This document shows, piece after piece, positions 1-64,000 of a DNA stretch of 64,000 nt. Positions within the stretch are counted from its first letter, which is position 1; the number at the start of each line of letters is the position of its first letter. The position numbers were made by a program, and so were the translations under genes. Source of the DNA: Actinomycetota bacterium (GTDB lineage: Bacteria; Actinomycetota; Acidimicrobiia; Acidimicrobiales; MedAcidi-G1); NCBI GenBank assembly GCA_018673475.1, contig JABHCN010000006.1, positions 1-64,000 on the forward strand. The letters run 5' to 3'. A model generated the notes under the pieces. It was not told the DNA's origin. It made no database searches and was given only the letters and a program-made list of their open reading frames with translations.

Positions 1-116
1 CGGCAACAGTCGCTGGCGGCGGGTCGACTGGTTCGGTGCTGCTCGGTGGCGGCCCGATCGTGTCAGACATCACCAACGACCAGACCTATGAGGGCGCCTG
101 CTTCGTCGCAGGATGA
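1..116 (+). CDS. 3' end of an unidentified CDS, possibly a solute-binding protein
   Basis: Only the last 37 codons are present, read in the frame starting at base 3 and ending in TGA at 114-116. The tail is Gly-rich and ends TYEGACFVAG. I do not recognise the family. It sits directly upstream of a strong terminator and then of an amino-acid ABC permease and ATPase. A binding-protein gene separated from its permease genes by an attenuating hairpin is a common layout, so a periplasmic-type solute-binding lipoprotein is possible, but this is a guess from context only. Confidence 0.5.
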   Translation, partial: ATVAGGGSTGSVLLGGGPIVSDITNDQTYEGACFVAG

Positions 117-142
117 CCCCCTGACAACAACCGAAAACTGAG

Positions 143-179
143 AACCGGGCGGGGCTTCGGCCCCGCCCGGTTTCGTTTT
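143..179 (+). terminator. Rho-independent terminator with cUUCGg tetraloop
   Basis: A perfect 13-bp stem (143-155 pairing with 160-172) closes on a UUCG loop at 156-159 flanked by C and G, the exceptionally stable tetraloop. It is followed by TTTCGTTTT at 171-179. It lies 27 bases after the stop of the upstream gene, so it either ends that transcript or attenuates read-through into the ABC transporter genes that begin at 265. Confidence 0.9.
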
Positions 180-264
180 CAGGCCTTTACTCGCTGAACC
201 ACCCCATCTGTTCAGGGGGTCGGTTAGGGTCCCGGTCTGTTCATCCGCCAGCGGGGGGGAATCG

Positions 265-1122
265 TTGACCCAGAATCAGGGGACTGAGACCAACCAGAGA
301 TCCGACCTGCGACGTGGCCCCAGACGGGTCACCGACGAGCGACCGTGGTGGGACACCTTCCCCTGGTGGGGGGCGATCATCGCATCGATCCTCCTCTGGA
401 TGGCCTTTCAGATAGCCACCAACGATGACTACGAACTTGCCTGGGAGAGAATCGCCCCCGGCCTTCGCCTCACCGTCACAGCCACCCTGCAGGCCTTTGC
501 CATAGCCCTCCTGGTCGGCCTGATTGCAGGCATGGGCCAACTTTCACGCAACGTCGTGGCACGCAATATCGCCCGCACCTACGTGGAGTTCATTCGCGGT
601 ATCCCCATCCTTCCGCTTATCTTCACGGTCGCTCTGATCGTGGTTCCCGAGACGACAGACCTCCTCAACGCCCGCCTGGATGCATGGTTCGGCTGGGAGT
701 TCAAGCTGTCCTTCCAGATGAGGGCGACGGTCACCCTGGCGCTCATCTACGGCGCCTACATGGCCGAGATCTTCAGGGGTGGCATCCAGTCCATCCCCCC
801 GGGCCAGACCGAGGCCGGCAGGTCACTTGGCCTGACAAGGCGACAGACCATGAACTCGGTTGTGCTTCCCCAGGCAATGAGGGCGATCATCCCGCCCCTC
901 GGCAACGACTTCATAGCCATCCTGAAAGACACCTCCCTGCTGTCGGTACTCGGTGTGTTGGAGATCACCCAGCGGGGACGCCAGTTCTCGGCCAGCACCT
1001 TCAAGTTCCGCGAGGGCTACTTCGTGGTCTCGTTCATCTACCTGGTCCTGACGCTCAGCCTCTCCCTCCTCCTCGGGGTACTCGAGCGGCGTATGACCCG
1101 TGACCGCAGGGGGGAGCGCTGA
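265..1122 (+). CDS. Polar amino-acid ABC transporter permease (HisM/GlnP type)
   Basis: Membrane subunit of an amino-acid importer, 285 residues. After a polar N-terminal tail of about 30 residues there are hydrophobic spans near residues 33-50, 66-90, 112-130, 160-180 and 255-275. The cytoplasmic EAA loop is clear ([20 protein letters not shown] and following), the site where the ATPase docks. The family permease motif around FIRGIPILP is present. The TTG start is chosen because a GGGGGGA ribosome-binding site lies a few bases upstream and no other start fits the N-terminus. The ATPase follows after one base. No binding protein is encoded next to it on the 3' side. Confidence 0.9.
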
Positions 1123-1123
1123 G

Positions 1124-1852
1124 ATGATCAGCATCCGTGGGCTGAGCAAGACCTTCGACAAGACCATCCACGCCGTGGCCGACGTCGACCTCCATGTCGA
1201 CGAGGGCGAGGTCGTGGTGATCGTCGGACCCAGCGGATCAGGCAAGTCCACGATCCTGCGCTGCATCAACCTGCTCGAGATTCCAACGAAGGGAACGGTC
1301 GAGGTTGACGGGTTTGAGTTGACAGACACCGCCACCGACATCGACCACGTCCGGGCCGAGGTTGGCATGGTCTTCCAGCAGTTCAACCTGTTCCCGCACC
1401 TGACCGTCATGGAGAACATCACGTTGGCCCAGCGCAAGGTCCGTGGCCGTAGCAGGTCCGAGGCCCAGGAGATGGCCGTGCGCCAGCTCACCCGTGTCGG
1501 AATACCCGAAAAGGCCGATTCCTACCCACGCCAGCTGTCAGGTGGCCAGCAGCAGAGGGTTGCCATCGCCAGGTCACTCGCCATGGAGCCACAGGTGATG
1601 CTCTTCGACGAACCCACCTCGGCGCTCGACCCCGAGATGGTCAAGGAGGTCCTCGACGTCATGCTGGAGCTGGCAGCCGAGGGCATGACGATGGTCGTCG
1701 TAACCCACGAGATGGGGTTCGCACGGGCTGCTGCCGACCGGCTTGTGTTCATCGACGAGGGCGAGATAGTCGAGTCCGGGCCTCCCGATGAGATCTTCTC
1801 CAACCCGGCACACGAGCGCACCCGCGCCTTCTTCGACAAGATCCTCTACTGA
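1124..1852 (+). CDS. Polar amino-acid ABC transporter ATP-binding protein (GlnQ type)
   Basis: ATPase of the amino-acid importer, 242 residues, normal length for the GlnQ/HisP family. Walker [10 protein letters not shown] is at residues 35-43; further on are the Q-loop ([13 protein letters not shown]), the signature LSGGQQQR, Walker [13 protein letters not shown] and the switch histidine in VVTHEMGFA. The ATG at 1124, one base after the permease stop and preceded by GGGGGGAG, is preferred over an in-frame upstream start that would overlap the permease. With the permease at 265 it forms a complete membrane/ATPase pair; the substrate (glutamate, glutamine, arginine or similar) cannot be told from these subunits. 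Confidence 0.93.
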
Positions 1853-1881
1853 GCCACGCCTCGCCCTGTCCTGACCACCTC

Positions 1882-3413
<1,532 letters not shown>

Positions 3414-3417
<4 letters not shown>

Positions 3418-4556
3418 CCGGTCGCCGCATCCTCATGGCCCTCGCCGCACCGGTTTCCGCATTTGCCTTCTCCGTGCTCATCTCCTCGGCTGTCCTTATT
3501 GCCGTCGGCACCAACCCGATCGATGCCTGGGCAGAGATGCTCTCTTTCGGAATGCGCCTGGAAACCCTCGTGGAGACCAGCAACCGGGCCACTCCCCTCT
3601 ACCTGGCAGGAATTGCGGTGGCAATCGGCTTCCGTATGAACCTCTTCAACATCGGGGTCGAGGGCCAGTACACGATCGCCGCCCTTCTGGCAGCCTCGGC
3701 AGGCGCCGCCGTGAGCCTGCCGGCGCCGCTGCACATCCTGTTCATCATCATCGTGGCAATGATTGTCGGCTCGCTGTTCTCAGGTGTTGCCGGCTACCTC
3801 AAGGTCACCCGCGGGGTCCACGAAGTCATCTCGACGATCATGCTCAACGCCATCGCCTGGGCGATGGTGGGGTACCTGATGCGGACATGGTTGGCCGACC
3901 CCAATGACACCACCCTGAACCTGAAGACCCGCGAGATCGCCGAGTCGGGCCGGTTCCCGAACCTGAATGGCATCCTCCAGACCTTCACACGCGACATCAA
4001 GGGCGGCAGGGAGTTGGGTGGCTTCATCATCATCGCCGTCATCGCCGGCATCGTGTTCCACCTGTACCTGACCCGAACCCGCTCCGGCTACGACCTGCGC
4101 ATCACGGGCCTCAACCCCTTTGCGGCAGAGGCCTCCGGTGTAGACCCCAAGGCGACCGTGGTCCGGGCCATGCTGCTCTCCGGTGCCGTAGCCGGCCTGA
4201 TCGGCCTGCCCGAAATCCTGGGTGATGACTTCAAGTACGACCTCTCGTTCACCAAGGGGCTCGGCTTCGCCGGCATCGCTGTTGCCCTGATCGGAAGGAA
4301 CCACCCGGCCGGCATCGCAGTCGGTGCCCTCCTGTTCGGGTGGCTCGACAGCGCCGCTCCCATCCTCGACGTTCGGGGCGATGCCCCCCGCGAGATCGTC
4401 TCCATCCTCCAGGGCGTAGTCGTCCTCTCGGCCGTTGTCGCCTACGAGGTGGCCAGCAGGGCCCGACAGACCCAGGAGGCCCGGGACACGGCCATCGCCA
4501 CCGCAGCTCCCACCGACACGGGTTCCGACAAGCCCGAGGGAGAGGCCGGAGCATGA
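3414..4556 (+). CDS. Nucleoside-type ABC transporter permease 1 (YufP/NupP-like)
   Basis: Integral membrane permease of 380 residues of the BPD_transp_2 family. About nine hydrophobic spans are visible from residue 9 onward. The motif FRMNLFNIGVEGQ near residues 65-77 is characteristic of the YufP branch, as is the conserved GVHEVISTIMLNAIA. The C-terminus is a charged tail after about residue 345. The ATG overlaps the stop of the ATPase gene (ATGA), so translation is probably coupled. Family members import guanosine or other nucleosides; the substrate here is inferred from that and from the downstream adenosine deaminase. Confidence 0.88.
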
Positions 4557-5809
4557 ACCCAGTGCCCCTGAAGGAGTCACGCGCCCTGCGATGGATGGTC
4601 GCCATCCTGGGTCTCGTTCTGGTCCTGTCCTTAACCCAGGAGCTGGCACGCCCGGAGACCACCGACCTGATCTCGGCCGGAACCGCTGCATCCACGCTGC
4701 GAAGAGCCGTCCCTATCCTGCTGGCGGGGCTCGGCGGCATCTGGGCCGAGCGGGCAGGCGTGGTCAACATCGGCCTCGAGGGCATGATGATCCTGGGCAC
4801 CTGGTTCGGTGCATGGGGTGCACTCGAGTTCGGTCCCTGGTGGGGAATAGCCATCGGTATCGCAGGCGGCGCCGCCGGCGGCCTGCTTCATGCCGTGGCA
4901 ACTGTCGGGTTCGGCGTGGACCACATCATCTCCGGTGTGGCCATCAACATTCTGGCCCCCGGCATTACACGGTTCCTCTCACGCGAGATCTTCGCCAAGC
5001 AGTCAGGCGGAGGCATCACCCAGTCTCCGCGGGTCGAGAGCGTCGGACACTTTGACGTGCCGTTCGTATCGGGAGGCGAGATCTTCGGCTGGGCAACCCC
5101 TGACATCTTCGGGTGGATAGACGACCGCGGGTGGTTCGTCGTCTCGGACCTGTTCGCAGTTGCATCCGGGATCACGTCAAACGTGTCGTGGGCGACCCTC
5201 CTGGCCATTGCACTGGTGCCTGGAACGGTCTACGTCCTCTGGCGCACACCGTTCGGCCTGAGGGTGCGCTCATGTGGCGAGCACCCGGTTGCCGCGGACA
5301 GCCTCGGCGTGAACGTCTACCGGATGAAGTACGCGGCAGTGGTCATCAGCGGTGGCATGGCCGGCTTCGGCGGCGCGTTCATAGCCATCGAACAGACCGG
5401 CATCTACCGCGAGGCCCAGACCCAGGGCCGTGGCTTCATCGGCCTGGCAACGGTCATCTTCGGCAACTGGCAACCCCTCGGGGCATTCCTAGGGTCAATT
5501 CTCTTCGGCTTCGCCGACGCACTCCAGCTGCGGGACCGGACAGCCGTCCATGCCCTTCTCCTCCTGACCGGCGTGGCGGTGGGCCTCATCGCACTGCGCT
5601 CCCTCAAGCGCAGCCAGCCCGTCGGTGCCGGGGTCCTGCTTCTCATTTCGGCGTTGATGCTCTGGTGGTATTTGGTGACCGACAGCGTCATGAGCGAGCT
5701 TCCACCGGTCACACCCCATATAGCCACACTCATAGTCCTGGTGTTCGCCACCAGCCGACTACGCATGCCAGCCGCAGACGGCATGCGCTACCGGAAGGGT
5801 CAAGAGTAG
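4553..5809 (+). CDS. Nucleoside-type ABC transporter permease 2 (YufQ/NupQ-like)
   Basis: Second permease of the transporter, 418 residues with the ATG at 4553, which overlaps the previous stop (ATGA). The motif RAGVVNIGLEGMMILG near residues 65-80 marks the YufQ branch, and GFGVDHIISGVAINILAPG corresponds to the conserved loop of the family. The protein is longer than typical YufQ (about 310-320 residues) because of extra hydrophobic segments after residue 345, which hold two or three further membrane spans. The substrate-binding lipoprotein (BMP family) that such transporters need is not in the window. Confidence 0.88.
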   Translation: MNPVPLKESRALRWMVAILGLVLVLSLTQELARPETTDLISAGTAASTLRRAVPILLAGLGGIWAERAGVVNIGLEGMMILGTWFGAWGALEFGPWWGIAIGIAGGAAGGLLHAVATVGFGVDHIISGVAINILAPGITRFLSREIFAKQSGGGITQSPRVESVGHFDVPFVSGGEIFGWATPDIFGWIDDRGWFVVSDLFAVASGITSNVSWATLLAIALVPGTVYVLWRTPFGLRVRSCGEHPVAADSLGVNVYRMKYAAVVISGGMAGFGGAFIAIEQTGIYREAQTQGRGFIGLATVIFGNWQPLGAFLGSILFGFADALQLRDRTAVHALLLLTGVAVGLIALRSLKRSQPVGAGVLLLISALMLWWYLVTDSVMSELPPVTPHIATLIVLVFATSRLRMPAADGMRYRKGQE

Positions 5810-5815
5810 GCACAC

Positions 5816-6661
5816 GTGTCGCTGTCGGTTGAACAGTCAGCCTCGTGGAACGATGACGGCTTCGTGGTGCTGTCGGGCTTTGTATCCACCGGGCAGATAT
5901 CGGCCCTCACGGATCGCATCGGCGAGTTGATCGCTGCCTTCACCCTCTCCCCTGGCGCGGCAACCACCGTCTTTTCGACCACCGAACAGACCCACGCACA
6001 AGACGAGTACTTCCTGACCTCTGGCGGCACCATCAGGCCCTTCTTCGAGGACGGAGCATTTGACACCGAGGGGAACCTGCAGGTACCCATGGACCGGGCC
6101 CTCAACAAGCTGGGGCACGCCATGCACGACCTGGACCCGGTCTTTGACGGGTTCTCCCGTACCCCTGAGCTGGCCACGCTGGCAACGGACCTGGGGTTCG
6201 TCGACCCGCTCCTCCTGCAGTCAATGGTGATCTTCAAGCCACCCCACATCGGTGGCGAGGTGATATGCCACTGCGACCACACCTTCCTGTGGACCGAACC
6301 CCAGACAGTGGCGGGTTTCTGGTTCGCCCTCGACGATGCGACGGTCGACAACGGCTGCCTCTGGGTGACACCGGGCGGACACCACCAGCCGGCACGCACG
6401 CGCTTTCGAATCGACGGGGCAGGCACCACCACAGATGTGATCGATCCTGTGCCCTACGAGATGGACGGCCTCGTCCCTGTCGAGGTCGAGGCCGGAACCC
6501 TGATTGCATTCTCGGGGCTACTCCCCCACTGGAGTGCACCCAACACCTCTGACGACTCCCGCCTTGCCTACACGCTCCACATGATCGACGGCACGGCCGA
6601 CTACCTCGAGGACAACTGGCTGCAACGGGGCCCAGACCTGCCCCTGCGCGGTTTCGGCTGA
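5816..6661 (+). CDS. Phytanoyl-CoA dioxygenase family (PhyH/PHYHD1-like) Fe(II)/2-oxoglutarate oxygenase
   Basis: A 281-residue 2-oxoglutarate-dependent hydroxylase. The iron triad is visible as H152 and D154 in CHCD and H238 in LLPHWSAPN; R249 in SRLAYT is placed to bind 2-oxoglutarate. The GTG start lies only 6 bases after the permease stop, so it is probably in the same transcript as the nucleoside-type transporter, and adenosine deaminase follows after 32 bases. The substrate is unknown: the fold hydroxylates acyl-CoAs, amino acids or small metabolites, and the company suggests a compound brought in by the transporter. Confidence 0.85.
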   Translation: MSLSVEQSASWNDDGFVVLSGFVSTGQISALTDRIGELIAAFTLSPGAATTVFSTTEQTHAQDEYFLTSGGTIRPFFEDGAFDTEGNLQVPMDRALNKLGHAMHDLDPVFDGFSRTPELATLATDLGFVDPLLLQSMVIFKPPHIGGEVICHCDHTFLWTEPQTVAGFWFALDDATVDNGCLWVTPGGHHQPARTRFRIDGAGTTTDVIDPVPYEMDGLVPVEVEAGTLIAFSGLLPHWSAPNTSDDSRLAYTLHMIDGTADYLEDNWLQRGPDLPLRGFG

Positions 6662-6693
6662 AGCCAGACCGGTCACCGGGGTTAGGCTGAGAC

Positions 6694-7758
6694 ATGCAGA
6701 TCGACCTCGACACGATCCGTCGAGCACCCAAGGTGCTTCTCCACGACCACCTCGACGGTGGGCTGCGCCCTGCAACCGTTCTGGAGTTGGCCGAGCAGCA
6801 GGGCTACACGGACCTACCCAGCACCGACGTCGACGACCTTGCCCGCTGGTTCCGTCAGGGCGCCGCCCGACGCGACCTGAGCCTCTACCTCGAGACCTTC
6901 GCCCACACGGTCGGCGTCATGCAGACCGCCGATGCCTGCCACCGGGTTGCCTCAGAGTGCGCACAGGACCTTGCCTCCGATGGCTGCGTCTACGCCGAGG
7001 TCAGGTTCGCCCCGACCCTCCTCACGGCCGGGAACCTTGAGGTGGACGACGTGATCGAGGCCGTGCTGGCTGGCTTCGAGGAAGGGTCAACAGGCACATC
7101 GCTGGCGGTACGAACCCTTATTACCGCCATGCGAACCGACACCGACTCCATGAGCGTCGCCGAGGCGGCGGTCCGATTCAGGGACCGCGGGGTTGTCGGC
7201 TTTGACATCGCAGGGCGTGAGGCCGGCTTCCCACCGACCATGCACCTCGAGGCATTCCAGTACCTGCAGCGCGAGAACTTCCACGTAACAATCCACGCTG
7301 GCGAGGCCTTCGGGCTGGCCTCAATCTGGGAGGCGGTCCAGTTCTGTGGTGCCGAGAGGCTGGGCCATGGCGTGAGGATCATCGACGACATCGACCTGAC
7401 GGGCGACGAGGCGGCACTCGGTCGCCTTGCGGCCTTTGTACGGGACCGGCGTATCCCCCTGGAACTCTGCCCAACCTCCAACGTCCACACCGGTGCCGTG
7501 GACAGCATCGCCGACCACCCGATAGGTATTCTGCGTGACCTCGGATTCAGGGCCACGGTCAACACCGACAACCGCCTGATGAGCAACGTCTCGATGACAT
7601 CAGAGATGTCAGACCTGAACGAGGCCTTCGGCTGGGGGCTCGACGACTTCAGATGGCTCACGATCAACGCAATGAAGAGCGCCTTCCTCCCCTTCGATCA
7701 GCGCCTCGAGATCATCAACAGCGTGATCAAGCCCGGCTACGCATCCATCTCGGGTTGA
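6694..7758 (+). CDS. add: Adenosine deaminase
   Basis: Hydrolyses adenosine or deoxyadenosine to inosine, feeding purine salvage or ammonia release. It has 354 residues, typical length. The zinc-binding HxH is H17/H19 in [12 protein letters not shown]. The catalytic HAGE motif, the RLGHG histidine and SNVHTG follow in order. The metal Asp is in [10 protein letters not shown], the form usual in actinobacterial Add proteins. It lies between the PhyH oxygenase and the acyl-CoA synthetase genes with short gaps and downstream of a nucleoside-type ABC transporter, which makes an uptake-and-deamination route plausible. Confidence 0.93.
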
Positions 7759-7770
7759 CCCGGCCTCAAC

Positions 7771-8418
7771 GTGGCCACCTTCTCCGAATCCGATTCACGT
7801 CGCGTCGTAGCCACTGCCGGTGTCGTCGTCTCCGGGTGGGCAGTAGCACCTGATCCTGCTGGCGCCGCTGACGAGGCAGCTCGACTGGGCTTTCCCGTGG
7901 CTGCCAAGCTCTGCGGTCCAGAGATAGCCCATAAGACCGAGCGGGGCCTCGTACACCTGGGCCTCACCAGCGTCGCAGAGGTCGAGGCCGCTGCAACCGA
8001 GCTGCTGGCCGCTGCCACCCCTGGAGACGGCGACGTTGAACTCCTCGTCTCCACGATGGTCAGCGGGAACAGGGAGCTGATCGCCGGCCTCGTCAGGGAC
8101 GAGAGCTTCGGGCCGTGCGTGATGCTGGGCATCGGCGGCGTGCTGGCCGAGGCGGTGGCCGACGTGGCGTTCAGGCTTGCCCCCCTGGACCGGGGCGATG
8201 CACACGACCTGATCGCCTCCCTGAGAACCCAGGCACTCCTGGGGGCGTTCAGGGAAGAGCCGGCAGTGGATCGAGAGGCCCTCGCCGACACCCTCTGCGC
8301 GCTGGGTTCGCTGGCCCACGACCAGACCATCAGATCAGTCGACCTGAACCCGCTGATCATCTCCGACGGCCGGCCCATCGCCGTTGACGCCCTCGTGGAA
8401 CTGGCGGATGCCACCTGA
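7771..8418 (+). CDS. ADP-forming acyl-CoA synthetase, ATP-grasp (beta-type) subunit
   Basis: A 215-residue ATP-grasp_5 protein corresponding to the small beta subunit of NDP-forming acetate/acyl-CoA ligases. Visible family features are the phosphate-binding AHKTERGLVHLGL near residues 52-64, GNRELIAGLVRDESFGPCVMLGIGG, and the C-terminal metal-binding SVDLNPLI. The GTG start is 12 bases after add; the stop overlaps the start of the CoA-binding subunit by one base (TGATG). The two subunits together would interconvert an acyl-CoA plus ADP and phosphate with the acid plus ATP; which acid is used is not evident. Confidence 0.85.
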   Translation: MATFSESDSRRVVATAGVVVSGWAVAPDPAGAADEAARLGFPVAAKLCGPEIAHKTERGLVHLGLTSVAEVEAAATELLAAATPGDGDVELLVSTMVSGNRELIAGLVRDESFGPCVMLGIGGVLAEAVADVAFRLAPLDRGDAHDLIASLRTQALLGAFREEPAVDREALADTLCALGSLAHDQTIRSVDLNPLIISDGRPIAVDALVELADAT

Positions 8419-9878
8419 TGTCTCTGGACCTCACCCCCCTGTTCGAGCCCCGTGGCGTAATCGTCACCGGCGTCTCCAGCCATCCTGGGAAGTTCGGCTT
8501 CGTGACGCTCCACAACATCCTCACCTGTGGATTCGAGGGCCCGGTATTCGCCATCGGCCGCGAGGCGGGAACTGTTCTGGACCAGCCGGTGCTGGCCTCG
8601 GTTGACGATGTTCCAGCCGAAGCTGCCGACCTTCTCGTCATCTGCACACCGGTGTCGGTCAACGAACAGATTCTGGTATCGGCCGCCGCCAAGGGCGTCA
8701 AGGCCGTGTTCGTGGCTGCCGGTGGATACTCCGAATCAGGACCCGAGGGAATCGCCGCCGAAGCCCGTCTGGCCTCCCTGGCAGCCAGGCTCGGCCTGGT
8801 CCTCGCAGGCCCGAACGGACAGGGCGTGGTCTCAACCCCGGTCGGCCTGTGCGCCCAGATTGTCGCTCCATATCCTCCACGGGGACGCATCGGGGTGGCC
8901 TCCCAGTCGGGCAACCTGGTTTCAGCCCTCCTCAACATGGCTGAACAGACCGGCATCGGTGTCAGCCGATCCGTGTCAGCCGGAAACGCCGCATCAACCA
9001 GCCTTATCGACTACCTGGAATGGCTTGCAGACGACCCCGAAACCGACGTGGCCCTCTGCTACATCGAGGGGCTGCCCGACGGACGAGCCTTCTTCGAACG
9101 GGTCCGACACGTGAGCGCAGAAATGCCCGTGGTCGTAATCAAGGGCGGAGCCACCTCGGGCGGTCAGCGGGCAGCGGCATCACACACGGGCTCACTGGCC
9201 AGCGACGACCGAATCTTCACCGGAATGGCCCGACAGGCCGGGCTGCTGCGTGCATCGACCATCGAGGCAGCCTTCGATGCCGCTGCCACGTTTGCGACCC
9301 AGCCCCTACCGCAGGGCGAAAATGTCGTGGTTCTGACAACCGCCGGCGGCTGGGGCGTAATCGCTGCAGACGCAGTCACAGCCCACCCTGATCTGACCCT
9401 TGCCGCCCTCTCCGACAACCTGTTCGCCTCGATAGACGAGATGCTCCCCCCTCGCTGGAGTCGGAACAACCCGGTTGATCTGGCCGGTGGAGAAACACGT
9501 GAGACCATCCCCGACCTCCTGCACCTCGTGGCCGGTCACCCCGATGTCGACTCGATCATCCAGTTGGGCCTGGGAATACAGGGGAACACCGCCGCCCTGA
9601 CGAGGAACGGGCCCTTCTACCCCGACCATGGCCTGGAACGCATCGTGGACTTCCACGAACGCCAGGAGAACCTTTATGCCACGGCCGCCGCCGAGGCCTC
9701 GACTGCCAACTCCAAGCCGATCCTCGTCGCCTCCGAACTGGCGACCGCCAGGCCCGACAACCCGATGGTTACAGCCGTTCGTGACTCGGGGCGACTCTGC
9801 TACAACTCGGCCGACCGGGCTGTGGCCGCGCTTGGCCACGTGGTCCGCTACGCAGCCTGGCGCAGGGGACGCACCTGA
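8418..9878 (+). CDS. ADP-forming acyl-CoA synthetase, CoA-binding/ligase (alpha-type) subunit
   Basis: A 486-residue protein with an N-terminal CoA-binding Rossmann domain (about residues 5-130, starting LFEPRGVIVTGVS) followed by two succinyl-CoA-ligase-like flavodoxin domains. The phosphorylated catalytic histidine is in AAASHTGSLAS near residue 255. Length and order match the alpha subunit of archaeal-type acetyl-CoA synthetase (ADP-forming). It is translationally coupled to the ATP-grasp subunit. This is the last gene of the + strand run; the next gene is convergent after 4 bases. Confidence 0.87.
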   Translation: MSLDLTPLFEPRGVIVTGVSSHPGKFGFVTLHNILTCGFEGPVFAIGREAGTVLDQPVLASVDDVPAEAADLLVICTPVSVNEQILVSAAAKGVKAVFVAAGGYSESGPEGIAAEARLASLAARLGLVLAGPNGQGVVSTPVGLCAQIVAPYPPRGRIGVASQSGNLVSALLNMAEQTGIGVSRSVSAGNAASTSLIDYLEWLADDPETDVALCYIEGLPDGRAFFERVRHVSAEMPVVVIKGGATSGGQRAAASHTGSLASDDRIFTGMARQAGLLRASTIEAAFDAAATFATQPLPQGENVVVLTTAGGWGVIAADAVTAHPDLTLAALSDNLFASIDEMLPPRWSRNNPVDLAGGETRETIPDLLHLVAGHPDVDSIIQLGLGIQGNTAALTRNGPFYPDHGLERIVDFHERQENLYATAAAEASTANSKPILVASELATARPDNPMVTAVRDSGRLCYNSADRAVAALGHVVRYAAWRRGRT

Positions 9879-9882
9879 GCGC

Positions 9883-11070
9883 TCAGCGGCGAACCGACCG
9901 GAGGGTCGCAGCCAGGTTCCCCCGCCTACCCACCTCCACGTCATCCAGGCCCAGGAACGCAGCCAACCGGTCCAGCTCTGTCGACAACTCTGAAGCCACG
10001 TGCACGTGGTCGACACCGTCCTCTGCGAACACCCCGCGTGCCCTCAACACACCCTCCGCACGATCAGCCTTGAGGTCCACCCTGCCAACGAGATCCTGCC
10101 CGAGCAGGAACGGCAGCACGTAGTAGCCGAACTCCCGTTTGTCGGCTGGAACGTATATCTCGATCCGGTAGCGGAACCCGAACAGTCGCTCCGCTCTCGG
10201 GCGGCACCAGACAACGGGATCGAACGGCGACAGCAGCGCACGGGCTGAGACCTTCCTCGGCCGCATCACCCCCGGGTGCATATAGGCGCCCTCCTTCCAG
10301 CCCTCAACCTGCACGGAGACGAGGCGACCCTCCTCAACCAGTTCCGCCAACCTGGGGCGGGCCTCCATCACCCCTATGCGGAAGTGGTCGGCCAGGTCCC
10401 CGGCCGTTCCGATCCCCTGACAACGCCCTGCAACCTCCAGCAGGTCACGTTGGGCCGCCTCGTCGGATGGAGTTGGCTCTGCAAGGACCGCAGCCGGGAC
10501 CACCCCGGCGAACGGCTCATAGGTCCGCTCGAAGTTGCCCACCCGTCGACTGCCGACCATGCCGATCCGGAAGAGCCAGTCCACCGCACGCTTACCATCC
10601 GAGCGTCCGTTCCACCAGTCTCCCGAGCGTGGCCGTGGATCGCTCAGGTCAGATGCCCTGACAGGCCCGCCTTCCTCAACCTCGGCCAGCACCGCATCCA
10701 CGTAGGCCGCGTGCTCGGTGGCCATGGCGTGCAGGCCCGACCAGGTTTCTCCCTCGGCGGCACGCCTCCTACGCCAGCGCAGTACCGGTTCCATCGCCAC
10801 GGGAACGATCGAGGCCTCATGTGCCCAGGTCTCGAACATCTCGCCTGAGTTCCAGAGCCAGTCGTCGAGGTGCTCCCTGTCGTAGACACCCAGCCGGCTG
10901 TAGACGGGCAGGTAGTGCGAGCGACAGACCGCCTGGACGGAGTCCAGCTGCAGCAGGGCCAGGCGGCCCAGCACCCGCCGGAAGTGGCGCACGTCGACCC
11001 GACCCGAGGGCGGTGGATCACAAAAGCCCTGGGCGGCCAGGGCGATCCTCGCGACAGCTTCCCGTTTCAT
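9883..11070 (-). CDS. Winged-helix DNA glycosylase, YcaQ/AlkX-like (HTH_42 family)
   Basis: Family members remove alkylated bases or unhook interstrand crosslinks. The protein has 395 residues from the chosen ATG. The catalytic QxD motif of the YcaQ branch is Q41-L42-D43 in LLQLDSVQ, followed by CRSHYLPVYSRLG; AlkZ-branch enzymes have QxQ instead. Downstream are the family blocks around FETWAHEASIVP, the winged-helix region and LLSPFDPVVWCRPRAERLFGF. An ATG eight codons upstream (11094) is possible, but GGAG nine bases before 11070 favours the latter. Confidence 0.85.
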   Translation of the reverse strand: MKREAVARIALAAQGFCDPPPSGRVDVRHFRRVLGRLALLQLDSVQAVCRSHYLPVYSRLGVYDREHLDDWLWNSGEMFETWAHEASIVPVAMEPVLRWRRRRAAEGETWSGLHAMATEHAAYVDAVLAEVEEGGPVRASDLSDPRPRSGDWWNGRSDGKRAVDWLFRIGMVGSRRVGNFERTYEPFAGVVPAAVLAEPTPSDEAAQRDLLEVAGRCQGIGTAGDLADHFRIGVMEARPRLAELVEEGRLVSVQVEGWKEGAYMHPGVMRPRKVSARALLSPFDPVVWCRPRAERLFGFRYRIEIYVPADKREFGYYVLPFLLGQDLVGRVDLKADRAEGVLRARGVFAEDGVDHVHVASELSTELDRLAAFLGLDDVEVGRRGNLAATLRSVRR

Positions 11071-11173
11071 TGGCCTGGTCTCCACCCGTTGCATGGATCG
11101 AGAGTCTGCCCTACGGACTCCAGATTCCCGGCCGCCGGCCCCAGCAGGCCGCACTGGATAGCCTGAGACCCTC

Positions 11174-11785
11174 ATGTTGGACCATGTGTTCTCCGATGCC
11201 ATCGGCTCCCTCCGGGAGGCGCTCGAGTCGGCACGCCTCGAACGCCAGACCCTCGAGGAGAGGTTGCAGACCGATGTGCTCCTGGGCGACCTGACCTGGG
11301 TCACCTCCTACGCAATGCCCGGAGAGGGCGACCCACCCCGCGTGCGGTGCGACCTGACACTGGAGTGGCCCACATGGTCACAGACCTCCTACCGAAACTG
11401 GTACCTGGAGGGCGAGGCTGCAGAACCGCCCGAGATAACTGTCGAGATCGTGCTCCGCCTTCAGCAACTGACATCGGCACCAACCGCCGCCGATGTGCTT
11501 GCCTCGCTCCCGACGAACCCACCGTTCCTTGGCGACCTGCAGTTGGAGAGATCAGGTGCGACCGTCGAGACCATCTACGACGAGGTGGACAAGCCCGTCT
11601 GGGCCCTGGACCTGACCTTTGAGGGCACGTACGAACTCGACGATGCGACCCTCGAGGACGGCGCTGCGATGGACGACCACTTCGCCGGCCTGGGTGGCTG
11701 GATCGCGGGCGCCCTTGTGCGTCTCGGTGATCTCAGGTTTGACCATGCCGACACGGGCGGCCCTCCGGAGAAGCCGGCCACCTGA
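11174..11785 (+). CDS. Hypothetical protein, 203 residues
   Basis: I do not recognise this protein. It is soluble, acidic and rich in Glu, Asp and Leu, with no signal peptide or membrane span. It begins with a probable amphipathic helix (residues 1-35, coiled-coil-like LREALESARLERQTLEERL). Tryptophans cluster at TWSQTSYRNWYLEG near residues 70-83. The C-terminus ends in a loose Gly/Pro tail. It is divergent from the YcaQ-like gene, about 100 bases away, and ends 14 bases from a convergent crotonase gene. Codon use and the third-position GC pattern look like its neighbours, so it is probably real and perhaps lineage-specific. Confidence 0.7.
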   Translation: MLDHVFSDAIGSLREALESARLERQTLEERLQTDVLLGDLTWVTSYAMPGEGDPPRVRCDLTLEWPTWSQTSYRNWYLEGEAAEPPEITVEIVLRLQQLTSAPTAADVLASLPTNPPFLGDLQLERSGATVETIYDEVDKPVWALDLTFEGTYELDDATLEDGAAMDDHFAGLGGWIAGALVRLGDLRFDHADTGGPPEKPAT

Positions 11786-11798
11786 GACGCCCGGGAAC

Positions 11799-12650
11799 TC
11801 AGACGCCGTCTGAGATGCCCCCCTCGAATGGCAACAGGTCGTCGAACCGGGTTGGCCTGTCCTCGGCCTTTGCACCGAAGGCCTCAAGCATGTCCGTTGG
11901 CTGGAACATGCCAGCCTGCCACGTGGCGATGTGGTCCAGGGAGTCGGCGGTGGAGTGGTCCCTCGCATAGGTGATCATCTCCTTGGATCCCCATACCGCC
12001 AGCGGCGACCGCGAGGCGATCTCGGCGGCAATGTCATGAACACCCTCAAGGAGTGCCTCGTGATCGGCGAAGACCTCGTTGACGAGACCCACCGCCTTCG
12101 CCTCGGCTGCGGGCATGCGACGGCCCGTGTAGGCCAACTCACGACAGACACCCTCAGGAATCAGCTTCGGTAGCCGTTGCAGGGTGCCCACGTCGGCGGT
12201 CATCCCGATGTTGATCTCCTGAATGCAAAAGAAGGCGTCCTCGGTGGCGTACCTCATGTCACATGCCGTCACCATGTCGACCGCTCCACCGATACAGCCC
12301 CCCTGGATGGCCGCCAACACCGGCATCCGGGCCTTCTCGAGTGCCGTGAAGGTGTCCTGGAGGTGCAGCACGTTTGCACGCAGGTTCGCCCTGAGCCGGC
12401 CCACCTCGACAGCTTCAGCGCCGTTGCCCTGACCGAACACGGCCAGGTCCATGCCGGCGCTGAAGTGACGGCCGGTCGAGGCCAGCACGACCACACGTGC
12501 CTCTCCGGTGGCGTCTATCTGGCGTACAAGAAGGGGAAGCTCGCTCCAGAAGGCCGGCGTCATGGTGTTCAACTTGTCGGGACGGTTCAACGTGATGGTT
12601 GCGACGCCGTCTGAGACAACGGTGTCGAAACATGTGTAGGTGTCGCTCAT
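11799..12650 (-). CDS. Crotonase family, delta(3,5)-delta(2,4)-dienoyl-CoA isomerase-like
   Basis: A 283-residue enoyl-CoA hydratase/isomerase superfamily protein. Beyond the oxyanion-hole segments (RHFSAGMDL and GGCIGGAVD), it has the three acidic residues that mark the mammalian ECH1 dienoyl-CoA isomerase: D125 in GGAVDMVTACD, and E145 and D153 in QEINIGMTADVGTLQRLPK. It should shift double bonds of 3,5-dienoyl-CoA during oxidation of unsaturated fatty acids. An ATG eight codons upstream (12674) is an alternative start; the chosen one gives the usual family N-terminus. Confidence 0.85.
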   Translation of the reverse strand: MSDTYTCFDTVVSDGVATITLNRPDKLNTMTPAFWSELPLLVRQIDATGEARVVVLASTGRHFSAGMDLAVFGQGNGAEAVEVGRLRANLRANVLHLQDTFTALEKARMPVLAAIQGGCIGGAVDMVTACDMRYATEDAFFCIQEINIGMTADVGTLQRLPKLIPEGVCRELAYTGRRMPAAEAKAVGLVNEVFADHEALLEGVHDIAAEIASRSPLAVWGSKEMITYARDHSTADSLDHIATWQAGMFQPTDMLEAFGAKAEDRPTRFDDLLPFEGGISDGV

Positions 12651-12709
12651 GGTCGGTGACGCTATCTGGACCATGGTTGCTGTTTCGATGCGGGCGGTCC
12701 GGACCGGTG

Positions 12710-13729
12710 TCAGCTCAGGAGGGTCCGGGCCACCTCGACCAGGTCGGCTTCGGGGCGGGCTCCCATGTGGCTGATGATCTCAGCGGCGGCGATGCTGCCG
12801 AGGCGTGCTGCGTGGTCCAGTGACGCCCCCCGGCTGAGCCCGAACAGGACCCCCGAGGCGTACAGGTCACCGGCACCGGTGGTGTCGATCACGGCATCCA
12901 GCTCGTCGGCCTCGACATGCACCCGGTCGTTGCCGGCCACGACAACTGAACCTCGTGGACCCATGGTCACGAACGCCAACTCCACCTGTTCCGAAACGGC
13001 ATCGGCCGCAGCCTCGAGGGTGTCGACGCCGTAGAGGGAACACAGCTCGCTGGCATTGCCGAAGAGGACATCCACCTTGTCGGTCATCAACTCAAGCCAC
13101 TCCTCGCGGTGGCGCTCAACGCAGAAGCCGTCAGAGAGTGTGAGCGAGACGGTCCTGCCGGCCGCCCTCGAGATGTCCATGGCATACCGGATGGCCTCCT
13201 TTGCCTCCTCCCTGTCCCACAGGTAGCCCTCGCAGTAGAGGTACGAGGCCGATGACACCAGGTCCACGTCGATCGAGTCGGTTCCCAGGTGGGCCGACAC
13301 GCCTAGGTAGGTGTTCATGGTTCGCTGGGCGTCGGCTGTGACCTGGATGAGGCAGCGGGCGGTCGCATGGCCATCGGTGGCCCTGGCTCCGGGAACGTCG
13401 AAGCCGACACCGACTGCCCGCAGGTCGCGCCTGAACACCTCGCCGAGGTCGTCGTCTCCCACCTTCCCTATGTAGGCGGCACGGCCACCGAAGGCGGCCA
13501 CCCCGACAACCGTGTTCGCAGCCGATCCGCCAGAGGCCTCGACCCCCGGCGGCATCACCCCGTGGAGAAAGCCGGCGCGGTCTGCATCGATGAGGGTCAT
13601 CACCCCCTTGGTGAGACCGTGCTCGTCGATGAATGCGTCCTCAACAGAGGCCAGGACATCGACGATTGCGTTCCCCACGCCGACGACATCGACAGTGTGA
13701 TCCCCACTCGCCACCTGCTCGCCTGCCAT
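12710..13729 (-). CDS. PfkB-family kinase, adenosine kinase-like
   Basis: A 339-residue ribokinase-fold kinase. The N-terminus has VVGVGNAIVDVLAS; SGGSAANTVVGVAAFGG is the substrate-side Gly-rich motif; the C-terminal PfkB signature DTTGAGDLYASG carries the catalytic Asp and anion hole. The long N-terminal segment and overall pattern resemble the adenosine kinase branch (cd01168-like) rather than fructokinases. It would phosphorylate adenosine or a related nucleoside, complementing the adenosine deaminase in this window, though sugar substrates cannot be excluded. The ATG at 13729 fixes the usual N-terminus. It is divergent from the aminopeptidase gene. Confidence 0.82.
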   Translation of the reverse strand: MAGEQVASGDHTVDVVGVGNAIVDVLASVEDAFIDEHGLTKGVMTLIDADRAGFLHGVMPPGVEASGGSAANTVVGVAAFGGRAAYIGKVGDDDLGEVFRRDLRAVGVGFDVPGARATDGHATARCLIQVTADAQRTMNTYLGVSAHLGTDSIDVDLVSSASYLYCEGYLWDREEAKEAIRYAMDISRAAGRTVSLTLSDGFCVERHREEWLELMTDKVDVLFGNASELCSLYGVDTLEAAADAVSEQVELAFVTMGPRGSVVVAGNDRVHVEADELDAVIDTTGAGDLYASGVLFGLSRGASLDHAARLGSIAAAEIISHMGARPEADLVEVARTLLS

Positions 13730-13821
13730 TCTCACCAATCCGATCGACGGACCGACATTCTGCCCCGGCGGAGGCCCTGTAACCGACCCCGGCCGGAGGT
13801 GCCCTATACGCTCGGACGACC

Positions 13822-16278
13822 ATGCCCGACCACCGCCTCCCACGTGACGTGCTCCCCCGCCACTACGACCTCGAGATGAGGCCCGACCTGGAGGGCGGCA
13901 CCTTCTCAGGTTCGGTCTCCATCCATGTAGAGGTGATCCACGGGGCCTCACGGATCGTTCTCAACTCTGTGGGCCTGTCGGTGGGCAGGGCAACCATCAC
14001 CGATTCGACCGGCCCCCGACGCCTGGATGTCGAGGCCGACGTCGACAACGAACGCATCGCTCTGAGCCCCGAGGGGGGAACCCGCAGCGGGACTGCCATC
14101 ATCGAACTGGACTTCACCGGCAGCTTTGACGACCGCCTGAGGGGCTTCTACCGCAGCACCCTGACGAACTCCGACGGCACCACGGACTCCATTGCCACCA
14201 CGCAGTTCCAGTCGACCGACGCCCGGAGGGCCTTCCCGTGCTTTGACGAACCCGACATGAAGGCCACCTTCGCCATATCCCTGGTGGCTCCCGAGGGCCT
14301 GCTGGCGATCTCCAACGGAGCCGAACTGTCCCGGGCTCCCCTCGGCGACGGAACCGACCGGGTGGTGTTCGAGGAGACGATCCCGCTCTCCACCTACCTC
14401 GTTGCCTTCGTCGTGGGGCCGCTTGAGGCCACCGACCCCGTCGACGTCGACGGAACGCCGGTGAGGGTGATCCACCCACCCGGCAAGGGCCACCTGACCA
14501 GCTTCGCCCTTGAGGTGGCCGCCCACTCACTGCGGTGGTTTCAGGAGTGGTACGACATCGACGTTCCCGGCGGCAAGGTCGACCTGGTGGCACTGCCCGA
14601 CTTCGCATTCGGGGCGATGGAGAACCTGGGCTGCATCACGTTTCGCGAGATCCTCCTACTGGTAGACCCGGGTTCGGCCACGCAGGCCGAGTTGGAGAGG
14701 GTCGCTGCGGTGCTCAGCCACGAACTGGCCCACCTCTGGTTCGGCGACCTGGTCACCATGGAGTGGTGGAACGGCATCTGGCTGAACGAGGCCTTCGCCA
14801 CGTTCATGGAGATGAAGGCCGTTGAGTCCTACCGGCCCGACTGGAATGTGTGGACAGGGTTCGGCTCGGCTCGGTCGGCTGCCCTCGACGTGGACTCTCT
14901 GGCCTCGACCCGTCCGATCGAGTACCCGGTGGTGACCCCTGCCGACGCTGAGGGCATGTTCGACCTCCTCACATACGAGAAGGGTGCGGCAGTGGTGAGG
15001 ATGCTCGAGCAGTACCTGGGCGCAGAAGCCTTCAGGGACGGTGTGCGTCACTACCTGAAGGCCCACCTCTACGGGAACACCCGCAACGAGGACCTCTGGG
15101 ACGCCCTGGAGGAAACCACCGGCGAACCGGTTCGATCCCTCATGGATGGCTGGATCTTCACGGGTGGGCACCCGCTCCTGAAGGGCTCCGTCGACGGGCG
15201 GGAGCTCACGCTTGCACAGAAACCGTTTCGCTACGACGGCGTGGATAACGGAACCCGGTGGACGATTCCCGTGCACGTCCGCACAAGCAACGGCAGCCAG
15301 AGAGCGCTACTTCCACCGGCGGGAGAGGTCACGGTGCAGTTGGACGGCGACCTCCTGACCCTCAACGCCGACGCCTCGGGCTTCCACCGTTCGGACCCCC
15401 CGGCAACCTGTGACCCGGGCCTGTTGTCAGCGGCTGAACGGGCAGCGGTGCTTGACGACACGTGGGCCCTGGTGCTGGCCGGCGCCACGGATCCGCACCA
15501 GTTTCACGCCACAGCAGCCAGGTTTGTCGATGACCCGGACCTGGGTGTCTGGCAGGCGATTGTCCGTGCGCTGTCCACAATCGACCTGGTGGCGCCGTCA
15601 CTCCACATGGAGTCTGCAGACGCGGCCGGCGACCTCCTGACGGATCCACTCTCCAGGCTGGGCTGGACCCCGGGAGCCGATGAGGACGGCAGGACACGGC
15701 AACTCCGCGGCCTTGTCCTGTCGGCTGCCGGCACGCTCGCCGACGATGCCCCCGTAATCGCCGAGGCCCGGTCACGTTGGGTTGACAACCGGCCTGACGA
15801 CCCGGCAGTTGCCGCCGCCGTCGTCGCGGTGGTAGCAGCCCACGGAGACGAAGAGGCCTTCAACGAGTGCCGACGTCGCTTCCTCGACGCCGACAACGCC
15901 CAGGACGAACAGCGCCACCTCTTTGCACTTGCAGGCTTTCCGGGCCGCACACAGGTTGGCGAACTGCTTGAGATGGTTCTCACCGGTGGTATCCGCAGCC
16001 AGGACGCACCGTTCCTCATCCGACAGGCACTGCACCACCGCCACCACAGGGGTCTCGTCTGGCAGGTACTCACCGGCAACTGGGGCGACCTGACCACGAG
16101 GCTTCCGTCAAACAGCATCGCCCGGATGCTCGAAGGGGTGAGGGCCCTGGTTGACCCTGACCTCAGCCCCGGGGTCGAGGCCTTCCTTGATGGGCACCCC
16201 GTCCCCCAGGGGGCGTTGATGGTTGCCCAGCACCGTGAACGCCGCCTGGTGAACATGAACCTGGCCCGGCGTCTGTAG
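13822..16278 (+). CDS. M1 family aminopeptidase (aminopeptidase N-like)
   Basis: Zinc aminopeptidase of 818 residues with no signal peptide, so probably cytosolic peptide turnover. The exopeptidase motif GAMEN is at residues 264-268. The zinc site is HELAH at 300-304 with the third ligand E323 in WLNEAFA, exactly the HExxH-x18-E spacing. A C-terminal helical ERAP1-like domain occupies about residues 520-815. It is flanked by a divergent kinase gene and a convergent thioredoxin gene, so it is probably monocistronic. Confidence 0.93.
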   Translation: MPDHRLPRDVLPRHYDLEMRPDLEGGTFSGSVSIHVEVIHGASRIVLNSVGLSVGRATITDSTGPRRLDVEADVDNERIALSPEGGTRSGTAIIELDFTGSFDDRLRGFYRSTLTNSDGTTDSIATTQFQSTDARRAFPCFDEPDMKATFAISLVAPEGLLAISNGAELSRAPLGDGTDRVVFEETIPLSTYLVAFVVGPLEATDPVDVDGTPVRVIHPPGKGHLTSFALEVAAHSLRWFQEWYDIDVPGGKVDLVALPDFAFGAMENLGCITFREILLLVDPGSATQAELERVAAVLSHELAHLWFGDLVTMEWWNGIWLNEAFATFMEMKAVESYRPDWNVWTGFGSARSAALDVDSLASTRPIEYPVVTPADAEGMFDLLTYEKGAAVVRMLEQYLGAEAFRDGVRHYLKAHLYGNTRNEDLWDALEETTGEPVRSLMDGWIFTGGHPLLKGSVDGRELTLAQKPFRYDGVDNGTRWTIPVHVRTSNGSQRALLPPAGEVTVQLDGDLLTLNADASGFHRSDPPATCDPGLLSAAERAAVLDDTWALVLAGATDPHQFHATAARFVDDPDLGVWQAIVRALSTIDLVAPSLHMESADAAGDLLTDPLSRLGWTPGADEDGRTRQLRGLVLSAAGTLADDAPVIAEARSRWVDNRPDDPAVAAAVVAVVAAHGDEEAFNECRRRFLDADNAQDEQRHLFALAGFPGRTQVGELLEMVLTGGIRSQDAPFLIRQALHHRHHRGLVWQVLTGNWGDLTTRLPSNSIARMLEGVRALVDPDLSPGVEAFLDGHPVPQGALMVAQHRERRLVNMNLARRL

Positions 16279-16339
16279 GCCGGCTGACCTGCATATCCGG
16301 TTCGCGCGGCAAGCGATGACCCACTAGCGACTCCCGCAG

Positions 16340-16756
16340 CTAGCCAGTGAGGCCCTTGGCCCGGGCAATCAACTCCTCGAGACGGCGGCGGTCTGGCATG
16401 CCCACCAACCTGTCCACCTCGTTGCCCTTCAGGTCGCAGAGCATCAGCGTCGGGATACTCATGATCCCCAGCGCTGGAGCGACCGTGCGGCTCTCATCCA
16501 CGTTCAGTCGGGCGAAGTGGAGCCCCTCGTCTGCGTGAGTATGGGCGAGTTCGTCGAATAGAGGATGGAGGGCCTTGCAGGGCCCACACCAGGGTGCCCA
16601 GAAGTCCACGATCGTGGCGTGCCCGTCCAGCGAGTCAAAGAAGTCGCCATCTGTCAGGTCGGCGACAGGCGCCGGACCGACCTGCTCCCCGCTGTCTGAG
16701 GCCTTGGCCCCAGAGCGGCTCTCCCGCCTGAATCTGGAAAACACTGACGCTGCCAT
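16340..16756 (-). CDS. Thioredoxin-like protein with N-terminal extension
   Basis: A 138-residue thioredoxin-fold protein with the classical active site WCGPC (C57 and C60) and the cis-Pro in SIPTLML. The first 35 residues are an extra basic-then-polar segment not found in ordinary thioredoxin; it lacks a hydrophobic core and so is not an obvious signal peptide. An ATG preceded by GGGAGAAG gives this start. It is next to an AhpD-like gene on the same strand (36 bases apart), which suggests a thiol-peroxide or disulfide role for the pair. Confidence 0.88.
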   Translation of the reverse strand: MAASVFSRFRRESRSGAKASDSGEQVGPAPVADLTDGDFFDSLDGHATIVDFWAPWCGPCKALHPLFDELAHTHADEGLHFARLNVDESRTVAPALGIMSIPTLMLCDLKGNEVDRLVGMPDRRRLEELIARAKGLTG

Positions 16757-16791
16757 TGTTGTCTCTTCTCCCTGGCACCCTCAGGCACCTG

Positions 16792-17370
16792 TCATGACGA
16801 TTCCGGTGGGCTCCAGACCCTGCCTGCGAACATCTCGTCGACTGGGGTGTCGAATACGTGGTTGGACCAGTTGCTGATGGTCTTCATGGCGATAGCCAGT
16901 ATCAACTCGAGAACCTGCCTGTCGGTGTAGCCGGCAGCCGTGAAGGCAGCCACGTCATCCTCGGTGGGGTGGCCCTCTGAGGTGAGCATCGCCTTTGTGA
17001 AGTCCGCCAGGGCAGCGAGGTGCTCGTCGGGAACCGGATCATCGCCCCTGATGGCATCGACGACGTCGGTCGGGGCCTTGGACACCCGGTCGGCGAGGAA
17101 GCTGTGGGCGGCCATGCAGTAGTGGCACTCGAAGTGGCGGCTGGTGGTCAGGAAGATGACGTCCAGTTCCACAGCCGAGAAACCCGAGCCGTGCCGCAGG
17201 TCTGCCATTCCGTCCAGATAGGTGCCCAACAGGCCTGGCGAGTTGGCGAGGTTCCCGTACATGTTGGGGACACGCCCCGTGGCTGCCTTGACCTTGGCCA
17301 GGCGCTCACCGGCGTCTGGTTCTGCGTCTTCAGCCGTTCGCTGTGGAAGGGGGCTCGTGTAGGTAGGCAT
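16792..17370 (-). CDS. AhpD-like / carboxymuconolactone decarboxylase family protein
   Basis: A 192-residue all-helical protein of the peroxidase-related CMD family. The redox motif ECHYCMAAH supplies C82, C85 and H89, the arrangement of the AhpD proton-relay site. Length matches the two-domain uncharacterised peroxidase-related enzymes rather than the short CMD subunits. It is followed by the thioredoxin gene on the same strand, so reduction by that thioredoxin is a reasonable inference. The alternative, a decarboxylase, is unlikely given the CxxC motif. Confidence 0.83.
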   Translation of the reverse strand: MPTYTSPLPQRTAEDAEPDAGERLAKVKAATGRVPNMYGNLANSPGLLGTYLDGMADLRHGSGFSAVELDVIFLTTSRHFECHYCMAAHSFLADRVSKAPTDVVDAIRGDDPVPDEHLAALADFTKAMLTSEGHPTEDDVAAFTAAGYTDRQVLELILAIAMKTISNWSNHVFDTPVDEMFAGRVWSPPESS

Positions 17371-17501
17371 CGTGTGTCTCCAGTTGGCTTGTGTGCCCAG
17401 TTGGTGGGCCGTGTACAGGGCAACCCGGCAGGGGTGGTGATTATTCCCCGGTGCCTGTCCTCCACGACCTGTCTACCCGGCGGTTGCCTACTTGCGAAGG
17501 A

Positions 17502-18032
17502 TCATCCGGGATTCAGCCGGAACGATCCCGCAGCGTCGACCAGCACGGCAGTCAGGCTGTGGGTACGACCGTTGGGTTCTGTTGCCGTACAGGCGAACTC
17601 CTGGCCCGCACGCGAGACGCGCAGAGCCGGCTCGCAGACCACTGCGTTGTCCACGCCCAGGTCGCTGTCAAGTCGTTCCTCGGCCTCGGAGGCGACCTCG
17701 CCGGCCATGACCAGTTCCACCGGAGACTCGACATGCACCCGACCGTCGGTGTCGGGCCTCGAGACGATCAACGGGACCGACAGACCGGAAATGGTCGCTG
17801 TGCACGGGACAGGACCAAGGCCCGGTGAGGCGAGCAGCGGGCAGGCAACGTCGCCAACCAGTTCCGGGTGACTAGGAAGCAGCGCCAGCGGCACGGCATG
17901 TTCGACAGCCTCCACATCGATGCCCGCCGGCTCGGAGGCCCCGCAGGCCGTGGCCACCACGACAGCCACCAGCAGGGCAACGGTGCAGCGGATCAGGTCT
18001 GGACCTCGGCGAAATCGAGTGCCTCGCTCCAC
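17502..18032 (-). CDS. Lipoprotein with two DUF4333-like domains
   Basis: About 176 residues from the proposed GTG start. The N-terminus has Arg residues, a hydrophobic run (VALLVAVVVATAC) and a lipobox ending at Cys, so it should be an anchored envelope lipoprotein. The mature part has two similar halves, each with a Cys pair and a Gly-x-x-x-x-C block (VACPLL...PVPCTATISG and VVCEPAL...EFACTATEPNG), the DUF4333 pattern known in actinobacteria. The start is uncertain: GTG 18032 has GGAG 11 bases upstream and overlaps the reductase gene by 40 bases. Function unknown. Confidence 0.68.
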   Translation of the reverse strand: MERGTRFRRGPDLIRCTVALLVAVVVATACGASEPAGIDVEAVEHAVPLALLPSHPELVGDVACPLLASPGLGPVPCTATISGLSVPLIVSRPDTDGRVHVESPVELVMAGEVASEAEERLDSDLGVDNAVVCEPALRVSRAGQEFACTATEPNGRTHSLTAVLVDAAGSFRLNPG

Positions 18033-19198
18033 GATGCACGACGCTCCAACAACCCCTTGTACTGCATCACCTGACGGGGACGGTTCATGCCGAACACGGC
18101 CGTCAGGCAGCCGTCCCTGCCGTAGATGACGGCGAAGCGTCGCTCCTCGAATGAGCCGTCCACGAGGCTCACCTCGTCGTCGGGCCACGGCCGGCCGGCC
18201 AACTGGATCTTTCTGTCGTACTGGTCGCTCCAGAACCACGGCACGGGTGAAAACGGCTTGACCTCCTCGTCGGACAACATCAGCCTGCGGGCAGCGTGAG
18301 CACCCTGCTCAACGGCGTTGTCCCAGTGTTCCACCCTCATGACCTCGCCATAGCGCGGGTTGGGCCAGCGTGCCACATCGCCGGCAGCGGTCACATCCGG
18401 TGCGGCAAGGCAGGTCTCGTCACACACCACCCCGTCATCGAGGGCCAGGCCTGATCCCTGCAACCATCCGGTGTTGGGGACGACTCCGATTCCGACCACG
18501 ACGAGGTCGGCCTCGACGACGGTTCCGTCAGACAGACGGACCGACTCAACCCGATCGGTTCCGCAGACCTCATCGACGCCCACACCGCAGCGCAGGTCCA
18601 CGCCGTTGTCGACGTGAACCCCGGCGACGATGTCTCCGACCGTGTCGCCGAGCACCCGGCCCATCGGAACCGGTAGCGCCTCGACCATTGTCACCGGAAG
18701 GCCATAGCCGAGTGCCGTGGCTGCCACCTCGGCTCCGATGAAACCCGCTCCCACGACCACGACCCTCCGGGGTCCGCTCCGGAGAGCGTCCCGGATGGCG
18801 ATGCTGTCATCGAGGGTGCGAAGCGTATGGACGCCAGCGATGCCCTCGGTGCCGGGGAGAGTCCGACAACTCGCACCCGTAGCGATCAGGAGGCCGTCGT
18901 ATTCCTCGGTGGTCCCCTCGATGTCGACGGTGTGCGATGCCACGTCCAGTGCCGTGGCCCGTTGGCCAAGACGCAGGTCCAGGTCGAGGTCTGCCATGCG
19001 CTCGGTGGGGCTCAGGGAGATCCGGTCGATCTCCCAGTCCCCCGCCAGCAACTGCTTGGAGAGTGGAGGTCTGTCGTAGGGAACATGGGGTTCGTCGCCG
19101 ATTAGGCTGATCCGGCCCCCAAAACCGTCGCGACGAAGGGTCTCTGCGGCCCGCAGGCCCGCCAGTGAGGCACCAACGATCGTCACCGAGTCACGCAA
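17993..19198 (-). CDS. FAD-dependent ferredoxin reductase (NAD(P)H-linked)
   Basis: A 401-residue pyridine nucleotide-disulfide oxidoreductase-fold flavoprotein of the rhodocoxin/putidaredoxin reductase type. It has the FAD dinucleotide motif VTIVGASLAGLRAAE at the N-terminus, a second Rossmann motif VVVVGAGFIGAEVA near residue 147, the ATG segment (LLIATGASCR) and the C-terminal FAD motif TAAGDVARWPN. It transfers electrons from NAD(P)H to a small ferredoxin; the [3Fe-4S]-type ferredoxin gene lies 46 bases away on the same strand (the ferredoxin gene is upstream). Confidence 0.9.
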   Translation of the reverse strand: MRDSVTIVGASLAGLRAAETLRRDGFGGRISLIGDEPHVPYDRPPLSKQLLAGDWEIDRISLSPTERMADLDLDLRLGQRATALDVASHTVDIEGTTEEYDGLLIATGASCRTLPGTEGIAGVHTLRTLDDSIAIRDALRSGPRRVVVVGAGFIGAEVAATALGYGLPVTMVEALPVPMGRVLGDTVGDIVAGVHVDNGVDLRCGVGVDEVCGTDRVESVRLSDGTVVEADLVVVGIGVVPNTGWLQGSGLALDDGVVCDETCLAAPDVTAAGDVARWPNPRYGEVMRVEHWDNAVEQGAHAARRLMLSDEEVKPFSPVPWFWSDQYDRKIQLAGRPWPDDEVSLVDGSFEERRFAVIYGRDGCLTAVFGMNRPRQVMQYKGLLERRASWSEALDFAEVQT

Positions 19199-19244
19199 CG
19201 GTCGCCCCCTCGACCCGAGTGGTCAGCAGTCGTTCCCGGCCGCT

Positions 19245-19436
19245 TCAGTCCTCGACGCGTATCGCCTGCTTGGGGCAACGCTGCGCGGCCTCATCCATGG
19301 CATCGCGGCGGCCCTCTCCCGGCGTCTCGTCGAGAACGTAGAGAAAGTCGTCGTCTCGCACCTCGAACACGTCTGGAGCAATCTGCATGCAGATGGCGTT
19401 GCTCTCACACAGGTCGTAGTCGACGACGATGCGCAT
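19245..19436 (-). CDS. [3Fe-4S]-type ferredoxin
   Basis: A 63-residue single-cluster ferredoxin. Cluster cysteines are C10 and C16 (CESNAIC) and C54 (CPKQAI). The fourth-ligand position between C10 and C16 is not Cys, which is the pattern of the [3Fe-4S] ferredoxins that serve cytochrome P450s in actinobacteria. It is co-directional with the ferredoxin reductase downstream and the alcohol dehydrogenase upstream. No P450 or Rieske oxygenase is in the window, so its terminal partner lies elsewhere. Confidence 0.9.
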   Translation of the reverse strand: MRIVVDYDLCESNAICMQIAPDVFEVRDDDFLYVLDETPGEGRRDAMDEAAQRCPKQAIRVED

Positions 19437-19460
19437 GGTGTGCTCCTGTCTCGGTGGTTC

Positions 19461-20543
19461 CTAGAAGTCAATCACCTGGCGGATCACGTCGGCGTCACCC
19501 AATGCTCCCAGGGCCTCGTTCACCTCGTCCAGTTTGATCCGGCGGGAGATCATGCCCTCGAGGTCCAGCTGGCCAGACCTGTAGAGGCGCAGGAACCGGT
19601 TGAAGTCCGTCCTCACGTCGGCACTGCCGTACATGGAGCCGATCAGGATCTTCTCGGAGAAGAACATCTCGAAGGCCGACAGCTCGAAGGTCTCCTCAGC
19701 CCGGCCGACGCCGACGATGCAGCAGGTGCCGCCACGACGGGTCAGATCAAACGCCTGTCTCATGGTGGTGGGCATGCCGATGCATTCGAGTGTGTAGTCA
19801 AAGCCCTCTCCCCCGGTCACCTCTGCCACCGCACCGGGAAGGTCATCGGGCAGGACTCCGTGGGTGGCGCCAAAGGCCTTTGCCCTGTTCAACTTTCCCT
19901 CGTGCAGGTCAACGGCGACGATCTCGGCGGCACCGGCTATTCGGGCACCCTGGATCGCTGCGATACCGACACCGCCGGCACCTATGACCAGCACCGACGA
20001 GCCGGGTGTCACCTTGGCCGTGTTGATCGATGCACCCACGCCAGTGGTAACCCCGCAGCCAACGAGGGCTGCAACGTCGAGCGGGATGTCCTTGTCGATG
20101 CCGACGACCGCTATCCCGGGGACGATGGTCTCCTCGGCGAAGGTGCCGCAACCGGTCATCGCCCCGACCACCTCGTCGCCCCGACGGAACTGTGGAGATG
20201 CGCTCATGGCGAAGAAGCCATTGAGGCACAGGTTCGGCTGGCCGCGCCCGGTGCAGTACGCACAGGTTCCGCACGGCGGCGAGAAGGCGATAATCACGTG
20301 ATCGCCGGGGGCCACGTGCGTTACGCCGTCCCCCACGTCTTGAACCACACCAGAGCCCTCATGGCCCAGCACGCAGGGTGGAGGCTGGGGAATCGTGCCG
20401 TTCATGACCGAAAGGTCCGAATGGCAGACCCCGCTGTGGGCAATTTTCACCCGTACGTCACCGGGTGCGATGTCACGCAGGGTGACATCGTCTCTCAGGA
20501 CCAGCTGGTCTGTCGGTACTGTCTCGAGGATCGCGGCGAGCAT
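19461..20543 (-). CDS. Zinc-dependent alcohol dehydrogenase (class III/NDMA-type MDR)
   Basis: A 360-residue medium-chain dehydrogenase. The catalytic zinc site has Cys in GVCHSD and His in GHEGSGVV; the structural zinc loop has four Cys (CGTCAYCTGRGQPNLC). The NAD-binding motif is VIGAGGVGIAAIQGA. The sequence resembles actinobacterial alcohol dehydrogenases of the class III/NDMA-dependent group. The ATG at 20543 is preceded by AGGGGGAG. The ferredoxin gene follows after 24 bases; the substrate alcohol or aldehyde is unknown. Confidence 0.88.
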   Translation of the reverse strand: MLAAILETVPTDQLVLRDDVTLRDIAPGDVRVKIAHSGVCHSDLSVMNGTIPQPPPCVLGHEGSGVVQDVGDGVTHVAPGDHVIIAFSPPCGTCAYCTGRGQPNLCLNGFFAMSASPQFRRGDEVVGAMTGCGTFAEETIVPGIAVVGIDKDIPLDVAALVGCGVTTGVGASINTAKVTPGSSVLVIGAGGVGIAAIQGARIAGAAEIVAVDLHEGKLNRAKAFGATHGVLPDDLPGAVAEVTGGEGFDYTLECIGMPTTMRQAFDLTRRGGTCCIVGVGRAEETFELSAFEMFFSEKILIGSMYGSADVRTDFNRFLRLYRSGQLDLEGMISRRIKLDEVNEALGALGDADVIRQVIDF

Positions 20544-20645
20544 TGCTCCCCCTGTCTTGTGGGTTGGTGGACCGGACCGTAGCGGACGCCTCCCTCCCAC
20601 GAGAAGGCGGCCCCGAACCGCTTCGCCGCCCACTACCTTCATCTC

Positions 20646-21467
20646 ATGGACCTCAAGACCGTGCTCTATGACCTTGTCGGCTCGACAGCGGTGATCTCCC
20701 TCTCGAGGCCGTCCCGGCACAATGCGTGGACGGGTCGGATGCACACGGAGTACAGGTGGCTCCTCCAGGAGGCTGAGAGCGACCCTGATGTCAAGGTCAT
20801 CGTCGTTACCGGCGATCCCGTGGGTGGAGCGTTCTGTGTGGGTGCCGACTCAGAGGCCCTTTCGGGACACGTGACCGAGGGCGGGTACGTATCCGGCACC
20901 GACGACGACATCCCCACACCCGGATTCGGTGTGAACCCGGCGTTCGACGCCGACTTCGCCTACCACTTCGGCCTGACGAAGCCGGTGGTCGCTGCCATCA
21001 ACGGGGCTACCGCCGGTGTGGGTCTGGCCCTTGCCTGCTTCGCTGACCTGCGGTTCGCCGCTGTCGGCTCGAAGTTGACCGCTGTCCACGGCAAGCTGGG
21101 CCTGCCGGCGGAGTTCGGCCTGTCGTGGCTTCTACCACGGCTCATCGGCCTTGGACGGGCCAACGACCTACTTCTCACCAGCCGGGTGATCATGGCCGAG
21201 GAGGCCCTCGAGATGGGCCTCGTAAATGGTGTGGCACCGGCCGATGATCTGCTCGCCCACGTGCACTCCTGGATCGACGAGTTTCTCGGACCTGTGGCCC
21301 GCACCAGCCTGGCGGCCACCCGTCGACAGGTGTACACGGATCTTCACGGCGATGCCGCCGGATCGGTAAACGAGGCCCGACGCCTCCTCGACGTTCACAT
21401 GGCGGGGTCCGAGTTCGCCGAGGGTGTCGCAGCCCTCAACGAGAGGAGACCACCGGAATTTCTGTAG
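20646..21467 (+). CDS. Enoyl-CoA hydratase/isomerase family (crotonase)
   Basis: A 273-residue crotonase-fold protein. The first oxyanion-hole segment is GAFCVGADSEAL and the second is NGATAGVGLALACFADLRFA. A catalytic Glu can be assigned to GLPAEFGLSWLLPRLIG, a form common among actinobacterial EchA paralogues. It probably hydrates a 2-enoyl-CoA, but many family members have other acyl-CoA reactions. It is divergent from the alcohol dehydrogenase gene and convergent with the ArsC-like gene. Confidence 0.85.
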   Translation: MDLKTVLYDLVGSTAVISLSRPSRHNAWTGRMHTEYRWLLQEAESDPDVKVIVVTGDPVGGAFCVGADSEALSGHVTEGGYVSGTDDDIPTPGFGVNPAFDADFAYHFGLTKPVVAAINGATAGVGLALACFADLRFAAVGSKLTAVHGKLGLPAEFGLSWLLPRLIGLGRANDLLLTSRVIMAEEALEMGLVNGVAPADDLLAHVHSWIDEFLGPVARTSLAATRRQVYTDLHGDAAGSVNEARRLLDVHMAGSEFAEGVAALNERRPPEFL

Positions 21468-21512
21468 GTTCCCGCAGGAGGGTGGTGGTGCGACCGTATT
21501 GGAATGGGTGCG

Positions 21513-21534
21513 AACCGGAGCAACGGGCCCGGTT
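21513..21534. terminator. Possible bidirectional terminator hairpin between convergent genes
   Basis: A 6-bp inverted repeat (AACCGG at 21513-21518 and CCGGTT at 21529-21534) lies between the stop codons of the convergent crotonase and ArsC-like genes. There is no T-tract on either strand, so the assignment rests on position only. Confidence 0.3.
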
Positions 21535-21537
21535 GGT

Positions 21538-21918
21538 TCAGGCTCCCAGGAACTCGTAGAGCTTCTCTCTGGGCCGGCCTACACAGGCCTCGAGTGGACC
21601 ATCTGAGTCCAGGTCTCCCCGGATCAGGACCGGTCGCTGCATCAGCGCCTTGCGCCGTGCCAGCAACTCAACGACGGCATCGGCGTTGTCGACGTAGTCA
21701 TCGGCGACAAGGTCCAGCTTCTTGAACTGCGAGTCCTTTCGAACCAGGTCCTCGACGGGGCCGTCCATGCCTGCAACGACGCGCCGCAGGAGCGACTCGT
21801 CGGGAGGCTGCTTCATGTATAGGACTACGTCTACGTCAACGCCCAACTCCTCGGCGACCGCCAAGGCCTTCGTGGACGAGTTTCAATGCGGGTTGTGGAA
21901 GACGGTCACGCCTGCCAT
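21538..21918 (-). CDS. ArsC-like thioredoxin-fold selenoprotein candidate (in-frame UGA at the catalytic Cys position)
   Basis: Read from ATG 21918 with UGA decoded as selenocysteine, this gives 126 residues, normal for ArsC/YffB/Spx proteins. The N-terminus VTVFHNPH-U-NSSTKAL matches the ArsC active-site loop (known form HNPxC...), and the UGA is codon 12, the same number as the catalytic Cys12 of E. coli plasmid ArsC. The C-terminal part retains family residues, including LVRKDSQFK and the RPVLIRG block. AGGAG stands six bases before the ATG. A SECIS-like hairpin lies inside the gene just after the UGA. A conventional reading would start at TTG 21864 and lose the whole active site. Arsenate reduction itself is not shown; the family also includes other thiol-dependent reductases. 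The organism would need selA, selB, selC and selD elsewhere. Confidence 0.82.
21849..21866 (-). promoter_or_regulatory. Bacterial SECIS element candidate
   Basis: On the mRNA, 23 nt after the UGA (21885-21883), the 7-bp stem CCUUGGC/GCCGAGG closes on a GGUC loop (21859-21856). One pair is U-G, the rest are Watson-Crick. Two A-U pairs extend the stem below a 2x2 internal loop. From memory, the E. coli fdhF SECIS also presents GGUC at its tip, with the G and U contacted by SelB, and the distance lies inside the known bacterial range. The stem lies in coding sequence, as bacterial SECIS elements do. Confidence 0.75.
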
Positions 21919-22013
21919 CTGGTTCTCCTGTCTGGTGGTCGGCCCCTGTCAGACCGTACCCGCCTGCGACGACCACATCCCAGGATGCACACGTCGCCGG
22001 GCGGGCTGTGTCC

Positions 22014-22980
<967 letters not shown>

Positions 22981-22991
22981 CAGGCCTGCGC

Positions 22992-23960
22992 TCAGGCAGC
23001 CACCCTGATCGTTCCAACCACGGTCCCGGCAACATTGAGGACCTGGTCGTCGCCGCCCTCGTTCATCCTTCCCAGCGTGCCCAGGATCCACTCCATCGCC
23101 ATGCCCGAGGCGCGACGGGCACCGTCCCTGGCCTTCAGGGCTATACCCAGACAGTCATCGGGAACGGTGCCGCAGTAGACGCCCTCTGCTCCGGTCTTTA
23201 CCACCGCCCCACCCGTCGACTCGGTGATCAGACGCGTACACGCCCTTCCTGTACCCGCCACCAGGAACGGTTCAGACCGCATTGCAGAGAGGAGCCGGTG
23301 CTCGGCGGAACCTGCCGGGCCTGTACCCATGCGTGCCCATCCATGGGCCAGGCGTCCAAGCGGAACCTCCCACACCGGAATGCCGCAGCCGTCCACACCC
23401 GGCACCTGATCCGAGAGGTCTATTCCGCACCACTCCTCCAGGGCGGGCGTGACATGGTCGCGCTGCAACGGATGAGACGGCTCCAGATAGCCGCTGAACG
23501 GAACCCCCTCGTGGCGACACACCGTGAGAAAGCCGGCGTGCTTGCCGGAACAGTTGTTGTATGAGGCGTCGGGCTCGACTCCAGACCGGGCGAGGGCGGC
23601 AGCGGCCGGTTCGTGAAGGGGTGGATGTGCCCCGCACTCCAGGTCGGCGGGGGTGGCACCGATGAGCCGCAGCCACTGGACCACCGCCGTCACATGGGCC
23701 GGTTCCGCATTGTGGCTGGAACAGGCGAGCGCCAGCTCGCGGTCTGTCAGGTCAAATGCATCTGCAGCGCCCGAGGTGACCAGCGGAACCGCCTGGATCG
23801 GCTTGGTCGAGGACCGCGGCAGGACCGCCCGGTCGGGGTCTCCCCATGAGTCGACAACGGTTCCAGCTGCAGATACCACCACAGCGTCGAGGTCGTGGAC
23901 ACTCTCAACAACGCCGCCCCTGGTTACCTCGACCCTGATCGGCTCGTGCGACCGGGTCAT
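22992..23960 (-). CDS. L-asparaginase II (Rhizobium etli type)
   Basis: A 322-residue thermolabile-type asparaginase, unrelated in fold to the E. coli enzyme. Family marks include the SSTK motif (S50-K53 region) in LPRSSTKPIQAVPLV, the metal- and substrate-binding CSSHNAEPAH, and NNCSGKHAGFL with the conserved Cys and Lys. It hydrolyses asparagine to aspartate and ammonia, consistent with a nearby PII gene but not proof of linkage. The ATG overlaps the stop of the upstream DUF6356-like gene by 4 bases (translational coupling). Confidence 0.9.
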   Translation of the reverse strand: MTRSHEPIRVEVTRGGVVESVHDLDAVVVSAAGTVVDSWGDPDRAVLPRSSTKPIQAVPLVTSGAADAFDLTDRELALACSSHNAEPAHVTAVVQWLRLIGATPADLECGAHPPLHEPAAAALARSGVEPDASYNNCSGKHAGFLTVCRHEGVPFSGYLEPSHPLQRDHVTPALEEWCGIDLSDQVPGVDGCGIPVWEVPLGRLAHGWARMGTGPAGSAEHRLLSAMRSEPFLVAGTGRACTRLITESTGGAVVKTGAEGVYCGTVPDDCLGIALKARDGARRASGMAMEWILGTLGRMNEGGDDQVLNVAGTVVGTIRVAA

Positions 23961-24172
23961 GAGGCGTCGTCGCCATGAAGGCCCGTGATCTCGTCGTTCA
24001 GCCTGGTTACGGTCCTGCTGGCTGTCGTCTCAAAGAGGGCAGGAACGAAAGCGTGCACCGTGCATGCGATGGCGGCACCACCCAGGGAGACAGCCGACCG
24101 GAGCGCACGCCGAAGGTGCTGACCGTAACTCTCGCCCACCGTGGCCGGATGCTCGGCAAAGAACCGCTTCAT
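23957..24172 (-). CDS. DUF6356-like small membrane protein
   Basis: A 71-residue protein with FFAEHPATVGESYGQHLRRAL at the N-terminus followed by a hydrophobic stretch (about residues 28-48) containing AIACTVHAFVPALF. The HPxxVGExYxxH pattern fits the DUF6356 family of small proteins as I remember it. It has a probable single membrane span or amphipathic segment. It is coupled to the asparaginase gene by an overlapping start. Role unknown. Confidence 0.75.
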   Translation of the reverse strand: MKRFFAEHPATVGESYGQHLRRALRSAVSLGGAAIACTVHAFVPALFETTASRTVTRLNDEITGLHGDDAS

Positions 24173-24181
24173 GGTGGGGCT

Positions 24182-24652
24182 CTAGTGGGTGACGGCCACA
24201 ACCGCTCCCGCTGTGGCCTTCACCAGGGCCTTGGGGGCGACAGGGAATACAGAATCAGGTGTACCGGCCGCAGCCCACACCTCGTCAAACTCGAGCAGGT
24301 GTGGATCGACAACGGTCCGGAGCGGTACCGCATGGCCCAACGGCGGTGTGCCACCGATTGCGTACCCGGTGGCAGACCGGACCTCGGCGGCGGCGGCTAT
24401 GCGCACCTCGAGGCCCAGGTGGGCCGCGAGCAGTTCCTCGTTGACACGTTTGGCCCCGGAACACAGAACCAGCACGGGCCTGACGTCTGCCATGAATACC
24501 AGGGACTTGACGATCTGGCCGACCCCACAGCCCACGGCCGCGGCCGCATCGGCTGCTGTACGCGTTCCGTCAGGGAACCTGTGTACCTCGACGGTCAACC
24601 CTGAGGCCTCGGCCTCACCTGTGAACCTCTCGATCGCATCGCTACGGGACAT
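24182..24652 (-). CDS. YbaK/EbsC-type aminoacyl-tRNA deacylase
   Basis: A 156-residue free-standing editing-domain protein that probably hydrolyses mischarged aminoacyl-tRNA (Cys-tRNA-Pro or related). The conserved lysine is in GQIVKSLVF, followed by the VLVLCSGAKRVNEELLA block and the substrate-pocket GGTPPLGH. Length is typical of the YbaK/ProX group. It is co-directional with, and 10 bases upstream of, the DUF6356-like gene. Confidence 0.88.
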   Translation of the reverse strand: MSRSDAIERFTGEAEASGLTVEVHRFPDGTRTAADAAAAVGCGVGQIVKSLVFMADVRPVLVLCSGAKRVNEELLAAHLGLEVRIAAAAEVRSATGYAIGGTPPLGHAVPLRTVVDPHLLEFDEVWAAAGTPDSVFPVAPKALVKATAGAVVAVTH

Positions 24653-24742
24653 CGGTGGCTCTCCGTGTGGACTTTCCGTGTGAACTGGACGGGTCCCGAC
24701 ACCCTACGGCCTCCGGAGCCCTGCACCCCAGCCGAGCCCGGC

Positions 24743-25756
24743 TCAGCGACGACGGCCCCGCCTGTCGCCATGCCCCCGACGTTCCCGCTCCTGCTCACGT
24801 CGGCGCTGGTCCTCGAGTTCAGCGCGTAGTGCCCGGTACCGGTCAACCCGTCGGTGGTCCATCTGTCCATCGGCAACCGCTGTGGTGACCGCACAGTCCG
24901 GTTCTGTGTCATGAGCGCAGTCCGAGTACCGACATGCGGAGGAGAGTTCCTCCAGATCACCGAACACACGATCGAGAGCCTCCTCGGAGTCCCAGATCCC
25001 GATCGAGCGGATCCCGGGAGTGTCGACCAGCAGACCACCGCCGGCGAGCCTCACGAGCTCGCGGCTCACCGTCGTATGTCGGCCCCTCGAGTCGACCGAG
25101 CGGACCTCACCGGTCTCCAGGCGTTCTTCGCCGAGGAGAGCGTTGACGAGCGTCGACTTGCCGGAACCGGACTCACCGAGGAGGGCAACGGTCCGGCCCT
25201 CGCCAACCATTGCCAGCACTGGCTCAAGTCCGGTGTCCCCTCCAGCGCCCAGCCCCACAACCAGTACCGGCACCCCCGGAGCGACGGCGCTGATCGTCGC
25301 CGTGACGTCTTCGACAGGAGCACCCCTCTTGTCGGCCTTCGTGAGCACGACAGCCACCTCGGCCCCGCTGTCCCAGGCAACCACGAGGAACCTCTCGAGA
25401 CGACCGGGCGGCAGGGGCCGGTCCAGTCCGTGGACGATCAACACGACGTCCACGTTTGCAACGAGGACCTGCTCGACCACCTGCTCGGAGGGATCTCGCC
25501 GCGACACCGTGTTGGAGCGCGGCAGCACAGAGGAGATCAACAGGCCCAGTTCTGGATCGTCATCGAGAAGAACCCAGTCTCCGGTGGCCGGTGCCGTCAG
25601 ATCCTGGGAGCGTTGAGAGTCCGAGAGAACCCGTACCCGCCCATCAGCCGTGGCCACGTCGCATTCACCCCGATCAACCCTGACAATCCGGCCGAGCCTT
25701 TTGTCGCTGTCAGGGAGGTCGCCGGACCAGCCGTAGGCGGAGAGGTCGATGCTCAT
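24743..25756 (-). CDS. rsgA: Ribosome small-subunit maturation GTPase RsgA
   Basis: A circularly permuted GTPase that releases factors from the 30S subunit, 337 residues. An OB-fold (about residues 20-85) precedes the G domain with the permuted order: G4 in LTKADKRG, then G1 GESGSGKSTLVNALLG, then G3 DTPGIRS. The C-terminal zinc module is present as CRYSDCAHDTEPDC. A long in-frame upstream extension is discarded because ATG 25756 begins at the usual N-terminus. The gene follows the exporter permease by 28 bases and may share its transcript. Confidence 0.93.
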   Translation of the reverse strand: MSIDLSAYGWSGDLPDSDKRLGRIVRVDRGECDVATADGRVRVLSDSQRSQDLTAPATGDWVLLDDDPELGLLISSVLPRSNTVSRRDPSEQVVEQVLVANVDVVLIVHGLDRPLPPGRLERFLVVAWDSGAEVAVVLTKADKRGAPVEDVTATISAVAPGVPVLVVGLGAGGDTGLEPVLAMVGEGRTVALLGESGSGKSTLVNALLGEERLETGEVRSVDSRGRHTTVSRELVRLAGGGLLVDTPGIRSIGIWDSEEALDRVFGDLEELSSACRYSDCAHDTEPDCAVTTAVADGQMDHRRVDRYRALRAELEDQRRREQERERRGHGDRRGRRR

Positions 25757-25784
25757 GGCCTCCGATGCTAGGGGTTGGGCGCTT

Positions 25785-26975
25785 CTAGCCCAGACGAAGG
25801 GTCTCGAGGGGCTCGAGGCGGGCGGCCTTGGTGGATGGGTAGAGGCCCGCCACGACCGCCACGGCAACCGAGAGCATCGCCCATCCGACAAGGCCCACAA
25901 CAGACAACACCATCACGTATCCACGCAGTTCCGCCGTAAGCCAGACCACCCCGGCTCCTGCGGCCGCTCCTAGGATGCCACCCAGAACACCCACGACCAG
26001 GGCTTCCAGCAGGAACTGGACCGCGATCGTGCCTCGGCTGTGGCCGAGCGCCCTCCGGATCCCGATCTCGGTGGACCTCTGGATCACCGAGATGGACATG
26101 ACGTTGGCGATCCCGACACCTCCCACGATCAGCGCCAGGCCTCCCATCATCTTGGTCAGGTTGTTGAGGTTCTCGTCAACCTGGGACTGTGCGTCGAGCA
26201 GGTCGGTGGGAACCGAGGTGTTGGCACCGTCGGGGCCACCGAGGCTGATGACCGTCGGGACCTCCTGGGCCACCAACTTCGTGTTGGTCGGCGCCCGAAT
26301 GTACAACCGGCTGGGGTCGCGGGAATCCAGGCCGAGGTCCTCCTCGGCGTTGGCGAAGGTGAGGAAAACCGCAGAATCCATGGAGGGCTCAAGTAGCACG
26401 TAGTCGAGCACGCCGACCACCCCGTAGTCGATTCCGTTGAGTTGGATGGTCCTTGCCTCTCCGCGCAGATACCCGTACTCGTCAGCCAGGTCGCGGCCGA
26501 TGACCACCACCCTCGCGGCGGTCGACACGTCGAAGTCGTTCAGGAACCGCCCGCTTGCCAGGACCACCTCGAGGGTCTCGGGAAGGTTCAGACCGGTGGC
26601 TATCACTGGCACTGGGAACGCCCGGTAGAAGTCCTCGGCTTCCTCGAAAGGAAGTGTCACGATGTCGGCCATCTGGAGTGTGCCTGTCACCGATTCAACA
26701 TCGGGAAGCCGGGTGACCCGCGCGGCCGCAGCCTCGGGGATACGAGGGTCGCTGCCAAAGCCACCCAGCGAGCCCTGTGCGTTCGCAACAATCAGGTCAG
26801 TTCCCAGGTCCGAGAGGACTGCCTTGAGGTGACCCTTAGAACTCTCGTTGATCCCGATCGCCGACACGATGGCAGCCACACCAAGAATTGGTCCGAGCAT
26901 TATCAGGGCGGTCCGCACCTTGCGGGCACGAAGGCCACCGAGGGCCACCCCGACCAGTTCCCAGATGCGCCTCAT
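25785..26975 (-). CDS. MacB/FtsX-family ABC transporter permease
   Basis: A 396-residue permease with a transmembrane helix at the N-terminus (about residues 20-40), a large extracytoplasmic MacB-core domain (about 50-245), and three C-terminal helices near residues 275-300, 325-350 and 360-385. The conserved RSTEIGIRRALGHSRGTIAVQFL loop is present. Unlike E. coli MacB it is not fused to its ATPase, which is encoded just upstream with a 4-base overlap. It is the last membrane component of the adaptor-ATPase-permease set at 25.8-30.5 kb. Confidence 0.9.
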   Translation of the reverse strand: MRRIWELVGVALGGLRARKVRTALIMLGPILGVAAIVSAIGINESSKGHLKAVLSDLGTDLIVANAQGSLGGFGSDPRIPEAAAARVTRLPDVESVTGTLQMADIVTLPFEEAEDFYRAFPVPVIATGLNLPETLEVVLASGRFLNDFDVSTAARVVVIGRDLADEYGYLRGEARTIQLNGIDYGVVGVLDYVLLEPSMDSAVFLTFANAEEDLGLDSRDPSRLYIRAPTNTKLVAQEVPTVISLGGPDGANTSVPTDLLDAQSQVDENLNNLTKMMGGLALIVGGVGIANVMSISVIQRSTEIGIRRALGHSRGTIAVQFLLEALVVGVLGGILGAAAGAGVVWLTAELRGYVMVLSVVGLVGWAMLSVAVAVVAGLYPSTKAARLEPLETLRLG

Positions 26976-27676
26976 CGGGCTCCCCCCGCAACGTTCAGGA
27001 GTTCATCAGCCACGATTCCACCGTCGAGCATCGTTATCCGGCGCTGTGTCCGGGAGGCCACCCCCAAGTCGTGGGTCACGACACAGATCGCCCGGTCTGA
27101 AGACTGGAGGTCGCCGAAAATGTCCATCACGTTGGAAGCATTTTGGGAGTCAAGTGCACCAGTCGGCTCATCAGCCAGCACCATCAGCGGGTCGGTGACT
27201 ATCGCCCTGGCGATGGCGACACGCTGCTGCTCCCCACCTGAGAGTTGGATCGGCGTGTGCCCGTACCGGTTCCCGAGATCGACCTGTTCGAGGGCGTCCA
27301 TGGCGCCCTGGCGGCGTTCGCCGGCGGACAGGCCACGGTAGAGAAGGGCGGTCTCAACGTTTCCGAGGGCTGTCAGGTGTGGGATCAGGTGGAACTGCTG
27401 GAACACGAAGCCAATGGCTCCACCACGCATCCGGGACCGGTCAGCGTCTCCCAGGTCGGCCATGTCGGTCCCCTGGATCCTCACGGCGCCGCTACTGGGA
27501 AGATCCAAGACTCCTAGGAGGCCAAGGAGCGTCGATTTTCCCGAACCTGACGGTCCGACTATTGAAAGGAAGTCACCTGCCCTGATGTCAAGCGATACAT
27601 CGCGCAACGCGTGGACCTCTACTTCATCCCCAAATACCCGTGAAACGCCATCCAGCGACAGCAGGACCTCGCTCAC
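26972..27676 (-). CDS. MacB/LolD-type ABC transporter ATPase
   Basis: ATPase of the exporter, 234 residues from GTG 27676. Walker [16 protein letters not shown], the Q-loop (VFQQFHLIPHLT), signature [14 protein letters not shown], Walker B LADEPTGALDSQ and a switch His (CVVTHDLG) are all present. The GTG is preferred because AGGGGGGA stands seven bases upstream and the N-terminus then matches LolD/MacB ATPases. In-frame ATG 27697 and TTG 27736 (which overlaps the adaptor gene) are alternatives. These transporters act as mechanotransmission machines rather than classical pumps. Confidence 0.9.
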   Translation of the reverse strand: MSEVLLSLDGVSRVFGDEVEVHALRDVSLDIRAGDFLSIVGPSGSGKSTLLGLLGVLDLPSSGAVRIQGTDMADLGDADRSRMRGGAIGFVFQQFHLIPHLTALGNVETALLYRGLSAGERRQGAMDALEQVDLGNRYGHTPIQLSGGEQQRVAIARAIVTDPLMVLADEPTGALDSQNASNVMDIFGDLQSSDRAICVVTHDLGVASRTQRRITMLDGGIVADELLNVAGGAR

Positions 27677-27722
27677 CTGAGAATCCCCCCTGACCATCTC
27701 GACACCTTCAGAAGACTTGGAG

Positions 27723-30533
27723 TCACGATCGGTCAATCTCGAGGATCACATACTCGCCGACTGACAGCCCTGAGATGATCTCCACATAGGCACCGTCCAG
27801 CATGCCCGTCTGGATGCTCCTGCGTTCGATGACACCAGCCGGCGTCACCACGCGGACCTTCTGGTCTCCGCCATCTGACAGCACCGCAGCTATGGGCACC
27901 ACCACAGCGTCCACAGATTCAGCTACCACAGCATCGATCGTCACCACGGCTCCATCGACACCAACCAGATCGCTATCGGTCTGGACAACCCCTTCGTAGG
28001 TCTCGCTACCGCCTTCACTGGTTGCCGAGTCATCAATTTCGGCGATGAGTCCGCCCACCTCCTGGTCGCCAGCATCCATGTTGACCGTCACTGACTGGCC
28101 GACATCGAGCTTGGCTCGGTTCGAGGGAGTGGCAAACAGCTTTACCGTAAAGTTGGGCTCGGTCAGGGTCAGTAACGGGGTGCCACTCTGGACAAAGTGA
28201 CCCGCTTCGACGTGGACAGAACCAACCCTGGCGGGCCACTGTGCGACGACCATGTCACCTGGCAGGAACACCACGTCGTCGGCAATGGAACGGATCGGAA
28301 TGTCAACAGAACTCTCGCCGGTGCGAAGGATCGTCGTTCCGGTCAGCACCTCGAAGTCCTCCCCTGCTCTGGCACTTCCACCAATCGAGTAGTTGATAGA
28401 GGTGTCCACAGTCGCTGCCTGATCGGCCACAACGGTGACGACTGTCGTTGCACCCTCAGAGACCCAACCTCCCCCCGCGAGGGTCAACTCTGGCAGGTCG
28501 GCTGAGGCCACCCGCACGGTGGCCTCCGATCTGTGGCTGAGTAGGTAGTTGCCACTGGGGTCATCGAGAAGACGAACGGTGATGGTCTCTTCATCTTCAA
28601 CGAGATCATCTGGCCTCAGTTGTACGGTGATTGCCACCGACTCCTGGCCGGCTCGCAAGATGACGTCACCGTCGGGCTGGTTGTAGTCAGATCCAGCCGT
28701 CGCAGATCCGACAGTTTCGTAGAAGATCTCAAGGTCCTCAACCAGCGGATCAGGTGTCTCGACAGTAAATGACGCCAAACCCGACTCAACCACCGTTTCG
28801 CTGTCAGACCTGAGCACCAGGGTTGGCGCATCAGCCACGTCAGGATCGTCGATGATGACCGTTGCTGTGTCCGGGTCGCCGACGAGGTAGCGAGAGCCCT
28901 GCGCAACTCGTAGTTCCTCGCGCTTGGCATCAAGGGAGAACTCCAGCCGTCGTTGTTCATCCAAGAGGTCCTGCACCACTGTGTCTGTTGAGGCCTGGGC
29001 CTCGGCAAGGTCGGCCTCGGCTACCTCGAGAAGGAAGCTGAGCCGATCGTCCTCGCGCTCCAGGGAGGCAAGGGCATTTCCAGCTGTGTCAACAGTGTCT
29101 CTGGCCGTCGTCAACTCCGTCGATTCCTCAAGGGCAGCCGAAAGCGCGTCGTAGTAGGCGTCAAATGCCTGGGTACGGGCAGCAACGGTGATGTTCTCAG
29201 CCTCCAGATCCGCATTGGCGTCGTCGAGGGCCTCGTCGAGCGAGATCAGGTTGGCAGCCTCAGCCGGTGTCACGTCCGAAGTTACAGTCTGGACCAGAGT
29301 GATGATGCCCTTGTCCATCAGTTCCTGTTCCACGTCGGTCTTTTCCTGTTGACGTGATTCAAGACCGCTCACCTCGGCCTCCGCATCGGTGAGGTCCTGC
29401 TGTGCCTCTGCCACATCGCTGACCAACTCGGCACGACGCTCGACCAGATCGTCGATCTCAGTCTGCAGGTCGAAGACAACGAGATCCTCGGGAGCCGTTT
29501 CCGAGGTGACGATCTCGTCCACCAGTTCGGCCTGTCGCTCCAGTAGGGCGTCAAGGGCCTCCTGAATGTCAAACACCAAGAGGTCCTGTGAAGCAAGGTT
29601 GGCGGCCTCGTCAAAGCTGCTTGAGACAGTTACCTCCAGGTCCTCGTTTGCCTCACGTAGGTCATCGACCTGGGTTGTCACCACAAGGTTGGCTGTTGCA
29701 GACCCTGCGGCTATCACGACCGTGTCGTCTATGCCCTCGTAGTCGTCGGAAGTCACGTCACCGCCAATGCGGACAGCTACCACGAGGTCGCTGGCTGGTA
29801 TGGGATCAGCTGTAACGGTAAACACCACCTGGTCGCCCTCGGTGACGATCGCTTCGACCACTCGCACCGTCACAACAGGTGCTCCGGTGATGTCCTCGGC
29901 CGTGTTCCTCCTCGCCTTCCCAACTGAACGGGATGCACCGCCGATCTGTACCGACACGGTGTTCACCGCTCCGACCGAGTAGCCAGCTGGGTTTGCCTGC
30001 AGGGACACCGTCACCACCTCGTCTACCTCGGTGGCAGTACTCCCGTAGTCGTGATCGGATTGCCACTCGGCGAGACCGCTCCGAGTTTCCTCCGTGTAGT
30101 ACCGGTCCACCACTCCAACCGAGTAGCCAGCAGCGGAGAGGACCTTCTCCAGTTGCAAGACGTCAGGGCCGTCTGACCCCACGTCAAGTGGCCTATAGAA
30201 CTCCAGGTCACCGCCCACGGCCACCGCCCTTCGCCCATCGAGGCTGAACAGGACGTCTCCCACCTGAACGGTGTCACCGTCTGCGACTTCCAGGCCGGTG
30301 ATGCGGCCAGATGCCGCCGAGTTGATCGTCTGGAGTTCATCGCGGCGCAACTCGCCGCGGACTGTCAATTCCTCTGTGAGGGTGCGGGTGGTAACGGCCT
30401 CGGCTATGGCCCTGTCCCGCAAGGGATCAACAGCTGTACCGCTGTCATCCCATGGCTTCCACACGGTCAGGCCAGCCACTACCGCAGCAGCCACCACCAG
30501 TGCGAAGATTCGCACAACCAACCCGGCCTTCAT
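27723..30533 (-). CDS. Giant MacA/HlyD-like adaptor with inserted Calx-beta domains and PG-binding motif
   Basis: A 936-residue membrane-anchored adaptor, more than twice MacA length. In order: N-terminal membrane span (6-24); first half of the lipoyl-like domain (about 70-100); a peptidoglycan_binding_1-like segment (120-162, VLQLEKVLSAAGYSVGVVD...GLAEWQ); a Calx-beta domain (about 218-305); coiled coil (about 320-400 and 430-548); two more Calx-beta domains (about 570-675 and 680-750); the second lipoyl half (758-792, ARVGSVHVEAGHFVQSGTPL); a beta barrel (795-880); and the membrane-proximal domain. An internal repeat of about 32 residues appears at 318 and 350 (LLVFDIQEALDALLERQAEL and VVFDLQTEIDDLVERRAEL). 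The order implies that the hairpin arm is extended by Calx-beta modules. It lies in an operon with the MacB ATPase and permease and two upstream lipoproteins. Confidence 0.85.
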   Translation of the reverse strand: MKAGLVVRIFALVVAAAVVAGLTVWKPWDDSGTAVDPLRDRAIAEAVTTRTLTEELTVRGELRRDELQTINSAASGRITGLEVADGDTVQVGDVLFSLDGRRAVAVGGDLEFYRPLDVGSDGPDVLQLEKVLSAAGYSVGVVDRYYTEETRSGLAEWQSDHDYGSTATEVDEVVTVSLQANPAGYSVGAVNTVSVQIGGASRSVGKARRNTAEDITGAPVVTVRVVEAIVTEGDQVVFTVTADPIPASDLVVAVRIGGDVTSDDYEGIDDTVVIAAGSATANLVVTTQVDDLREANEDLEVTVSSSFDEAANLASQDLLVFDIQEALDALLERQAELVDEIVTSETAPEDLVVFDLQTEIDDLVERRAELVSDVAEAQQDLTDAEAEVSGLESRQQEKTDVEQELMDKGIITLVQTVTSDVTPAEAANLISLDEALDDANADLEAENITVAARTQAFDAYYDALSAALEESTELTTARDTVDTAGNALASLEREDDRLSFLLEVAEADLAEAQASTDTVVQDLLDEQRRLEFSLDAKREELRVAQGSRYLVGDPDTATVIIDDPDVADAPTLVLRSDSETVVESGLASFTVETPDPLVEDLEIFYETVGSATAGSDYNQPDGDVILRAGQESVAITVQLRPDDLVEDEETITVRLLDDPSGNYLLSHRSEATVRVASADLPELTLAGGGWVSEGATTVVTVVADQAATVDTSINYSIGGSARAGEDFEVLTGTTILRTGESSVDIPIRSIADDVVFLPGDMVVAQWPARVGSVHVEAGHFVQSGTPLLTLTEPNFTVKLFATPSNRAKLDVGQSVTVNMDAGDQEVGGLIAEIDDSATSEGGSETYEGVVQTDSDLVGVDGAVVTIDAVVAESVDAVVVPIAAVLSDGGDQKVRVVTPAGVIERRSIQTGMLDGAYVEIISGLSVGEYVILEIDRS

Positions 30534-30578
30534 GGTCGCCTCCCTAAAGGTTTCATAGTCACTACTGAACGGATCAAA

Positions 30579-31352
30579 TCAGCCTCCACTGCCACGACCC
30601 TGACCAGCTCCAGGTGGAGGGCCACCGCCGAAGCCGCCATCGCCAAAGAGGTTGGCTGCACTAGCGCATTGATCAATGTCGGTACGGTTGATCTCCTCGG
30701 CAGCATCACGAAACAGTGAGCGTGGACTGAGGGCACCCGTCTCGTCGGGCATGGGGTCATCAATCTCCCACCCCTTGTCCCGCAGGCAGGTTACGACTGC
30801 GAGCAATTGCTCATTGTTCTCACGGACCTGTTCAGGTGAGCGCTCTTCTCTAGATGCCCGGAACTCCTCCACAACATCAGCAATTCCACTCTCCGCGTTG
30901 CAACGCTGAATGGCCTCGATATATCCAGCCTGGTTGACGGGGTCGTCATCATCAGAATCCCCACCGGGTGGACCCCGGAACGTGAAGCCCTCGGCCGACA
31001 GGCAGTCGTTGAATACCTGAATGGTGCTCTGGAACTCCTCACGCGGATCCTCCTCCGCAAGCGGGATCGTGTCCTTGGTCGGCTCGGTCGTGCTGGGGGT
31101 CTCCGACGGCGCTGGCGAGGTTGTCGTCGAGGGGGAGGTCTGTGGGGACGGTGCCAACGAGGTGGCTGGCGGCACTGTCGTTGTCTCGACCACGTTGAGG
31201 AAGGCACCTGCCGGAACTATCAACTCGGGTGCCTCGTCGGCGGTCAGGACGATGATCGACCTGGTCTGATCGGACTCCGATGCCCCGCATGCGGTGGCAA
31301 CCAACCCCACCAGCACCACGAGCGTCACAGACAGCGGCTTTCTGCGTCTCAC
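30579..31352 (-). CDS. Lipoprotein B of the exporter operon
   Basis: A 257-residue lipoprotein. The GTG start has GGAG five bases upstream. The signal ends in the lipobox VATAC near residue 22. A Ser/Thr/Pro-rich linker (about 55-95) leads to a domain with spaced Cys in FNDCLSAEGFTF, IQRCN, VTCLRDKGWEI and DQCAS. The C-terminus is Gly-rich (GGFGGGPPPGAGQGRGSGG). The CLRxKGWEI..MPDE block recalls the KCMRxNGVxMPDP block of short actinobacterial lipoproteins that sit beside MacAB-like operons. It is clearly paralogous to the next gene upstream. It begins the intergenic run into the adaptor gene after 45 bases. Confidence 0.8.
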   Translation of the reverse strand: MRRRKPLSVTLVVLVGLVATACGASESDQTRSIIVLTADEAPELIVPAGAFLNVVETTTVPPATSLAPSPQTSPSTTTSPAPSETPSTTEPTKDTIPLAEEDPREEFQSTIQVFNDCLSAEGFTFRGPPGGDSDDDDPVNQAGYIEAIQRCNAESGIADVVEEFRASREERSPEQVRENNEQLLAVVTCLRDKGWEIDDPMPDETGALSPRSLFRDAAEEINRTDIDQCASAANLFGDGGFGGGPPPGAGQGRGSGG

Positions 31353-31454
31353 CTTGACTCCGTTCCGCGTGCTCCTCTGAACACGTCACCGCATCATCCC
31401 AGCGCCATGTTACGAAGCTGTTAGGGATCGCCTCTGGTCGGCCAGATGCCGCCA

Positions 31455-32195
31455 TCAACCCTCCTCAGCTGCATCTCTCTCGAGCGCAATTTCGCCGGCA
31501 CAATCCCTGACCTGGTTGGTGTCGAAATCGTCGTCGGCGCTGGCCATACCACCCGCTGGGCCTAGAAGTCCGTTCTCGTCTGGGGTCAACTCTGGGATCT
31601 CCCAACCCTTTCGGCGCAGACAGTCGGTCAAATCTATGAAATCCTCGTTCTGTTGTTCGATCTCGTCTGGATCCAAGCCCGTCCTCGAGGCCTGGAACTC
31701 CTGAAAGACCGTCGAGATCCCAGTCCGGCTGTTACACGTCGTCAGAGCACGGAAGTAGTCCATGTTATTTTCAGGGGCATTGGCGCCGGACTCAGGGTTC
31801 GGCGGACCGATCCATTCGTAGCCCTCCCCACTGAGGCACGAGTTGAACCTGTCCAGGGCATCAAGCAGTTTCACTCCAGGAGTGTCCTCCTCCTCAGCAA
31901 GCGGGATGGTGGTCCGTGTTACTTCGGTGGTGGTTGTCTGCTCCGGTGAGCGTGTTGTTGTGGATGAAGTGACGGACGCCGGAGGAGGCGTCGTCGAGGG
32001 CTCGGGAACCGTGGTGGTTGTCACCTCGACCACGTTTTCGAATGCGTCGGCAGGAACCACTATCTCGGTAGCGGATTCCGGGCTGAGCACGACGATCGAC
32101 CTGCTGGCGCCCTCGACATCGCTGCCGGAACACGACGCCAGCCAGACCATGAGCAACGGTGCAACAACCGCAACCAGACGCTTTGACAACAACAT
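31455..32195 (-). CDS. Lipoprotein A of the exporter operon, paralogue of lipoprotein B
   Basis: A 246-residue lipoprotein with signal MLLSKRLVAVVAPLLMVWLASC. It shares with its neighbour the block RSIVVLSPESATEIVVPADAF, a Thr/Pro linker, the TTIPLAEEE motif, FNSCLSGEGYEW, an ALTTCN segment, and DCLRRKGWEIPELTPDE. The N-terminal Cys is the acylation site. Start uncertain by one to two codons: a GGAGG sits directly before ATG 32195, so TTG 32192 or 32189 would have better spacing. First gene of the exporter operon as far as can be seen. Divergent from gpgS. Confidence 0.8.
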   Translation of the reverse strand: MLLSKRLVAVVAPLLMVWLASCSGSDVEGASRSIVVLSPESATEIVVPADAFENVVEVTTTTVPEPSTTPPPASVTSSTTTRSPEQTTTTEVTRTTIPLAEEEDTPGVKLLDALDRFNSCLSGEGYEWIGPPNPESGANAPENNMDYFRALTTCNSRTGISTVFQEFQASRTGLDPDEIEQQNEDFIDLTDCLRRKGWEIPELTPDENGLLGPAGGMASADDDFDTNQVRDCAGEIALERDAAEEG

Positions 32196-32302
32196 CCCTC
32201 CACAGGTCCTTTCCGAAACGGTAGCCAGACTGACCCCTTGTCCGACAATCCGCACACGTTCCGACCCGGAGCAGCAACCTGCGGCACGCCTAACCTGAGC
32301 CG

Positions 32303-33520
32303 ATGGCCGACTTCTCCCAGAGCGGAACAATTGCCACACTCCACCACCTGGGCGAGAGGCCCCTCGAGTCACTTGAGGCTGAGCTTGCCTCATGGGGAAG
32401 CGACCGGCCGATGTCGCTGATAATCCCCTGCCTCGCCACTGAGATGAACGGTCCTGCGCTGCGTGGCATCATCAGTGAACTGTCGTCGGTTCCGTACCTG
32501 AGTGAGGTGATCGTCGGCCTGGACCACGCAAACCTGGACGACTTCACCAGAGCCCGGGAACTGTTCGCTCCCCTGCCGCAGCACCACCGGATCGTGTGGA
32601 ACGACAGCCCCCGCCTGCGCTCTATCGAGACAGGCCTGAGAGACCACGGCCTTGCACCGACAGAGACCGGCAAGGGGCGCAACGTGTGGTGGTGCCTCGG
32701 CTACTTCCTGGCATCGGGGCGGGCGCGGTCGGTCGCCCTCCACGATGCCGACATCCTCACCTACGACCGGTCGATGGTTGCGAGGCTCCACTACCCGGTC
32801 GCCCACCCCAGCTTCGGATACGTGTTCGCCAAGGGCTTCTACTACCGGGCTGCGTCAGACGGTGGTCGTCTCAACGGCCGCGTCACCCGGTTGTTCGTTG
32901 CGCCACTTCTTCGGGCCCTGTCGCTGACCTTTGGGCGTAGCGACTACCTGGACTTCATCGGGAGCTTCCGGTATCCGCTGGCCGGCGAGTGTGCGATGGA
33001 TGAGAGTGCGGCCCGGTCAATCCGCATTCCTTCGGACTGGGGCCTCGAGATCGGGGTTCTGGGCGAGGTCTTCCACCGCCACTCCGGCGCAAGGGTCTGC
33101 CAGGTCGATGTTGCTGACATCTACGACCACAAGCATCAGGAACTCTCACCCGATGATGCCTCGACGGGCCTGCACAGGATGAGCGTCGATATCGCCAGGG
33201 CCATGTTCAAGAAGTTGGCTTCTTCGGGGGTCGTGTTGACGTCGGAGGGCTTTCGCACGCTTGAGGCGGCATTCTTCCGGTCCGCCCTCGACCTGATCGA
33301 CAGCTACAACGCCGACGCTGTCCTGAACGGCATTCCCTATGACCGCCAGGAGGAGGAGGCGACGGCAGACGTGTTCGCCCATGCGATCCTCAGGGCGGGC
33401 GACGACTACCTGAATGACCCCATGGAGTCGCCCTTCATTCCGAGCTGGTCACGGGTCGACTCGGAGATGCCCGACCTGGCCGAGAACCTGGCCAAGGCGG
33501 TCGAGGCTGACAACGCCTGA
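32303..33520 (+). CDS. gpgS: Glucosyl-3-phosphoglycerate synthase-like GT81 glycosyltransferase
   Basis: A 405-residue GT-A-fold retaining transferase. The N-terminal substrate-binding block (MSLIIPCLATEMNGPALRGII) is followed by a DxD-equivalent metal motif in LHDADILTYDR, then GSFRYPLAGECAM, and DWGLEIGVLGE near residue 245. This pattern matches enzymes that make glucosyl- or mannosyl-3-phosphoglycerate, the first step of glucosylglycerate and of methylglucose polysaccharide synthesis. It follows the lipoprotein A gene divergently with about 107 bases between them. The sugar donor cannot be decided here. Confidence 0.83.
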   Translation: MADFSQSGTIATLHHLGERPLESLEAELASWGSDRPMSLIIPCLATEMNGPALRGIISELSSVPYLSEVIVGLDHANLDDFTRARELFAPLPQHHRIVWNDSPRLRSIETGLRDHGLAPTETGKGRNVWWCLGYFLASGRARSVALHDADILTYDRSMVARLHYPVAHPSFGYVFAKGFYYRAASDGGRLNGRVTRLFVAPLLRALSLTFGRSDYLDFIGSFRYPLAGECAMDESAARSIRIPSDWGLEIGVLGEVFHRHSGARVCQVDVADIYDHKHQELSPDDASTGLHRMSVDIARAMFKKLASSGVVLTSEGFRTLEAAFFRSALDLIDSYNADAVLNGIPYDRQEEEATADVFAHAILRAGDDYLNDPMESPFIPSWSRVDSEMPDLAENLAKAVEADNA

Positions 33521-33538
33521 CCAGGGTAGGCCCAACGG

Positions 33539-33612
33539 TGGAGGTGATGAGAATCGAACTCACGACCTCTACGTTGCGAACGTAGCGCTCTAGCCAACTG
33601 AGCTACACCCCC
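33539..33612 (-). tRNA. tRNA-Ala (anticodon CGC)
   Basis: A 74-nt cloverleaf read on the minus strand. The acceptor stem GGGGGTG pairs with CACCTCC including the G3-U70 wobble pair that identifies alanine tRNAs. The D-arm begins TAGCTCAGTTGG. The anticodon stem CTACG/CGTAG encloses TTCGCAA, giving anticodon CGC at the centre (reads GCG). The T-arm has TTCGATT. No CCA is encoded after the discriminator A. It lies between the GT81 gene and the GlpR-like gene. Confidence 0.95.
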
Positions 33613-33658
33613 GTGGGCGGTGGTGAGCGTAGCGGGGGGCCCGCCGGGTCTGTCGGGG

Positions 33659-34117
33659 TCAGTTGGCCTGTCGGCGCAGAACTGCCTCGTCGCTCATCGC
33701 CACCGATACCTGTTCGCCTGCGAGGAACGGGTTGGCCGGCCTGAGCGGCACAACAGTTGCTCGGCGTTCACTCTCGTTCTGGTGGCGGTTGGTGAGCATG
33801 ACCGCGTAGCCGACAAGAGCAATGTCGACGAGGAAGTTGATCATCCAGAGGATTCCGCCGACAGCCACCGCCCCGAGCAGGGTGAAGGTGGCCACACCGG
33901 CGAGGGCGATGAGGACGTCGCGGCGGCGTCGGCGTGCTGCCGAGGCCCCGCTGGGAACGGCCTTGGCCGACTGGTGGAGGGATCTCAGGCCGTTGGCATC
34001 GAAGCGTCCGATCGCCGAGAGGCTCTCGACGGGTCGCATCGCAGGTCCCTCTCTGCGCAATAGTGGAGGCACCAGCACGGCTGCCCAGAGGACTCCAAGG
34101 CCCAAGAGAATCAACAC
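33659..34117 (-). CDS. glpR: GlpR-like membrane protein (candidate receptor for Glp/MoeA)
   Basis: A 152-residue membrane protein from the GTG chosen at 34117 (GGAGGG ten bases upstream). The N-terminal helix VLILLGLGVLWAAVLVPPLL is followed by a basic cytoplasmic segment, an Arg cluster (ARRRRRDV) and two helices (about residues 68-90 and 95-115), then a polar tail. The motif VLWxxVLVPpLL with this topology resembles GlpR, the membrane partner of the gephyrin-like Glp protein in Corynebacterium. It follows moaC, moaA and the moeA/glp gene on the same strand, which supports the call. Alternative: an unrelated small three-span protein. An AAAGGAG lies about 60 bases upstream in frame with CTG. 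Confidence 0.6.
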   Translation of the reverse strand: MLILLGLGVLWAAVLVPPLLRREGPAMRPVESLSAIGRFDANGLRSLHQSAKAVPSGASAARRRRRDVLIALAGVATFTLLGAVAVGGILWMINFLVDIALVGYAVMLTNRHQNESERRATVVPLRPANPFLAGEQVSVAMSDEAVLRRQAN

Positions 34118-34201
34118 GGTCGGGTTTCCCTCCCCGCCGATCCACTGTGGTCGGCGTGTGGCGTCACCGTACAGTCTGACTCCTTTCAAATGGTGGATTT
34201 C

Positions 34202-34232
34202 CTCGCGCGGAGAGCGCGAAGAGTCGCGCGAG
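34202..34232. repeat. CG-rich inverted repeat between moaC and the GlpR-like gene
   Basis: CTCGCGCG (34202-34209) and CGCGCGAG (34225-34232) form a perfect 8-bp inverted repeat separated by 15 bases that themselves contain AGCGCGA. A further AGCGCGAG follows. It could be a transcription attenuator or hairpin in the 150-base gap between moaC and the GlpR-like gene. Confidence 0.5.
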
Positions 34233-34266
34233 CAGCGCGAGACCAAGTTGCCACCGATTCAGGGCC

Positions 34267-34764
34267 TCAGGTCTCCCGGCTCCATGACCCAGACCGACCC
34301 CCGGACTTCTCCCACAGTGCGACCTCTGTGATGCTCATCGACCGGTCCATCGCCTTGCACATGTCATAGACCGTGAGGGCCGCCAACGAACATGCCGTGA
34401 GAGCCTCCATCTCGACCCCGGTCCGCTCGACGGTCTCGGCAACAACCTCGATGTCGACCCACGCCTCTCCAACGGTCAGGTCAACCGACACCGAACTCAA
34501 CATCAGCGGATGACACAACGGAATCAACTCAGAGGTCCGCTTGGCACCCTGGATGCCGGCAACCCGTGCCACTGCCAGAACATCGCCCTTTGCGACGGTC
34601 CCCCCGACGAGAGCCTGGGCCGTCTCTGCCGACATCGTCACCGTGGCCCGCGCAACGGCCCGACGGCGGGTCACATCCTTGTCGCCCACGTCGACCATCT
34701 GGGCCCGACCCTCGGAATCCAGATGGCTGAAGCCCCCGGTTGCGTCGCTCATTGACCGACTCAT
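34267..34764 (-). CDS. moaC: Cyclic pyranopterin monophosphate synthase MoaC
   Basis: A 165-residue molybdenum cofactor enzyme that turns the MoaA product into cyclic pyranopterin monophosphate. It contains the family core FSHLDSEGRAQMVDVGDKDVTRR, KGDVLAVARVAGIQGAK, IPLCHPL and the active-site TGVEMEALTA...TVYDMCKA with the catalytic Lys. The ATG overlaps the moaA stop by 4 bases. It has a short extra N-terminus (MSRS) and a short Ser/Arg C-terminal tail. Confidence 0.95.
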   Translation of the reverse strand: MSRSMSDATGGFSHLDSEGRAQMVDVGDKDVTRRRAVARATVTMSAETAQALVGGTVAKGDVLAVARVAGIQGAKRTSELIPLCHPLMLSSVSVDLTVGEAWVDIEVVAETVERTGVEMEALTACSLAALTVYDMCKAMDRSMSITEVALWEKSGGRSGSWSRET

Positions 34765-35783
34765 CCGCCAATCTGGGACATGGAACGGGCGGGCCTGATG
34801 AAGTCAACCGTTCCAATGCCGTGGCCGGCCCACTTGGATCCAACAGCGCGCTCCAACATCTCGCCGATTTCGGCATCGGTCGCACCGCTGCGAAGCAGGC
34901 CACGCAGGTCGAACTCATCGACGGCGAACAGGCAGTTCCGGAACTGTCCGTCGGCGGTCAGTCGGACACGGTCACATGAGTCACAGAACTGCTCGGTGAC
35001 GCTGGCAACCACCCCGACCTCGCCACCACCATCCTCGTAGCGGAACCGGGTTGCCGGCGCCGACGTGCGTTCGAGCGGAACGAGGGGAAAGGCCCCTGCG
35101 ATGGTCGAGATGATCTCTGACTGGGTCACCACCAATGTGTCAGACCATGCCTCGTCGGCATCAAGTGGCATGAACTCGATAAACCGCACCACCACGCCCC
35201 GCTCCCGTCCGAACCGGGCGAATGACAAGATCTCATCGTCGTTGACACCCCGCATCACAACCACGTTCACCTTGACCGGGTCGATTCCAACCTCGACGGC
35301 CCTGTCGATGCCAGCCAGAACCGCCGGCAGGCCGTCGCGACGGGTCAGTTCCTCGAACCGGTCACGTCGCAGCGAGTCCAACGACACGTTGACCCTCTTC
35401 AGGCCCGCCTCGACGAGGGGTGACGCCATCTTGTCGAGCGTCGCACCGTTGGTCGTGAGACACAGGTCGACCGGCAGTCTGGCCAACATCCCGACAAGGG
35501 TCGGGAGGCGTGCCCTGACCGTGGGCTCTCCACCGGTGAGACGGATGCTCTCCACCCCGTAGCCCTCGACCAGCAGCCGGGCCACCCGTTCGATCTCCTC
35601 GAAGGTGAGCAGGCCCTCGCGTGGCAACCACTCAAGACCCTCGACGGGCATGCAGTATCGACAGCGGAAGTTGCACCTGTCGGTCACAGAGATCCGGAGA
35701 TCCCTGTGAACCCGCCCGAAGGAATCGATCAGCCGGTCGCTCACAGGCCACAGCGTAGGGCCGGGCCCCGGATTGTGAGACAT
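34761..35783 (-). CDS. moaA: GTP 3',8-cyclase MoaA (radical SAM)
   Basis: A 340-residue radical SAM enzyme for the first step of molybdenum cofactor synthesis. The SAM cluster motif is CNFRCRYC; the second cluster is CDSCDRVRLTADGQFRNCLF. The C-terminus ends in the double Gly (SQIGG) that is required for activity in known MoaA proteins. Start ATG 35783 is chosen; GTG 35744 (VSDRLIDSFGR) is an alternative nearer the conserved part. It is 16 bases from the stop of the MoeA gene upstream. Confidence 0.95.
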   Translation of the reverse strand: MSHNPGPGPTLWPVSDRLIDSFGRVHRDLRISVTDRCNFRCRYCMPVEGLEWLPREGLLTFEEIERVARLLVEGYGVESIRLTGGEPTVRARLPTLVGMLARLPVDLCLTTNGATLDKMASPLVEAGLKRVNVSLDSLRRDRFEELTRRDGLPAVLAGIDRAVEVGIDPVKVNVVVMRGVNDDEILSFARFGRERGVVVRFIEFMPLDADEAWSDTLVVTQSEIISTIAGAFPLVPLERTSAPATRFRYEDGGGEVGVVASVTEQFCDSCDRVRLTADGQFRNCLFAVDEFDLRGLLRSGATDAEIGEMLERAVGSKWAGHGIGTVDFIRPARSMSQIGG

Positions 35784-35799
35784 CGGCACGGTCCGCGGC

Positions 35800-36993
35800 T
35801 CATCGCAGCAGGAGTACCTCGACCTCGCCGCCGTCAAGAACCCCGTCACCGTCGGGAATGACGGCCAGACCCTCAGCAGAAGCCATCGCCGAGAGCTGAT
35901 GGGAGCCCTGCCCACCCGCCAACCTGACCCTGTAGCGGCCATCCGTGTAGGCGACCGCCACCCTGGCAAAGTGGACCTTTCCGTCAGGGCGGCGATCCAG
36001 CCCCCCGTCGCTGATAGCGCTCACACGTGGCCTGTCGAGATGGGAATAGCCGAACATCGACAACAACGCCGGCCGGGCGAACAGTTCGAAGGAGACCATG
36101 GACGAGACAGGGTTACCCGGCAACCCGAACACCGGCGTGCCATCGACCAGGCCGAATGCCAGCGGCTTGGCGGGCCTGATCGCCACCTGCATCCACCGCA
36201 TTTCGCCGATCCTGTCGAGGACCGCCTTCACGTAGTCGAAGTCGCCCATGCTCACCCCGCCAGAGGTGAGAACGGCATCGCAGTCGGCCGCCCCGGCCAC
36301 GATGGCCCGTTCGATCTCCTGCACATCGTCGGCGACGAGGCCCAGGTCGACGCCCGTTACACCGGAATCCTCCAGGAGGGCCAGCAGGGCATCGCGGTTG
36401 CTGTCACGGATCTGTCCGGGACCAGGAGTACCGGTTACCAACTCGTCACCGGTTGAGAGGACCCCCACCCGGAGGCGCCTGTACACGGCGACACTGCGAC
36501 AACCGACGCTGGCCAGCACACCGATGTGGGCCGGCCCCAGGACGGTTCCAGCGGCAAACACCTCCTGACCCGGCCGGAGGTCCTCGCCGGCACCGCGAAC
36601 ATGGTTGCCCACAGAAACCTCGATCTCGACCGTGACGACGGTGTCGTCGTCGGTGACAGAGGTTCGTTCAACCATCACCACCGCATCTGCACCGGGTGGC
36701 ATGGGGGCACCGGTCATGATGCGCATAGCCTCACCGACACCTACCTCCCTGTCTGAAACCGACCCGGCAGCCAGGGTGCCGACAATGGAAAGAGCCACGG
36801 GCGCTCCGGTGGTGTCGGCAGCCCTCACGGCAAACCCGTCCATCGCCGTGTTGTCGAACGGTGGTACGGCCTCTTCGGCACCTACGGGCTCTGACAGAAC
36901 CAGGCCCAGTGCCCCACGGAGATCGACCACGCCGGCAACCGGGGCTGGACACCGGTTGAGCACGTAGGCCCTGGCTTCCTCGAAAGGGATCAC
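35800..36993 (-). CDS. moeA: Molybdopterin molybdotransferase MoeA / gephyrin-like Glp
   Basis: A 397-residue protein that inserts molybdate into adenylated molybdopterin. Visible family blocks are VIPFEEARAYVLN, PPFDNTAMDGFAVR, GEAMRIMTGAPMPPGADAVV, the MPT-binding STGDELV, TSGGVSMGDFDYVK and the C-terminal GLPGNPVSSMVSFELF. GTG 36993 is chosen because the product starts at the canonical N-terminus, although an in-frame GTG at 37035 exists. In actinobacteria one MoeA paralogue (Glp) also binds FtsZ; the GlpR-like gene in this cluster suggests this copy may be that paralogue. Confidence 0.9.
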   Translation of the reverse strand: MIPFEEARAYVLNRCPAPVAGVVDLRGALGLVLSEPVGAEEAVPPFDNTAMDGFAVRAADTTGAPVALSIVGTLAAGSVSDREVGVGEAMRIMTGAPMPPGADAVVMVERTSVTDDDTVVTVEIEVSVGNHVRGAGEDLRPGQEVFAAGTVLGPAHIGVLASVGCRSVAVYRRLRVGVLSTGDELVTGTPGPGQIRDSNRDALLALLEDSGVTGVDLGLVADDVQEIERAIVAGAADCDAVLTSGGVSMGDFDYVKAVLDRIGEMRWMQVAIRPAKPLAFGLVDGTPVFGLPGNPVSSMVSFELFARPALLSMFGYSHLDRPRVSAISDGGLDRRPDGKVHFARVAVAYTDGRYRVRLAGGQGSHQLSAMASAEGLAVIPDGDGVLDGGEVEVLLLR

Positions 36994-37057
36994 CGGGTGA
37001 GGATACCCACGGGGTTCTGGCCCTATTCCCCGCACCGGAGGTATGCGTTCCGACCGG

Positions 37058-37654
37058 TCACGAGCCCGGCTTCCAGGACCCCTCGTCGCCTGTTAGTAGA
37101 CGCCTGATATTGGCCTGGTGTCGCACGATCAACAGAACGGTGAGGCAAAGCACCACTGACGCCTCCAGAAGGGGGACACCGCTCAGCAGTATCAGGCAGG
37201 CCATCGCCACGGCCATCGAGAGAGAGGCCAGCGACACCTTTCGGGTCAGCCTCGCCACCAGAAGGAATATCGCCGCTCCGAGGATGGTCAAGAACCCGAA
37301 CAGCACGCACGCTCCGCCGCCGGCAGTGGCCACACCCTTGCCGCCCCGGAACCGGCGGGCGGCCGGCAGAACGTGGCCGACCACCGCAGCAGCCCAGCAG
37401 AGCGCTGCCAGTGACCTTCCGCCCACGGCAAGGCCCACCCCGGTGGCAGCAGCGCCCTTGCCCATGTCGGCAGCGAACACCATGATGCCGGCTCGCCTTC
37501 CGGCCACCCTGAAGACGTTGGTCGCACCTGGGTTACCGGAACCCTCACGGGTCGGATCAAGGCCCTTGCGTCCGGCCACGTAGTGGGCCGAGGGCAACAT
37601 CCCGATCATGTAGGAACCGAGAATCAGAGCCACATCGACGACGATCACCCCCAT
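37058..37654 (-). CDS. plsY: Glycerol-3-phosphate acyltransferase PlsY
   Basis: A 198-residue membrane acyltransferase that uses acyl-phosphate to make lysophosphatidic acid. The three PlsY motifs are seen: SGNPGATNVFR, HVLPAARRFRGGKGVAT and the HQANIRRLL block near the C-terminus. Five or more hydrophobic spans are present. The ATG at 37654 has an excellent GGAGGGG seven bases upstream, so the upstream in-frame extension is discarded. It is upstream of moeA on the same strand with a short gap, and divergent from the FmdB gene. Confidence 0.93.
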   Translation of the reverse strand: MGVIVVDVALILGSYMIGMLPSAHYVAGRKGLDPTREGSGNPGATNVFRVAGRRAGIMVFAADMGKGAAATGVGLAVGGRSLAALCWAAAVVGHVLPAARRFRGGKGVATAGGGACVLFGFLTILGAAIFLLVARLTRKVSLASLSMAVAMACLILLSGVPLLEASVVLCLTVLLIVRHQANIRRLLTGDEGSWKPGS

Positions 37655-37800
37655 AGCATCACCCCTCCGGGAACAGTTCATGCGGATTCCCCGGAATGCT
37701 TGCTCATCCAGGGAGGACACATCCAACGAGGGTCGATCCCCCGGTAGGCTTTCCCCCGGCTTCCCGACGATCACCTGAACACGTAACGAGCCCTTCTGCC

Positions 37801-38220
37801 ATGCCTACCTACCAGTACCGCTGCCCTGACTGCGCCAACGAGTTCGAGGTGCGTCAGGCCTTCAGCGACGATCCCGTGACCACATGCCCCACAGCGGGCT
37901 GCACCGGTGCGGTCCGCAAGGTGTTTGCAAGCGTCGGCATCTCGTTCAAGGGCGACGGGTTCTACAAGAACGACCACGGATCAAGCGCCGCAGGCAGGAA
38001 ATCCGAACAGACGACCGAGAAGAAGACCGAACAGACGGACACGTCGTCAGGCTCGGGGACGGGAGACTCCTCGACGAAGGACACGCCCTCCGGTTCCAAC
38101 GGCTCAAAGGACACGCCCTCCGGCTCCAACGGCTCAAAGGACAGTTCCTCCGACAAGGGTTCCAAGGACAACAAGGCCAACAAGGCCACCACGGCCACCA
38201 CGGCCACCACGGCCACCTAG
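37801..38220 (+). CDS. FmdB-family zinc ribbon protein with repetitive Ser/Lys/Thr tail
   Basis: A 139-residue protein with an N-terminal zinc ribbon (MPTYQYRCPDC; Cys at 8, 11, 29 and 34) typical of the FmdB regulatory-protein family, followed by the conserved VRKVFASVGISFKGDGFYKND. From about residue 60 the sequence is low-complexity: Ser/Thr/Lys/Asp repeats ending in TTATTATTAT. The tail arose by DNA repeat expansion. Similar tails are common among actinobacterial FmdB proteins. The SAF-domain gene follows after 59 bases. Confidence 0.87.
   Translation: MPTYQYRCPDCANEFEVRQAFSDDPVTTCPTAGCTGAVRKVFASVGISFKGDGFYKNDHGSSAAGRKSEQTTEKKTEQTDTSSGSGTGDSSTKDTPSGSNGSKDTPSGSNGSKDSSSDKGSKDNKANKATTATTATTAT
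38071..38150 (+). repeat. 30-nt tandem repeat coding for the FmdB tail
   Basis: Units at 38071-38100 and 38101-38130 are nearly identical (one encodes STKDTPSGSN, the other GSKDTPSGSN); a partial third copy continues to about 38150. The unit length is a multiple of three, so copy-number change keeps the frame. Confidence 0.85.
38173..38217 (+). repeat. 9-nt microsatellite-like repeat (ACGGCCACC) at the FmdB C-terminus
   Basis: Five consecutive 9-nt units (38173-38217), two with AAG instead of ACG, encode NKANKATTATTATTAT and run straight into the TAG stop. In-frame repeat of this kind is prone to length change by slippage. Confidence 0.85.
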
Positions 38221-38279
38221 CCAGGTTCCACACCCCCCCCGCCACATCCCCCACGGAAATCCCCACCCCGGGAGGAACC

Positions 38280-38699
38280 ATGGGGTACCTGCTCGCCCGC
38301 CTCAGGCACTGGGCCGCCCACCACAGGCTGGCATGGTGGTCCGGCGCTGCTGCCCTGGCCGCCCTGGCCGGCATAACAGTCCAGTCCGCCGCCGCTGCCG
38401 AGGCCTGCCCCGAACTCATCGAGATGTCGTCTGACACCCCTGCCGGATCGCTGGTCGAGGGTGAACGCGGTGTGGCGCTCGACCGCGGCTCCGACTCGCT
38501 TCCGCTCTCGATTGGCGACCGGGTCGATCTGATAGCAGTCGACGACTACTCGCCCGAGGGGCGACTCCTTGTTGCAGAGGCCCGTGTTCTCGACATCGAG
38601 AAGAACACCGTCACCGTTGCCGTACCCGTCGAGGGGGTGGCCGAACTGGCTGCTGCACGCCGATGGGGCGACGTGGCACTGGCGCTGGTTCCCGGCTGA
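38280..38699 (+). CDS. SAF-domain (CpaB/RcpC-like) membrane-anchored protein
   Basis: A 139-residue protein. GGAGG stands four bases before the ATG, which fixes the start. Residues 18-40 form a signal/anchor (LAWWSGAAALAALAGITVQSAAAA). The rest is a SAF-like beta domain with SLVEGERGVALDRGSDSLPLSIGDRVDLIAV resembling the CpaB/RcpC pilus protein domain. No pilus, secretin or tad genes are near. The gene is convergent with uppP. Confidence 0.75.
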   Translation: MGYLLARLRHWAAHHRLAWWSGAAALAALAGITVQSAAAAEACPELIEMSSDTPAGSLVEGERGVALDRGSDSLPLSIGDRVDLIAVDDYSPEGRLLVAEARVLDIEKNTVTVAVPVEGVAELAAARRWGDVALALVPG

Positions 38700-38709
38700 A
38701 CCCTCCGGA

Positions 38710-39531
38710 TCAGCGGAACGACGACGCCAACAGCACCAGCACGCTGACCCCTACCACCAGCCGGTAGACGGCAATGCCACCAAAACCGGTTCGGGCAACC
38801 AGGCGCAGCATCCAGTGGATGGCGAACCACCCGCTGACGGCGGCAGCGATCGTTCCCCATGCGAAGGCTCCCCACCACCCGGCTGGTACAACCAGGTCGG
38901 ATGCCTTCACCAGGCCGGCTCCGGCGATCACCGGAAGGCTCATCAGGAACACGAGCCTCGTTGCGTCCCCACGATCGATGCCCATGCCGCGGGCCACGGT
39001 GAGGGTCACCCCGGAGCGGGAAACACCGGGCTGAAACGCCAGGCCCTGAGCCGTACCGAGCATCAGGGCATCGCGCAGTCGCAGATCGTCGAGCCCGCGG
39101 CCGGAAGGTCGGCGGTCGGCCAGGTAGAGGGCCAGGCCGAACACGATCAGGCTCACTGCGACAAGCCACGTCCGGTCGCCGAGATCGTCGGTGACGGCGA
39201 GCACTCCGATGCCCAGAATGCCCGTTGGCACCGCTGTGGCGACCAACAGCCATGCGACCCGGGCGTCACCGGTAAGTGGCCCACGATTCTTCAGCCAACC
39301 CAGGCCGGCAGATCCGTAGCGGGCCACGTCGGAACGAAGGTAGACAACCGATCCAATCAGGGTTCCCAGGTGGAGGGCCACATCGAAGGCGTTCTCGAGG
39401 GTGTCGTCACCACCGAAGTGGTCCCATCCGAAGAGCCATGGCACCAGAGCCAGGTGGCCACTGGAAGAGACCGGCAGGAACTCGGTCAGCCCCTGAACCA
39501 GGCCCAGGATGATCGCATGCAGAACCGACAC
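38710..39531 (-). CDS. uppP: Undecaprenyl-diphosphatase UppP/BacA
   Basis: A 273-residue multi-span membrane phosphatase recycling undecaprenyl diphosphate for cell-wall synthesis. Its two active-site motifs are clear: EFLPVSSSGHL near the N-terminus and PGVSRSGVTLT in the middle, with conserved glutamate and arginine. Standard length; eight hydrophobic spans. Start ATG 39531, then 10 bases to the TldE gene upstream. Confidence 0.94.
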   Translation of the reverse strand: MSVLHAIILGLVQGLTEFLPVSSSGHLALVPWLFGWDHFGGDDTLENAFDVALHLGTLIGSVVYLRSDVARYGSAGLGWLKNRGPLTGDARVAWLLVATAVPTGILGIGVLAVTDDLGDRTWLVAVSLIVFGLALYLADRRPSGRGLDDLRLRDALMLGTAQGLAFQPGVSRSGVTLTVARGMGIDRGDATRLVFLMSLPVIAGAGLVKASDLVVPAGWWGAFAWGTIAAAVSGWFAIHWMLRLVARTGFGGIAVYRLVVGVSVLVLLASSFR

Positions 39532-39541
39532 GACCGGTTGC

Positions 39542-40900
39542 TCAGGTTCCCGAGATGGTGAGTTCGCCGATCACGAGGGTCACCCCTGCAGCCTTCATCG
39601 GCAGCCACTGGAGGTCGCACCCAATCGCTTCGATGTCGAGCAGCATCCGCTGGATCGTCGAGGCAATCGTGAACTCGCGTACCGGCTCAGCCAACTGACC
39701 TCCCCTGATGCGAATTCCCTCGGCGCCCGTGGAGAAGTCGCCGCTGACAGGGTTGACACCTGAGTGCAGTCCGCTGACGCCCTGTATGAGGATTCCGTCG
39801 TCGATGCCTGCCACCAGGTCGGCCTGGCTGAGCGTTCCGGGAACAACCGATACCGCCCTCACCCCGGCTCCCGGCGTGGACGAGTAACCGCGTACCGCTG
39901 AGCCGGTCGACACGGTGCCGGCCCGACGTGCGGTCTGGCTGTTGTGGACGAACCGGTCGAGTCGGCCGCCGTCGATCAACACGTTCCTGCGTGTGGCCAG
40001 CCCCTCGCCGTCGGTGGCCGAAGCCGTGAACGCGCACACATCGGTCGGATCGTCGATGAGGGTCACGCCGGGTGCGGCCACGTTGTCGCCGAGCCGCTCG
40101 GCGAACAGCGACCGACCCTTCTGGACCATCTCACCGCTCAGGGTTCCGCCCACGATCCCGAGGAATTGTGCACTCACCCACGGATCCAGGACGACCGACA
40201 GACGACCCGACGGCGGTTTGACAGCGCCGAGCATCCGGGTGGCCCGCTCTGCGGCCTCCCGCGATGCGACCTCGATGTCGAGGTCACCGGGCTCACGTCC
40301 GAGCGAGAAGCCGAAGCCGGTCTGGGTCTCGCCGTCCTGTTCCGCCAGTGCATATGCCGAGAGGAAGCAGCCCGTCTCCCTGCTGGTGGCGCGGATACCT
40401 GTTGTCGTGGCAACCGCCGTCTCAGACACGGAGTCCGAGTACTCGGCCGACTCGATCCCGGTTATCCGCTCATCTGCAGACAGTGTCAGCCGCTCGAGTT
40501 CAAGCGCTAGAGCCACCTTGTCATCGGTCGGGTGGTCTGCGAGAGCCGACCTGTAGAGGTCCAGGTCGGCTGGGGCGACCCCATCGGGCTCAGCCACCCC
40601 GCAGTACTCGTCGGGGGTGGCGAAGGACATGTTGTCGCGTGCCTCGGCCAGTGCCTCCTCGACGGCGTCCCTGTCGAGGGTTCCGGTGTGGGCGAAGCCC
40701 TGCTGGTTGCCGGAGACCACCCTGACGCCCACCCCGCGTGACTCGGCCACGGTCAGGGACTCGACCTCGCCCTCGTAGGCGCGGGCCTCGGTCTCACGCT
40801 CGTGGACGACGACGACCTCAAGTTGCTCGCCGGCTACGGCGAGGCCAACCACGCTCTCGGCAAGGTCCAGAAGTTCGCCCACCTCAGGCCGCCGTTCCAC
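39542..40900 (-). CDS. tldE: TldE/PmbA-type metalloprotease subunit
   Basis: A 452-residue member of the TldD/PmbA family without the zinc motif, hence the TldE (PmbA) partner. The N-terminus (residues 1-90) contains the antiparallel domain with GLRV-like GVGVRVVSGNQQGFAHT. The C-terminal half has GGRLDRFVHNSQTARRAG and related conserved blocks. The GTG start lies inside the last 17 bases of tldD, so both are co-translated; the pair forms a heterodimer known to unfold and trim peptides such as microcin precursors and CcdA. Confidence 0.88.
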   Translation of the reverse strand: MERRPEVGELLDLAESVVGLAVAGEQLEVVVVHERETEARAYEGEVESLTVAESRGVGVRVVSGNQQGFAHTGTLDRDAVEEALAEARDNMSFATPDEYCGVAEPDGVAPADLDLYRSALADHPTDDKVALALELERLTLSADERITGIESAEYSDSVSETAVATTTGIRATSRETGCFLSAYALAEQDGETQTGFGFSLGREPGDLDIEVASREAAERATRMLGAVKPPSGRLSVVLDPWVSAQFLGIVGGTLSGEMVQKGRSLFAERLGDNVAAPGVTLIDDPTDVCAFTASATDGEGLATRRNVLIDGGRLDRFVHNSQTARRAGTVSTGSAVRGYSSTPGAGVRAVSVVPGTLSQADLVAGIDDGILIQGVSGLHSGVNPVSGDFSTGAEGIRIRGGQLAEPVREFTIASTIQRMLLDIEAIGCDLQWLPMKAAGVTLVIGELTISGT

Positions 40901-42305
40901 CGACGGTGAGCCTCGTCACTCGGAGCGTCGGGGTGCCGTCGCCGACGGGAACCCCCTGGCCGTCCTTGCCGCAGGTTCCAGGAGAGCCCATGGCGAAGTC
41001 GCCGGCGATGGCGTCGATGTCGAGGAGGGTCTGGGGTCCGTTGCCGATGAGGTTGCCGTCGCGGATCGGGTTGGTGAGGCGACCATCTTCGATCATGTAG
41101 GCCTCGGTCATGCCGAACACGAAGTCGCCGGTTGCGGTGTTGACCTGCCCCCCGCCCAGCTGGGCGACGTAGACGCCGTGTGTGGTGTCGGCGATGATCT
41201 CATCGGGATCGGCATCGCCCACGCCCAGATAGGTGTTCGTCATGCGGACCATCGGCAGGTGCCGGTAGCCCTGGCGTCGACCGTTGCCGGAACTGGCACG
41301 GCCCTCCCTGCGTGCCCGGAGGTGATCCCACATGTAGTCGGTGAGCACCCCTTCGTTGATCAGCACATTTCGCTGGGCGGGCCTTCCCTCGTCGTCGATG
41401 GCATAGCGGCCCCACTCGCCGGGCATGGTTCCGTCGTCGACCAGCGTGACTATCGGGGCGGCCACAACCTCGCCACACCTTCCGGCGAACACCGAGGCCG
41501 ACTTGGCGACCAGGTCTGCCTCGAGCCCGTGGCCGCAGGCCTCGTGGAACAGGACGCCGCCGCCGCCGGGTCCGATCACCACGGGCATCTCTCCGCTGGG
41601 GGCCGGGACCGCCTCGAGCTTCAGCAGTGCCCGCCCTGCGGCACGGCGAGCCAGGTCCTCGACGTCGACCTCGTCGAAGACCTCGAAACCCAGGGTGTGG
41701 CCGATCGACTCCCGGCCGGTCTGCATTCCCATGTCGCCGCTGGCCACACAGGACACCGAGAACAGGGTTCGCACCTGCCGGTCACCGGTCAGGAGACCGT
41801 CGCTGTTGGCCACCTGGATCCTGCGGTGGCTGTCGGCATACCGGACCGCCACCTGGGTGACCGCACCGTCGCTGCCCCTGGCTGCGGAATCGGCCCGTTC
41901 CAGGAGTGCGACCTTGCGGGCCTTCGGTACATCGCCCGGCATGATCTCGACGGGACCGGGGGCGGGACCCGTGTGCTGGTCAAGGACTACCTGGCGCACG
42001 CCACCGCCGCCGCCCCGCGCCGCCGCTGCCGCCGCCTCGGCGGCCGACCTGAGGCCCGATGGGCTGAGGTCTGCGGTATGGGCGAAACCGGTGGTGTCGC
42101 CGACGACCACCCTCAGACCCGCGCCGCGGTCGCGACCGCTCGTGAGTTCCTCGACGCGGCCATCGTCGAACAGGGCCGAGATGCTGCGGCGATCCTCGAC
42201 AAACACCTCGGCGAACTCGGCCCCGGTAGCCATGGCTGTGGTGAGGGTCTCGGACAGGACATCGGGCGCGAGCATCAGAGGCGCTCCATCGTTGTCTGCG
42301 TGCAT
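40884..42305 (-). CDS. tldD: TldD-type zinc metalloprotease subunit
   Basis: A 473-residue protease partner with the zinc motif HEACGH (in GVLFHEACGHGLEAD), the TldD signature. The N-terminal block VEDRRSISALFDDGRVEELTS and the later YMWDHLRARREGRASSGNGRRQ are family features. The start at 42305 has GGGGAG six bases upstream; GTG 42326 is the alternative. It heterodimerises with the overlapping TldE. No obvious peptide precursor gene is beside it. Confidence 0.9.
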   Translation of the reverse strand: MHADNDGAPLMLAPDVLSETLTTAMATGAEFAEVFVEDRRSISALFDDGRVEELTSGRDRGAGLRVVVGDTTGFAHTADLSPSGLRSAAEAAAAAARGGGGGVRQVVLDQHTGPAPGPVEIMPGDVPKARKVALLERADSAARGSDGAVTQVAVRYADSHRRIQVANSDGLLTGDRQVRTLFSVSCVASGDMGMQTGRESIGHTLGFEVFDEVDVEDLARRAAGRALLKLEAVPAPSGEMPVVIGPGGGGVLFHEACGHGLEADLVAKSASVFAGRCGEVVAAPIVTLVDDGTMPGEWGRYAIDDEGRPAQRNVLINEGVLTDYMWDHLRARREGRASSGNGRRQGYRHLPMVRMTNTYLGVGDADPDEIIADTTHGVYVAQLGGGQVNTATGDFVFGMTEAYMIEDGRLTNPIRDGNLIGNGPQTLLDIDAIAGDFAMGSPGTCGKDGQGVPVGDGTPTLRVTRLTVGGTAA

Positions 42306-42408
42306 GTCGTGCTCCCCGTGTTCCACTGCAGCTCACCTACCTGCCTGGCGGCCGGCCTGCTGCGCTCCCCTGTGGCCTTCGGCCCGGGTGGTTGCGTATG
42401 GTACCCGT

Positions 42409-42786
42409 GTGCCTCCTACGCCGGGGTTGCGCGGCAACGCCTCCCTAACCGTTTCCGACCCGGACACGGCTATCGCCATGGGTTCGGGCGACGTGCCCGT
42501 TCTGGCAACACCGCGCCTCGTCGCCCTCCTCGAGGAGGCCACCGTCGAGGCCCTCGCCGGACACCTGGAACCGGGTGAGACATCGGTGGGCATGCGCGTC
42601 CATATCGACCACCTGGCACCCACCCGGACAGGCCGCCTCGTGTCCGCCGAGGCCCTGTTGGAGCTGGTCGACGGCAGGCGTCTCACATTCTCGGCCAGTG
42701 CAACATGCGGCGACCGGGAGATTGCCTCAGCCTCGATAACGAGGGTGGTGGTGGAATCCGGACCGTTCCTCGAACGGATCGACTGA
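42409..42786 (+). CDS. Hotdog-fold thioesterase, fluoroacetyl-CoA thioesterase (FlK)-like
   Basis: A 125-residue protein with the pattern LTVSDPDTAIAMGSGDVPVLATPRLVALLEEATVEAL, which matches small hotdog thioesterases of the FlK group, including the Glu in EEATVEAL near residue 45 that is catalytic in FlK. The substrate is probably a short acyl-CoA. The GTG start is the only plausible one for this N-terminus and lacks a clear ribosome-binding site, so a leaderless transcript is possible. It is divergent from tldD. Confidence 0.75.
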   Translation: MPPTPGLRGNASLTVSDPDTAIAMGSGDVPVLATPRLVALLEEATVEALAGHLEPGETSVGMRVHIDHLAPTRTGRLVSAEALLELVDGRRLTFSASATCGDREIASASITRVVVESGPFLERID

Positions 42787-42886
42787 CGTACGGCCCGGCC
42801 TGACCTGCCGCGACCCCGAACCGGCCCCCGGACAGGTACCGTCTATAGGCCCCACCCAGCAAGCAGACCCAATCCCAGGACGGCAC

Positions 42887-44716
42887 GTGCTTCTCGACTC
42901 GATCCGGTCTCCCCGTGATCTCCGCAACCTGGACACCGAACAGTTGGCACAGCTGGCCGACGAGATCCGCATCAGGGTGGTCGAGGCCGTGGACCGCACC
43001 GGTGGCCACCTCGGCTCCAACCTCGGTGTCGTCGAACTCACCATGGCCCTGCACAGGGTGTTCGAGAGTCCCGACGACATCATCTTGTGGGATGTCGGGC
43101 ATCAGGCATACGTCCACAAGATGCTCACCGGTCGGCTCGACGACTTCTCCGACCTCCGTCAACCCGGTGGCCTGTCCGGGTACCCGTCACGGTCCGAATC
43201 CCCCCACGACTGGATCGAGAACTCGCATGCCTCGACCGTGCTCGCCTACGCACACGGCCTCGCCACCGCTCATGCGACAACGGGCGAGGACAAACGCATC
43301 GTGGCCGTGATCGGCGACGGCGCCCTCACCGGCGGCATGGCCTTCGAGGGGCTCAACAACCTCGGCAACAGCGAGCTGGCGGTGACCGTCGTGTTGAACG
43401 ACAACGGCCGCTCATACGCCCCCACGGTGGGTCGTCTCTCCGAGAGCCTCATCCACATCAGGGCCAACCCCACCTACATGCGTCGACAGCGTCGGCTCGA
43501 GGAGTTGGCCGAACAACTCCCCTGGGTCGGCGAACTCCTCGAACGAGGTATCAGCGCCACCAAGGCGGCCATCCGCGAGATGTTCGAACCCACAGCGTTC
43601 TTCGAGGCGCTCGGTGTCCACTATCTGGGACCCTTCGACGGACACGACATCGCCGAGATCGAAGAGGCCCTCACGAACGCCTCAGAATTCGACGGCCCCG
43701 TCGTGGTCCACGTGCTCACCCAGAAGGGTCGGGGTTTCGAGCCCGCAGAGCAGGACCCGATCAAGCACATGCACGACACCTCCGGGGTGAAGCCGGGCAG
43801 CTACACCGAGGCCTTCACCGAGTCGCTCATCAAGGCCGCCGAGTCGAGGCCCGACATCGTGGCCATAACGGCCGCGATGCCCGACTCGACGGGCCTGTTG
43901 CCGTTCAATGACCGCTTCCCTGACCGCTGCTTCGATGTCGGTATCGCCGAGCAGCACGCTGTCACGGCCGCCGCCGGGATGGCCCTTGGCGGCCTGCGAC
44001 CGGTCGTGGCCATCTACTCGACGTTCCTCACACGGGCGATCGACCAGGTCAACCTGGATGTTTCGCTCTACGGCCTGCCGGTCGTGTTCTGCCTCGACCG
44101 TGCCGGCGTCACAGGCGATGACGGCCCCTCACACCACGGCCTCCTCGACATGGTGCTCCTCTCGAAGGTTCCCGGCATGACGATCCTGGCACCGTCGTCC
44201 TACCAGGAACTCCAGCAGATGCTCGACGACGCCCTGGCGATCACCGACGGGCCGGTAACAATCAGATGGCCCAAGACATCGGCCCCACAGGTCCCGTGGG
44301 ACCAGGTCGGCCGAGGCCTCAACGCCCGCCAGGTTTCCAGCGACCCCGAAGCACGGGTCTGCCTCATCGGTGCCGGAAAGATGCTCGCGGTCGCCGAGGA
44401 GGCTGCCGCACTGCTGAAACACCGGGGCGTCGCCTCAACGGTCTGGGATCCACGGGCGGTACGCCCCCTCGACTCCGACATGCTCTCGGATGCAGCAGGC
44501 CATCAGTTGGTGGTCACGATCGAGGACGGCTTCAGGGAGGGTGGGTTCGGTAGTGCCGTCCGCGATGCAATGTCTGACATCTCGCCGGACATGAGGGTCG
44601 CCGTGCTCGGTGTACCGGTAGCGCATCACGCCCACGGAAGGCCCGAGGACCTGCTCGCATCGTTCGGCCTCGATGCCGCCGGAGTGGCCTCAGCGACGCT
44701 CGAACGCCTGCCCTGA
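42887..44716 (+). CDS. dxs: 1-deoxy-D-xylulose-5-phosphate synthase
   Basis: A 609-residue thiamine-diphosphate enzyme for the first step of the MEP isoprenoid pathway. GTG start with AGGA before it. The N-terminal catalytic His is in GGHLGSNLGVVELT; the ThDP-binding GDGALTGGMAFEGLNN is complete, as is the transketolase-type C-half with DRAGVTGDDGPSHHGLLD. Length is slightly short but has all three domains. It stands alone here; other MEP genes are not in the window. Confidence 0.95.
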   Translation: MLLDSIRSPRDLRNLDTEQLAQLADEIRIRVVEAVDRTGGHLGSNLGVVELTMALHRVFESPDDIILWDVGHQAYVHKMLTGRLDDFSDLRQPGGLSGYPSRSESPHDWIENSHASTVLAYAHGLATAHATTGEDKRIVAVIGDGALTGGMAFEGLNNLGNSELAVTVVLNDNGRSYAPTVGRLSESLIHIRANPTYMRRQRRLEELAEQLPWVGELLERGISATKAAIREMFEPTAFFEALGVHYLGPFDGHDIAEIEEALTNASEFDGPVVVHVLTQKGRGFEPAEQDPIKHMHDTSGVKPGSYTEAFTESLIKAAESRPDIVAITAAMPDSTGLLPFNDRFPDRCFDVGIAEQHAVTAAAGMALGGLRPVVAIYSTFLTRAIDQVNLDVSLYGLPVVFCLDRAGVTGDDGPSHHGLLDMVLLSKVPGMTILAPSSYQELQQMLDDALAITDGPVTIRWPKTSAPQVPWDQVGRGLNARQVSSDPEARVCLIGAGKMLAVAEEAAALLKHRGVASTVWDPRAVRPLDSDMLSDAAGHQLVVTIEDGFREGGFGSAVRDAMSDISPDMRVAVLGVPVAHHAHGRPEDLLASFGLDAAGVASATLERLP

Positions 44717-44724
44717 CCGGTTGT

Positions 44725-44741
44725 TGCCCCTCGGAGGGGCA
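44725..44741. terminator. Terminator-like hairpin between dxs and nfuA
   Basis: A perfect 7-bp stem TGCCCCT/AGGGGCA (44725-44731 with 44735-44741) closes on a CGG loop in the 32-base gap between convergent genes. No T-run follows, so it would be a weak or bidirectional element. Confidence 0.5.
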
Positions 44742-44748
44742 GTCGGAC

Positions 44749-45405
44749 TCAGGCGAAGAAGGGGTTGTCTCCAGCCGAGTGGTCGGTTGCGTCGACCACG
44801 TCGGTTATCTCGGGGATGGCCTCGAGGATCGCCGCCCGGATTCCGTCCGTGAGGGTGGCCTGACTCATGGAGCAGCCCTGACAACCACCACCCATTGTCA
44901 CGTAGGCCGTGTGCTCCTCCACCCCTACCAGGGTGGCAAAGCCGCCATGTGATGCAAGAGCGGGGTTGATTCGCTGATCCAGCAACTGGGTGACCTTCTC
45001 GGGAACCTCACCAGCAAGGTCGAGGGTGCCGATGTCGCCCAACGGGTTGGGGCGGTTTGGGTTGCGGACGACCAACCCACCCTGTCCGGGGTTGTTGGGA
45101 ATGTCCAGGGTTGAGCCGCCCAGACGGTCACGGCTGGCGGCCGGGACCAGAACCGTAAGGCCACCTGACTCCCACCGGTGATCGTCGTCCTCGGCCTCAA
45201 CGAGCGGCACGAACGCCAGGTCGTAGACGAAGTCGATGCCCGAAATGCCGGTCACCTCGATACGCAGCGCCAACGACCCGGGGTCGTCCTCGGAGTCACG
45301 GATCTCGACGACCTTGGCCAGGGCGGCCTCGGTGACCTCGACCACATGGTCGGACGATTCGTCGATGGTTTCGCTGGACGGGACCTCTGCAACCTGTTCG
45401 CTCAT
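44749..45405 (-). CDS. nfuA: NfuA-type iron-sulfur carrier
   Basis: A 218-residue carrier with an N-terminal degenerate A-type (HesB-like) domain (about residues 20-115) lacking the cysteines, and a C-terminal NifU domain (about 135-205) with the cluster-binding CQGC motif (GGGCQGCSMSQATL). This architecture is that of NfuA, which hands [4Fe-4S] clusters to client enzymes. The ATG at 45405 fits. Convergent with dxs. Confidence 0.88.
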   Translation of the reverse strand: MSEQVAEVPSSETIDESSDHVVEVTEAALAKVVEIRDSEDDPGSLALRIEVTGISGIDFVYDLAFVPLVEAEDDDHRWESGGLTVLVPAASRDRLGGSTLDIPNNPGQGGLVVRNPNRPNPLGDIGTLDLAGEVPEKVTQLLDQRINPALASHGGFATLVGVEEHTAYVTMGGGCQGCSMSQATLTDGIRAAILEAIPEITDVVDATDHSAGDNPFFA

Positions 45406-45474
45406 ACGACGAGCCTACAGGCGACCCTGACGCGCGCTTCGGGCCACGGGATGACCTGCGGTAGGTTCGGACCC

Positions 45475-46197
45475 ATGAGCGACACTCAGCCAACACCACA
45501 ACAGGCCGCAACCGTCCGAATCGACGAGGGCGTCGCCGTGATCGACTTCGACGACGGCAAGGCCAACGTCCTCAGCCATGAGTCCATCACATCCCTGCTC
45601 GCAGCCCTGGACCACGCGGAACAAGAGGGTGCCGACGCTGTCGTAGTCGCCGGCAGGCCCGGTCGATTCTCGGCTGGCTTCGACCTCAACACCATCAACG
45701 CCGGACCCGACGAGGCACGTGAGATACTCAGGCGCGGCGTCGACCTGTTCCTCCGCCTGTACCTCTTCCCACGCCCGGTCGTGGCCGCCTGCTCCGGGCA
45801 CGCCATCGCCGCAGGTGCGGTGATCCTGTTGAGCTGCGATCTCCGCATCGGCACCCGTGGCGATTTTCGCATCGGGCTGCCAGAACTCACGATTGGCATG
45901 GGGTTGCCGTTCTTCGCCACCGAGTTGGCAAGGGACCGCATCTCCAAGCGCCACCTCACGAGGGCCACGGCCCTTGGAACCATGTACGGACCTGACGACG
46001 CGGTGGACTCCGGATTCCTCGACGAGGTCGCCGACCCCGACGATCTGATGTCCACGGCAGTCGAAAGAGCCAGGGGGCTGACGGGCATCAGCCGCGGAGG
46101 GCTTGTCCTCACGCGAGACACCGCCCGTGGCGCCATTGCCGACTCCATCCGCTCAGGCCTCGACAGCGACCTGTCCCACTTCTCGGTCGGGTCCTGA
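45475..46197 (+). CDS. Enoyl-CoA hydratase/isomerase family protein
   Basis: A 240-residue crotonase. Oxyanion-hole segments are GRFSAGFDL and GHAIAAGAVILLSCDLRIG. At the place of the usual second catalytic Glu lies GLPELTIGMGLPFFATEL, so a single glutamate remains; many actinobacterial paralogues share this. The start ATG 45475 gives the usual MSD... N-terminus and excludes a long upstream in-frame extension. It is 29 bases upstream of hemH. Confidence 0.85.
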   Translation: MSDTQPTPQQAATVRIDEGVAVIDFDDGKANVLSHESITSLLAALDHAEQEGADAVVVAGRPGRFSAGFDLNTINAGPDEAREILRRGVDLFLRLYLFPRPVVAACSGHAIAAGAVILLSCDLRIGTRGDFRIGLPELTIGMGLPFFATELARDRISKRHLTRATALGTMYGPDDAVDSGFLDEVADPDDLMSTAVERARGLTGISRGGLVLTRDTARGAIADSIRSGLDSDLSHFSVGS

Positions 46198-46226
46198 ACC
46201 CCAGGTCGCATGGTCGGCTCAGCAGG

Positions 46227-47255
46227 GTGACACAGGGGTCCACGGACTACGAGGCCCTCCTCCTGGTGGCCTTCGGAGGCCCCGAGGCGCCCGACCAGGT
46301 TGAGCCCTTTCTCGAGAGGGTCACCGCCGGTCGCCACATTCCAGCCGAGAGGCTCGCCGAGGTTGCCGATCGGTACGCCCGAGTTGGTGGTGTTTCTCCC
46401 ATCAACGGCCGCTTGAGGAACCTCGTCAACTCGGTCGAGGTTGAACTCCGGGCAGCCGGGTCAAGGCTTCCGGTCTACTGGGGCAACCGCAACGCCCCGC
46501 CACTGCTTACCGACACCGTGGCAGAAATGAGCAACAAGGGCGTCAGGCGTGTGCTGGCCTGGATCGCCTCCCCCTACAGCTCCCATTCCACCTGCCGGCG
46601 CTACCGCGATGACATCGAGACAGCGTGTTCCGAGGTCGGCCCCAGCGCGCCTCAGGTAGACGTGATTCGTCCACACCACGACCACCCGGGTCTAATCCAG
46701 CCGGCAGCCGACCATCTGGTCGAGGCACTCAGATCTCTACCCGCCGCCGACGCAAAGGTCCTGTTCAGCGCCCACAGCCTCCCCGTTGACCTCGCCACAA
46801 CGTGCGACTACGAGGCCCAGGTGAACGAAGCGGCCAGCCTGGTCGCCGAACGGGCAGGGCTGACCGACCCCCAGCAATGGGAAGTCGTCTGGCAGTCGCG
46901 CAGCGGACACCCCGGTGTCCCGTGGCTCGAACCCGACGTCGGCGACAGGGTCCAACAGTTGGGAGAGGTCGGGGTGCGGTCCGTAGTCATATCGCCGATC
47001 GGGTTTCCGGTCGAGAACTTCGAGGTGGCGTGGGACCTCGACATCGAGGCCGCAGAGCGGGCCGCGCAGGCCGGAATGAACTTCACCCGCGCTGAATGCA
47101 TCGACGACGACCCTCGATTCGTGGCGATGATCAGAAATCTGGTCGCCGAGCGGATCGACCCTGACCACACCGGGCCGGCAGCACTCGGACAGTCCGGTAT
47201 CAGGCCCCACGACTGCCCAGCGGACTGCTGCCCCGGCCCGACCAGCCCCGCCTGA
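46227..47255 (+). CDS. hemH: Ferrochelatase (coproporphyrin-type, actinobacterial)
   Basis: A 342-residue enzyme that inserts iron into the porphyrin for heme synthesis. The N-terminal VAFGGPEAPDQVEPFLERV and YARVGGVSPINGR blocks, the catalytic His in FSAHSLP, and the ISPIGF...WDLDIEA region are all present. The C-terminus has DCPADCC, and Cys 130-140 region also carries candidates for the [2Fe-2S] site of actinobacterial ferrochelatases. In this clade the substrate is usually coproporphyrin III. GTG start with AGG upstream. Confidence 0.93.
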   Translation: MTQGSTDYEALLLVAFGGPEAPDQVEPFLERVTAGRHIPAERLAEVADRYARVGGVSPINGRLRNLVNSVEVELRAAGSRLPVYWGNRNAPPLLTDTVAEMSNKGVRRVLAWIASPYSSHSTCRRYRDDIETACSEVGPSAPQVDVIRPHHDHPGLIQPAADHLVEALRSLPAADAKVLFSAHSLPVDLATTCDYEAQVNEAASLVAERAGLTDPQQWEVVWQSRSGHPGVPWLEPDVGDRVQQLGEVGVRSVVISPIGFPVENFEVAWDLDIEAAERAAQAGMNFTRAECIDDDPRFVAMIRNLVAERIDPDHTGPAALGQSGIRPHDCPADCCPGPTSPA

Positions 47256-47301
47256 CAGCCCTCAGGGTCCACGACCGGTGAAACCGGGGTGGGTACCTTT
47301 G

Positions 47302-47625
47302 ATGGCAATGAACCACGCCCGAATCGCCGCCGAAGCACTCCGTTTCAGGCTCGGCACGCTGTCCGAACCCAGCGGCAACGGCAACCCCGCGGTCGACACC
47401 AGCGAGGCGGGCGAAATCCTCGCCGCCTGTGGAGATCCGGGCGTCGACTCGGCCCTTCGCATGCTGGGCGACACCTGGCGGGCGGCAGGTCTTGAACCGA
47501 CCACGATCGACCGGCCCTGGACCGCCGGTGACACAGCCCGTCTGCGCACCGTGGGTGGCGTGAAGCTGCTCGACACCCTCGACCAGCTCGTGACCGGCGT
47601 ATCCCGCTGCCGCATTCCACGCTGA
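47302..47625 (+). CDS. Hypothetical small protein, 107 residues
   Basis: I do not recognise the family. It is a soluble, helical-looking protein starting MAMNHARIAAEALRFRLG, with a central segment of GDPGVDSALRMLGDTWRAAG and a C-terminus GVKLLDTLDQLVTG. No Cys motif, signal or membrane span. It follows hemH by 46 bases and precedes the topoisomerase genes, so it may be a tail gene of the hemH transcript. Codon pattern is like that of its neighbours. An in-frame GTG at 47278 is an alternative start. Confidence 0.6.
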   Translation: MAMNHARIAAEALRFRLGTLSEPSGNGNPAVDTSEAGEILAACGDPGVDSALRMLGDTWRAAGLEPTTIDRPWTAGDTARLRTVGGVKLLDTLDQLVTGVSRCRIPR

Positions 47626-47672
47626 CCCTCCCGGGCCTGTCACATGCGATAGGCATGATCACGTGAGCAAGG

Positions 47673-47694
47673 TCAGACGAGCCACCCCGTCTGA
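47673..47694 (+). terminator. Possible terminator hairpin upstream of the topoisomerase genes
   Basis: TCAGACG (47673-47679) and CGTCTGA (47688-47694) form a perfect 7-bp inverted repeat with an 8-base loop, followed by TTCTCGG. It may end the hemH-region transcript or act as an operator for the topoisomerase genes that begin at 47790. Confidence 0.4.
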
Positions 47695-47789
47695 TTCTCG
47701 GTCACCGACCACCGGCCGAGGCCAGATGACCACACCACCCCCGCTGTAGAACCCGGAACAGAACCAGGATCCGGAGGAGAACCAGGACA

Positions 47790-50207
47790 ATGGGCAGACA
47801 ACAACAACTCCTACCCGAAGAATCGGCCTTCGCCCGCGAGATCGTCGACGTGCCGGTCGACGAGGAACTGAAAGAGTCGTTCCTCGCCTACTCCCTCTCG
47901 GTAATCACGTCACGGGCCATACCCGACGTTCGCGACGGCCTCAAGCCGGTCCAACGACGAATCCTCTACGCCATGCTCCGAATGGGCATCCGTCCCGACA
48001 CCCCCCACCGCAAGAGCGCACGTGTGGTCGGCGACACCATGGGCCGCTACCACCCGCACGGCGACGCAGCCATCTACGATGCACTCGTCCGAATGGGCCA
48101 GGGCTTCGCCCGTGGCATCACCATGGTCGACCCGCAGGGCAACTTCGGATCCCTCGACGATCCACCGGCAGCACCCCGCTACACCGAGTGTCGCCTCACC
48201 GAGGCGGCCATGGCCATGGTCAGCGAACTAGACGAGGGCACGGTCGACTTCCGACCCACCTACGACGGTGAGTCAGAGGAACCCGTCACCCTGCCGGCCC
48301 TGCTCCCTGGTCTGCTGCTGAACGGCACCACCGGAATCGCCGTCGGCATGGCAACCAACATGGCCCCGCACAATCTGGCCGAGGTTCATGCGGCAATCTC
48401 GCTGGTAATGAAGAAGCGCCGGCCGAAGCCGACCATCGACGAGCTCATGAAGGTCCTGCCCGGCCCCGACTTCCCCAGCGGCGGCATCGTCATCGACGAC
48501 GGCATCCGCGAGGCGTACGAGACCGGCAGGGGAACCATCCGCCTACGGGCCCGGGCACATGTAGAGCAGGCCGGCCGCGGCAAACAGGCAATCGTCGTCA
48601 CCGAACTCCCCTATCAGGTCGGACCAGAACGGGTCATCGCCAAACTGAAGGAACTCGTCGAAACCGACAAGGTCCAGGGAATCTCCGACTTCAAGAACCT
48701 CTCCGACCGATCAACGGGCCTGCGCATCCAGATATCCGTCAAGTCGGGTCACAACCCGCAGGCGGTGCTGGGCGAGCTCTACCGGTTCACACCCCTCGAG
48801 GAGACCTTCGGCATCAACAACGTGGTGCTCGTCGACGGCGAGCCCCGCACGCTCGGCATCTACGACCTCTGCAACGAGTACATCGGGCACCGGCTCTCGG
48901 TAATCGTCCGCCGCACGAAGCACCGAATAGCCAGGGCTGAGGACAGGCTCCACATTGTGGCCGGCCTGCTCACAGCACTCGATTCCATAGACGAGGTCGT
49001 TGCAGTCATCCGGGGCTCCGAGGACACTGCCGCTGCCCGCAAACAGTTGATGAAACGGTTCAAGTTGAGCCGCATCCAGACCGACCACATTCTCGACATG
49101 CCCCTCAAGCGACTCACTGCGCTCGAGACCAGACGCCTCGCAGGCGAACGAGACCAGCTAACTGCCGACATCGCCGACCTCAAGAAACTGCTGGGCTCCG
49201 AGCAACGACGCCGCACCCTGGTGCTTTCCGAGTTGGCCGGGGCCGTCGAGCAGTTCGGACGGCCCCGCCTCACCGAGATCACCCATCCCGATGACCTCCC
49301 TGTCTTTGAGGCCAACAAGGTCGCCGATGACGTCGCCGACGAGGCCTGCGTCGTCACGCTCACCACCTCGGGCCAGATCGGCCGCCTTCCGGTCGACGGA
49401 GCACGCAGGGCCACCCCGGGGCGCCACGACGTGCTCGTCGCCTCCATCATCACCCGGACAACCGCCAGGGTCACCGCCGTCACCTCCGAGGGACGTGCCC
49501 TCCAGGTCCCTGCAGCCGAACTCGCCGACGGAGGCGGGCGTGCCCGGGGCGGCTCGGCAACCCAGATCTTCGGCACCAACCGAGGCGAGTCAATCCTGGC
49601 CATCGTGTCCGACGGCGCCGAGCCCCTGATTCTGGTCAGCGCCGGAGGCGTGGCAAAGCGCCTCACCCTCGACGAGGTCGCCGGAACCGCAACCGGAAAG
49701 CAGTTGATAAAGCTCAAGCAGGGTGACCGGCTTGCTGCCGCGTTCTGCTCCCCGCCCGAGGTCGACATGGTCATGGTGGCCTCCGACGCACAGGTACTGC
49801 GCACACCCATAGATGCCATCAGCATCCAGGGGCGCGGGGCAGCAGGGGTCGCCGGAATGAAACTTCGGGCCGACGCAACCGTCATCGGTGCGGCGGCGAC
49901 AATCGGCGACGAGGCCCTGATCACCGTCACCGACGACTCCTGTGCCAAGGCCACCCCCATGGGGGACCTCGACTCCCGCGGCCGCGGCGGTGTCGGCGTG
50001 AGGGTCACCAAGCTTGCCGACGGCGCCTCGGTGACGCTCATGGAGGTTGGAGAACCACTGGGCCTCCTGGCTGTAATGACCTCCGACGAGGATCCATCCA
50101 AGACCGACCCCAACCCGGTGCCGCTCATCCTCGAACCGGGCCGACGCGACCTCGTCAGCACCTCAACCGAGCGCCAGGTCCTGGCCCTCGGACCGGCGAG
50201 GTGGTGA
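47790..50207 (+). CDS. parC: Type IIA DNA topoisomerase subunit A (ParC/GyrA-like)
   Basis: An 805-residue DNA-breaking subunit. The catalytic tyrosine is Y131 in APRYTECRL. The N-terminal helix-turn-helix region carries [18 protein letters not shown], where the residue equivalent to E. coli GyrA Ser83 is Ala (position 93). The C-terminal beta-pinwheel (about 500-790) lacks an evident GyrA box; the place of QRRGGKG reads [10 protein letters not shown]. This, and the overlapping B subunit downstream, favours a topoisomerase IV-type decatenase over gyrase, but the names are provisional. Start ATG 47790 follows a GGAGGAG. Confidence 0.88.
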
Positions 50208-52324
50208 AGGTGGCGGCAAAGACCACCGCGCCCAGGCCAGACAGGGCCTCCGGGGCCGACAAGCCCAAGAAGAAGACCGGCGGCACCAACGGCTCCGGCA
50301 ACGGATACGACGCAGACGCCATCAAGACCCTCGAGGGGCTCGAAGCCGTACGAAAACGGCCCGGCATGTACATCGGCGGAACCGGCAGCCCCGGGCTCAT
50401 GCACCTTGTCTGGGAACTCCTCGACAACGCCGTCGACGAGGCCGCTGCAGGGTTTGCCACCCGAATCGACATCACCCTCCACCGAGACCGTTCCGTCGAG
50501 GTCTCCGACAACGGACGCGGCATTCCCGTCGACATCCACGCAAAGCGCAAGGTCTCAGCCCTCGAGGTGGTGCTCACCGAACTGCATGCCGGTGGCAAGT
50601 TCGGCGGAAGCGCCTACGGAGCCTCAGGTGGCCTGCACGGTGTCGGCGCATCGGTCGTCAACGCCCTCTCCTCAAAGCTCGTGGCCCAGGTAGACCGCGA
50701 CGGCCACACCCATGAGCTCGCCTTCAGAGACAGGGTCGCCGGACAGTTCAGCGGCTCCTCGTTCAAGGCCGGCCACCAGCTCGCCAAGGTGAAGCGGACG
50801 GCAAAGACCAGGTCCGGAACCCGTATCCGCTTCTGGCACGACCCCGACATCTTTGATGCCGACGCCACCATCGACGCCGACCTGATACGCGAGCGGGTCA
50901 TCCAGGCCTGCTTTCTCGTACCAGGCGTCAAGGTCCGTATCACCGACAAGCGGACCGGTGGTGGGGAGCCGTTCGAGTTCATCTCACGTGGTGGCCTCAC
51001 CGACCTGGTCGACCACAACTCGGCCGGCGGCAACACCTCCGAGATCATCACCCTCTCCGGAATCGACACCTTCACCGAGCGTGTCCCTGTCGACGGCAAG
51101 ATGAGCGACGTCGAGCGCGAGTGCACCGTAGAGGTAGCCGTCAGGTGGGTCGCCGGCTTCGACACCAGCCTGCAGTCCTTTGTGAACACCATCCCCACCA
51201 GCCAGGGTGGTACCCACGTTGCCGGCTTCGAGCGGGCGGCCACACGTGCGGTAAACGACATCCTCCTCAAGGACACGCGCAAGTTGGCAAAGCTGGCCAG
51301 GGACAACAAACACCGGGCCACCAAGGACGACATTCAGGAGGGCATGGTGGCAGCAATAAAGGTCACCGTCGCCGAACCCCAGTTCAGGGGACAGACCAAA
51401 CAGGAGTTGGGCACTCCGGCCGTCGAGAAGGTCGTCTACGACATCGTCAAGCAGGGCTTCGCCGACTGGTTCGGCGGTGGAGGTCCAAAGACCCACATCA
51501 ACGCAGTCCGCGACAAGTTGGCCAACGCCGTAATAAACCGGGTCAGCTCCAAGCAACTGCTGGAGACCAAGCGCCGTGCCGCCAGCATGGGCTCGACCGG
51601 AATGCCCGACAAGCTGGCCGACTGCCGTGAACACGGGCCCAACTCCGAGTTGATAATCGTCGAGGGCGACTCAGCAGCGGGGCCTGCCAAGGCCGGACGC
51701 GACGCCCGATTCATGGCGATCCTGCCGCTGCGCGGCAAGGTGGTCAACGCCGGCAAGGCCACCCTCAAACAGGTCCTCGACAACACCGAGGCCCAGGCGC
51801 TCTTTACCGCAGTCGGCGCCGGTGCCGGCAAGGAGTTCAACATCGATGATGCCCGCTACGGGCGCATCATCATTCTCTGCGATGCCGACGTCGACGGCAG
51901 TCACATCCGCTGTCTCCTGTTGACCCTCATCCACGAGTTCATGAAGCCTCTCCTCGACGAGGGTCGCGTCTTTGCCGCCCAGCCACCCCTGTTCACATGC
52001 AGGGTCGGCGACACCATCCACCGGGCGTTCAGCGACGAGGAGCGCGACGCCATCACAGCCGAGTTGACAAAGGGGAAGCGCAAGGCCGAGAGCCTGGTGT
52101 GGCAGAGGTTCAAGGGGCTCGGTGAAATGAACGTCGACGAACTGGCCGAGTGCGCCCTCGATCCGGGCACCCGCATCCTCAAGCGCCTCACCATCGACGA
52201 CGCCAAGGCAGCCAAGCGAACGGCATCGCTGTTTGAGACCCTCATGGGGTCCGATGTGGCGAGGCGCCGTGACTACCTGGTGGCCAACAGTTCCCTTCTC
52301 GACCCCGACGCCCTCGACATATGA
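50201..52324 (+). CDS. parE: Type IIA DNA topoisomerase subunit B (ParE/GyrB-like)
   Basis: A 707-residue ATPase subunit. GHKL ATP-binding blocks appear as EAVRKRPGMYIGGTG, ELLDNAVDEA and the GGLHGVGASVVNAL lid. The Toprim domain carries IVEGDSAAGPAKAGRD and DADVDGSHIRCLLLTL with the metal aspartates. The N-terminus is a basic Lys/Ala/Gly tail before residue 35. GTG start overlaps the subunit A stop; several adjacent in-frame GTGs (50201, 50204, 50210) are possible, differing by one to three residues. Together with subunit A it forms an A2B2 enzyme. Confidence 0.9.
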   Translation: MVKVAAKTTAPRPDRASGADKPKKKTGGTNGSGNGYDADAIKTLEGLEAVRKRPGMYIGGTGSPGLMHLVWELLDNAVDEAAAGFATRIDITLHRDRSVEVSDNGRGIPVDIHAKRKVSALEVVLTELHAGGKFGGSAYGASGGLHGVGASVVNALSSKLVAQVDRDGHTHELAFRDRVAGQFSGSSFKAGHQLAKVKRTAKTRSGTRIRFWHDPDIFDADATIDADLIRERVIQACFLVPGVKVRITDKRTGGGEPFEFISRGGLTDLVDHNSAGGNTSEIITLSGIDTFTERVPVDGKMSDVERECTVEVAVRWVAGFDTSLQSFVNTIPTSQGGTHVAGFERAATRAVNDILLKDTRKLAKLARDNKHRATKDDIQEGMVAAIKVTVAEPQFRGQTKQELGTPAVEKVVYDIVKQGFADWFGGGGPKTHINAVRDKLANAVINRVSSKQLLETKRRAASMGSTGMPDKLADCREHGPNSELIIVEGDSAAGPAKAGRDARFMAILPLRGKVVNAGKATLKQVLDNTEAQALFTAVGAGAGKEFNIDDARYGRIIILCDADVDGSHIRCLLLTLIHEFMKPLLDEGRVFAAQPPLFTCRVGDTIHRAFSDEERDAITAELTKGKRKAESLVWQRFKGLGEMNVDELAECALDPGTRILKRLTIDDAKAAKRTASLFETLMGSDVARRRDYLVANSSLLDPDALDI

Positions 52325-52355
52325 GCCGAGCCGACACGAACCCCCCGGCCCGGCC

Positions 52356-53213
52356 ATGACCGAGGCCCCCAGCGGGTCCCCTCCCGTGGCATCCCTGCCG
52401 CGCTTCTTTTCACCGTCGGCGGCTTCCACCTACGACAAGTGTCCACGCAGGTGGAAGCACCGCTACATCGACAAGCTGCCCGACCCGCCCGGCGAGGCGG
52501 CGCTGGTCGGCACGTTCTCCCACCGGGTGCTGGAGCTCCTCTGCGGAGAGGAACCGTCCCTCCGAACGATCGAGAGGGCACAGGAACTCGCCCGCGATGT
52601 CTGGCCCTCCATCTCGGCCCACCGGGACTACCGGGCCCTGAACCTCGAGCCCGAGGCCGAACGCGAGTTCCGCTGGAAGTCCTGGAGGGCAATCGAGGGG
52701 CTCTGGGGCCTCGAGAATCCGGCCCTTGTCGACGTCCGCTCCACCGAACAGCGCCTGACCGCCGAGGTCGCCGGAGTTCCCTTCCGGGGGATAGTCGACC
52801 GAATGGACAACACCGATGCCGGTCTGGCCATCACCGACTACAAGTCCGGGAAGGCACCCATGCCGAACCGTCGCCCGGAGGCACTGTCACAGGTTCTCCT
52901 GTATGCGGCAGCGGTCGAGGCCGACACCGGCGAGCGCCCTGTTCAGGTCCGGCTTCTCTACCTGGGCCAGGAGGCAATCGAGGAAACGGTCACTGACAAG
53001 GGGCTGGCCGCGGCCACCGGTGGCCTGGCATCGTCCTGGGCAAGCCTGGAGACCGACTGCTCCTCTGGCCGGTTCGAGGTTCGCCCGGGCCCACTCTGCG
53101 GCTGGTGCCCCTACGTGGAGATCTGCAAGGAGGGCAGGTCAGAGGTCGTCAGGCGCGCAAAGGCGGGCCGAATGCGAAAGGACGCTCCTGCCAGGGCAGC
53201 CCTGGGTATCTGA
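52356..53213 (+). CDS. PD-(D/E)xK nuclease of the RecB/Cas4-like family with an Fe-S cluster
   Basis: A 285-residue nuclease of the PDDEXK_1 type. The N-terminus has FSPSAASTYDKCPRRWKHRYI, whose Cys could be the first cluster ligand. The active site is GIVDRMD with ITDYKSGK (the D-ExK residues). Three more Cys at CGWCPYVEICKEG complete an AddB/Cas4-style four-Cys cluster. It starts 31 bases after the topoisomerase gene on the same strand. The same family occurs in recombination and DNA-end processing; no helicase partner is adjacent. Confidence 0.85.
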   Translation: MTEAPSGSPPVASLPRFFSPSAASTYDKCPRRWKHRYIDKLPDPPGEAALVGTFSHRVLELLCGEEPSLRTIERAQELARDVWPSISAHRDYRALNLEPEAEREFRWKSWRAIEGLWGLENPALVDVRSTEQRLTAEVAGVPFRGIVDRMDNTDAGLAITDYKSGKAPMPNRRPEALSQVLLYAAAVEADTGERPVQVRLLYLGQEAIEETVTDKGLAAATGGLASSWASLETDCSSGRFEVRPGPLCGWCPYVEICKEGRSEVVRRAKAGRMRKDAPARAALGI

Positions 53214-53229
53214 GCCCGGGTCTGTCAGA

Positions 53230-53592
53230 TCAGCGCCGACTACGGCGACGGCGGGCCGAGAGCATCACCACAAAGGCAATCACGGCTCCCAGAACGGCCA
53301 GGCGCCGCAGGCGGTCGGCGTTCTCATCGGTCATCTCAACCAGTGGGGTGTCAAACGGCGGCCGGGGGTCGGCACCAGACGGCGTTCCCTCGCCGGCCGA
53401 AGCTTCACCCGCTGTGACCTCACCATCGGGTGACAGATCCTCGACCGCTGCCGCTACCGGCTCGGGCACCGCTGGCTCGCCGGTGGCCTGTTCAACCGGC
53501 TTCAGGGGCACCTGACCGAGCAGGTCGTCTACGGGACTGTCGTCTGTAACCGAAGGTCGGGCTCGTCGGGCCTGTGGGTCGTATCCGGCCAT
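53230..53592 (-). CDS. Small tail-anchored membrane protein coupled to ParA-like ATPase
   Basis: A 120-residue protein with an acidic, Pro/Ala-rich N-terminal region (residues 1-85), a single C-terminal hydrophobic helix (about 97-113, LAVLGAVIAFVVMLSA) and a basic tail RRRRSRR. The helix-then-basic-tail layout is of a tail-anchored or inside-positive membrane protein. The start overlaps the stop of the ParA gene (ATGA), so translation is coupled. I do not recognise the family. It could be the membrane anchor or regulator of the ParA-like ATPase. Confidence 0.7.
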   Translation of the reverse strand: MAGYDPQARRARPSVTDDSPVDDLLGQVPLKPVEQATGEPAVPEPVAAAVEDLSPDGEVTAGEASAGEGTPSGADPRPPFDTPLVEMTDENADRLRRLAVLGAVIAFVVMLSARRRRSRR

Positions 53593-54416
53593 CAGGTCTC
53601 TCCCTGCTGTGGTGATTCGGGGCGACTGGGGCCGTCGGTGGCGGCGTGCCCGAGCAGCACATCGAGCAGCACATCGAACTCTCCGGCTGCCTCTGACGCA
53701 CCGGCCCGCCTCCCGAGCGAATGAATCGGCCTCGACTGGGCGGAGGCCTCAGAGACTGCGGCCCTCAGGTGGACCGGCGGAAGGCACTTCCCCGGGTATG
53801 CGGCATCCAGCTGGTCATGCCAGTAGCGACCATCACGGGTGCGGCCAAGCCTGTTGATGGCTATGCCCTTGACAACGGGACCACCGTCGAACCGGCGGCT
53901 CTGAATCCGGCTGACTGTCTGGAGCATTCGTCCGACCCCGTCGACCGCCCATGCACCCGGCTCAGTTACGACCATCACGGAATCAACGGCGAAGAGGGCG
54001 TTGATCGTGAGAAGGCCGAGAGAGGGCGGGCAGTCGACAAGGACAAGCGGCACCGAACAGCCGCTCATGGCCAGGCTGAGCCGGTCCTGGGCCCCAAGCG
54101 GGTCGGTCGCCAGCTGCGGTTCACGGGCTGCGAGTGCAGGCGAGGAGGCGGCCACCAGGGGCCTCCGGCCGCTGTCATGGGGCCATGCGGTGGTCTCCAT
54201 TACCGACTCGATTCCGCCGGGGCTCTCGTCGGCAAGCACCGAGTCGACGCTGCGGGTCGGCTCAAACACGCCGAGGCCCGTCGTGGCGTTTCCCTGTGGG
54301 TCGATGTCTACGACGAGGGTCTCGATGCCGCGGTGGGCGGCCGCCGAGGCGAGGCCCAGAACAACCGTGGTCTTGCCGACACCGCCCTTCTGGTTCACCA
54401 CCGCAATTGAGGTCAC
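53592..54416 (-). CDS. ParA/Soj-type ATPase (orphan)
   Basis: A 274-residue deviant Walker ATPase. Deviant Walker A is KGGVGKTT at residues 10-17 (two Lys residues flank the GGVG), Walker A' is VVDIDPQGNAT, and Walker B is VLVDCPPSLG. The C-terminal part has AINRLGRT, with DNA-binding-type Arg. No parB or parS is nearby. ParA proteins outside a parB pair often position or partition other cargo on the nucleoid or membrane, and here a small membrane protein overlaps the 3' end. Confidence 0.85.
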   Translation of the reverse strand: MTSIAVVNQKGGVGKTTVVLGLASAAAHRGIETLVVDIDPQGNATTGLGVFEPTRSVDSVLADESPGGIESVMETTAWPHDSGRRPLVAASSPALAAREPQLATDPLGAQDRLSLAMSGCSVPLVLVDCPPSLGLLTINALFAVDSVMVVTEPGAWAVDGVGRMLQTVSRIQSRRFDGGPVVKGIAINRLGRTRDGRYWHDQLDAAYPGKCLPPVHLRAAVSEASAQSRPIHSLGRRAGASEAAGEFDVLLDVLLGHAATDGPSRPESPQQGET

Positions 54417-54484
54417 AGGGGAAACCTAACCCAACCGGTCAGGTCGGCCGGGTGCTCCACCGGGCCGGGCGGTACCTTGGGTCG

Positions 54485-55309
54485 GTGCCTGAGTTGCCCG
54501 AGGTGGAGACGGTGAGGCGTCAGTTGGAGCCCCTCATCGTGGGAACCCGCATAACCGGCTGCCGTGCCCACCCTTCTCCACGGTTCCGCGACGCCTCCCT
54601 GGCCACGGGTCACAGGATTCACCAGATCAATCGGCGCGGAAAGTACCTGCTGGTCGGCCTGCACATGTCTGCGGCAGCCGATCCCGTTCCCACGCAGGAA
54701 CTGGTGATCCACCTTGGGATGACCGGAGGGGTCAGCGTCGGCGACTCCCCTCCCGATGACCCCTACCTGCGTGCGTGCTGGTCCCTGGGCGACGGCAGGT
54801 ACATGGCATTCCGGGACATTCGGCGGTTCGGCCGACTTGCTGTTGTCGCGGCCGGCGAGTACTCCCTTCTTCCAACCCTGCATCGGCTGGGGCCTGAACC
54901 GTTTGACCCCTCGCTGGACGGTGTCGCATTCCACTCGGCGCTCAGTGCCAGCCGACGCCATGTGAAGACGAACCTCCTGTCGCAACGCCCGATCGCAGGG
55001 GTGGGCAACATCTACGCCGATGAGGCCCTGTGGAGGGCCCGCATCAACCCGGCGGCGCGCAGGGTTGGCCGCGAGAGGGCCGCGGTTCTGCTTGATTCGA
55101 TCAGGGCCGTGCTGGGCGAGGCGCTCGCCAACAACGGCACGACCCTGCGGGACTACCGGACTCCCGATGGCGAATCGGGTCGCAACCAGGAGCGTCTGGA
55201 CTGCTACGGGCGGGGTGGCCAGCCGTGCAGGGCCTGTGGGGCAGCGCTGGCGACACGCCAGCTGGACCAGCGGACCACGACATGGTGTCGCTCCTGTCAG
55301 GCCAGATGA
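54485..55309 (+). CDS. mutM: Formamidopyrimidine-DNA glycosylase Fpg/MutM
   Basis: A 274-residue repair glycosylase/AP lyase for oxidised purines. The GTG start produces the N-terminal PELPEVE, where the processed Pro is the catalytic nucleophile. RGKYLLVGLH carries the conserved Lys; the FGRL/FRD block and HVKTNLLSQRPIAGVGNIYADEALWRA follow. The C-terminal zinc finger is CRACGAAL...WCRSCQ. An in-frame upstream extension is discarded. The DUF3048 gene follows after 26 bases. Confidence 0.94.
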   Translation: MPELPEVETVRRQLEPLIVGTRITGCRAHPSPRFRDASLATGHRIHQINRRGKYLLVGLHMSAAADPVPTQELVIHLGMTGGVSVGDSPPDDPYLRACWSLGDGRYMAFRDIRRFGRLAVVAAGEYSLLPTLHRLGPEPFDPSLDGVAFHSALSASRRHVKTNLLSQRPIAGVGNIYADEALWRARINPAARRVGRERAAVLLDSIRAVLGEALANNGTTLRDYRTPDGESGRNQERLDCYGRGGQPCRACGAALATRQLDQRTTTWCRSCQAR

Positions 55310-55335
55310 GACAGGCGGGGTGAGGCGGGCCGGGC

Positions 55336-56967
55336 GTGAACTCCCTCCCGGGTGCACCTACCGACCACCGGGCACAACCTACGCTCCAGCCCGTGCGTCG
55401 TTCCCGTTTCCTGACCCTGTTGCCTGCTGCCCTGGCCATCACCGCTGTCACAGCCGGAATCGTTGCTGCAGGGCCGTATGACAGCGAGGTCGCAGCCAGC
55501 CTCGAGCAGATTGACACCCACCACGAGGCGATCGCCGCAAGCCATGACCAGATCGCCGCCCTCCAGGAGGAGTTGCTGGTCATTGACGACCGCATCGCCG
55601 CCGCCGAGGCTGTCCTGGCCGCAGGTGACGACGCTCTGCTGCTGCTACCTGTGCAGATGGAGTTGTTGGCCGATGAGTTCGTCGACATCGTCTTTTCCCG
55701 CAATGAGCCGGCGACCCTGCGCCACAAGATGGCGATCGATTCGTACGTCCGCAACAACGACCGCCTGAACGCTGTGCTCAACCAGTCGTCCCAGATGACC
55801 CAGCAGGCCCTCGAGGATGCCCGCAACCGCCTGCTCTACGACTCCGTGATCGAACTGGCGCTCAGCCGACTCGAGGTGGTCGACGCCAGGCTCCGTCTGG
55901 CCGCCGACAAGATCGATGGCATGAGGGGCACGATCAGCGAGGCCGAGGATCGCCAGAGGGAGTCGGTCGACAGGCTCGAGGCCGAGCGGGCGGAGATCCC
56001 GCTCGTCGAGGCCCGCATCGTCGAGGTCCGCAGCCAGATCACCGAGTTCGAGGCACAGATCAAGGGCATCGAGGAGGAGATCGTGCGTCTCGAGAAGATG
56101 TCCATCACCACGAAGTGGACAGGGCTGCAGGGAACCGACGTGGGCCGTCCGGTTCTGGCGGTGAAGATCGACAACGTGACACGGGCCCACCCTCAGTCAG
56201 GCATCAACCAGGCCGACGTCGTGTACGAGGAACTTGTCGAGGCAGGCATCAGTCGCCTGATAGCGGTGTTCCAGTCGACCGACGCTCCTGTCGTCGGGCC
56301 GGTGCGATCAGCCAGAACGTCTGACCCGCCACTGTTGACGGGTTATGACCGGCCGCTGTTCGCCTACTCGGGCGCCAACCGCGGCACCCAGGAGGCGGTC
56401 GATGCCTCGCCACTGGTAGACGTCGGCCACGACTCTGCACCCTCCCACTTCTGGAGGTCAACTGACCGCCGGGCACCGCACAACCTGTTCACCTCCACCG
56501 CCGGGCTCTGGGGGTTGCACCCCGAGCGCACCTCGGTACCACCTGAGCCGTTCTCGTTCAGGTTCGAGGGTGAGGCCCTCCACGATGTCGCTGAACCTGC
56601 GGCCGGGGTGTTCATCGATTTTGGCCGCACCGAGGTCGACTACGAGTGGAACGGCTCCGGGTGGCAGCGAACCCACAACGGTGAGCCCCACGTTGACGAC
56701 CAGGGTCTCCGGGTGGCTCCACCGAACATGGTTGTCATGTTCACCGAATACGGAACCAGTTCCGCCGATTCCAGATCTCCTGAGGCGATCACGAGCGGAT
56801 CCGGACAGGCCTGGGTGTTTACCAGCGGTCAGATCATCCGCGGCGAGTGGAGGCGGACCGACTCCGATCTGCCTGCCAGGCTGACCGTTGGAGGCGAACC
56901 GATCCGCCTCACACCGGGGCGGACATGGGTGGCCCTGGCTCCGCCCAGTTCGGCAACCTGGCGCTGA
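55336..56967 (+). CDS. DUF3048-domain envelope protein with long coiled coil
   Basis: A 543-residue protein from GTG 55336. A hydrophobic segment (about residues 24-46) can serve as signal or anchor. Residues about 50-255 form a long coiled coil of Glu/Ala/Arg heptads (ASLEQIDTHHEAIAASHDQI; DRLEAERAEIPLVEARIVEV). The DUF3048 domain (YerB-like) covers about residues 275-540, with VGRPVLAVKIDNVTRAHPQSG, ADVVYEELVEAGISR, PVRSARTSDPPLL and a C-terminal LTPGRTWVALAP. Function of DUF3048 is unknown. It is convergent with the MetAP gene 6 bases away. Confidence 0.83.
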   Translation: MNSLPGAPTDHRAQPTLQPVRRSRFLTLLPAALAITAVTAGIVAAGPYDSEVAASLEQIDTHHEAIAASHDQIAALQEELLVIDDRIAAAEAVLAAGDDALLLLPVQMELLADEFVDIVFSRNEPATLRHKMAIDSYVRNNDRLNAVLNQSSQMTQQALEDARNRLLYDSVIELALSRLEVVDARLRLAADKIDGMRGTISEAEDRQRESVDRLEAERAEIPLVEARIVEVRSQITEFEAQIKGIEEEIVRLEKMSITTKWTGLQGTDVGRPVLAVKIDNVTRAHPQSGINQADVVYEELVEAGISRLIAVFQSTDAPVVGPVRSARTSDPPLLTGYDRPLFAYSGANRGTQEAVDASPLVDVGHDSAPSHFWRSTDRRAPHNLFTSTAGLWGLHPERTSVPPEPFSFRFEGEALHDVAEPAAGVFIDFGRTEVDYEWNGSGWQRTHNGEPHVDDQGLRVAPPNMVVMFTEYGTSSADSRSPEAITSGSGQAWVFTSGQIIRGEWRRTDSDLPARLTVGGEPIRLTPGRTWVALAPPSSATWR

Positions 56968-56973
56968 TCCTCC

Positions 56974-57915
56974 TCAGGCGAACGCCTGGATAACCAGCGC
57001 TTCGGCGGGGACCGTGCCGTCGTCTAGAACCGTGAGCAGTTCGACTCCGTCGTCGACCACGAGGATCGTGTGCTCGAACTGGGCTGTCCTGCGGCCGTCA
57101 AGGGTCACTGCGGTCCAGTCGTCGTCCCAGAGGGCGCACGCCGGATCGCCCAGAGTGAGCATCGGCTCGACCGTGAACGTCATTCCGGTCTCCATGAGGG
57201 TCCGGGCCCGCGGGTCGTGGTAGTGGGGAATCTGGAGCCCGCTGTGGAACTCTGTGCCGATGCCGTGTCCTATGAACTCGCGCACCACCCCGAGGCCGTG
57301 CTTGCGGGCGCAGCGCTCTATCGCCCGCCCGATCGAGTTGACGGGTCGGTCCGGCAGGACGGTTGCGATCCCCTCGTTCATGGCCACGTAGGTCTGCTCG
57401 ATGAGGCGTCTGTCGTTGGGATCGATCTCACCTACCGGAAACGTGACCGAGGTGTCGCCGTGTACGCCGTCCAGGTAGATGGTGACGTCGATGTTGACAA
57501 TGTCACCATCGACAAGTGGTCGACTGTCGGGGATTCCGTGGCAGATGACCTCGTTCACCGACGTACACACCGACTTCGGGTAGCCGCGGTAGTTGAGTGG
57601 GCTCGGGTAGCCGCCCCTTGCAATGGTCGCCTCGTGCACCACCTCGTCAAGCCGATCGGTGGTGACACCTGGAGTCACGTGGGGTGCAACCTCGAAGAGG
57701 ATCTCGGCTGCTGCCCTTCCGGCACGCCGCATCCGCCCGATCTCCTCGCCGGTTCGAACATCGGACGATGATGCAGAGCCCGGGTCTCCGGTGAGCGCGT
57801 AGGGCGGCAGGGCTGTTCCGGGTGGAACTGTCCGGGTGGGGCTGAGAAGGCCCGGTCGAATCGGGGGCTCAGAACGTGGAGCTGGAGCTGGGGATCGGAT
57901 CTTTCGCTTCGCCAC
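56974..57915 (-). CDS. map: Methionine aminopeptidase type I, MapB-like with N-terminal linker
   Basis: A 313-residue enzyme removing N-terminal Met. The metal-binding set is in order: His in SVNEVICHGIPD, Asp in VNIDVTIYLDGVHGDTS, His in GHGIGTEFHSG, Glu in FTVEPML and QFEHTI. The first 40 residues are a Pro/Ser/Arg linker (PAPAPRSEPPIRPGLLSP) like the N-terminal extension of mycobacterial MapB/MetAP1c. GTG start at 57915. Downstream, the MaoC gene is on the same strand with a 66-base gap. Confidence 0.92.
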   Translation of the reverse strand: MAKRKIRSPAPAPRSEPPIRPGLLSPTRTVPPGTALPPYALTGDPGSASSSDVRTGEEIGRMRRAGRAAAEILFEVAPHVTPGVTTDRLDEVVHEATIARGGYPSPLNYRGYPKSVCTSVNEVICHGIPDSRPLVDGDIVNIDVTIYLDGVHGDTSVTFPVGEIDPNDRRLIEQTYVAMNEGIATVLPDRPVNSIGRAIERCARKHGLGVVREFIGHGIGTEFHSGLQIPHYHDPRARTLMETGMTFTVEPMLTLGDPACALWDDDWTAVTLDGRRTAQFEHTILVVDDGVELLTVLDDGTVPAEALVIQAFA

Positions 57916-57981
57916 CCGGAGAGGCTACCGGCACCCCGGCAGGGCGAACTCAGGTGCGGTAGCCAGCGGCCCCTGTGCTGT

Positions 57982-58455
57982 TCAGCGCATGAACCTGCTG
58001 ACGCTCTCCACGACACAGACGGGTCGGTCGCTGCCCTCGACCTCGATGGTGATCTTCATCACGGTCTGGTACCCGCCTGCCACCTCCGTGACCTCGAGGA
58101 TCTCGGCACCGGCCCTCACCATTGAACCAACCAGGAGAGGAGCCGGAAAGCGAACCTTGTTCGTGCCGTAGTTGATGCCCATCGAGATCCCCTTCACCTG
58201 GATCAACTCGGGCATGAACATGACGGTCAGCGAGAGCGTCAGGTAGCCGTGGGCGATGGTGGCGCCGAACGGACCGGCCGCCGCACGCTCGGCATCCAGG
58301 TGGATCCACTGGTGGTCTCCGGTGGCATCTGCGAACAGGTCTACCCGTTCCTGGTCGATTGTCACCCACTCGCTGTAGCCAAGGTGGGCGCCGACCGCAC
58401 CTGGAAGCTCGTCGGGGCTCTCGAAAACTGTTGTCACCTGAACGCTCCTGGTCAT
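57982..58455 (-). CDS. MaoC-like hydratase family protein
   Basis: A 157-residue single hotdog hydratase. The hydratase-2 motif is DLFADATGDHQWIHLDAERAA, with catalytic Asp and His in the D-x4-H spacing, followed by GPFGATIAHGYLTLSL. It would hydrate 2-enoyl-CoA to (R)-3-hydroxyacyl-CoA. ATG 58455 is preferred; an in-frame GTG five codons upstream (58470) is an alternative. It is divergent from the CDF gene. Confidence 0.88.
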   Translation of the reverse strand: MTRSVQVTTVFESPDELPGAVGAHLGYSEWVTIDQERVDLFADATGDHQWIHLDAERAAAGPFGATIAHGYLTLSLTVMFMPELIQVKGISMGINYGTNKVRFPAPLLVGSMVRAGAEILEVTEVAGGYQTVMKITIEVEGSDRPVCVVESVSRFMR

Positions 58456-58559
58456 CGGTGCCGGAATCACCGGCAGGTCACTGCGACACTACGCTGCGAG
58501 CGGTCCCACCGACGTGTCGGACCGACCCGTCCAACACCCCTACCCGACAGGAGCCCAGG

Positions 58560-59486
58560 ATGGCCACGGTTGGCTCAAAGGCGGTACTTACCGCCCTGTT
58601 GGCCAACGTCGGCATCTCGGTCGCCAAGTTCGCCGGGTTCCTGATTACCCGCTCCACCTCGATGCTGGCCGAGAGCATCCACTCGGCCACCGATTCAACA
58701 AACCAGTTGCTGCTCCTGCTCGGTGCCCGGCGGGCCCGACGACCTCCGAGCCCGACACACCCCTTCGGATACGGGCGCGAACGCTACTTCTGGTCGTTTG
58801 TCGTGGCCCTGGTGCTGTTCTCGGCGGGGGCCGCCTTCGCCGTGTATCAGGGCATCGCCAAGGTTCGCAGTCCCCATGACCTCGACAACATCGGCTGGGC
58901 CATCGGCATTCTCGTTGCGGGAATCGTCCTCGAGACCTGGTCTCTCCGCACGGCAGTTCTAGAGGCCCGACCCTTGCGCGGGAACACCTCGTGGAGTCGC
59001 TTCATCGTGACCTCAAAGCAGCCTGAACTGCCGGTCGTTCTGCTCGAGGATGCCGGCGCCCTGGCGGGTCTCGTCATTGCGCTGGGAGCCCTGGGGATGG
59101 CTGAGGCAACCGGCGACCCCCGCTGGGACGGAGCTGGAACCCTTGCAATCGGCGTTCTTCTTGCCATCATCGCAGTTGTCCTTGCACGCGAGATGCAGAG
59201 CCTCCTGATCGGCGAGGCAGCCGACCCCGATGACCAGTCGGCAATCGAGACGGCCATCGCGTCGGTTGCGGCCGTCGACCGCCTCATCCACCTCCGCACC
59301 CAGCACCTGGGCCCCGACCAGATACTCGTGGGCGCCAAGGTGGCCTTCGATCAGGGCCTCGACACAGTCGCCATCGCCGCAGCCATCGACTCCGTCGAGG
59401 AGGAAATCAGGCGGGTGGTTCCCGATGCCAACCCGATCTACGTGGAACCGGATCTTGATCGGGGCTCTGACCCTCCGAGTTCATGA
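58560..59486 (+). CDS. Cation diffusion facilitator family transporter
   Basis: A 308-residue cation diffusion facilitator with about six transmembrane spans (first near residues 10-28, last near 195-215) and a C-terminal cytoplasmic domain. The metal-site motif in helix 2 is SIHSATDSTN (H and D); the helix 5 counterpart reads VLLEDAGALAG, with Glu-Asp where many zinc exporters have HxxxD. This resembles the SLC30A9/ZnT9 or FieF-like group and leaves the metal uncertain. The start ATG 58560 has AGGAG upstream. Convergent with the VIT-family gene, which ends one base later. Confidence 0.87.
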   Translation: MATVGSKAVLTALLANVGISVAKFAGFLITRSTSMLAESIHSATDSTNQLLLLLGARRARRPPSPTHPFGYGRERYFWSFVVALVLFSAGAAFAVYQGIAKVRSPHDLDNIGWAIGILVAGIVLETWSLRTAVLEARPLRGNTSWSRFIVTSKQPELPVVLLEDAGALAGLVIALGALGMAEATGDPRWDGAGTLAIGVLLAIIAVVLAREMQSLLIGEAADPDDQSAIETAIASVAAVDRLIHLRTQHLGPDQILVGAKVAFDQGLDTVAIAAAIDSVEEEIRRVVPDANPIYVEPDLDRGSDPPSS

Positions 59487-59487
59487 C

Positions 59488-60192
59488 TCAGGTAACCGAG
59501 GCTCCGAGCAGGCCACCGATCAGGTAGGTGGCCGAACAGGCACCGGCGGCAACGAACACCTGACGGGCCACGGTTCGCACAATCGAACGTTCGGTGAGCC
59601 GCGCCAGCAGGCCACCCACGATTGCCGCCGCAGCCACCCCGAGGATCGCCGACGCCCACACGGCCGTTGTACCACCACCCACCAACCAGGGAACCAACGG
59701 CACAAAGGCCCCGAGGGCGAACGCCAGAAAACTCGAGAATGCCGCCTGCATGGGGCTGCCGAGGTTGTGAGGATCCACGCCGAGCTCCTCGCGGGCGTGA
59801 ACCTCGAGGGCCACCTCCGGATCAGACATCAGGTCCCGGGCGACGCGCTCGGCGTGCTCGATATCGAGGCCGCGCTCAACGTAGAGGGCGGTCAGTTCAG
59901 CGGTCTCGAGCTCGGGGTCCTCGGCGATGGACGCCCGTTCGATCGCCAGCTCACGCTCAACCAGCTCAGCCTGGGCCTTGAGGGAGATGTACTCGCCTGC
60001 GGCCATCGACACGGCCCCTGCCAGGAGGCCAGACACCCCGGCGACGCGAACAAACGCAGGATCGGTGCTGGCGCCGGCGATTCCGAGGATCAACGCCACG
60101 TTGGAGACGAGGCCGTCGCTGACGCCGAACACGGCCGCACGGGCCGCACCGCCCTGAACGTCGCGATGTCGGTGAACCTCAGGTTTCTCCAT
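59488..60192 (-). CDS. VIT/CCC1-family iron or manganese transporter
   Basis: A 234-residue membrane protein. The N-terminal helices carry FGVSDGLVSNVALILGIAG and GAVSMAAGEYISLKAQ, the VIT1 metal-entry motifs. A cytoplasmic acidic segment with many Glu (ELTALYVERGLDIEHAERV) lies between helices 2 and 3, as in VIT1. Two or three C-terminal helices follow. Probably exports or sequesters Fe(II)/Mn(II). ATG 60192 is chosen, 60222 is possible. It is convergent with the CDF transporter, suggesting a metal homeostasis pair, but they are on opposite strands. Confidence 0.85.
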   Translation of the reverse strand: MEKPEVHRHRDVQGGAARAAVFGVSDGLVSNVALILGIAGASTDPAFVRVAGVSGLLAGAVSMAAGEYISLKAQAELVERELAIERASIAEDPELETAELTALYVERGLDIEHAERVARDLMSDPEVALEVHAREELGVDPHNLGSPMQAAFSSFLAFALGAFVPLVPWLVGGGTTAVWASAILGVAAAAIVGGLLARLTERSIVRTVARQVFVAAGACSATYLIGGLLGASVT

Positions 60193-60336
60193 TGGCCCGA
60201 ACCTAGCGGGAGCCACATCCATGCGGCCGGGTTCTGACCCACCACCCCTGGCGGCCAGGGGGCCCTACGCTCGCCCGGCGTTTGACAAGGTGCTAGGAAA
60301 TGCGGCTATGACGCACTGCTTGGAGGACACGGCCCG

Positions 60337-62379
60337 GTGCTGAACGATCCACTACTGCAACCCCTCAGGGTCGGCGGGGTCACTGTGCGCAACCGGGTGT
60401 TCTCGAGCAGCCACGCTCCCGGTTATACGGTCGATGGCCTGGCCTCTGACCGTTACCGCCTCTACCACGAGGAGAAGGCCCGTGGCGGAATCGGCCTCAC
60501 GATGATCGGCGGTTCCACAAACGTGGCACCTGACTCGCCGTCGGTCTGGGGGCAGCTCTACGCCGGCGATGACCGGGTCATCCCCGGCCTCACCGAGTTG
60601 GCCAATGGGGTGCACTCGCACGGCGCCGCCGTGATGTGTCAGATCACCCACATGGGGCGCCGAACCGTCTGGGACGATGGCGACTGGCTCCCGACCATCT
60701 CCCCCTCGAGGGTCCGCGAACCGATGCACCGGAGCTTTCCGAAGGTCATGGAGGACTCCGACATCCGCCGTGTCGTCAGGTCCTTTGGCGATGCGGCCGG
60801 CAGGGTCAAGGCGGCGGGGCTCGACGGGCTGGAGGTGATCGCAACAGGCCATCTGGTCGACCAGTTCTGGAGTCCTGCGGTGAACCTCAGAACCGATCGC
60901 TATGGGGGGTCCATCGACAACAGGATGCGGTTCAGCATGGAGGTGTTCGAGGCCGTCAGGTCGGCTGTCGGGGACGGGTTCACCGTCGGTGTACGAATGA
61001 CGGGCGACGAGGACCTCAAGGGCGGCCTGACGGCGTCCGACTGTTCGGAGATCGCACGGCGCCTGGCCCTGACGGGCCTGATCGACTTCGTGAACGTGAT
61101 CGGCGGCAACCTGATCACGCACCCGGGCCTGGCCGGAGCCATTCCACCGATCGGGACCCCGCTGGCAGAGCAGCTGCCCGTGGCCGCCGCCATCAAGGAG
61201 ACGCTCGATCTCCCGGTGTTCCATGCCGGGCGCATACCCGACGTGGCCACCGCCAGGCACGTGATCGCCGAGGGAATCGTCGACATGGTGGGCATGACCC
61301 GCGCCCACATCGCCGACCCGCACATTGTCGCCAAGGTGGAACGTGGAGAGGAGGACCGGATCAGGACCTGCGTCGGTGCCTCGTACTGCATCAACCGCCT
61401 CTACCTGGCCCAGGAGGCCCTCTGCGTACAGAACCCGGCAACCGGAAGGGAGGCCACGATCCCCCACCTGACGGTTCCCTCGACCGGACCCGGCGAATCG
61501 GTCGTGGTCGTGGGGGGCGGGCCCGCAGGCCTCGAGGCTGCCCGGGTCTGTGCCGAGCGGGGACACGCAGTGACGCTCTTTGAGGCGCAGTCCGAGACCG
61601 GCGGGCAGGTTCGCCTGGCTGCCCGTGCATCTGACCGCACCCGGGACATGGTCGGAATCGTGGACTGGCTGAATCGGGAGGTCGCCGAAGCCGGTGTAGA
61701 TGTCAGGCTGAACAGCCCGGTAGCCGCCGCCGAGGTCCTGGACTGCGGTCCCGACGTGGTGATCGTGGCCACCGGTGGATGGCCGGACACTGATGTGCTG
61801 TCGCCCGGTGCAGCCGGAGGCGACCTTCTGGTCAGTGTCGCCGAGGTGGTCGGCGGACACGTTGCGGTCGGACCGAGGACCCTGGTGTTCGACGACCACG
61901 GAAACCTCCAGGCTCTTTCGTGTGTCGAGTACCTGTTGGACCGTGACGCCGAGGTGCAGCTCGTAACCCCTGATCGCGCTGTCGGGCACGAGCTTGATGG
62001 AACACTCCATCCCGCCTACCTGGAGCGCTTCCACGCTGACGGGGTCGAGATGGTTCCCGACCACCGACTTGTCGGGGCGTCCCGTTCAGACGGCCGCCTC
62101 GAGGCTGTTTTGCGCAACGTCTACACCGGCAGCGAACAAACCTCGATCGTGGACCAGATTGTGGTGGAGCACGGTGTCGTGCCGATCGACGACCTGTTCC
62201 TGGAGTTGCGGGACCGGTCGGCCAACGGCGGGGAGCTGGACGTGGACGCCTACATTTCGGGCCGACCCCAGCCCCGACCCGATGGTGGCTTCCGCCTGTT
62301 CCGGATTGGTGACGCCGTGGCAGGCCGCGACATCCACACTGCCATCTACGACGCCCGTCGCCTCTGCCAGGTTCTCTGA
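60337..62379 (+). CDS. Old-yellow-enzyme/2,4-dienoyl-CoA reductase-like flavoprotein with a three-Cys cluster motif
   Basis: A 680-residue three-domain enzyme: an FMN TIM barrel (about 1-350, with DQFWSPAVNLRTDRYGGSIDN), an Fe-S linker, and an FAD/NAD(P)H domain (about 380-670, with VVVVGGGPAGLEAARVCAERG). FadH/TMADH proteins use a C-x2-C-x3-C-x11-C cluster, but here the linker reads CVGASYC...C: C345, C351 and C363, with Ala348 where the second Cys would be. That matches another known branch (N-methylproline demethylase-like) and suggests a different substrate than dienoyl-CoA. GTG start. Confidence 0.85.
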   Translation: MLNDPLLQPLRVGGVTVRNRVFSSSHAPGYTVDGLASDRYRLYHEEKARGGIGLTMIGGSTNVAPDSPSVWGQLYAGDDRVIPGLTELANGVHSHGAAVMCQITHMGRRTVWDDGDWLPTISPSRVREPMHRSFPKVMEDSDIRRVVRSFGDAAGRVKAAGLDGLEVIATGHLVDQFWSPAVNLRTDRYGGSIDNRMRFSMEVFEAVRSAVGDGFTVGVRMTGDEDLKGGLTASDCSEIARRLALTGLIDFVNVIGGNLITHPGLAGAIPPIGTPLAEQLPVAAAIKETLDLPVFHAGRIPDVATARHVIAEGIVDMVGMTRAHIADPHIVAKVERGEEDRIRTCVGASYCINRLYLAQEALCVQNPATGREATIPHLTVPSTGPGESVVVVGGGPAGLEAARVCAERGHAVTLFEAQSETGGQVRLAARASDRTRDMVGIVDWLNREVAEAGVDVRLNSPVAAAEVLDCGPDVVIVATGGWPDTDVLSPGAAGGDLLVSVAEVVGGHVAVGPRTLVFDDHGNLQALSCVEYLLDRDAEVQLVTPDRAVGHELDGTLHPAYLERFHADGVEMVPDHRLVGASRSDGRLEAVLRNVYTGSEQTSIVDQIVVEHGVVPIDDLFLELRDRSANGGELDVDAYISGRPQPRPDGGFRLFRIGDAVAGRDIHTAIYDARRLCQVL

Positions 62380-62390
62380 GACTCCAGCGG

Positions 62391-63281
62391 TCAGGTGTCG
62401 GTGCGGCTGGTCAGCCAGACGCCCCCGAGCAGGACCACACCGCCGGCCACCTGCCATGGGGACAGGGTCTCACCCAGCACGAACACACCGAGCAGGGCGG
62501 CGACCACCGTCACCAGGTAGGTGACGATCGACATGCGCACAGCCCCGACCCTGCCTATGAGGGTTGCAGCCGCGAGGAAGGCGAGGCCGGTTCCACCGAC
62601 CCCGACAGCAACATTCGAGGCGACAGCCCCCCACGCCCATGTGGATGACAAGAAACCGAGGACTCCAAGCGGCATGGTCGCGACCGTTGCCACCGCCAGG
62701 ACACGTGACAGCACCGCAGGTGACCCGTAGCGCCGCTGCAGCGGGCCGGCTATGTGGGCCGCCACCCCGTAGGAGGTGACCGCCGCCACGACCAGGGCCA
62801 CGCCCAGGGCGTTGGTGCCACCGGTCGTCGCCGTGGGAAGGCCAACCAGGAGGATCCCTACCAGTCCCACCAGAACGCCTGCAATCTGGGCCCTGCCCGT
62901 GCGTACCTTGAAGAACGCCGCACCGGCGACAACGGTCATGACCGGCATGGCGCTGTTGAGCATCCCGGCGAGCGACGAGTCGATCCACTGCTGGGCCAGG
63001 GGGAACATTGTCAGGGGAAACGCCATCCACGTGATGCCGAGCAGCAGCAGTCGACCCCGGTCAGACGGGTCGATCGGCCGGCGCGCGGACGGAAAGGCAT
63101 ATACGGCGAACAGTCCCAACGCGGGCCGCAGAAACGTCACGAGGCCCGGGTGTTCAACCTCGAGGGCTACATCCATGAAGAGAAACGATGCCCCCCAGAT
63201 GCCCGCAGCCGCGACCAGCAGCAGCCAGTCCACCGAGGCGAAGGGGCGGCCCTCAGCGGGCAGGACGGTCTGGTGGTTCAC
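62391..63281 (-). CDS. EamA/DMT-family transporter
   Basis: A 296-residue drug/metabolite exporter with ten predicted hydrophobic helices arranged as two EamA repeats (about residues 15-140 and 155-292). Family features include the GASFLFMDVALE segment at helix 1 and the LLGVFVLGETLSPWQVAGGVVLLGGV end at helix 10. Substrate unknown. It is convergent with the flavoprotein, 11 bases from its stop, and divergent from the lipase lipoprotein gene. Confidence 0.88.
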   Translation of the reverse strand: MNHQTVLPAEGRPFASVDWLLLVAAAGIWGASFLFMDVALEVEHPGLVTFLRPALGLFAVYAFPSARRPIDPSDRGRLLLLGITWMAFPLTMFPLAQQWIDSSLAGMLNSAMPVMTVVAGAAFFKVRTGRAQIAGVLVGLVGILLVGLPTATTGGTNALGVALVVAAVTSYGVAAHIAGPLQRRYGSPAVLSRVLAVATVATMPLGVLGFLSSTWAWGAVASNVAVGVGGTGLAFLAAATLIGRVGAVRMSIVTYLVTVVAALLGVFVLGETLSPWQVAGGVVLLGGVWLTSRTDT

Positions 63282-63366
63282 GGCGGCACGCTACCGGCCC
63301 CCCTGTGGGTGACAGGCCACCGGGTGGGCCAGACTGTCACCTGGATCCACCCCGGAAGGCGCTCGC

Positions 63367-64000
63367 TTGAACCGCGTACCAGCAGTTACCACCATCGTTG
63401 TCATCTTCTCGCTGCTTGCGGCGGCCTGTTCCTCGACAGAGGCAGCGGCACCCCCGGTGAACGATCCAGTACCGACAACCGTTGCTCCCACGACAACCGT
63501 CGCACCCACCACGACGACAACCGTCGCACCCACCACGACGACAACGGTCGCACCCACCACGACGACAACGACGACCCTCCCCCCCACCACAACGACAATC
63601 CCGACCGGTTCAATCCTGTCCAGCGAGGTGGTCGACATCGGCTCGCTGGGCGTGGCATGGCGGGTCACCTACTCCTCGGTCTCCATTACCGGCGAGCCCA
63701 TCGAGGTGACCGGGGTGATTGCCGCCCCTGACACCGATGCCACGACCCCACGCCCTGTTCTCTCCATTGCACATGGCACTACCGGCCTTGCCGACCAGTG
63801 CGCCCCATCGGCATCCTTCCCCGACGTGTTCACCCTGGCAGCGCTCACGCCGTTCCTTGAACGCGGCTGGGTGGTGACGGCCACCGACTACGAGGGCCTG
63901 GGCGGACCGGGCCTGCACGCCTACATCGTCGGCGAGAGCGAGGCTAGGGGCGTGTTCGACATCGTCAGGGCCGCCGGCAACATCGAGGGTGTCGGCGCCT
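63367..64000 (+). CDS. Secreted lipase-like lipoprotein (partial, cut by window end)
   Basis: At least 211 residues, running off the window. TTG start with GGAAGG seven bases upstream. A signal ends in the lipobox LAAAC near residue 18. A Thr/Pro/Val-rich linker (about residues 33-75) is followed by the fold of the fungal/actinobacterial LIP lipases: VLSIAHGTTGLADQCAPS, and VVTATDYEGLGGPGLHAYIVGESEARGVFDIVRAA. In this family the Ser nucleophile lies further on, past the window end. Expected to be an extracytoplasmic esterase or lipase. Confidence 0.83.
   Translation, partial: MNRVPAVTTIVVIFSLLAAACSSTEAAAPPVNDPVPTTVAPTTTVAPTTTTTVAPTTTTTVAPTTTTTTTLPPTTTTIPTGSILSSEVVDIGSLGVAWRVTYSSVSITGEPIEVTGVIAAPDTDATTPRPVLSIAHGTTGLADQCAPSASFPDVFTLAALTPFLERGWVVTATDYEGLGGPGLHAYIVGESEARGVFDIVRAAGNIEGVGA
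63493..63564 (+). repeat. 24-nt tandem repeat in the lipase linker
   Basis: Three 24-nt units (63493-63516, 63517-63540, 63541-63564) differ by at most one base and encode TTVAPTTT-type repeats. The unit is a multiple of three, so copy changes alter only linker length. Confidence 0.9.

Follow-up and report, generated by a model that had tools for sequence, protein, structure and literature searches.

A selenoprotein form of arsenate reductase with a UxxS motif was described from the Sargasso Sea in 2005 (14 sequences; PMC1088965) and again, as "ArsC 1," in GOS in 2008 (77 sequences; PMC2398784), and it is included in current reviews. This family (COG1393/PF03960) carries selenocysteine (Sec) at the nucleophile position, has a bacterial SECIS just downstream, and has widespread Cys homologues. 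The same features, including the UxxS motif, were found for a gene in the window, as we call the whole stretch of 64,000 nucleotides analyzed here, which belongs to a 2.04-Mb draft genome in 78 contigs. The published examples are environmental reads, to which the window gene is likened by description, whereas here the gene is tied to a genome, to Sec machinery, and to a lineage, that of uncultured actinobacteria in the order Acidimicrobiales. The first-pass annotation of this DNA had stated that ArsC-like selenoproteins are reported from marine microbes, which is correct (PMC1088965, PMC2398784). This kind of selenoprotein has thus been known since 2005, and the window gene is a genuine, unexceptional member. 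In the literature searched, three papers mention both selenoproteins and Acidimicrobiia, and to judge by titles and abstracts none appears to link the two.

The glutaredoxin-dependent ArsC of plasmid R773 and Escherichia coli (1i9d, 1jzw; TIGR00014) has the same fold as the window protein and shares with it His8, Asn9, position 12, Ser15, and three arginines. The window protein differs in having Sec for Cys12, in its identity of about 26 to 30%, in a longer loop ahead of the last arginine, present in its close family, in scoring under the TIGR00014 cutoff, and in being encoded outside an ars operon. The fold is also common to Spx and YffB, ArsC-like regulators and thiol reductases (1z3e, 1rw1). 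On the Spx side, the window protein matches TIGR01617 more weakly (36 bits), and it contains the residue sets that mark ArsC and are absent from Spx.

Reading frame and family of the window gene

The frame opens with an ATG at 21918-21916 on the minus strand, reads MAGVTVFHNPH-UGA-NSSTKALAVAEELG..., and closes after 126 codons with a UGA at 21540-21538. Written with U, the product is MAGVTVFHNPHUNSSTKALAVAEELG...YEFLGA, and the UGA at codon 12 is the only stop inside the frame.

21541..21918, minus strand: coding sequence (126 aa) for the selenoprotein of the ArsC family, with its stop UGA at 21538-21540
21883..21885, minus strand: Sec codon UGA, codon 12, at the ArsC nucleophile position, placed by reading of the frame and alignment of homologues
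21925..21929, minus strand: AGGAG resembling a Shine-Dalgarno sequence, 6 nt upstream of the ATG

The coordinates first given for the gene, 21538 to 21918, stand, and the strand, which had been left unstated, is minus; a plus-strand reading of the same interval was rejected, as no ArsC frame is found there. The ATG with AGGAG upstream was likewise confirmed, as was the assignment of the UGA to codon 12, the ArsC nucleophile column, where homologues have either Cys or UGA. Gene calling with table 11 returns at this locus only a 108-aa open reading frame (ORF) from a TTG at 21864, seven codons past the UGA and not nine as previously counted. An ORF begun at this TTG would be without the active site. 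A crude search of the window for frames combining a UGA with a hairpin gave 219 candidates, and the ArsC site ranked in the top few.

The assignment to the ArsC family, made at first from the letters alone, holds on both the domain match and the predicted fold, which matches that of E. coli ArsC. The Pfam ArsC model (PF03960) is matched with an E value of 1.7e-9 and 38.3 bits against a gathering score of 24. The match to TIGR00014 (9.3e-19, 68 bits) lies below the curated cutoff of 106, and the protein is therefore placed in the ArsC family without being certified as a glutaredoxin arsenate reductase equivalog. Among solved structures searched with phmmer, arsenate reductases are the best by sequence (5e-12 to 1e-11). 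For an AlphaFold model, the window protein (with Cys for Sec) was aligned with Cys homologues; the resulting model has a mean pLDDT of 94, and a fold search with it returned arsenate reductases first (3rdw, 3f0i, 1i9d, and 1jzw; TM 0.73 to 0.78), followed by Spx and YffB.

The residues of the active site are conserved. His8, Asn9, Cys or Sec at position 12, Ser15, Arg60, Arg95-Pro96, and Arg115-Pro116 are invariant in two alignments (n = 24 and n = 30), and the redox motif UxxS is present as U12-N-S-S15. The R773-type set (His8, Asn9, Cys12, Ser15, Arg60, Arg94-Pro95, and Arg107-Pro108) is thus complete, with Sec replacing Cys. The corresponding residues of E. coli are required for arsenate reduction and mark ArsC against Spx and YffB (PMC5593903).

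Codon 12 and the hairpin among homologues

The same family is represented by 37 genomes, and the gene was found in 33 of them, each with a single in-frame TGA at the same place; a 34th genome (G030) has only a second paralogue. Across the order (397 genomes), close homologues mostly have TGA and Cys forms are a minority. Alignment of homologues at this column had been suggested as a check on Sec, and its outcome is clear: column 12 is TGA in 89 and TGC in 14 of the 103 homologues read directly, with no other codon seen. In a quick tree of 116 sequences computed with the Sec/Cys column masked, the labels need three changes, the tree having few columns and weak support. The same weakly supported tree places one pair of Cys forms (L204 and L062) within the Sec clade. 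Of their genomes, that of L204 (G136, 99% complete) is without selA, and that of L062 has it. From their placement, these two Cys forms look like reversions from Sec, in one case alongside loss of the machinery.

Between Asparaginase_II and RsgA, many genomes of the family have a further ArsC-family gene, which has the motif U-G-K-S and an in-frame TGA.

L058 7696-8064, plus strand: second ArsC-family paralogue, with in-frame TGA
L059 4210-4551, plus strand: second ArsC-family paralogue, with in-frame TGA
L158, L159, and L161: further loci of this paralogue

This paralogue is absent from the window genome, which has one ArsC match in total, and within the Asparaginase_II-RsgA interval of the window only a YbaK-like gene was recognized (24182-24652, minus strand).

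Downstream of codon 12 lies the hairpin that the first-pass annotation had called SECIS-like, proposing a bacterial SECIS predictor as a check.

21849..21866, minus strand: SECIS hairpin CCUUGGC-GGUC-GCCGAGG, with the apical loop GGUC at 21856-21859

Its 7-bp stem starts 16 nt past the UGA, and its folding energy is -12.0 kcal/mol (z of -2.4 against shuffles). The published bSECIS model calls for a loop of 3 to 9 nt with G in position 1 or 2, an upper stem of 4 to 16 bp, a distance from UGA to loop of 16 to 37 nt, and a minimum free energy at or below -7.5 kcal/mol (PMC13188914). The hairpin falls within all of these limits, with its loop of 4 nt (GGUC) 23 nt past the UGA, and its pairing is conserved as the bSECIS test demands, so that the early claim is sustained both by the published constraints and by covariation in the stem.

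The covariation is visible at synonymous sites. For the 76 of the 89 Sec homologues that have the same peptide motif, the codons of the loop are nearly fixed (GCG in 75 of 76 and GUC in 76 of 76), and in the rest of the gene Val is encoded by a mixture of codons. The stem pair formed between two synonymous third positions is G-C in 48, A-U in 23, G-U in 3, and A-C in 1 (Fisher 5e-15, kinship ignored). Over 26 aligned sequences, 99.5% of stem cells are paired and 19 cells are changed on both sides; none of 500 shuffles matched the pairing percentage, the two-sided changes, or the covariation score, and slid controls gave 30 to 67% paired. Some genes have a rebuilt stem along with altered amino acids, as in CGUGGC-GGUC-GCCACG (L199 and L220). 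The hairpin is absent from the 14 Cys homologues.

Folding energies are less discriminating. When the 48 nt running from the UGA onward are folded as a single sequence, the result is only modestly better than shuffles (z of -1.35), and against synonymous-codon randomization over 45 nt the mean z is -1.4 for Sec genes and -0.8 for Cys genes. Since the single-sequence energy is only modestly lower, and is lower in Cys genes too, covariation was taken as the proof instead.

One subgroup of Sec-ArsC genes has another hairpin, CAAUGC-CGUGC-GCAUUG, nearer to the UGA than that of the window gene. This difference in sequence and position indicates that the SECIS has shifted within one protein family.

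L198, L201, L202, L213, L214, L217, L219, L048, and L050: members of the subgroup with the CAAUGC-CGUGC-GCAUUG hairpin

Sec machinery and the reading of UGA

The machinery for Sec, for which a search of the genome had been advised, is complete in the genome of the window. A tRNA-Sec was detected (67.5 bits; ARAGORN anticodon TCA, that is, UCA), selA (398 bits) and selB (282 bits) are adjacent and both above the curated cutoff, and selD (364 bits) is above its cutoff as well. This selD is itself a candidate Sec-containing gene, with one in-frame TGA in the motif GAGUGCK.

G000:C3:22669-23589, minus strand: selD, Sec-containing candidate; also L141, minus-strand frame 1027-3144

Order-wide, 86 of the 90 genomes with the Sec form have selA, as against 10 of the 22 that have the Cys form only (Fisher P of 2e-7, kinship ignored). 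The four Sec-form genomes that are without selA are each 88% complete or less.

Taken from sequence and comparison, the evidence shows that the codon-12 UGA is under selection to be read. It is not a chance stop, because it recurs in 89 homologues, nearly all with a conserved hairpin after it. That the organism decodes UGA as Sec, as proposed at the outset, is supported by the machinery, by the Cys/UGA column, and by the covarying hairpin, and the window gene very probably encodes a Sec-containing ArsC-family reductase of the glutaredoxin type (R773/COG1393). SelB carrying Sec-tRNA would bind the hairpin, leading to insertion of Sec at codon 12.

A pseudogene with a premature stop, from which only a short TTG-started piece is made, would agree with table-11 calling, which yields exactly the 108-aa ORF from 21864. 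This reading is nevertheless extremely improbable. The UGA stands at the same codon across many genera in a frame free of other stops, none of the homologues showed the varied stops or frameshifts of decay, and the active-site residues upstream of the UGA (H8 and N9), which the shorter protein would be without, are kept. The SECIS covariation and the full Sec machinery speak against it as well. An error of sequencing or assembly that turned TGC or TGT into TGA has in its favor solely the draft state of the genome (78 contigs), and its probability is negligible: the same TGA is found in 89 homologues of other assemblies, with a hairpin that is missing from Cys homologues, which excludes a read error.

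Substrate and gene neighborhood

For this Sec-containing enzyme, the residue signature makes arsenate the probable main substrate; that arsenate reduction is its physiological role is less certain. In the mechanism envisaged, Arg60, Arg95, and Arg115 would hold the substrate, an oxyanion or a disulfide, for attack by the selenolate, which His8, Asn9, and Ser15 would aid, and a low-molecular-weight thiol together with a redoxin would then resolve the seleno-adduct. Mycothiol was considered as the partner thiol, and the MshA-like match scores 388 bits, below the cutoff of 462.

No ACR3 was found in 37 genomes of the family, and neither ArsB nor an ArsM above cutoff was found in 25; a route of arsenite export or methylation was thus not found. 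ArsM as an arsenite sink was rejected, the matches in the family being generic methyltransferase-like only. In the loci examined, no association with an ars operon or with arsenite efflux was seen, arsC never lying in an ars operon. Upstream of the window gene is a gene for a nitrogen regulatory protein.

22014..22352, minus strand: glnB, encoding the P-II nitrogen regulatory protein, on the strand of arsC and 95 nt upstream of it

In 30 of the 33 loci read from the family, this P-II gene is near arsC on its upstream side, and a single enoyl-CoA hydratase-like gene often separates the two. Outside the family, the loci read show no P-II gene near arsC, and the neighbors are unrelated.

These observations bear on whether the selenoprotein, with its ArsC/Spx fold, acts in vivo not as an arsenate reductase but as a selenol-based reductase of thiols or disulfides or as a sensor of redox state, possibly connected with nitrogen control by P-II. 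The failure to find ACR3, ArsB, and ArsM in the close family, the conserved glnB neighborhood (30 of 33), and the fold shared with Spx and YffB all lend weight to such a role, which we consider the less likely reading, though one with a real chance. Against it, H8, N9, S15, R60, R95, R115, and P116 are invariant and form sets absent from Spx. The glnB link is confined to the close family, with other neighbors beyond it, which argues against a general role in nitrogen metabolism; for this reason a role in nitrogen control is kept only as a rival. A narrower proposal, limited to this Acidimicrobiales family, gives Sec-ArsC a selenol-based redox function linked to nitrogen control through the conserved neighbor glnB, in place of arsenic detoxification; it appears improbable.

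Elsewhere in the same order, a gene at G040:C78:36985-37650 (plus strand) gives an ArsM-family match (NF008823, 204.7 bits, below cutoff) and has one in-frame TGA. This gene may encode a Sec-containing arsenite methyltransferase; a 2026 review lists this kind. Within the window, at 27723-30533 (minus strand), lies a gene for a 936-residue HlyD/MacA-like adaptor with a Calx-beta domain in the middle of the protein, upstream of ABC and MacB-like genes.

The gene raises the question of what job an arsenate reductase has in genomes in which no arsenite efflux or methylation gene was detected. It is a clear case of standard annotation truncating a gene past its own active site. Within the order, the Sec and Cys forms make up a natural series that tracks the presence of selA, and the SECIS lies inside coding sequence, where its covariation can be seen at synonymous sites; together, this series and the coding SECIS are useful for studying the gain and loss of Sec.

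Follow-up and report, generated by a model that had tools for sequence, protein, structure and literature searches.

A hairpin located shortly after an in-frame UGA of an ArsC-like gene is very probably (we would say about 95%) a bacterial SECIS element, at whose GGUC tip SelB would deliver selenocysteine (Sec) to codon 12 as the active-site nucleophile. This reading is drawn from sequence comparison: the hairpin is conserved with compensatory changes among homologues that carry the UGA, and is absent from those that carry a Cys codon in its place. The gene lies in a 64,000-nucleotide stretch of DNA, hereafter the window, and its features are listed in Table 1. The original prediction, made from this stretch alone, had named the UGA, the stem, the GGUC tip and their spacing of 23 nt, and all these sequence details proved exact.

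Table 1. Positions of the selenocysteine-related features in the window
Feature	Position	Strand	Details
Sec-containing ArsC-family gene, 126 residues	21538..21918	(-)	ATG 21918-21916, terminator TGA 21540-21538; Pfam ArsC PF03960 1.7e-9
AGGAG, likely ribosome-binding site	21925..21929	(-)	six bases before ATG, seen in sequence
In-frame UGA, read as selenocysteine (predicted), codon 12	21883..21885	(-)	aligns with catalytic Cys12 of E. coli ArsC (phmmer, 1jzw)
SECIS hairpin (predicted)	21849..21866	(-)	CCUUGGC 21866-21860, GGUC loop 21859-21856, GCCGAGG 21855-21849; covariation and clade conservation

The encoded protein starts with MAGVTVFHNPH-UGA-NSSTKALAVAEELGVDV... and reached 38.3 bits against Pfam ArsC (cut-off 24). 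With phmmer it matched E. coli ArsC 1jzw at 9.4e-12, the UGA residue standing opposite Cys12. The UxxS pattern of selenoproteins was present as U12-N-S-S15, with Ser at +3, UGA at the catalytic Cys of ArsC and sel genes in the genome. In the AlphaFold2 model, built with 26 homologues, mean pLDDT was 90.8 and the best PDB matches were arsenate reductases and Spx; across the 26 aligned homologues, H8, N9, residue 12, S15, R60, R95 and G114-R115-P116 were invariant. E. coli ArsC (1jzw and others) has the same fold as the model (TM 0.77 by query length) with R60 and R95 conserved, but differs in having Cys12 where the window protein would have Sec, at 25% overall identity. Arsenate as substrate is unproven, because the score against TIGR00014 (glutaredoxin-dependent arsenate reductase equivalog) was 68 bits, below the cut-off of 106.05; three relatives with hairpins of type A or B (see below) scored 63.5, 87.2 and 92.7 bits.

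Within the window, the stem CCUUGGC/GCCGAGG comprises seven pairs, one of them U-G. It follows the UGA after a gap of 16 nt and its loop after 23 nt, which puts the first loop base at +24. The E. coli fdhF SECIS also displays GGUC at its tip, where SelB contacts the G and U; its upper stem is of similar length and its loop lies some four nt nearer to the UGA, while the window hairpin has no bulged U in the stem. For bacterial SECIS elements in general, the available part of one source gives a loop of 3-9 nt, an upper stem of 4-16 bp, a UGA-loop distance of 16-37 nt, an energy of -7.5 kcal/mol or lower, and a G at loop position one or two, which G or U often follows (PMC13188914). The window hairpin lies within every one of these constraints (4-nt loop, 7 bp, G first, 23 nt, -10.7 kcal/mol alone). 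It was also present within the minimum free energy structure when the region was folded with RNAfold, the check that the original prediction had proposed, though the 56-nt stretch, at -19.1 kcal/mol, was unexceptional in energy (z -0.54; 60 of 200 shuffles did equally well), and the z-score was accordingly dropped as support. An Rfam scan of the window returned one tRNA-Ala elsewhere and no match at the hairpin.

We then re-coded the 20 codons after the window UGA synonymously in 5000 trials, following the codon use of seven window genes. The seven-pair stem with GGUC at the same place was recovered in 15 of the 5000 re-codings, and any hairpin satisfying the published rules in 658 (13%). This suggests that the hairpin of the single window sequence is moderately unlikely by chance, which is short of proof of a SECIS, and for this reason the case rests on the homologues. 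The original prediction regarded position, stem length and loop as agreeing independently with Sec at codon 12; the SECIS reading was upheld, whereas "independently" is slightly strong for a single gene when 13% of re-codings give a consensus hairpin.

Homologues were searched in 395 genomes of the class (152 matched), in 48 genomes of the family (45 matched) and in a genome contig collection, from which the best 80 of 331 matches were taken; as these are the top-scoring part, the proportion of UGA genes should not be taken as a frequency. From the class genomes, we used all matches flagged with TGA (five of which proved to have Cys at codon 12) and 33 without an inner stop, leaving out weaker Cys matches and those with only TAG; the family genomes contributed 21 new loci. 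Altogether, 211 loci were obtained; over the gene, 185 are distinct, with UGA at codon 12 in 147 and Cys (TGC/TGT) in 38. Among the family genomes, 43 close matches with E values of 3e-39 or better were listed, and each has one in-frame TGA. The best named relatives are metagenome-assembled genomes of marine Acidimicrobiia.

Hairpins with at least five pairs around GGUC in the register of the window were called type A. They were found in 109 of the 147 UGA homologues and in 0 of the 38 Cys homologues; the stem was thus kept in UGA genes and missing from Cys genes, so that neither of the two refuting outcomes named in the original prediction occurred. On a tree built by a quick method from 106 columns, with the hairpin-coding residues removed and many forks left open, all 110 UGA members of clade A were grouped together. 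L191 alone among them, with four pairs and GGUC, falls outside the type A rule, and it was counted with clade A in the tree, energy and terminator counts only. With L191 included, 101 of 110 members pass the energy threshold of -7.5. In type A, 761 of 763 base-pair cells were standard pairs, numbers which lean towards pairing due to the five-pair rule, compared to 223-526 when the partner strand was slid by 1-3 positions. In the Cys homologues, 151 of 266 cells were paired in the same register and no sequence had all seven pairs. An outer stem proposed by RNAfold (+5..+10 with +38..+43) was paired in 495 of 654 cells versus 238-326 when slid; its pair 6-42 was mostly unpaired and the rest hardly covaried.

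Compensatory changes were seen at two levels. The third bases of codons 7 and 10 after the UGA, which are largely synonymous, were combined as G-C in 85 genes, G-U in 4, A-U in 20 and A-C in 0 (Fisher 3e-18, uncorrected for kinship). They change 8 and 11 times on the tree, both together in nearly every draw of pairs; the sign test on the tree gave p 0.25 from 3 independent pairs on starred branches, too few for significance. At the pair +19/+32 we observed U-A 94, U-G 2, G-C 12 and C-G 1 times, and the amino acids follow the pair (Leu...Glu, Val...Thr/Ala and Leu...Gly). Codon choice within the stem was close to fixed. Ala is encoded there by GCG in 108 of 109 type A genes and Val by GTC in 109 of 109; in the remainder of these genes, GCG accounts for 188 of 775 Ala codons and GTC for 515 of 1196 Val codons. 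G was first in the loop in all 109 type A sequences, GGUC itself being part of the defining rule. Most bacterial SECIS elements have been predicted from how a single gene folds, since covariation is masked by the coding constraint; the many close homologues compared here reveal compensatory change at both the synonymous and the amino-acid level.

A sister clade of 18 UGA genes carries another hairpin, CAAUGC-CGUGM-GCAUUG (type B), whose loop starts at +18, six nt nearer to the UGA than in type A. Its cells were paired in 108 of 108 cases, whereas the Cys genes reached 82 of 228 and the type A genes 221 of 654. The Asn codon of its stem is AAT in 17 genes and AGT in 1, and the Ile codon is ATT in 18 of 18, unlike the window genes, which favour AAC (83%) and ATC (90%). 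As there is little covariation, type B rests mainly on this synonymous constraint. While type A does not differ from the published consensus, the type B hairpin taken by itself is less stable (-4.9 to -8.4 kcal/mol); 7 of 18 pass -7.5, one of them through another hairpin. These counts exclude L079, which the automatic rule had assigned to type B (giving 19 genes instead of 18) and which was removed because it was placed in a distant group.

By the two rules, 19 of the 147 UGA homologues had neither hairpin, and 18 of these came from the distant group with the motif HNPG-U-GKSRG. Within this group ("other", 19 sequences: L070, L073-L085 and L087-L091), no single common hairpin was found by a simple stem rule or RNAfold. 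A GGUC loop occurs at +18 in L073 and L079, and in L085 there is a stem of eight pairs whose loop does not begin with G. Such a distant UGA gene occurs as a second ArsC-like gene in many genomes of the window's family; for L087-L091 and for G336:C30, G169:C30, G211:C22, G428:C22 and others, it shares a contig with the first gene, from which it is 2 to 17 kb away, and lies on the opposite strand. A single match was obtained in the window's genome.

Types A and B form neighbouring clades on the tree, which requires two changes for the states A, B and other among UGA genes, and ten for Sec versus Cys. Three Cys genes are nested in UGA clades, L095 in A (a less sure placement, because it sits on a long branch) and L096 and L098 in B, and all three are without a hairpin. 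In two of their genomes (G040 and G019) no tRNA-Sec was seen, while the third (G340) has one. It seems likely that one family, with its UGA codon fixed, holds the signal in two registers, the SECIS having either moved by six nt or been built twice, and that residues 17-23 follow the RNA (ALAVAE/AVAVAT in A, NAVRIA/NAVSIA in B); we consider the two statements jointly as good bets. If the two-register reading is true, the nested Cys lineages would represent natural before-and-after sets for the tolerance of SelB to loop sequence and distance.

As for the selenium machinery, the window's genome (2.04 Mb, 78 contigs) holds a tRNA-Sec with anticodon UCA and adjacent selA and selB genes, SelB having a C-terminal wing_3 domain. 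Its selD (L127, G000:C3:22669-23589) is a UGA gene too, with the UGA in SHGAGUGCK. Inspected by eye, selD has a hairpin with a GCGAA loop, so that the same SelB would need to accept tips besides GGUC. Among the 395 class genomes, 246 have tRNA-Sec above the cut-off. It was detected in 59 of 65 genomes with the UGA gene versus 19 of 38 with the Cys gene (Fisher 7e-6), and the 6 of 65 UGA genomes that show none at the cut-off are all drafts. We considered tRNA-Sec presence as a sharp predictor and gave this up, as half of the Cys genomes have the tRNA as well and the association is only partial.

Following the established pathway, it can be inferred that SelB would bind the GGUC tip through its C-terminal winged-helix domain and thus hold Sec-tRNA(Sec) tethered nearby when the ribosome arrives at the UGA codon 12 of the ArsC-like mRNA. 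SelB would then hand over selenocysteine at this codon, and the nucleophile of the thioredoxin-fold reductase would be Sec in place of Cys. If, instead, the hairpin were a by-product of GC-rich coding and the conserved ALAVAE, with some other signal aiding UGA recoding, then a consensus hairpin in 658 of 5000 re-codings and the shuffle z of -0.54 would be in keeping with this. The near-invariant synonymous codons, used far more than elsewhere in the same genes, the covarying third bases, the compensatory amino-acid changes and the absence of the hairpin from Cys homologues all speak against such an origin, which we hold to be very improbable.

Equally improbable is an altered genetic code or a suppressor tRNA by which the UGA would specify Cys, Trp or some other residue. 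A Cys-inserting tRNA would fit the Cys aligned at this position in homologues, but the genome has tRNA-Sec together with a full sel set, and the conserved hairpin is needed for SelB and not for a suppressor. Moreover, 86 of 128 genes of type A or B (L191 counted) terminate with UGA, so that recoding is local. There is a still smaller chance that the gene is a pseudogene, contains a sequencing error or encodes a shorter protein. The last of these corresponds to the listed table-11 ORF, which opens at TTG 21864 (108 aa), downstream of the UGA, so that the active site is missed in a plain ORF list. However, the UGA is kept in 147 distinct homologues, the frame and residues ahead of it are conserved, and the confident whole-protein model agrees with ArsC structures, the first strand included. 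The SECIS reading is therefore preferred.

An arsenate reductase with Sec and a predicted SECIS was published as early as 2005, from Sargasso Sea reads (14 sequences, with arsenate reductase named in the legend of Figure 3; PMC1088965), so this kind of protein is already known. It was described as a UxxS selenoprotein in the Global Ocean Sampling data in 2008 (PMC2398784), and Sec arsenate reductase is listed in reviews of 2022 and 2026. As far as the available parts of the ocean surveys go, their ArsC (COG1393/Pfam ArsC) resembles ours in having Sec at the catalytic position, Ser three residues on and a SECIS just after the UGA. It differs in coming from metagenome reads, while the genes described here sit in Acidimicrobiia genomes with sel genes, and in that the element is tested here through covariation and against Cys homologues. 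This work adds the Acidimicrobiia host, which places a marine selenoprotein family in this class; it also adds a test by covariation, a control with Cys homologues and a second register. A limited search of the literature on Acidimicrobiia selenoproteins gave no title on an Acidimicrobiia ArsC; beyond this search, absence from print is claimed neither for that protein nor for a two-register SECIS. The homologues show a predicted SECIS that is kept, apparently rebuilt six bases away, or lost once cysteine replaces selenocysteine. Since one gene offers two hairpin designs, each at its own distance, the loop bases and spacings accepted by SelB become directly testable.

Several isolated occurrences were also noted. 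In 396 genomes of the phylum, the sole UGA match outside the class among the matches listed was L234 (G624), the only one inspected of 20 loci from this search, all of which were kept out of the counts. Neither the type A nor the type B hairpin is present in it; by eye, CGUGAG-CGCC-CUCACG can be drawn, its loop at +15, which may be a third register. Three loci labelled Verrucomicrobiales (L191), Verrucomicrobiia (L201) and Akkermansiaceae (L207) share the UGA gene and its GGUC loop with Acidimicrobiia, and represent either mis-binned contigs or transfer. Finally, a P-II (GlnB/GlnK) gene is found at 22014-22349 (-) of the window, 95 nt upstream of the ArsC-like gene and on the same strand, and a P-II-like motif is present at most 900 bases upstream in 21 of the 98 type A loci that extend far enough to be checked.

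Follow-up and report, generated by a model that had tools for sequence, protein, structure and literature searches.

On balance, we think it probable that the 64,000-nucleotide stretch of DNA analysed here (the window), from a marine MedAcidi-G1 member of the Acidimicrobiales, encodes a MacAB-like ABC machine of the type VII (mechanotransmission) kind, anchored to the wall and built of four parts, one of them a lipoprotein. Five adjacent minus-strand genes, whose place and identity were confirmed, occupy positions 25785-32195: lipoprotein A (31455-32195, 246 aa), lipoprotein B (30579-31352, 257 aa), an adaptor (27723-30533, 936 aa), an ATPase (26972-27697, 241 aa; translation may instead begin further upstream, at a TTG at 27736) and a permease (25785-26975, 396 aa). 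The first four genes are spaced by 102, 45 and 25 nt, and the ATPase and permease genes overlap by 4 nt (ATGA). The continuous lipoprotein A-lipoprotein B-adaptor-MacB ATPase-permease run with short gaps and overlaps described in the sequence-only reading is therefore borne out by the coordinates and by domain matches far stronger than chance would give. On one side, 107 nt upstream of lipoprotein A, the run is flanked by a divergent plus-strand gene of glycosyltransferase-like type (32303-33520); on the other, 28 nt downstream of the permease, lies a minus-strand gene for an RsgA-like GTPase (24743-25756), probably a neighbour and not part of the machine. A promoter scan of the locus returned no promoter-like site, and a terminator scan returned fewer terminator-like sites than in shuffled sequence.

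The ATPase retains intact Walker A, Q-loop, LSGGE, Walker B and H-loop motifs (ABC_tran, E 1.8e-32) and belongs to the MacB/LolD/FtsE group of nucleotide-binding domains, being nearly equidistant from MacB (4.5e-63, 213.5 bits) and LolD (5.1e-63, 212.5 bits). The permease has the type VII, or MacB-type, layout, in which four transmembrane segments (residues 24-42, 280-298, 317-335 and 350-372) are arranged with a MacB_PCD ectodomain (2.5e-22, 80.6 bits) between the first and the second and an FtsX region (3.6e-18, 66.2 bits) covering the C-terminal second to fourth. It matches ADOP/MacB models (1.1e-29 and 1.8e-24) above LolCE (TIGR02212, 1.9e-6, far under the cut-off); a LolC/LolE-type permease with an outer membrane destination was not found. 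Likewise, a profile search for TolC/OEP (PF02321) gave no match in the organism's own genome, which is 94.6% complete, and the same search gave matches in seven of 14 control genomes. The earlier premise that this MacAB-like set has no TolC with which to dock is thus upheld: no TolC-family channel of a tripartite MacAB-TolC system was detected and, consequently, there is no sign of an outer membrane to which lipoproteins might be delivered.

What takes the place of the docking apparatus in the adaptor? The protein begins with a transmembrane segment (residues 6-24) and has the split lipoyl domain, barrel and membrane-proximal domain of the MacA/HlyD type, with Biotin_lipoyl_2 and HlyD_3 both exceeding their cut-offs. 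The first lipoyl half lies at residues 68-99 (30237-30332, minus strand, as for all features of this gene; Biotin_lipoyl_2, 3.2e-10), and the second half and the C-terminal barrel lie at residues 762-853 (27975-28250; HlyD_3), with an RND_mfp match extending to residue 931 (E 1.2e-22, 80.3 bits, under the cut-off of 94.9). Between the lipoyl halves, a MacA-type alpha-hairpin was not found; its position is occupied by a PG_binding_1 domain (residues 122-162, 30048-30170; 8.3e-6, 26.3 bits against a cut-off of 23) followed by an array of three Calx-beta stretches. The N-terminal part of the first spans residues ~220-306 (29616-29876; its extent is partly a reading by eye), and its closing strand appears at residues ~549-567, after a helical insert poor in Pro and Gly (residues ~316-548, 28890-29588, within a low-Pro/Gly segment at 278-553). 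The second (residues 571-675, the best of the Calx-beta stretches, 4.4e-14) and the third (residues ~680-750, limits set by eye) follow at 28284-28823. The insert thus appears to lie inside a Calx-beta domain and not directly between the lipoyl halves, and among the adaptors examined it occurs only in those of MedAcidi-G1. PG_binding_1, on the other hand, is conserved at the point of the MacA alpha-hairpin across the aligned adaptors, and in minimal adaptors of 346-350 aa it sits straight between the lipoyl halves with nothing else. The PG_binding and Calx-beta domains and the helical insert are absent from the sequence-only reading.

Lipoproteins A and B are paralogues (36% identity, E 2e-38), a point likewise missing from that reading. 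In both, a lipobox Cys at residue 22 is followed by a Thr/Ser/Pro linker and a C-terminal domain with exactly four further Cys in two C-x(3,5)-G...C units, which we call the Cys4 domain. These Cys are residues 120, 154, 192 and 232 of lipoprotein A (domain at 31479-31913, minus strand) and residues 117, 151, 189 and 229 of lipoprotein B (30648-31073, minus strand), whose tail is rich in Gly and Pro. The four domain Cys are invariant across 26 homologues and would be expected to form disulfides. The family has no match in Pfam, NCBIfam or the PDB, where a sequence search with the lipoprotein profiles gave chance-level matches alone (E 0.31 or worse). Weak matches to EF-hand/lanmodulin (E about 0.4) were not accepted as a sign of calcium binding in the lipoproteins, and a thioredoxin-like selenolipoprotein model from NCBIfam was rejected (E 0.01-0.03, 14-15 bits against a cut-off of 190).

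The lipoproteins travel with the exporter. Within the order, 28 of 248 genomes encode a window-type lipoprotein (E<1e-20), and the identical 28 carry the matching adaptor. When 42 loci were instead picked by adaptor score, a Cys4 lipoprotein was found directly upstream in 30 and fused to the adaptor in 7, leaving 5 with no profile-detectable upstream lipoprotein; only 47 of the 2689 ORFs in these loci match the lipoprotein models. These profile-based counts replace a looser count of the Cys motif, which was dropped since 36 ORFs in a control set of 404 likewise contain the loose motif twice. The fusions come from seven genomes in two families (G141, G171, G196, G220, G242 and G261; G215) and consist of a lipobox and two Cys units followed by lipoyl-PG_binding-barrel (lip4 profile, E 5e-15 to 7e-18). 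Every complete MedAcidi-G1 locus keeps the order lipoprotein-adaptor-ATPase-permease, and those spanning the longer stretch keep glycosyltransferase-lipoprotein(s)-adaptor-ATPase-permease-RsgA. The cassette is also kept in about 10 other families of the order with differing outer flanks, and RsgA, which follows the permease in the MedAcidi-G1 loci reaching that far, is not there in those families. The sequence-only reading had named separate inheritance of lipoproteins and exporter as a result that would count against it, and the opposite was found. In genus g5, three lipoprotein paralogues (L110-L112) are solitary, with no adaptor adjoining, suggesting that the Cys4 domain may also act alone.

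Across the phylum, lipoprotein matches mostly precede an adaptor. All nine of the annotated Streptomyces and Actinomyces records that were read present a hypothetical protein, a peptidoglycan-binding protein, an ATPase and a permease together with a histidine kinase/response regulator, and in each of the nine the hypothetical protein carries four Cys. These operons (e.g., NZ_CP030074.1, NZ_CP107961.1 and NZ_CP116225.1) resemble the window in their four genes, gene order, four-Cys lipoprotein and PG_binding adaptor, but differ in their shorter adaptors (about 345-420 aa, compared with 936 aa) and in the adjoining two-component system; none of the papers found describes them. With the actinomycete Cys4 family defined by a lipobox Cys and two C-x(3,5)-G...C units, encoded immediately ahead of a PG_binding_1 adaptor or joined to it as one protein, the window lipoproteins belong to it by lipobox, Cys4 domain and gene position, and hhalign links them to it with a probability of 94.4. 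The earlier suggestion of short actinobacterial lipoproteins near MacAB-like operons proves right, and the link is stronger than it was put there.

How might these parts work together? We propose that the ATPase and permease power a conformational stroke of the permease ectodomain, on which the adaptor's barrel would be seated, with the N-terminal helix of the adaptor serving as its membrane anchor. The adaptor would end in a peptidoglycan-binding domain and Calx-beta spacers in place of the TolC-docking hairpin, and this replacement suggests an adaptor that either fastens to the cell wall or has its opening there. In our model the adaptor is permanently partnered by the Cys4 lipoprotein, a lipid-anchored fourth subunit that the window carries as two paralogues. 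The most likely job of this subunit is to bind an envelope-active peptide or amphiphile on the outer face of the membrane, or else to control how that molecule enters, whereupon the pump would drive it outward through the wall. Overall, the machine would thus most likely clear such compounds off the membrane face and into the wall. Gram-positive MacAB-like pumps such as Spr0693-0695 and YknXYZ protect from peptides (PMC5768738, PMC5985334), and in nisin immunity a lipoprotein cooperates with an ABC transporter (PMC4828448). Since the surroundings of the window copy showed neither two-component genes nor a biosynthetic cluster, peptide clearance is a role borrowed by analogy from relatives.

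The lipoproteins are best read as a fourth subunit and not as cargo because of their conserved upstream position, their fusion to adaptors and the recurrence of the same four genes in Streptomyces and Actinomyces. The sequence-only reading had suggested delivery or remodelling of the lipoproteins by the transporter, and a LolCDE-like device that extracts them from the membrane for placement within the wall or past it could draw on a permease from the broad LolCE superfamily, an ATPase as near LolD as MacB, and long Thr/Ser/Pro linkers that suit wall crossing. However, a domain joined to the adaptor N-terminus in seven genomes fits a subunit and not a substrate, the permease scores favour ADOP/MacB, and no TolC points to an outer membrane destination; chiefly on account of the fusions, we regard delivery as quite unlikely. 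Its other suggestion, action on the wall, is plausible only insofar as the adaptor has a wall-binding domain. An FtsEX- or Bce-like device that transports nothing but exerts a pull on the adaptor and wall, or passes a signal to a two-component system, would account for that domain, for the FtsX-type permease C-terminus and for the two-component systems adjoining all nine actinomycete operons, but not for the retained lipoyl and barrel parts of transport adaptors; moreover, the unit contains no wall hydrolase gene and the window copy has no two-component neighbours, and we judge this reading rather improbable. Siderophores, signals and virulence factors are also among the exports of MacB-type pumps (PMC5985334), and the machine might secrete a self-made siderophore, peptide or surface polymer instead of clearing outside toxins, but the unit has no conserved biosynthetic neighbours and its outer flanks vary by family, making export of a self-made product unlikely.

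The wall-anchored, four-part pump that we favour shares with MacAB-TolC of E. coli and Spr0693-0694-0695 of S. pneumoniae a MacB_PCD/FtsX permease with four transmembrane segments, a MacB-type ATPase and a HlyD-type adaptor with an N-terminal transmembrane segment, and with the pneumococcal pump the lack of TolC; it differs from both in its PG_binding_1 domain and Calx-beta array at the hairpin position and in its fixed Cys4 partner. YknWXYZ of Bacillus, also MacAB-like and from a cell with one membrane, has an additional fourth component too, and purified YknX reportedly binds peptidoglycan (PMC5985334). Unlike YknX, however, the window adaptor has a dedicated predicted wall-binding domain, and the fourth component is a Cys4 protein anchored by lipid, for which Pfam gave no match, whereas YknW is an integral membrane protein, of which the window has no counterpart. 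LanI with LanFEG (NisI/NisFEG) also pairs a lipoprotein with an ABC transporter and has a two-component system in its gene cluster, but the likeness may be one of working principle alone: the window lipoprotein matches no known family and the transporter families differ, LanFEG being an ABC-2 type transporter with no known adaptor. LolCDE, finally, is of the MacB-type superfamily and handles lipoproteins, but here no outer membrane factor was found, the permease is nearer MacB, and relatives fuse the lipoprotein to the adaptor.

Our literature search found no paper on Calx-beta membrane-fusion proteins, actinobacterial peptidoglycan-binding MacAB adaptors or the Cys4 lipoprotein. With no match in Pfam or NCBIfam, and with the label "hypothetical protein" in the nine annotated records read, the family looks like an overlooked part of a widespread envelope machine, as far as the libraries and papers open to search show. 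More tentatively, we raise the possibility of an undescribed, Actinomycetota-wide class of four-part ABC machines in which a disulfide-stabilised Cys4 lipoprotein is obligatory for capture or gating and in which the adaptor's peptidoglycan-binding tip, here with calcium-stiffened Calx-beta domains, opens the channel into the wall. Through the co-inherited and sometimes fused lipoprotein, substrate choice by such pumps becomes open to testing in Streptomyces, which can be cultured. The anatomy of the adaptor, with a wall-binding domain at the position of the docking hairpin, suggests a role for MacA-type adaptors without an outer membrane, and the four-part class, if true, would answer what such adaptors do in these cells.

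Does a lipoprotein belong to the exporter beside it? The window lies on a 94.5-kb contig (C75) whose genome measures 2.04 Mb and is 94.6% complete; among named collections, its close relatives are marine Acidimicrobiales, MedAcidi-G1 included. All five genes of the module described by the sequence-only reading are present on the minus strand: lipoprotein A (31455-32195), lipoprotein B (30579-31352), the adaptor (27723-30533), the ATPase (26972-27697) and the permease (25785-26975), spaced by gaps of 102, 45 and 25 nt and then a 4-nt overlap. The ATPase has all of its catalytic motifs, and in the permease a MacB ectodomain lies between a single N-terminal membrane helix and three C-terminal ones; among solved structures, the permease is most closely related to MacB and to its counterpart in the pneumococcal MacAB-like pump. 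A second MacB-type locus in the same genome (G000:C30:255-2432, L120) sits on a short contig; its one long ORF (at least 892 aa) matches MacB_PCD twice, and no partner genes are visible.

MacA-type adaptors carry an alpha-hairpin between their lipoyl halves. In the window adaptor, by contrast, this position is occupied by a peptidoglycan-binding domain and a Calx-beta array: a transmembrane helix is followed by the first lipoyl half (68-99), PG_binding_1 (122-162), the Calx-beta domains, the second lipoyl half with the barrel (762-853), and an RND_mfp C-terminus reaching residue 931. Minimal adaptors of 346-350 aa in two other families contain PG_binding_1 alone between the lipoyl halves. The core is therefore the wall-binding domain, to which Calx-beta domains (three stretches detected in the window adaptor, zero to four in nine others) are added. 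One Calx-beta domain of the window adaptor appears to be split by a helical segment of roughly 230-270 residues that is poor in Pro and Gly and, as we read the sequence, may itself be a hairpin. By the same crude measure, most of the other MedAcidi-G1 adaptors examined have comparable stretches (about 118-370 residues), and none of those examined from other families does. In four loci the adaptor before the ATPase is joined by another, short PG_binding adaptor encoded behind the permease (L167:5289-6344, L171:9751-10902, L178:4985-6157 and L239:8116-9327).

Lipoproteins A and B, paralogues with 36% identity, both have their lipobox Cys at residue 22. After it come a brief conserved segment (RSIVVLS...EIVVPA.AF), a Thr/Ser/Pro linker whose length varies, and the C-terminal domain that we call Cys4. 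Its four Cys (C120, C154, C192 and C232 in the numbering of A) are invariant in 26 homologues, as are F117, L121, G125, G130, P132, N143, Y147, R171, P176, N183, L193, G197, W198 and others. The domain can be read as two similar units, C-L-x(3)-G-aromatic...C, in which disulfides would be likely. No Pfam family matched the A/B pair or the short type described below, three single weak hits among the 26 members being chance matches; NCBIfam held no family above threshold for the lipoproteins, and none of the solved structures matched them.

Within MedAcidi-G1, the named loci share, where the contig is long enough, the order glycosyltransferase (divergent, in most loci), one or two lipoproteins, adaptor, ATPase, permease and RsgA, and no complete locus lacks a lipoprotein. 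Across five compared loci, identity is highest for the permease (79-94%) and lowest for the lipoproteins (33-71%). In genus g2 of this family, two genomes lack both lipoprotein and adaptor, while in two others the cassette is whole but of a different type (L113, L114). The tree shows lipoprotein A to be kept throughout the family, while the second slot holds two different paralogue lineages, B of the window genus clustering with stand-alone paralogues from another genus. These g5 paralogues (L110:7111-7701, L111:7203-8120 and L112:6947-7948) have no adjacent adaptor. Since a tandem pair of large-type Cys4 lipoproteins precedes the adaptor in another family (L152:3921-6409), the pairing of lipoproteins probably has more than one origin. 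In the window, an RsgA-like GTPase (24743-25756, minus strand) lies 28 nt past the permease, a position kept across MedAcidi-G1 and not in other families. The divergent gene (32303-33520, plus strand), which by eye resembles glucosyl-3-phosphoglycerate-synthase-type glycosyltransferases, is separated from lipoprotein A by 107 nt of shared intergenic sequence and is kept in most MedAcidi-G1 loci.

Across the order, the Cys4 profile matches 28 of 248 genomes at E<1e-20, and the matching adaptor type occurs in the same 28, in three as contig-end pieces; the gap in adaptor scores arises partly by construction, since the adaptor profile was built with members from these families. In neighbourhoods retrieved for about ten other families, the order lipoprotein, adaptor, ATPase, permease is kept while the outer flanks differ, and at L108 other ORFs interrupt it. 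The lipoprotein-adaptor adjacency is not a product of profile construction. In the reverse direction, we drew 40 further loci (L152-L191) and 20 more (L227-L246) from the adaptor matches, and most have a secreted or lipobox protein with the four domain Cys immediately upstream of the adaptor. Three types can be told apart among these proteins: short (about 190-260 aa, with CMRDHGVDMPDP...C twice), large (about 350-460 aa) and that of the window. Profile comparison relates the short type to the window type (probability 94.4). Among 42 adaptors followed by an ATPase and with enough upstream sequence, loci used for profile building excluded, the profiles place the lipoprotein directly upstream in 30, fused to the adaptor in 7 (not a frequency estimate, because fusion loci were picked after an early pair showed fusion), and in neither position in 5. 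In three of the five (L176, L244, L245), two Cys-Gly units occur in an upstream ORF, and at L234 there is a match on the opposite strand. The profiles match just 47 of the 2689 ORFs in these loci; as a control, a lipobox-like stretch with two units was found in 51/74 adjacent ORFs versus 9/404 others.

The case that lipoprotein and adaptor work together rests most strongly on the fusions. One family has them in six genomes (G141, G171, G196, G220, G242, G261) and another in G215; the fusions of the two families may have a single origin. Each protein (568-649 aa; E 5e-15 to 7e-18 against the lipoprotein profile) comprises a lipobox, both Cys units, a linker and a lipoyl-PG_binding-barrel adaptor, the lipid anchor replacing the usual membrane helix, and the ATPase gene is next. 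Adjacency, kept in MedAcidi-G1 and about ten other families, and fusion bear out the earlier proposal of an evolutionary tie between the lipoproteins and the exporter. A working partnership of lipoprotein and adaptor is well supported by co-inheritance and fusion.

What might this partnership do? The sequence-only reading was right that the exporter has no detectable TolC partner, and its suggestion of action on the wall has gained a wall connection in the adaptor's PG_binding_1; its alternative, that the transporter delivers the lipoproteins, is unlikely. Gram-positive MacAB-like pumps guard against peptides, YknXYZ against SDP and Spr0693-0695 against LL-37; purified YknX binds peptidoglycan, and the pneumococcal pump model ends at the wall (PMC5985334, PMC5768738). 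Cooperation between a lipoprotein and an ABC transporter is known from nisin immunity (PMC4828448). In all nine annotated regions read from plasmid records of Streptomyces and Actinomyces oris, a hypothetical protein, a peptidoglycan-binding protein, an ABC ATPase and an ABC permease adjoin a histidine kinase (or an ATP-binding protein instead) and a response regulator; the hypothetical proteins have the four Cys in 9/9 and also the lipobox Cys inside the annotated start in 8/9. The short-type profile matches 28 of 296 phylum-wide genomes, mostly immediately ahead of an adaptor. The module's unnamed fourth component, the Cys4 lipoprotein, appears to be widespread in the phylum. Combining the known pumps, nisin immunity, the module's anatomy and the two-component neighbours, we propose that the module most likely would clear envelope-active compounds, with the lipoprotein as a pump subunit that would capture substrate or gate its entry; physical capture and the substrate class are what we infer.
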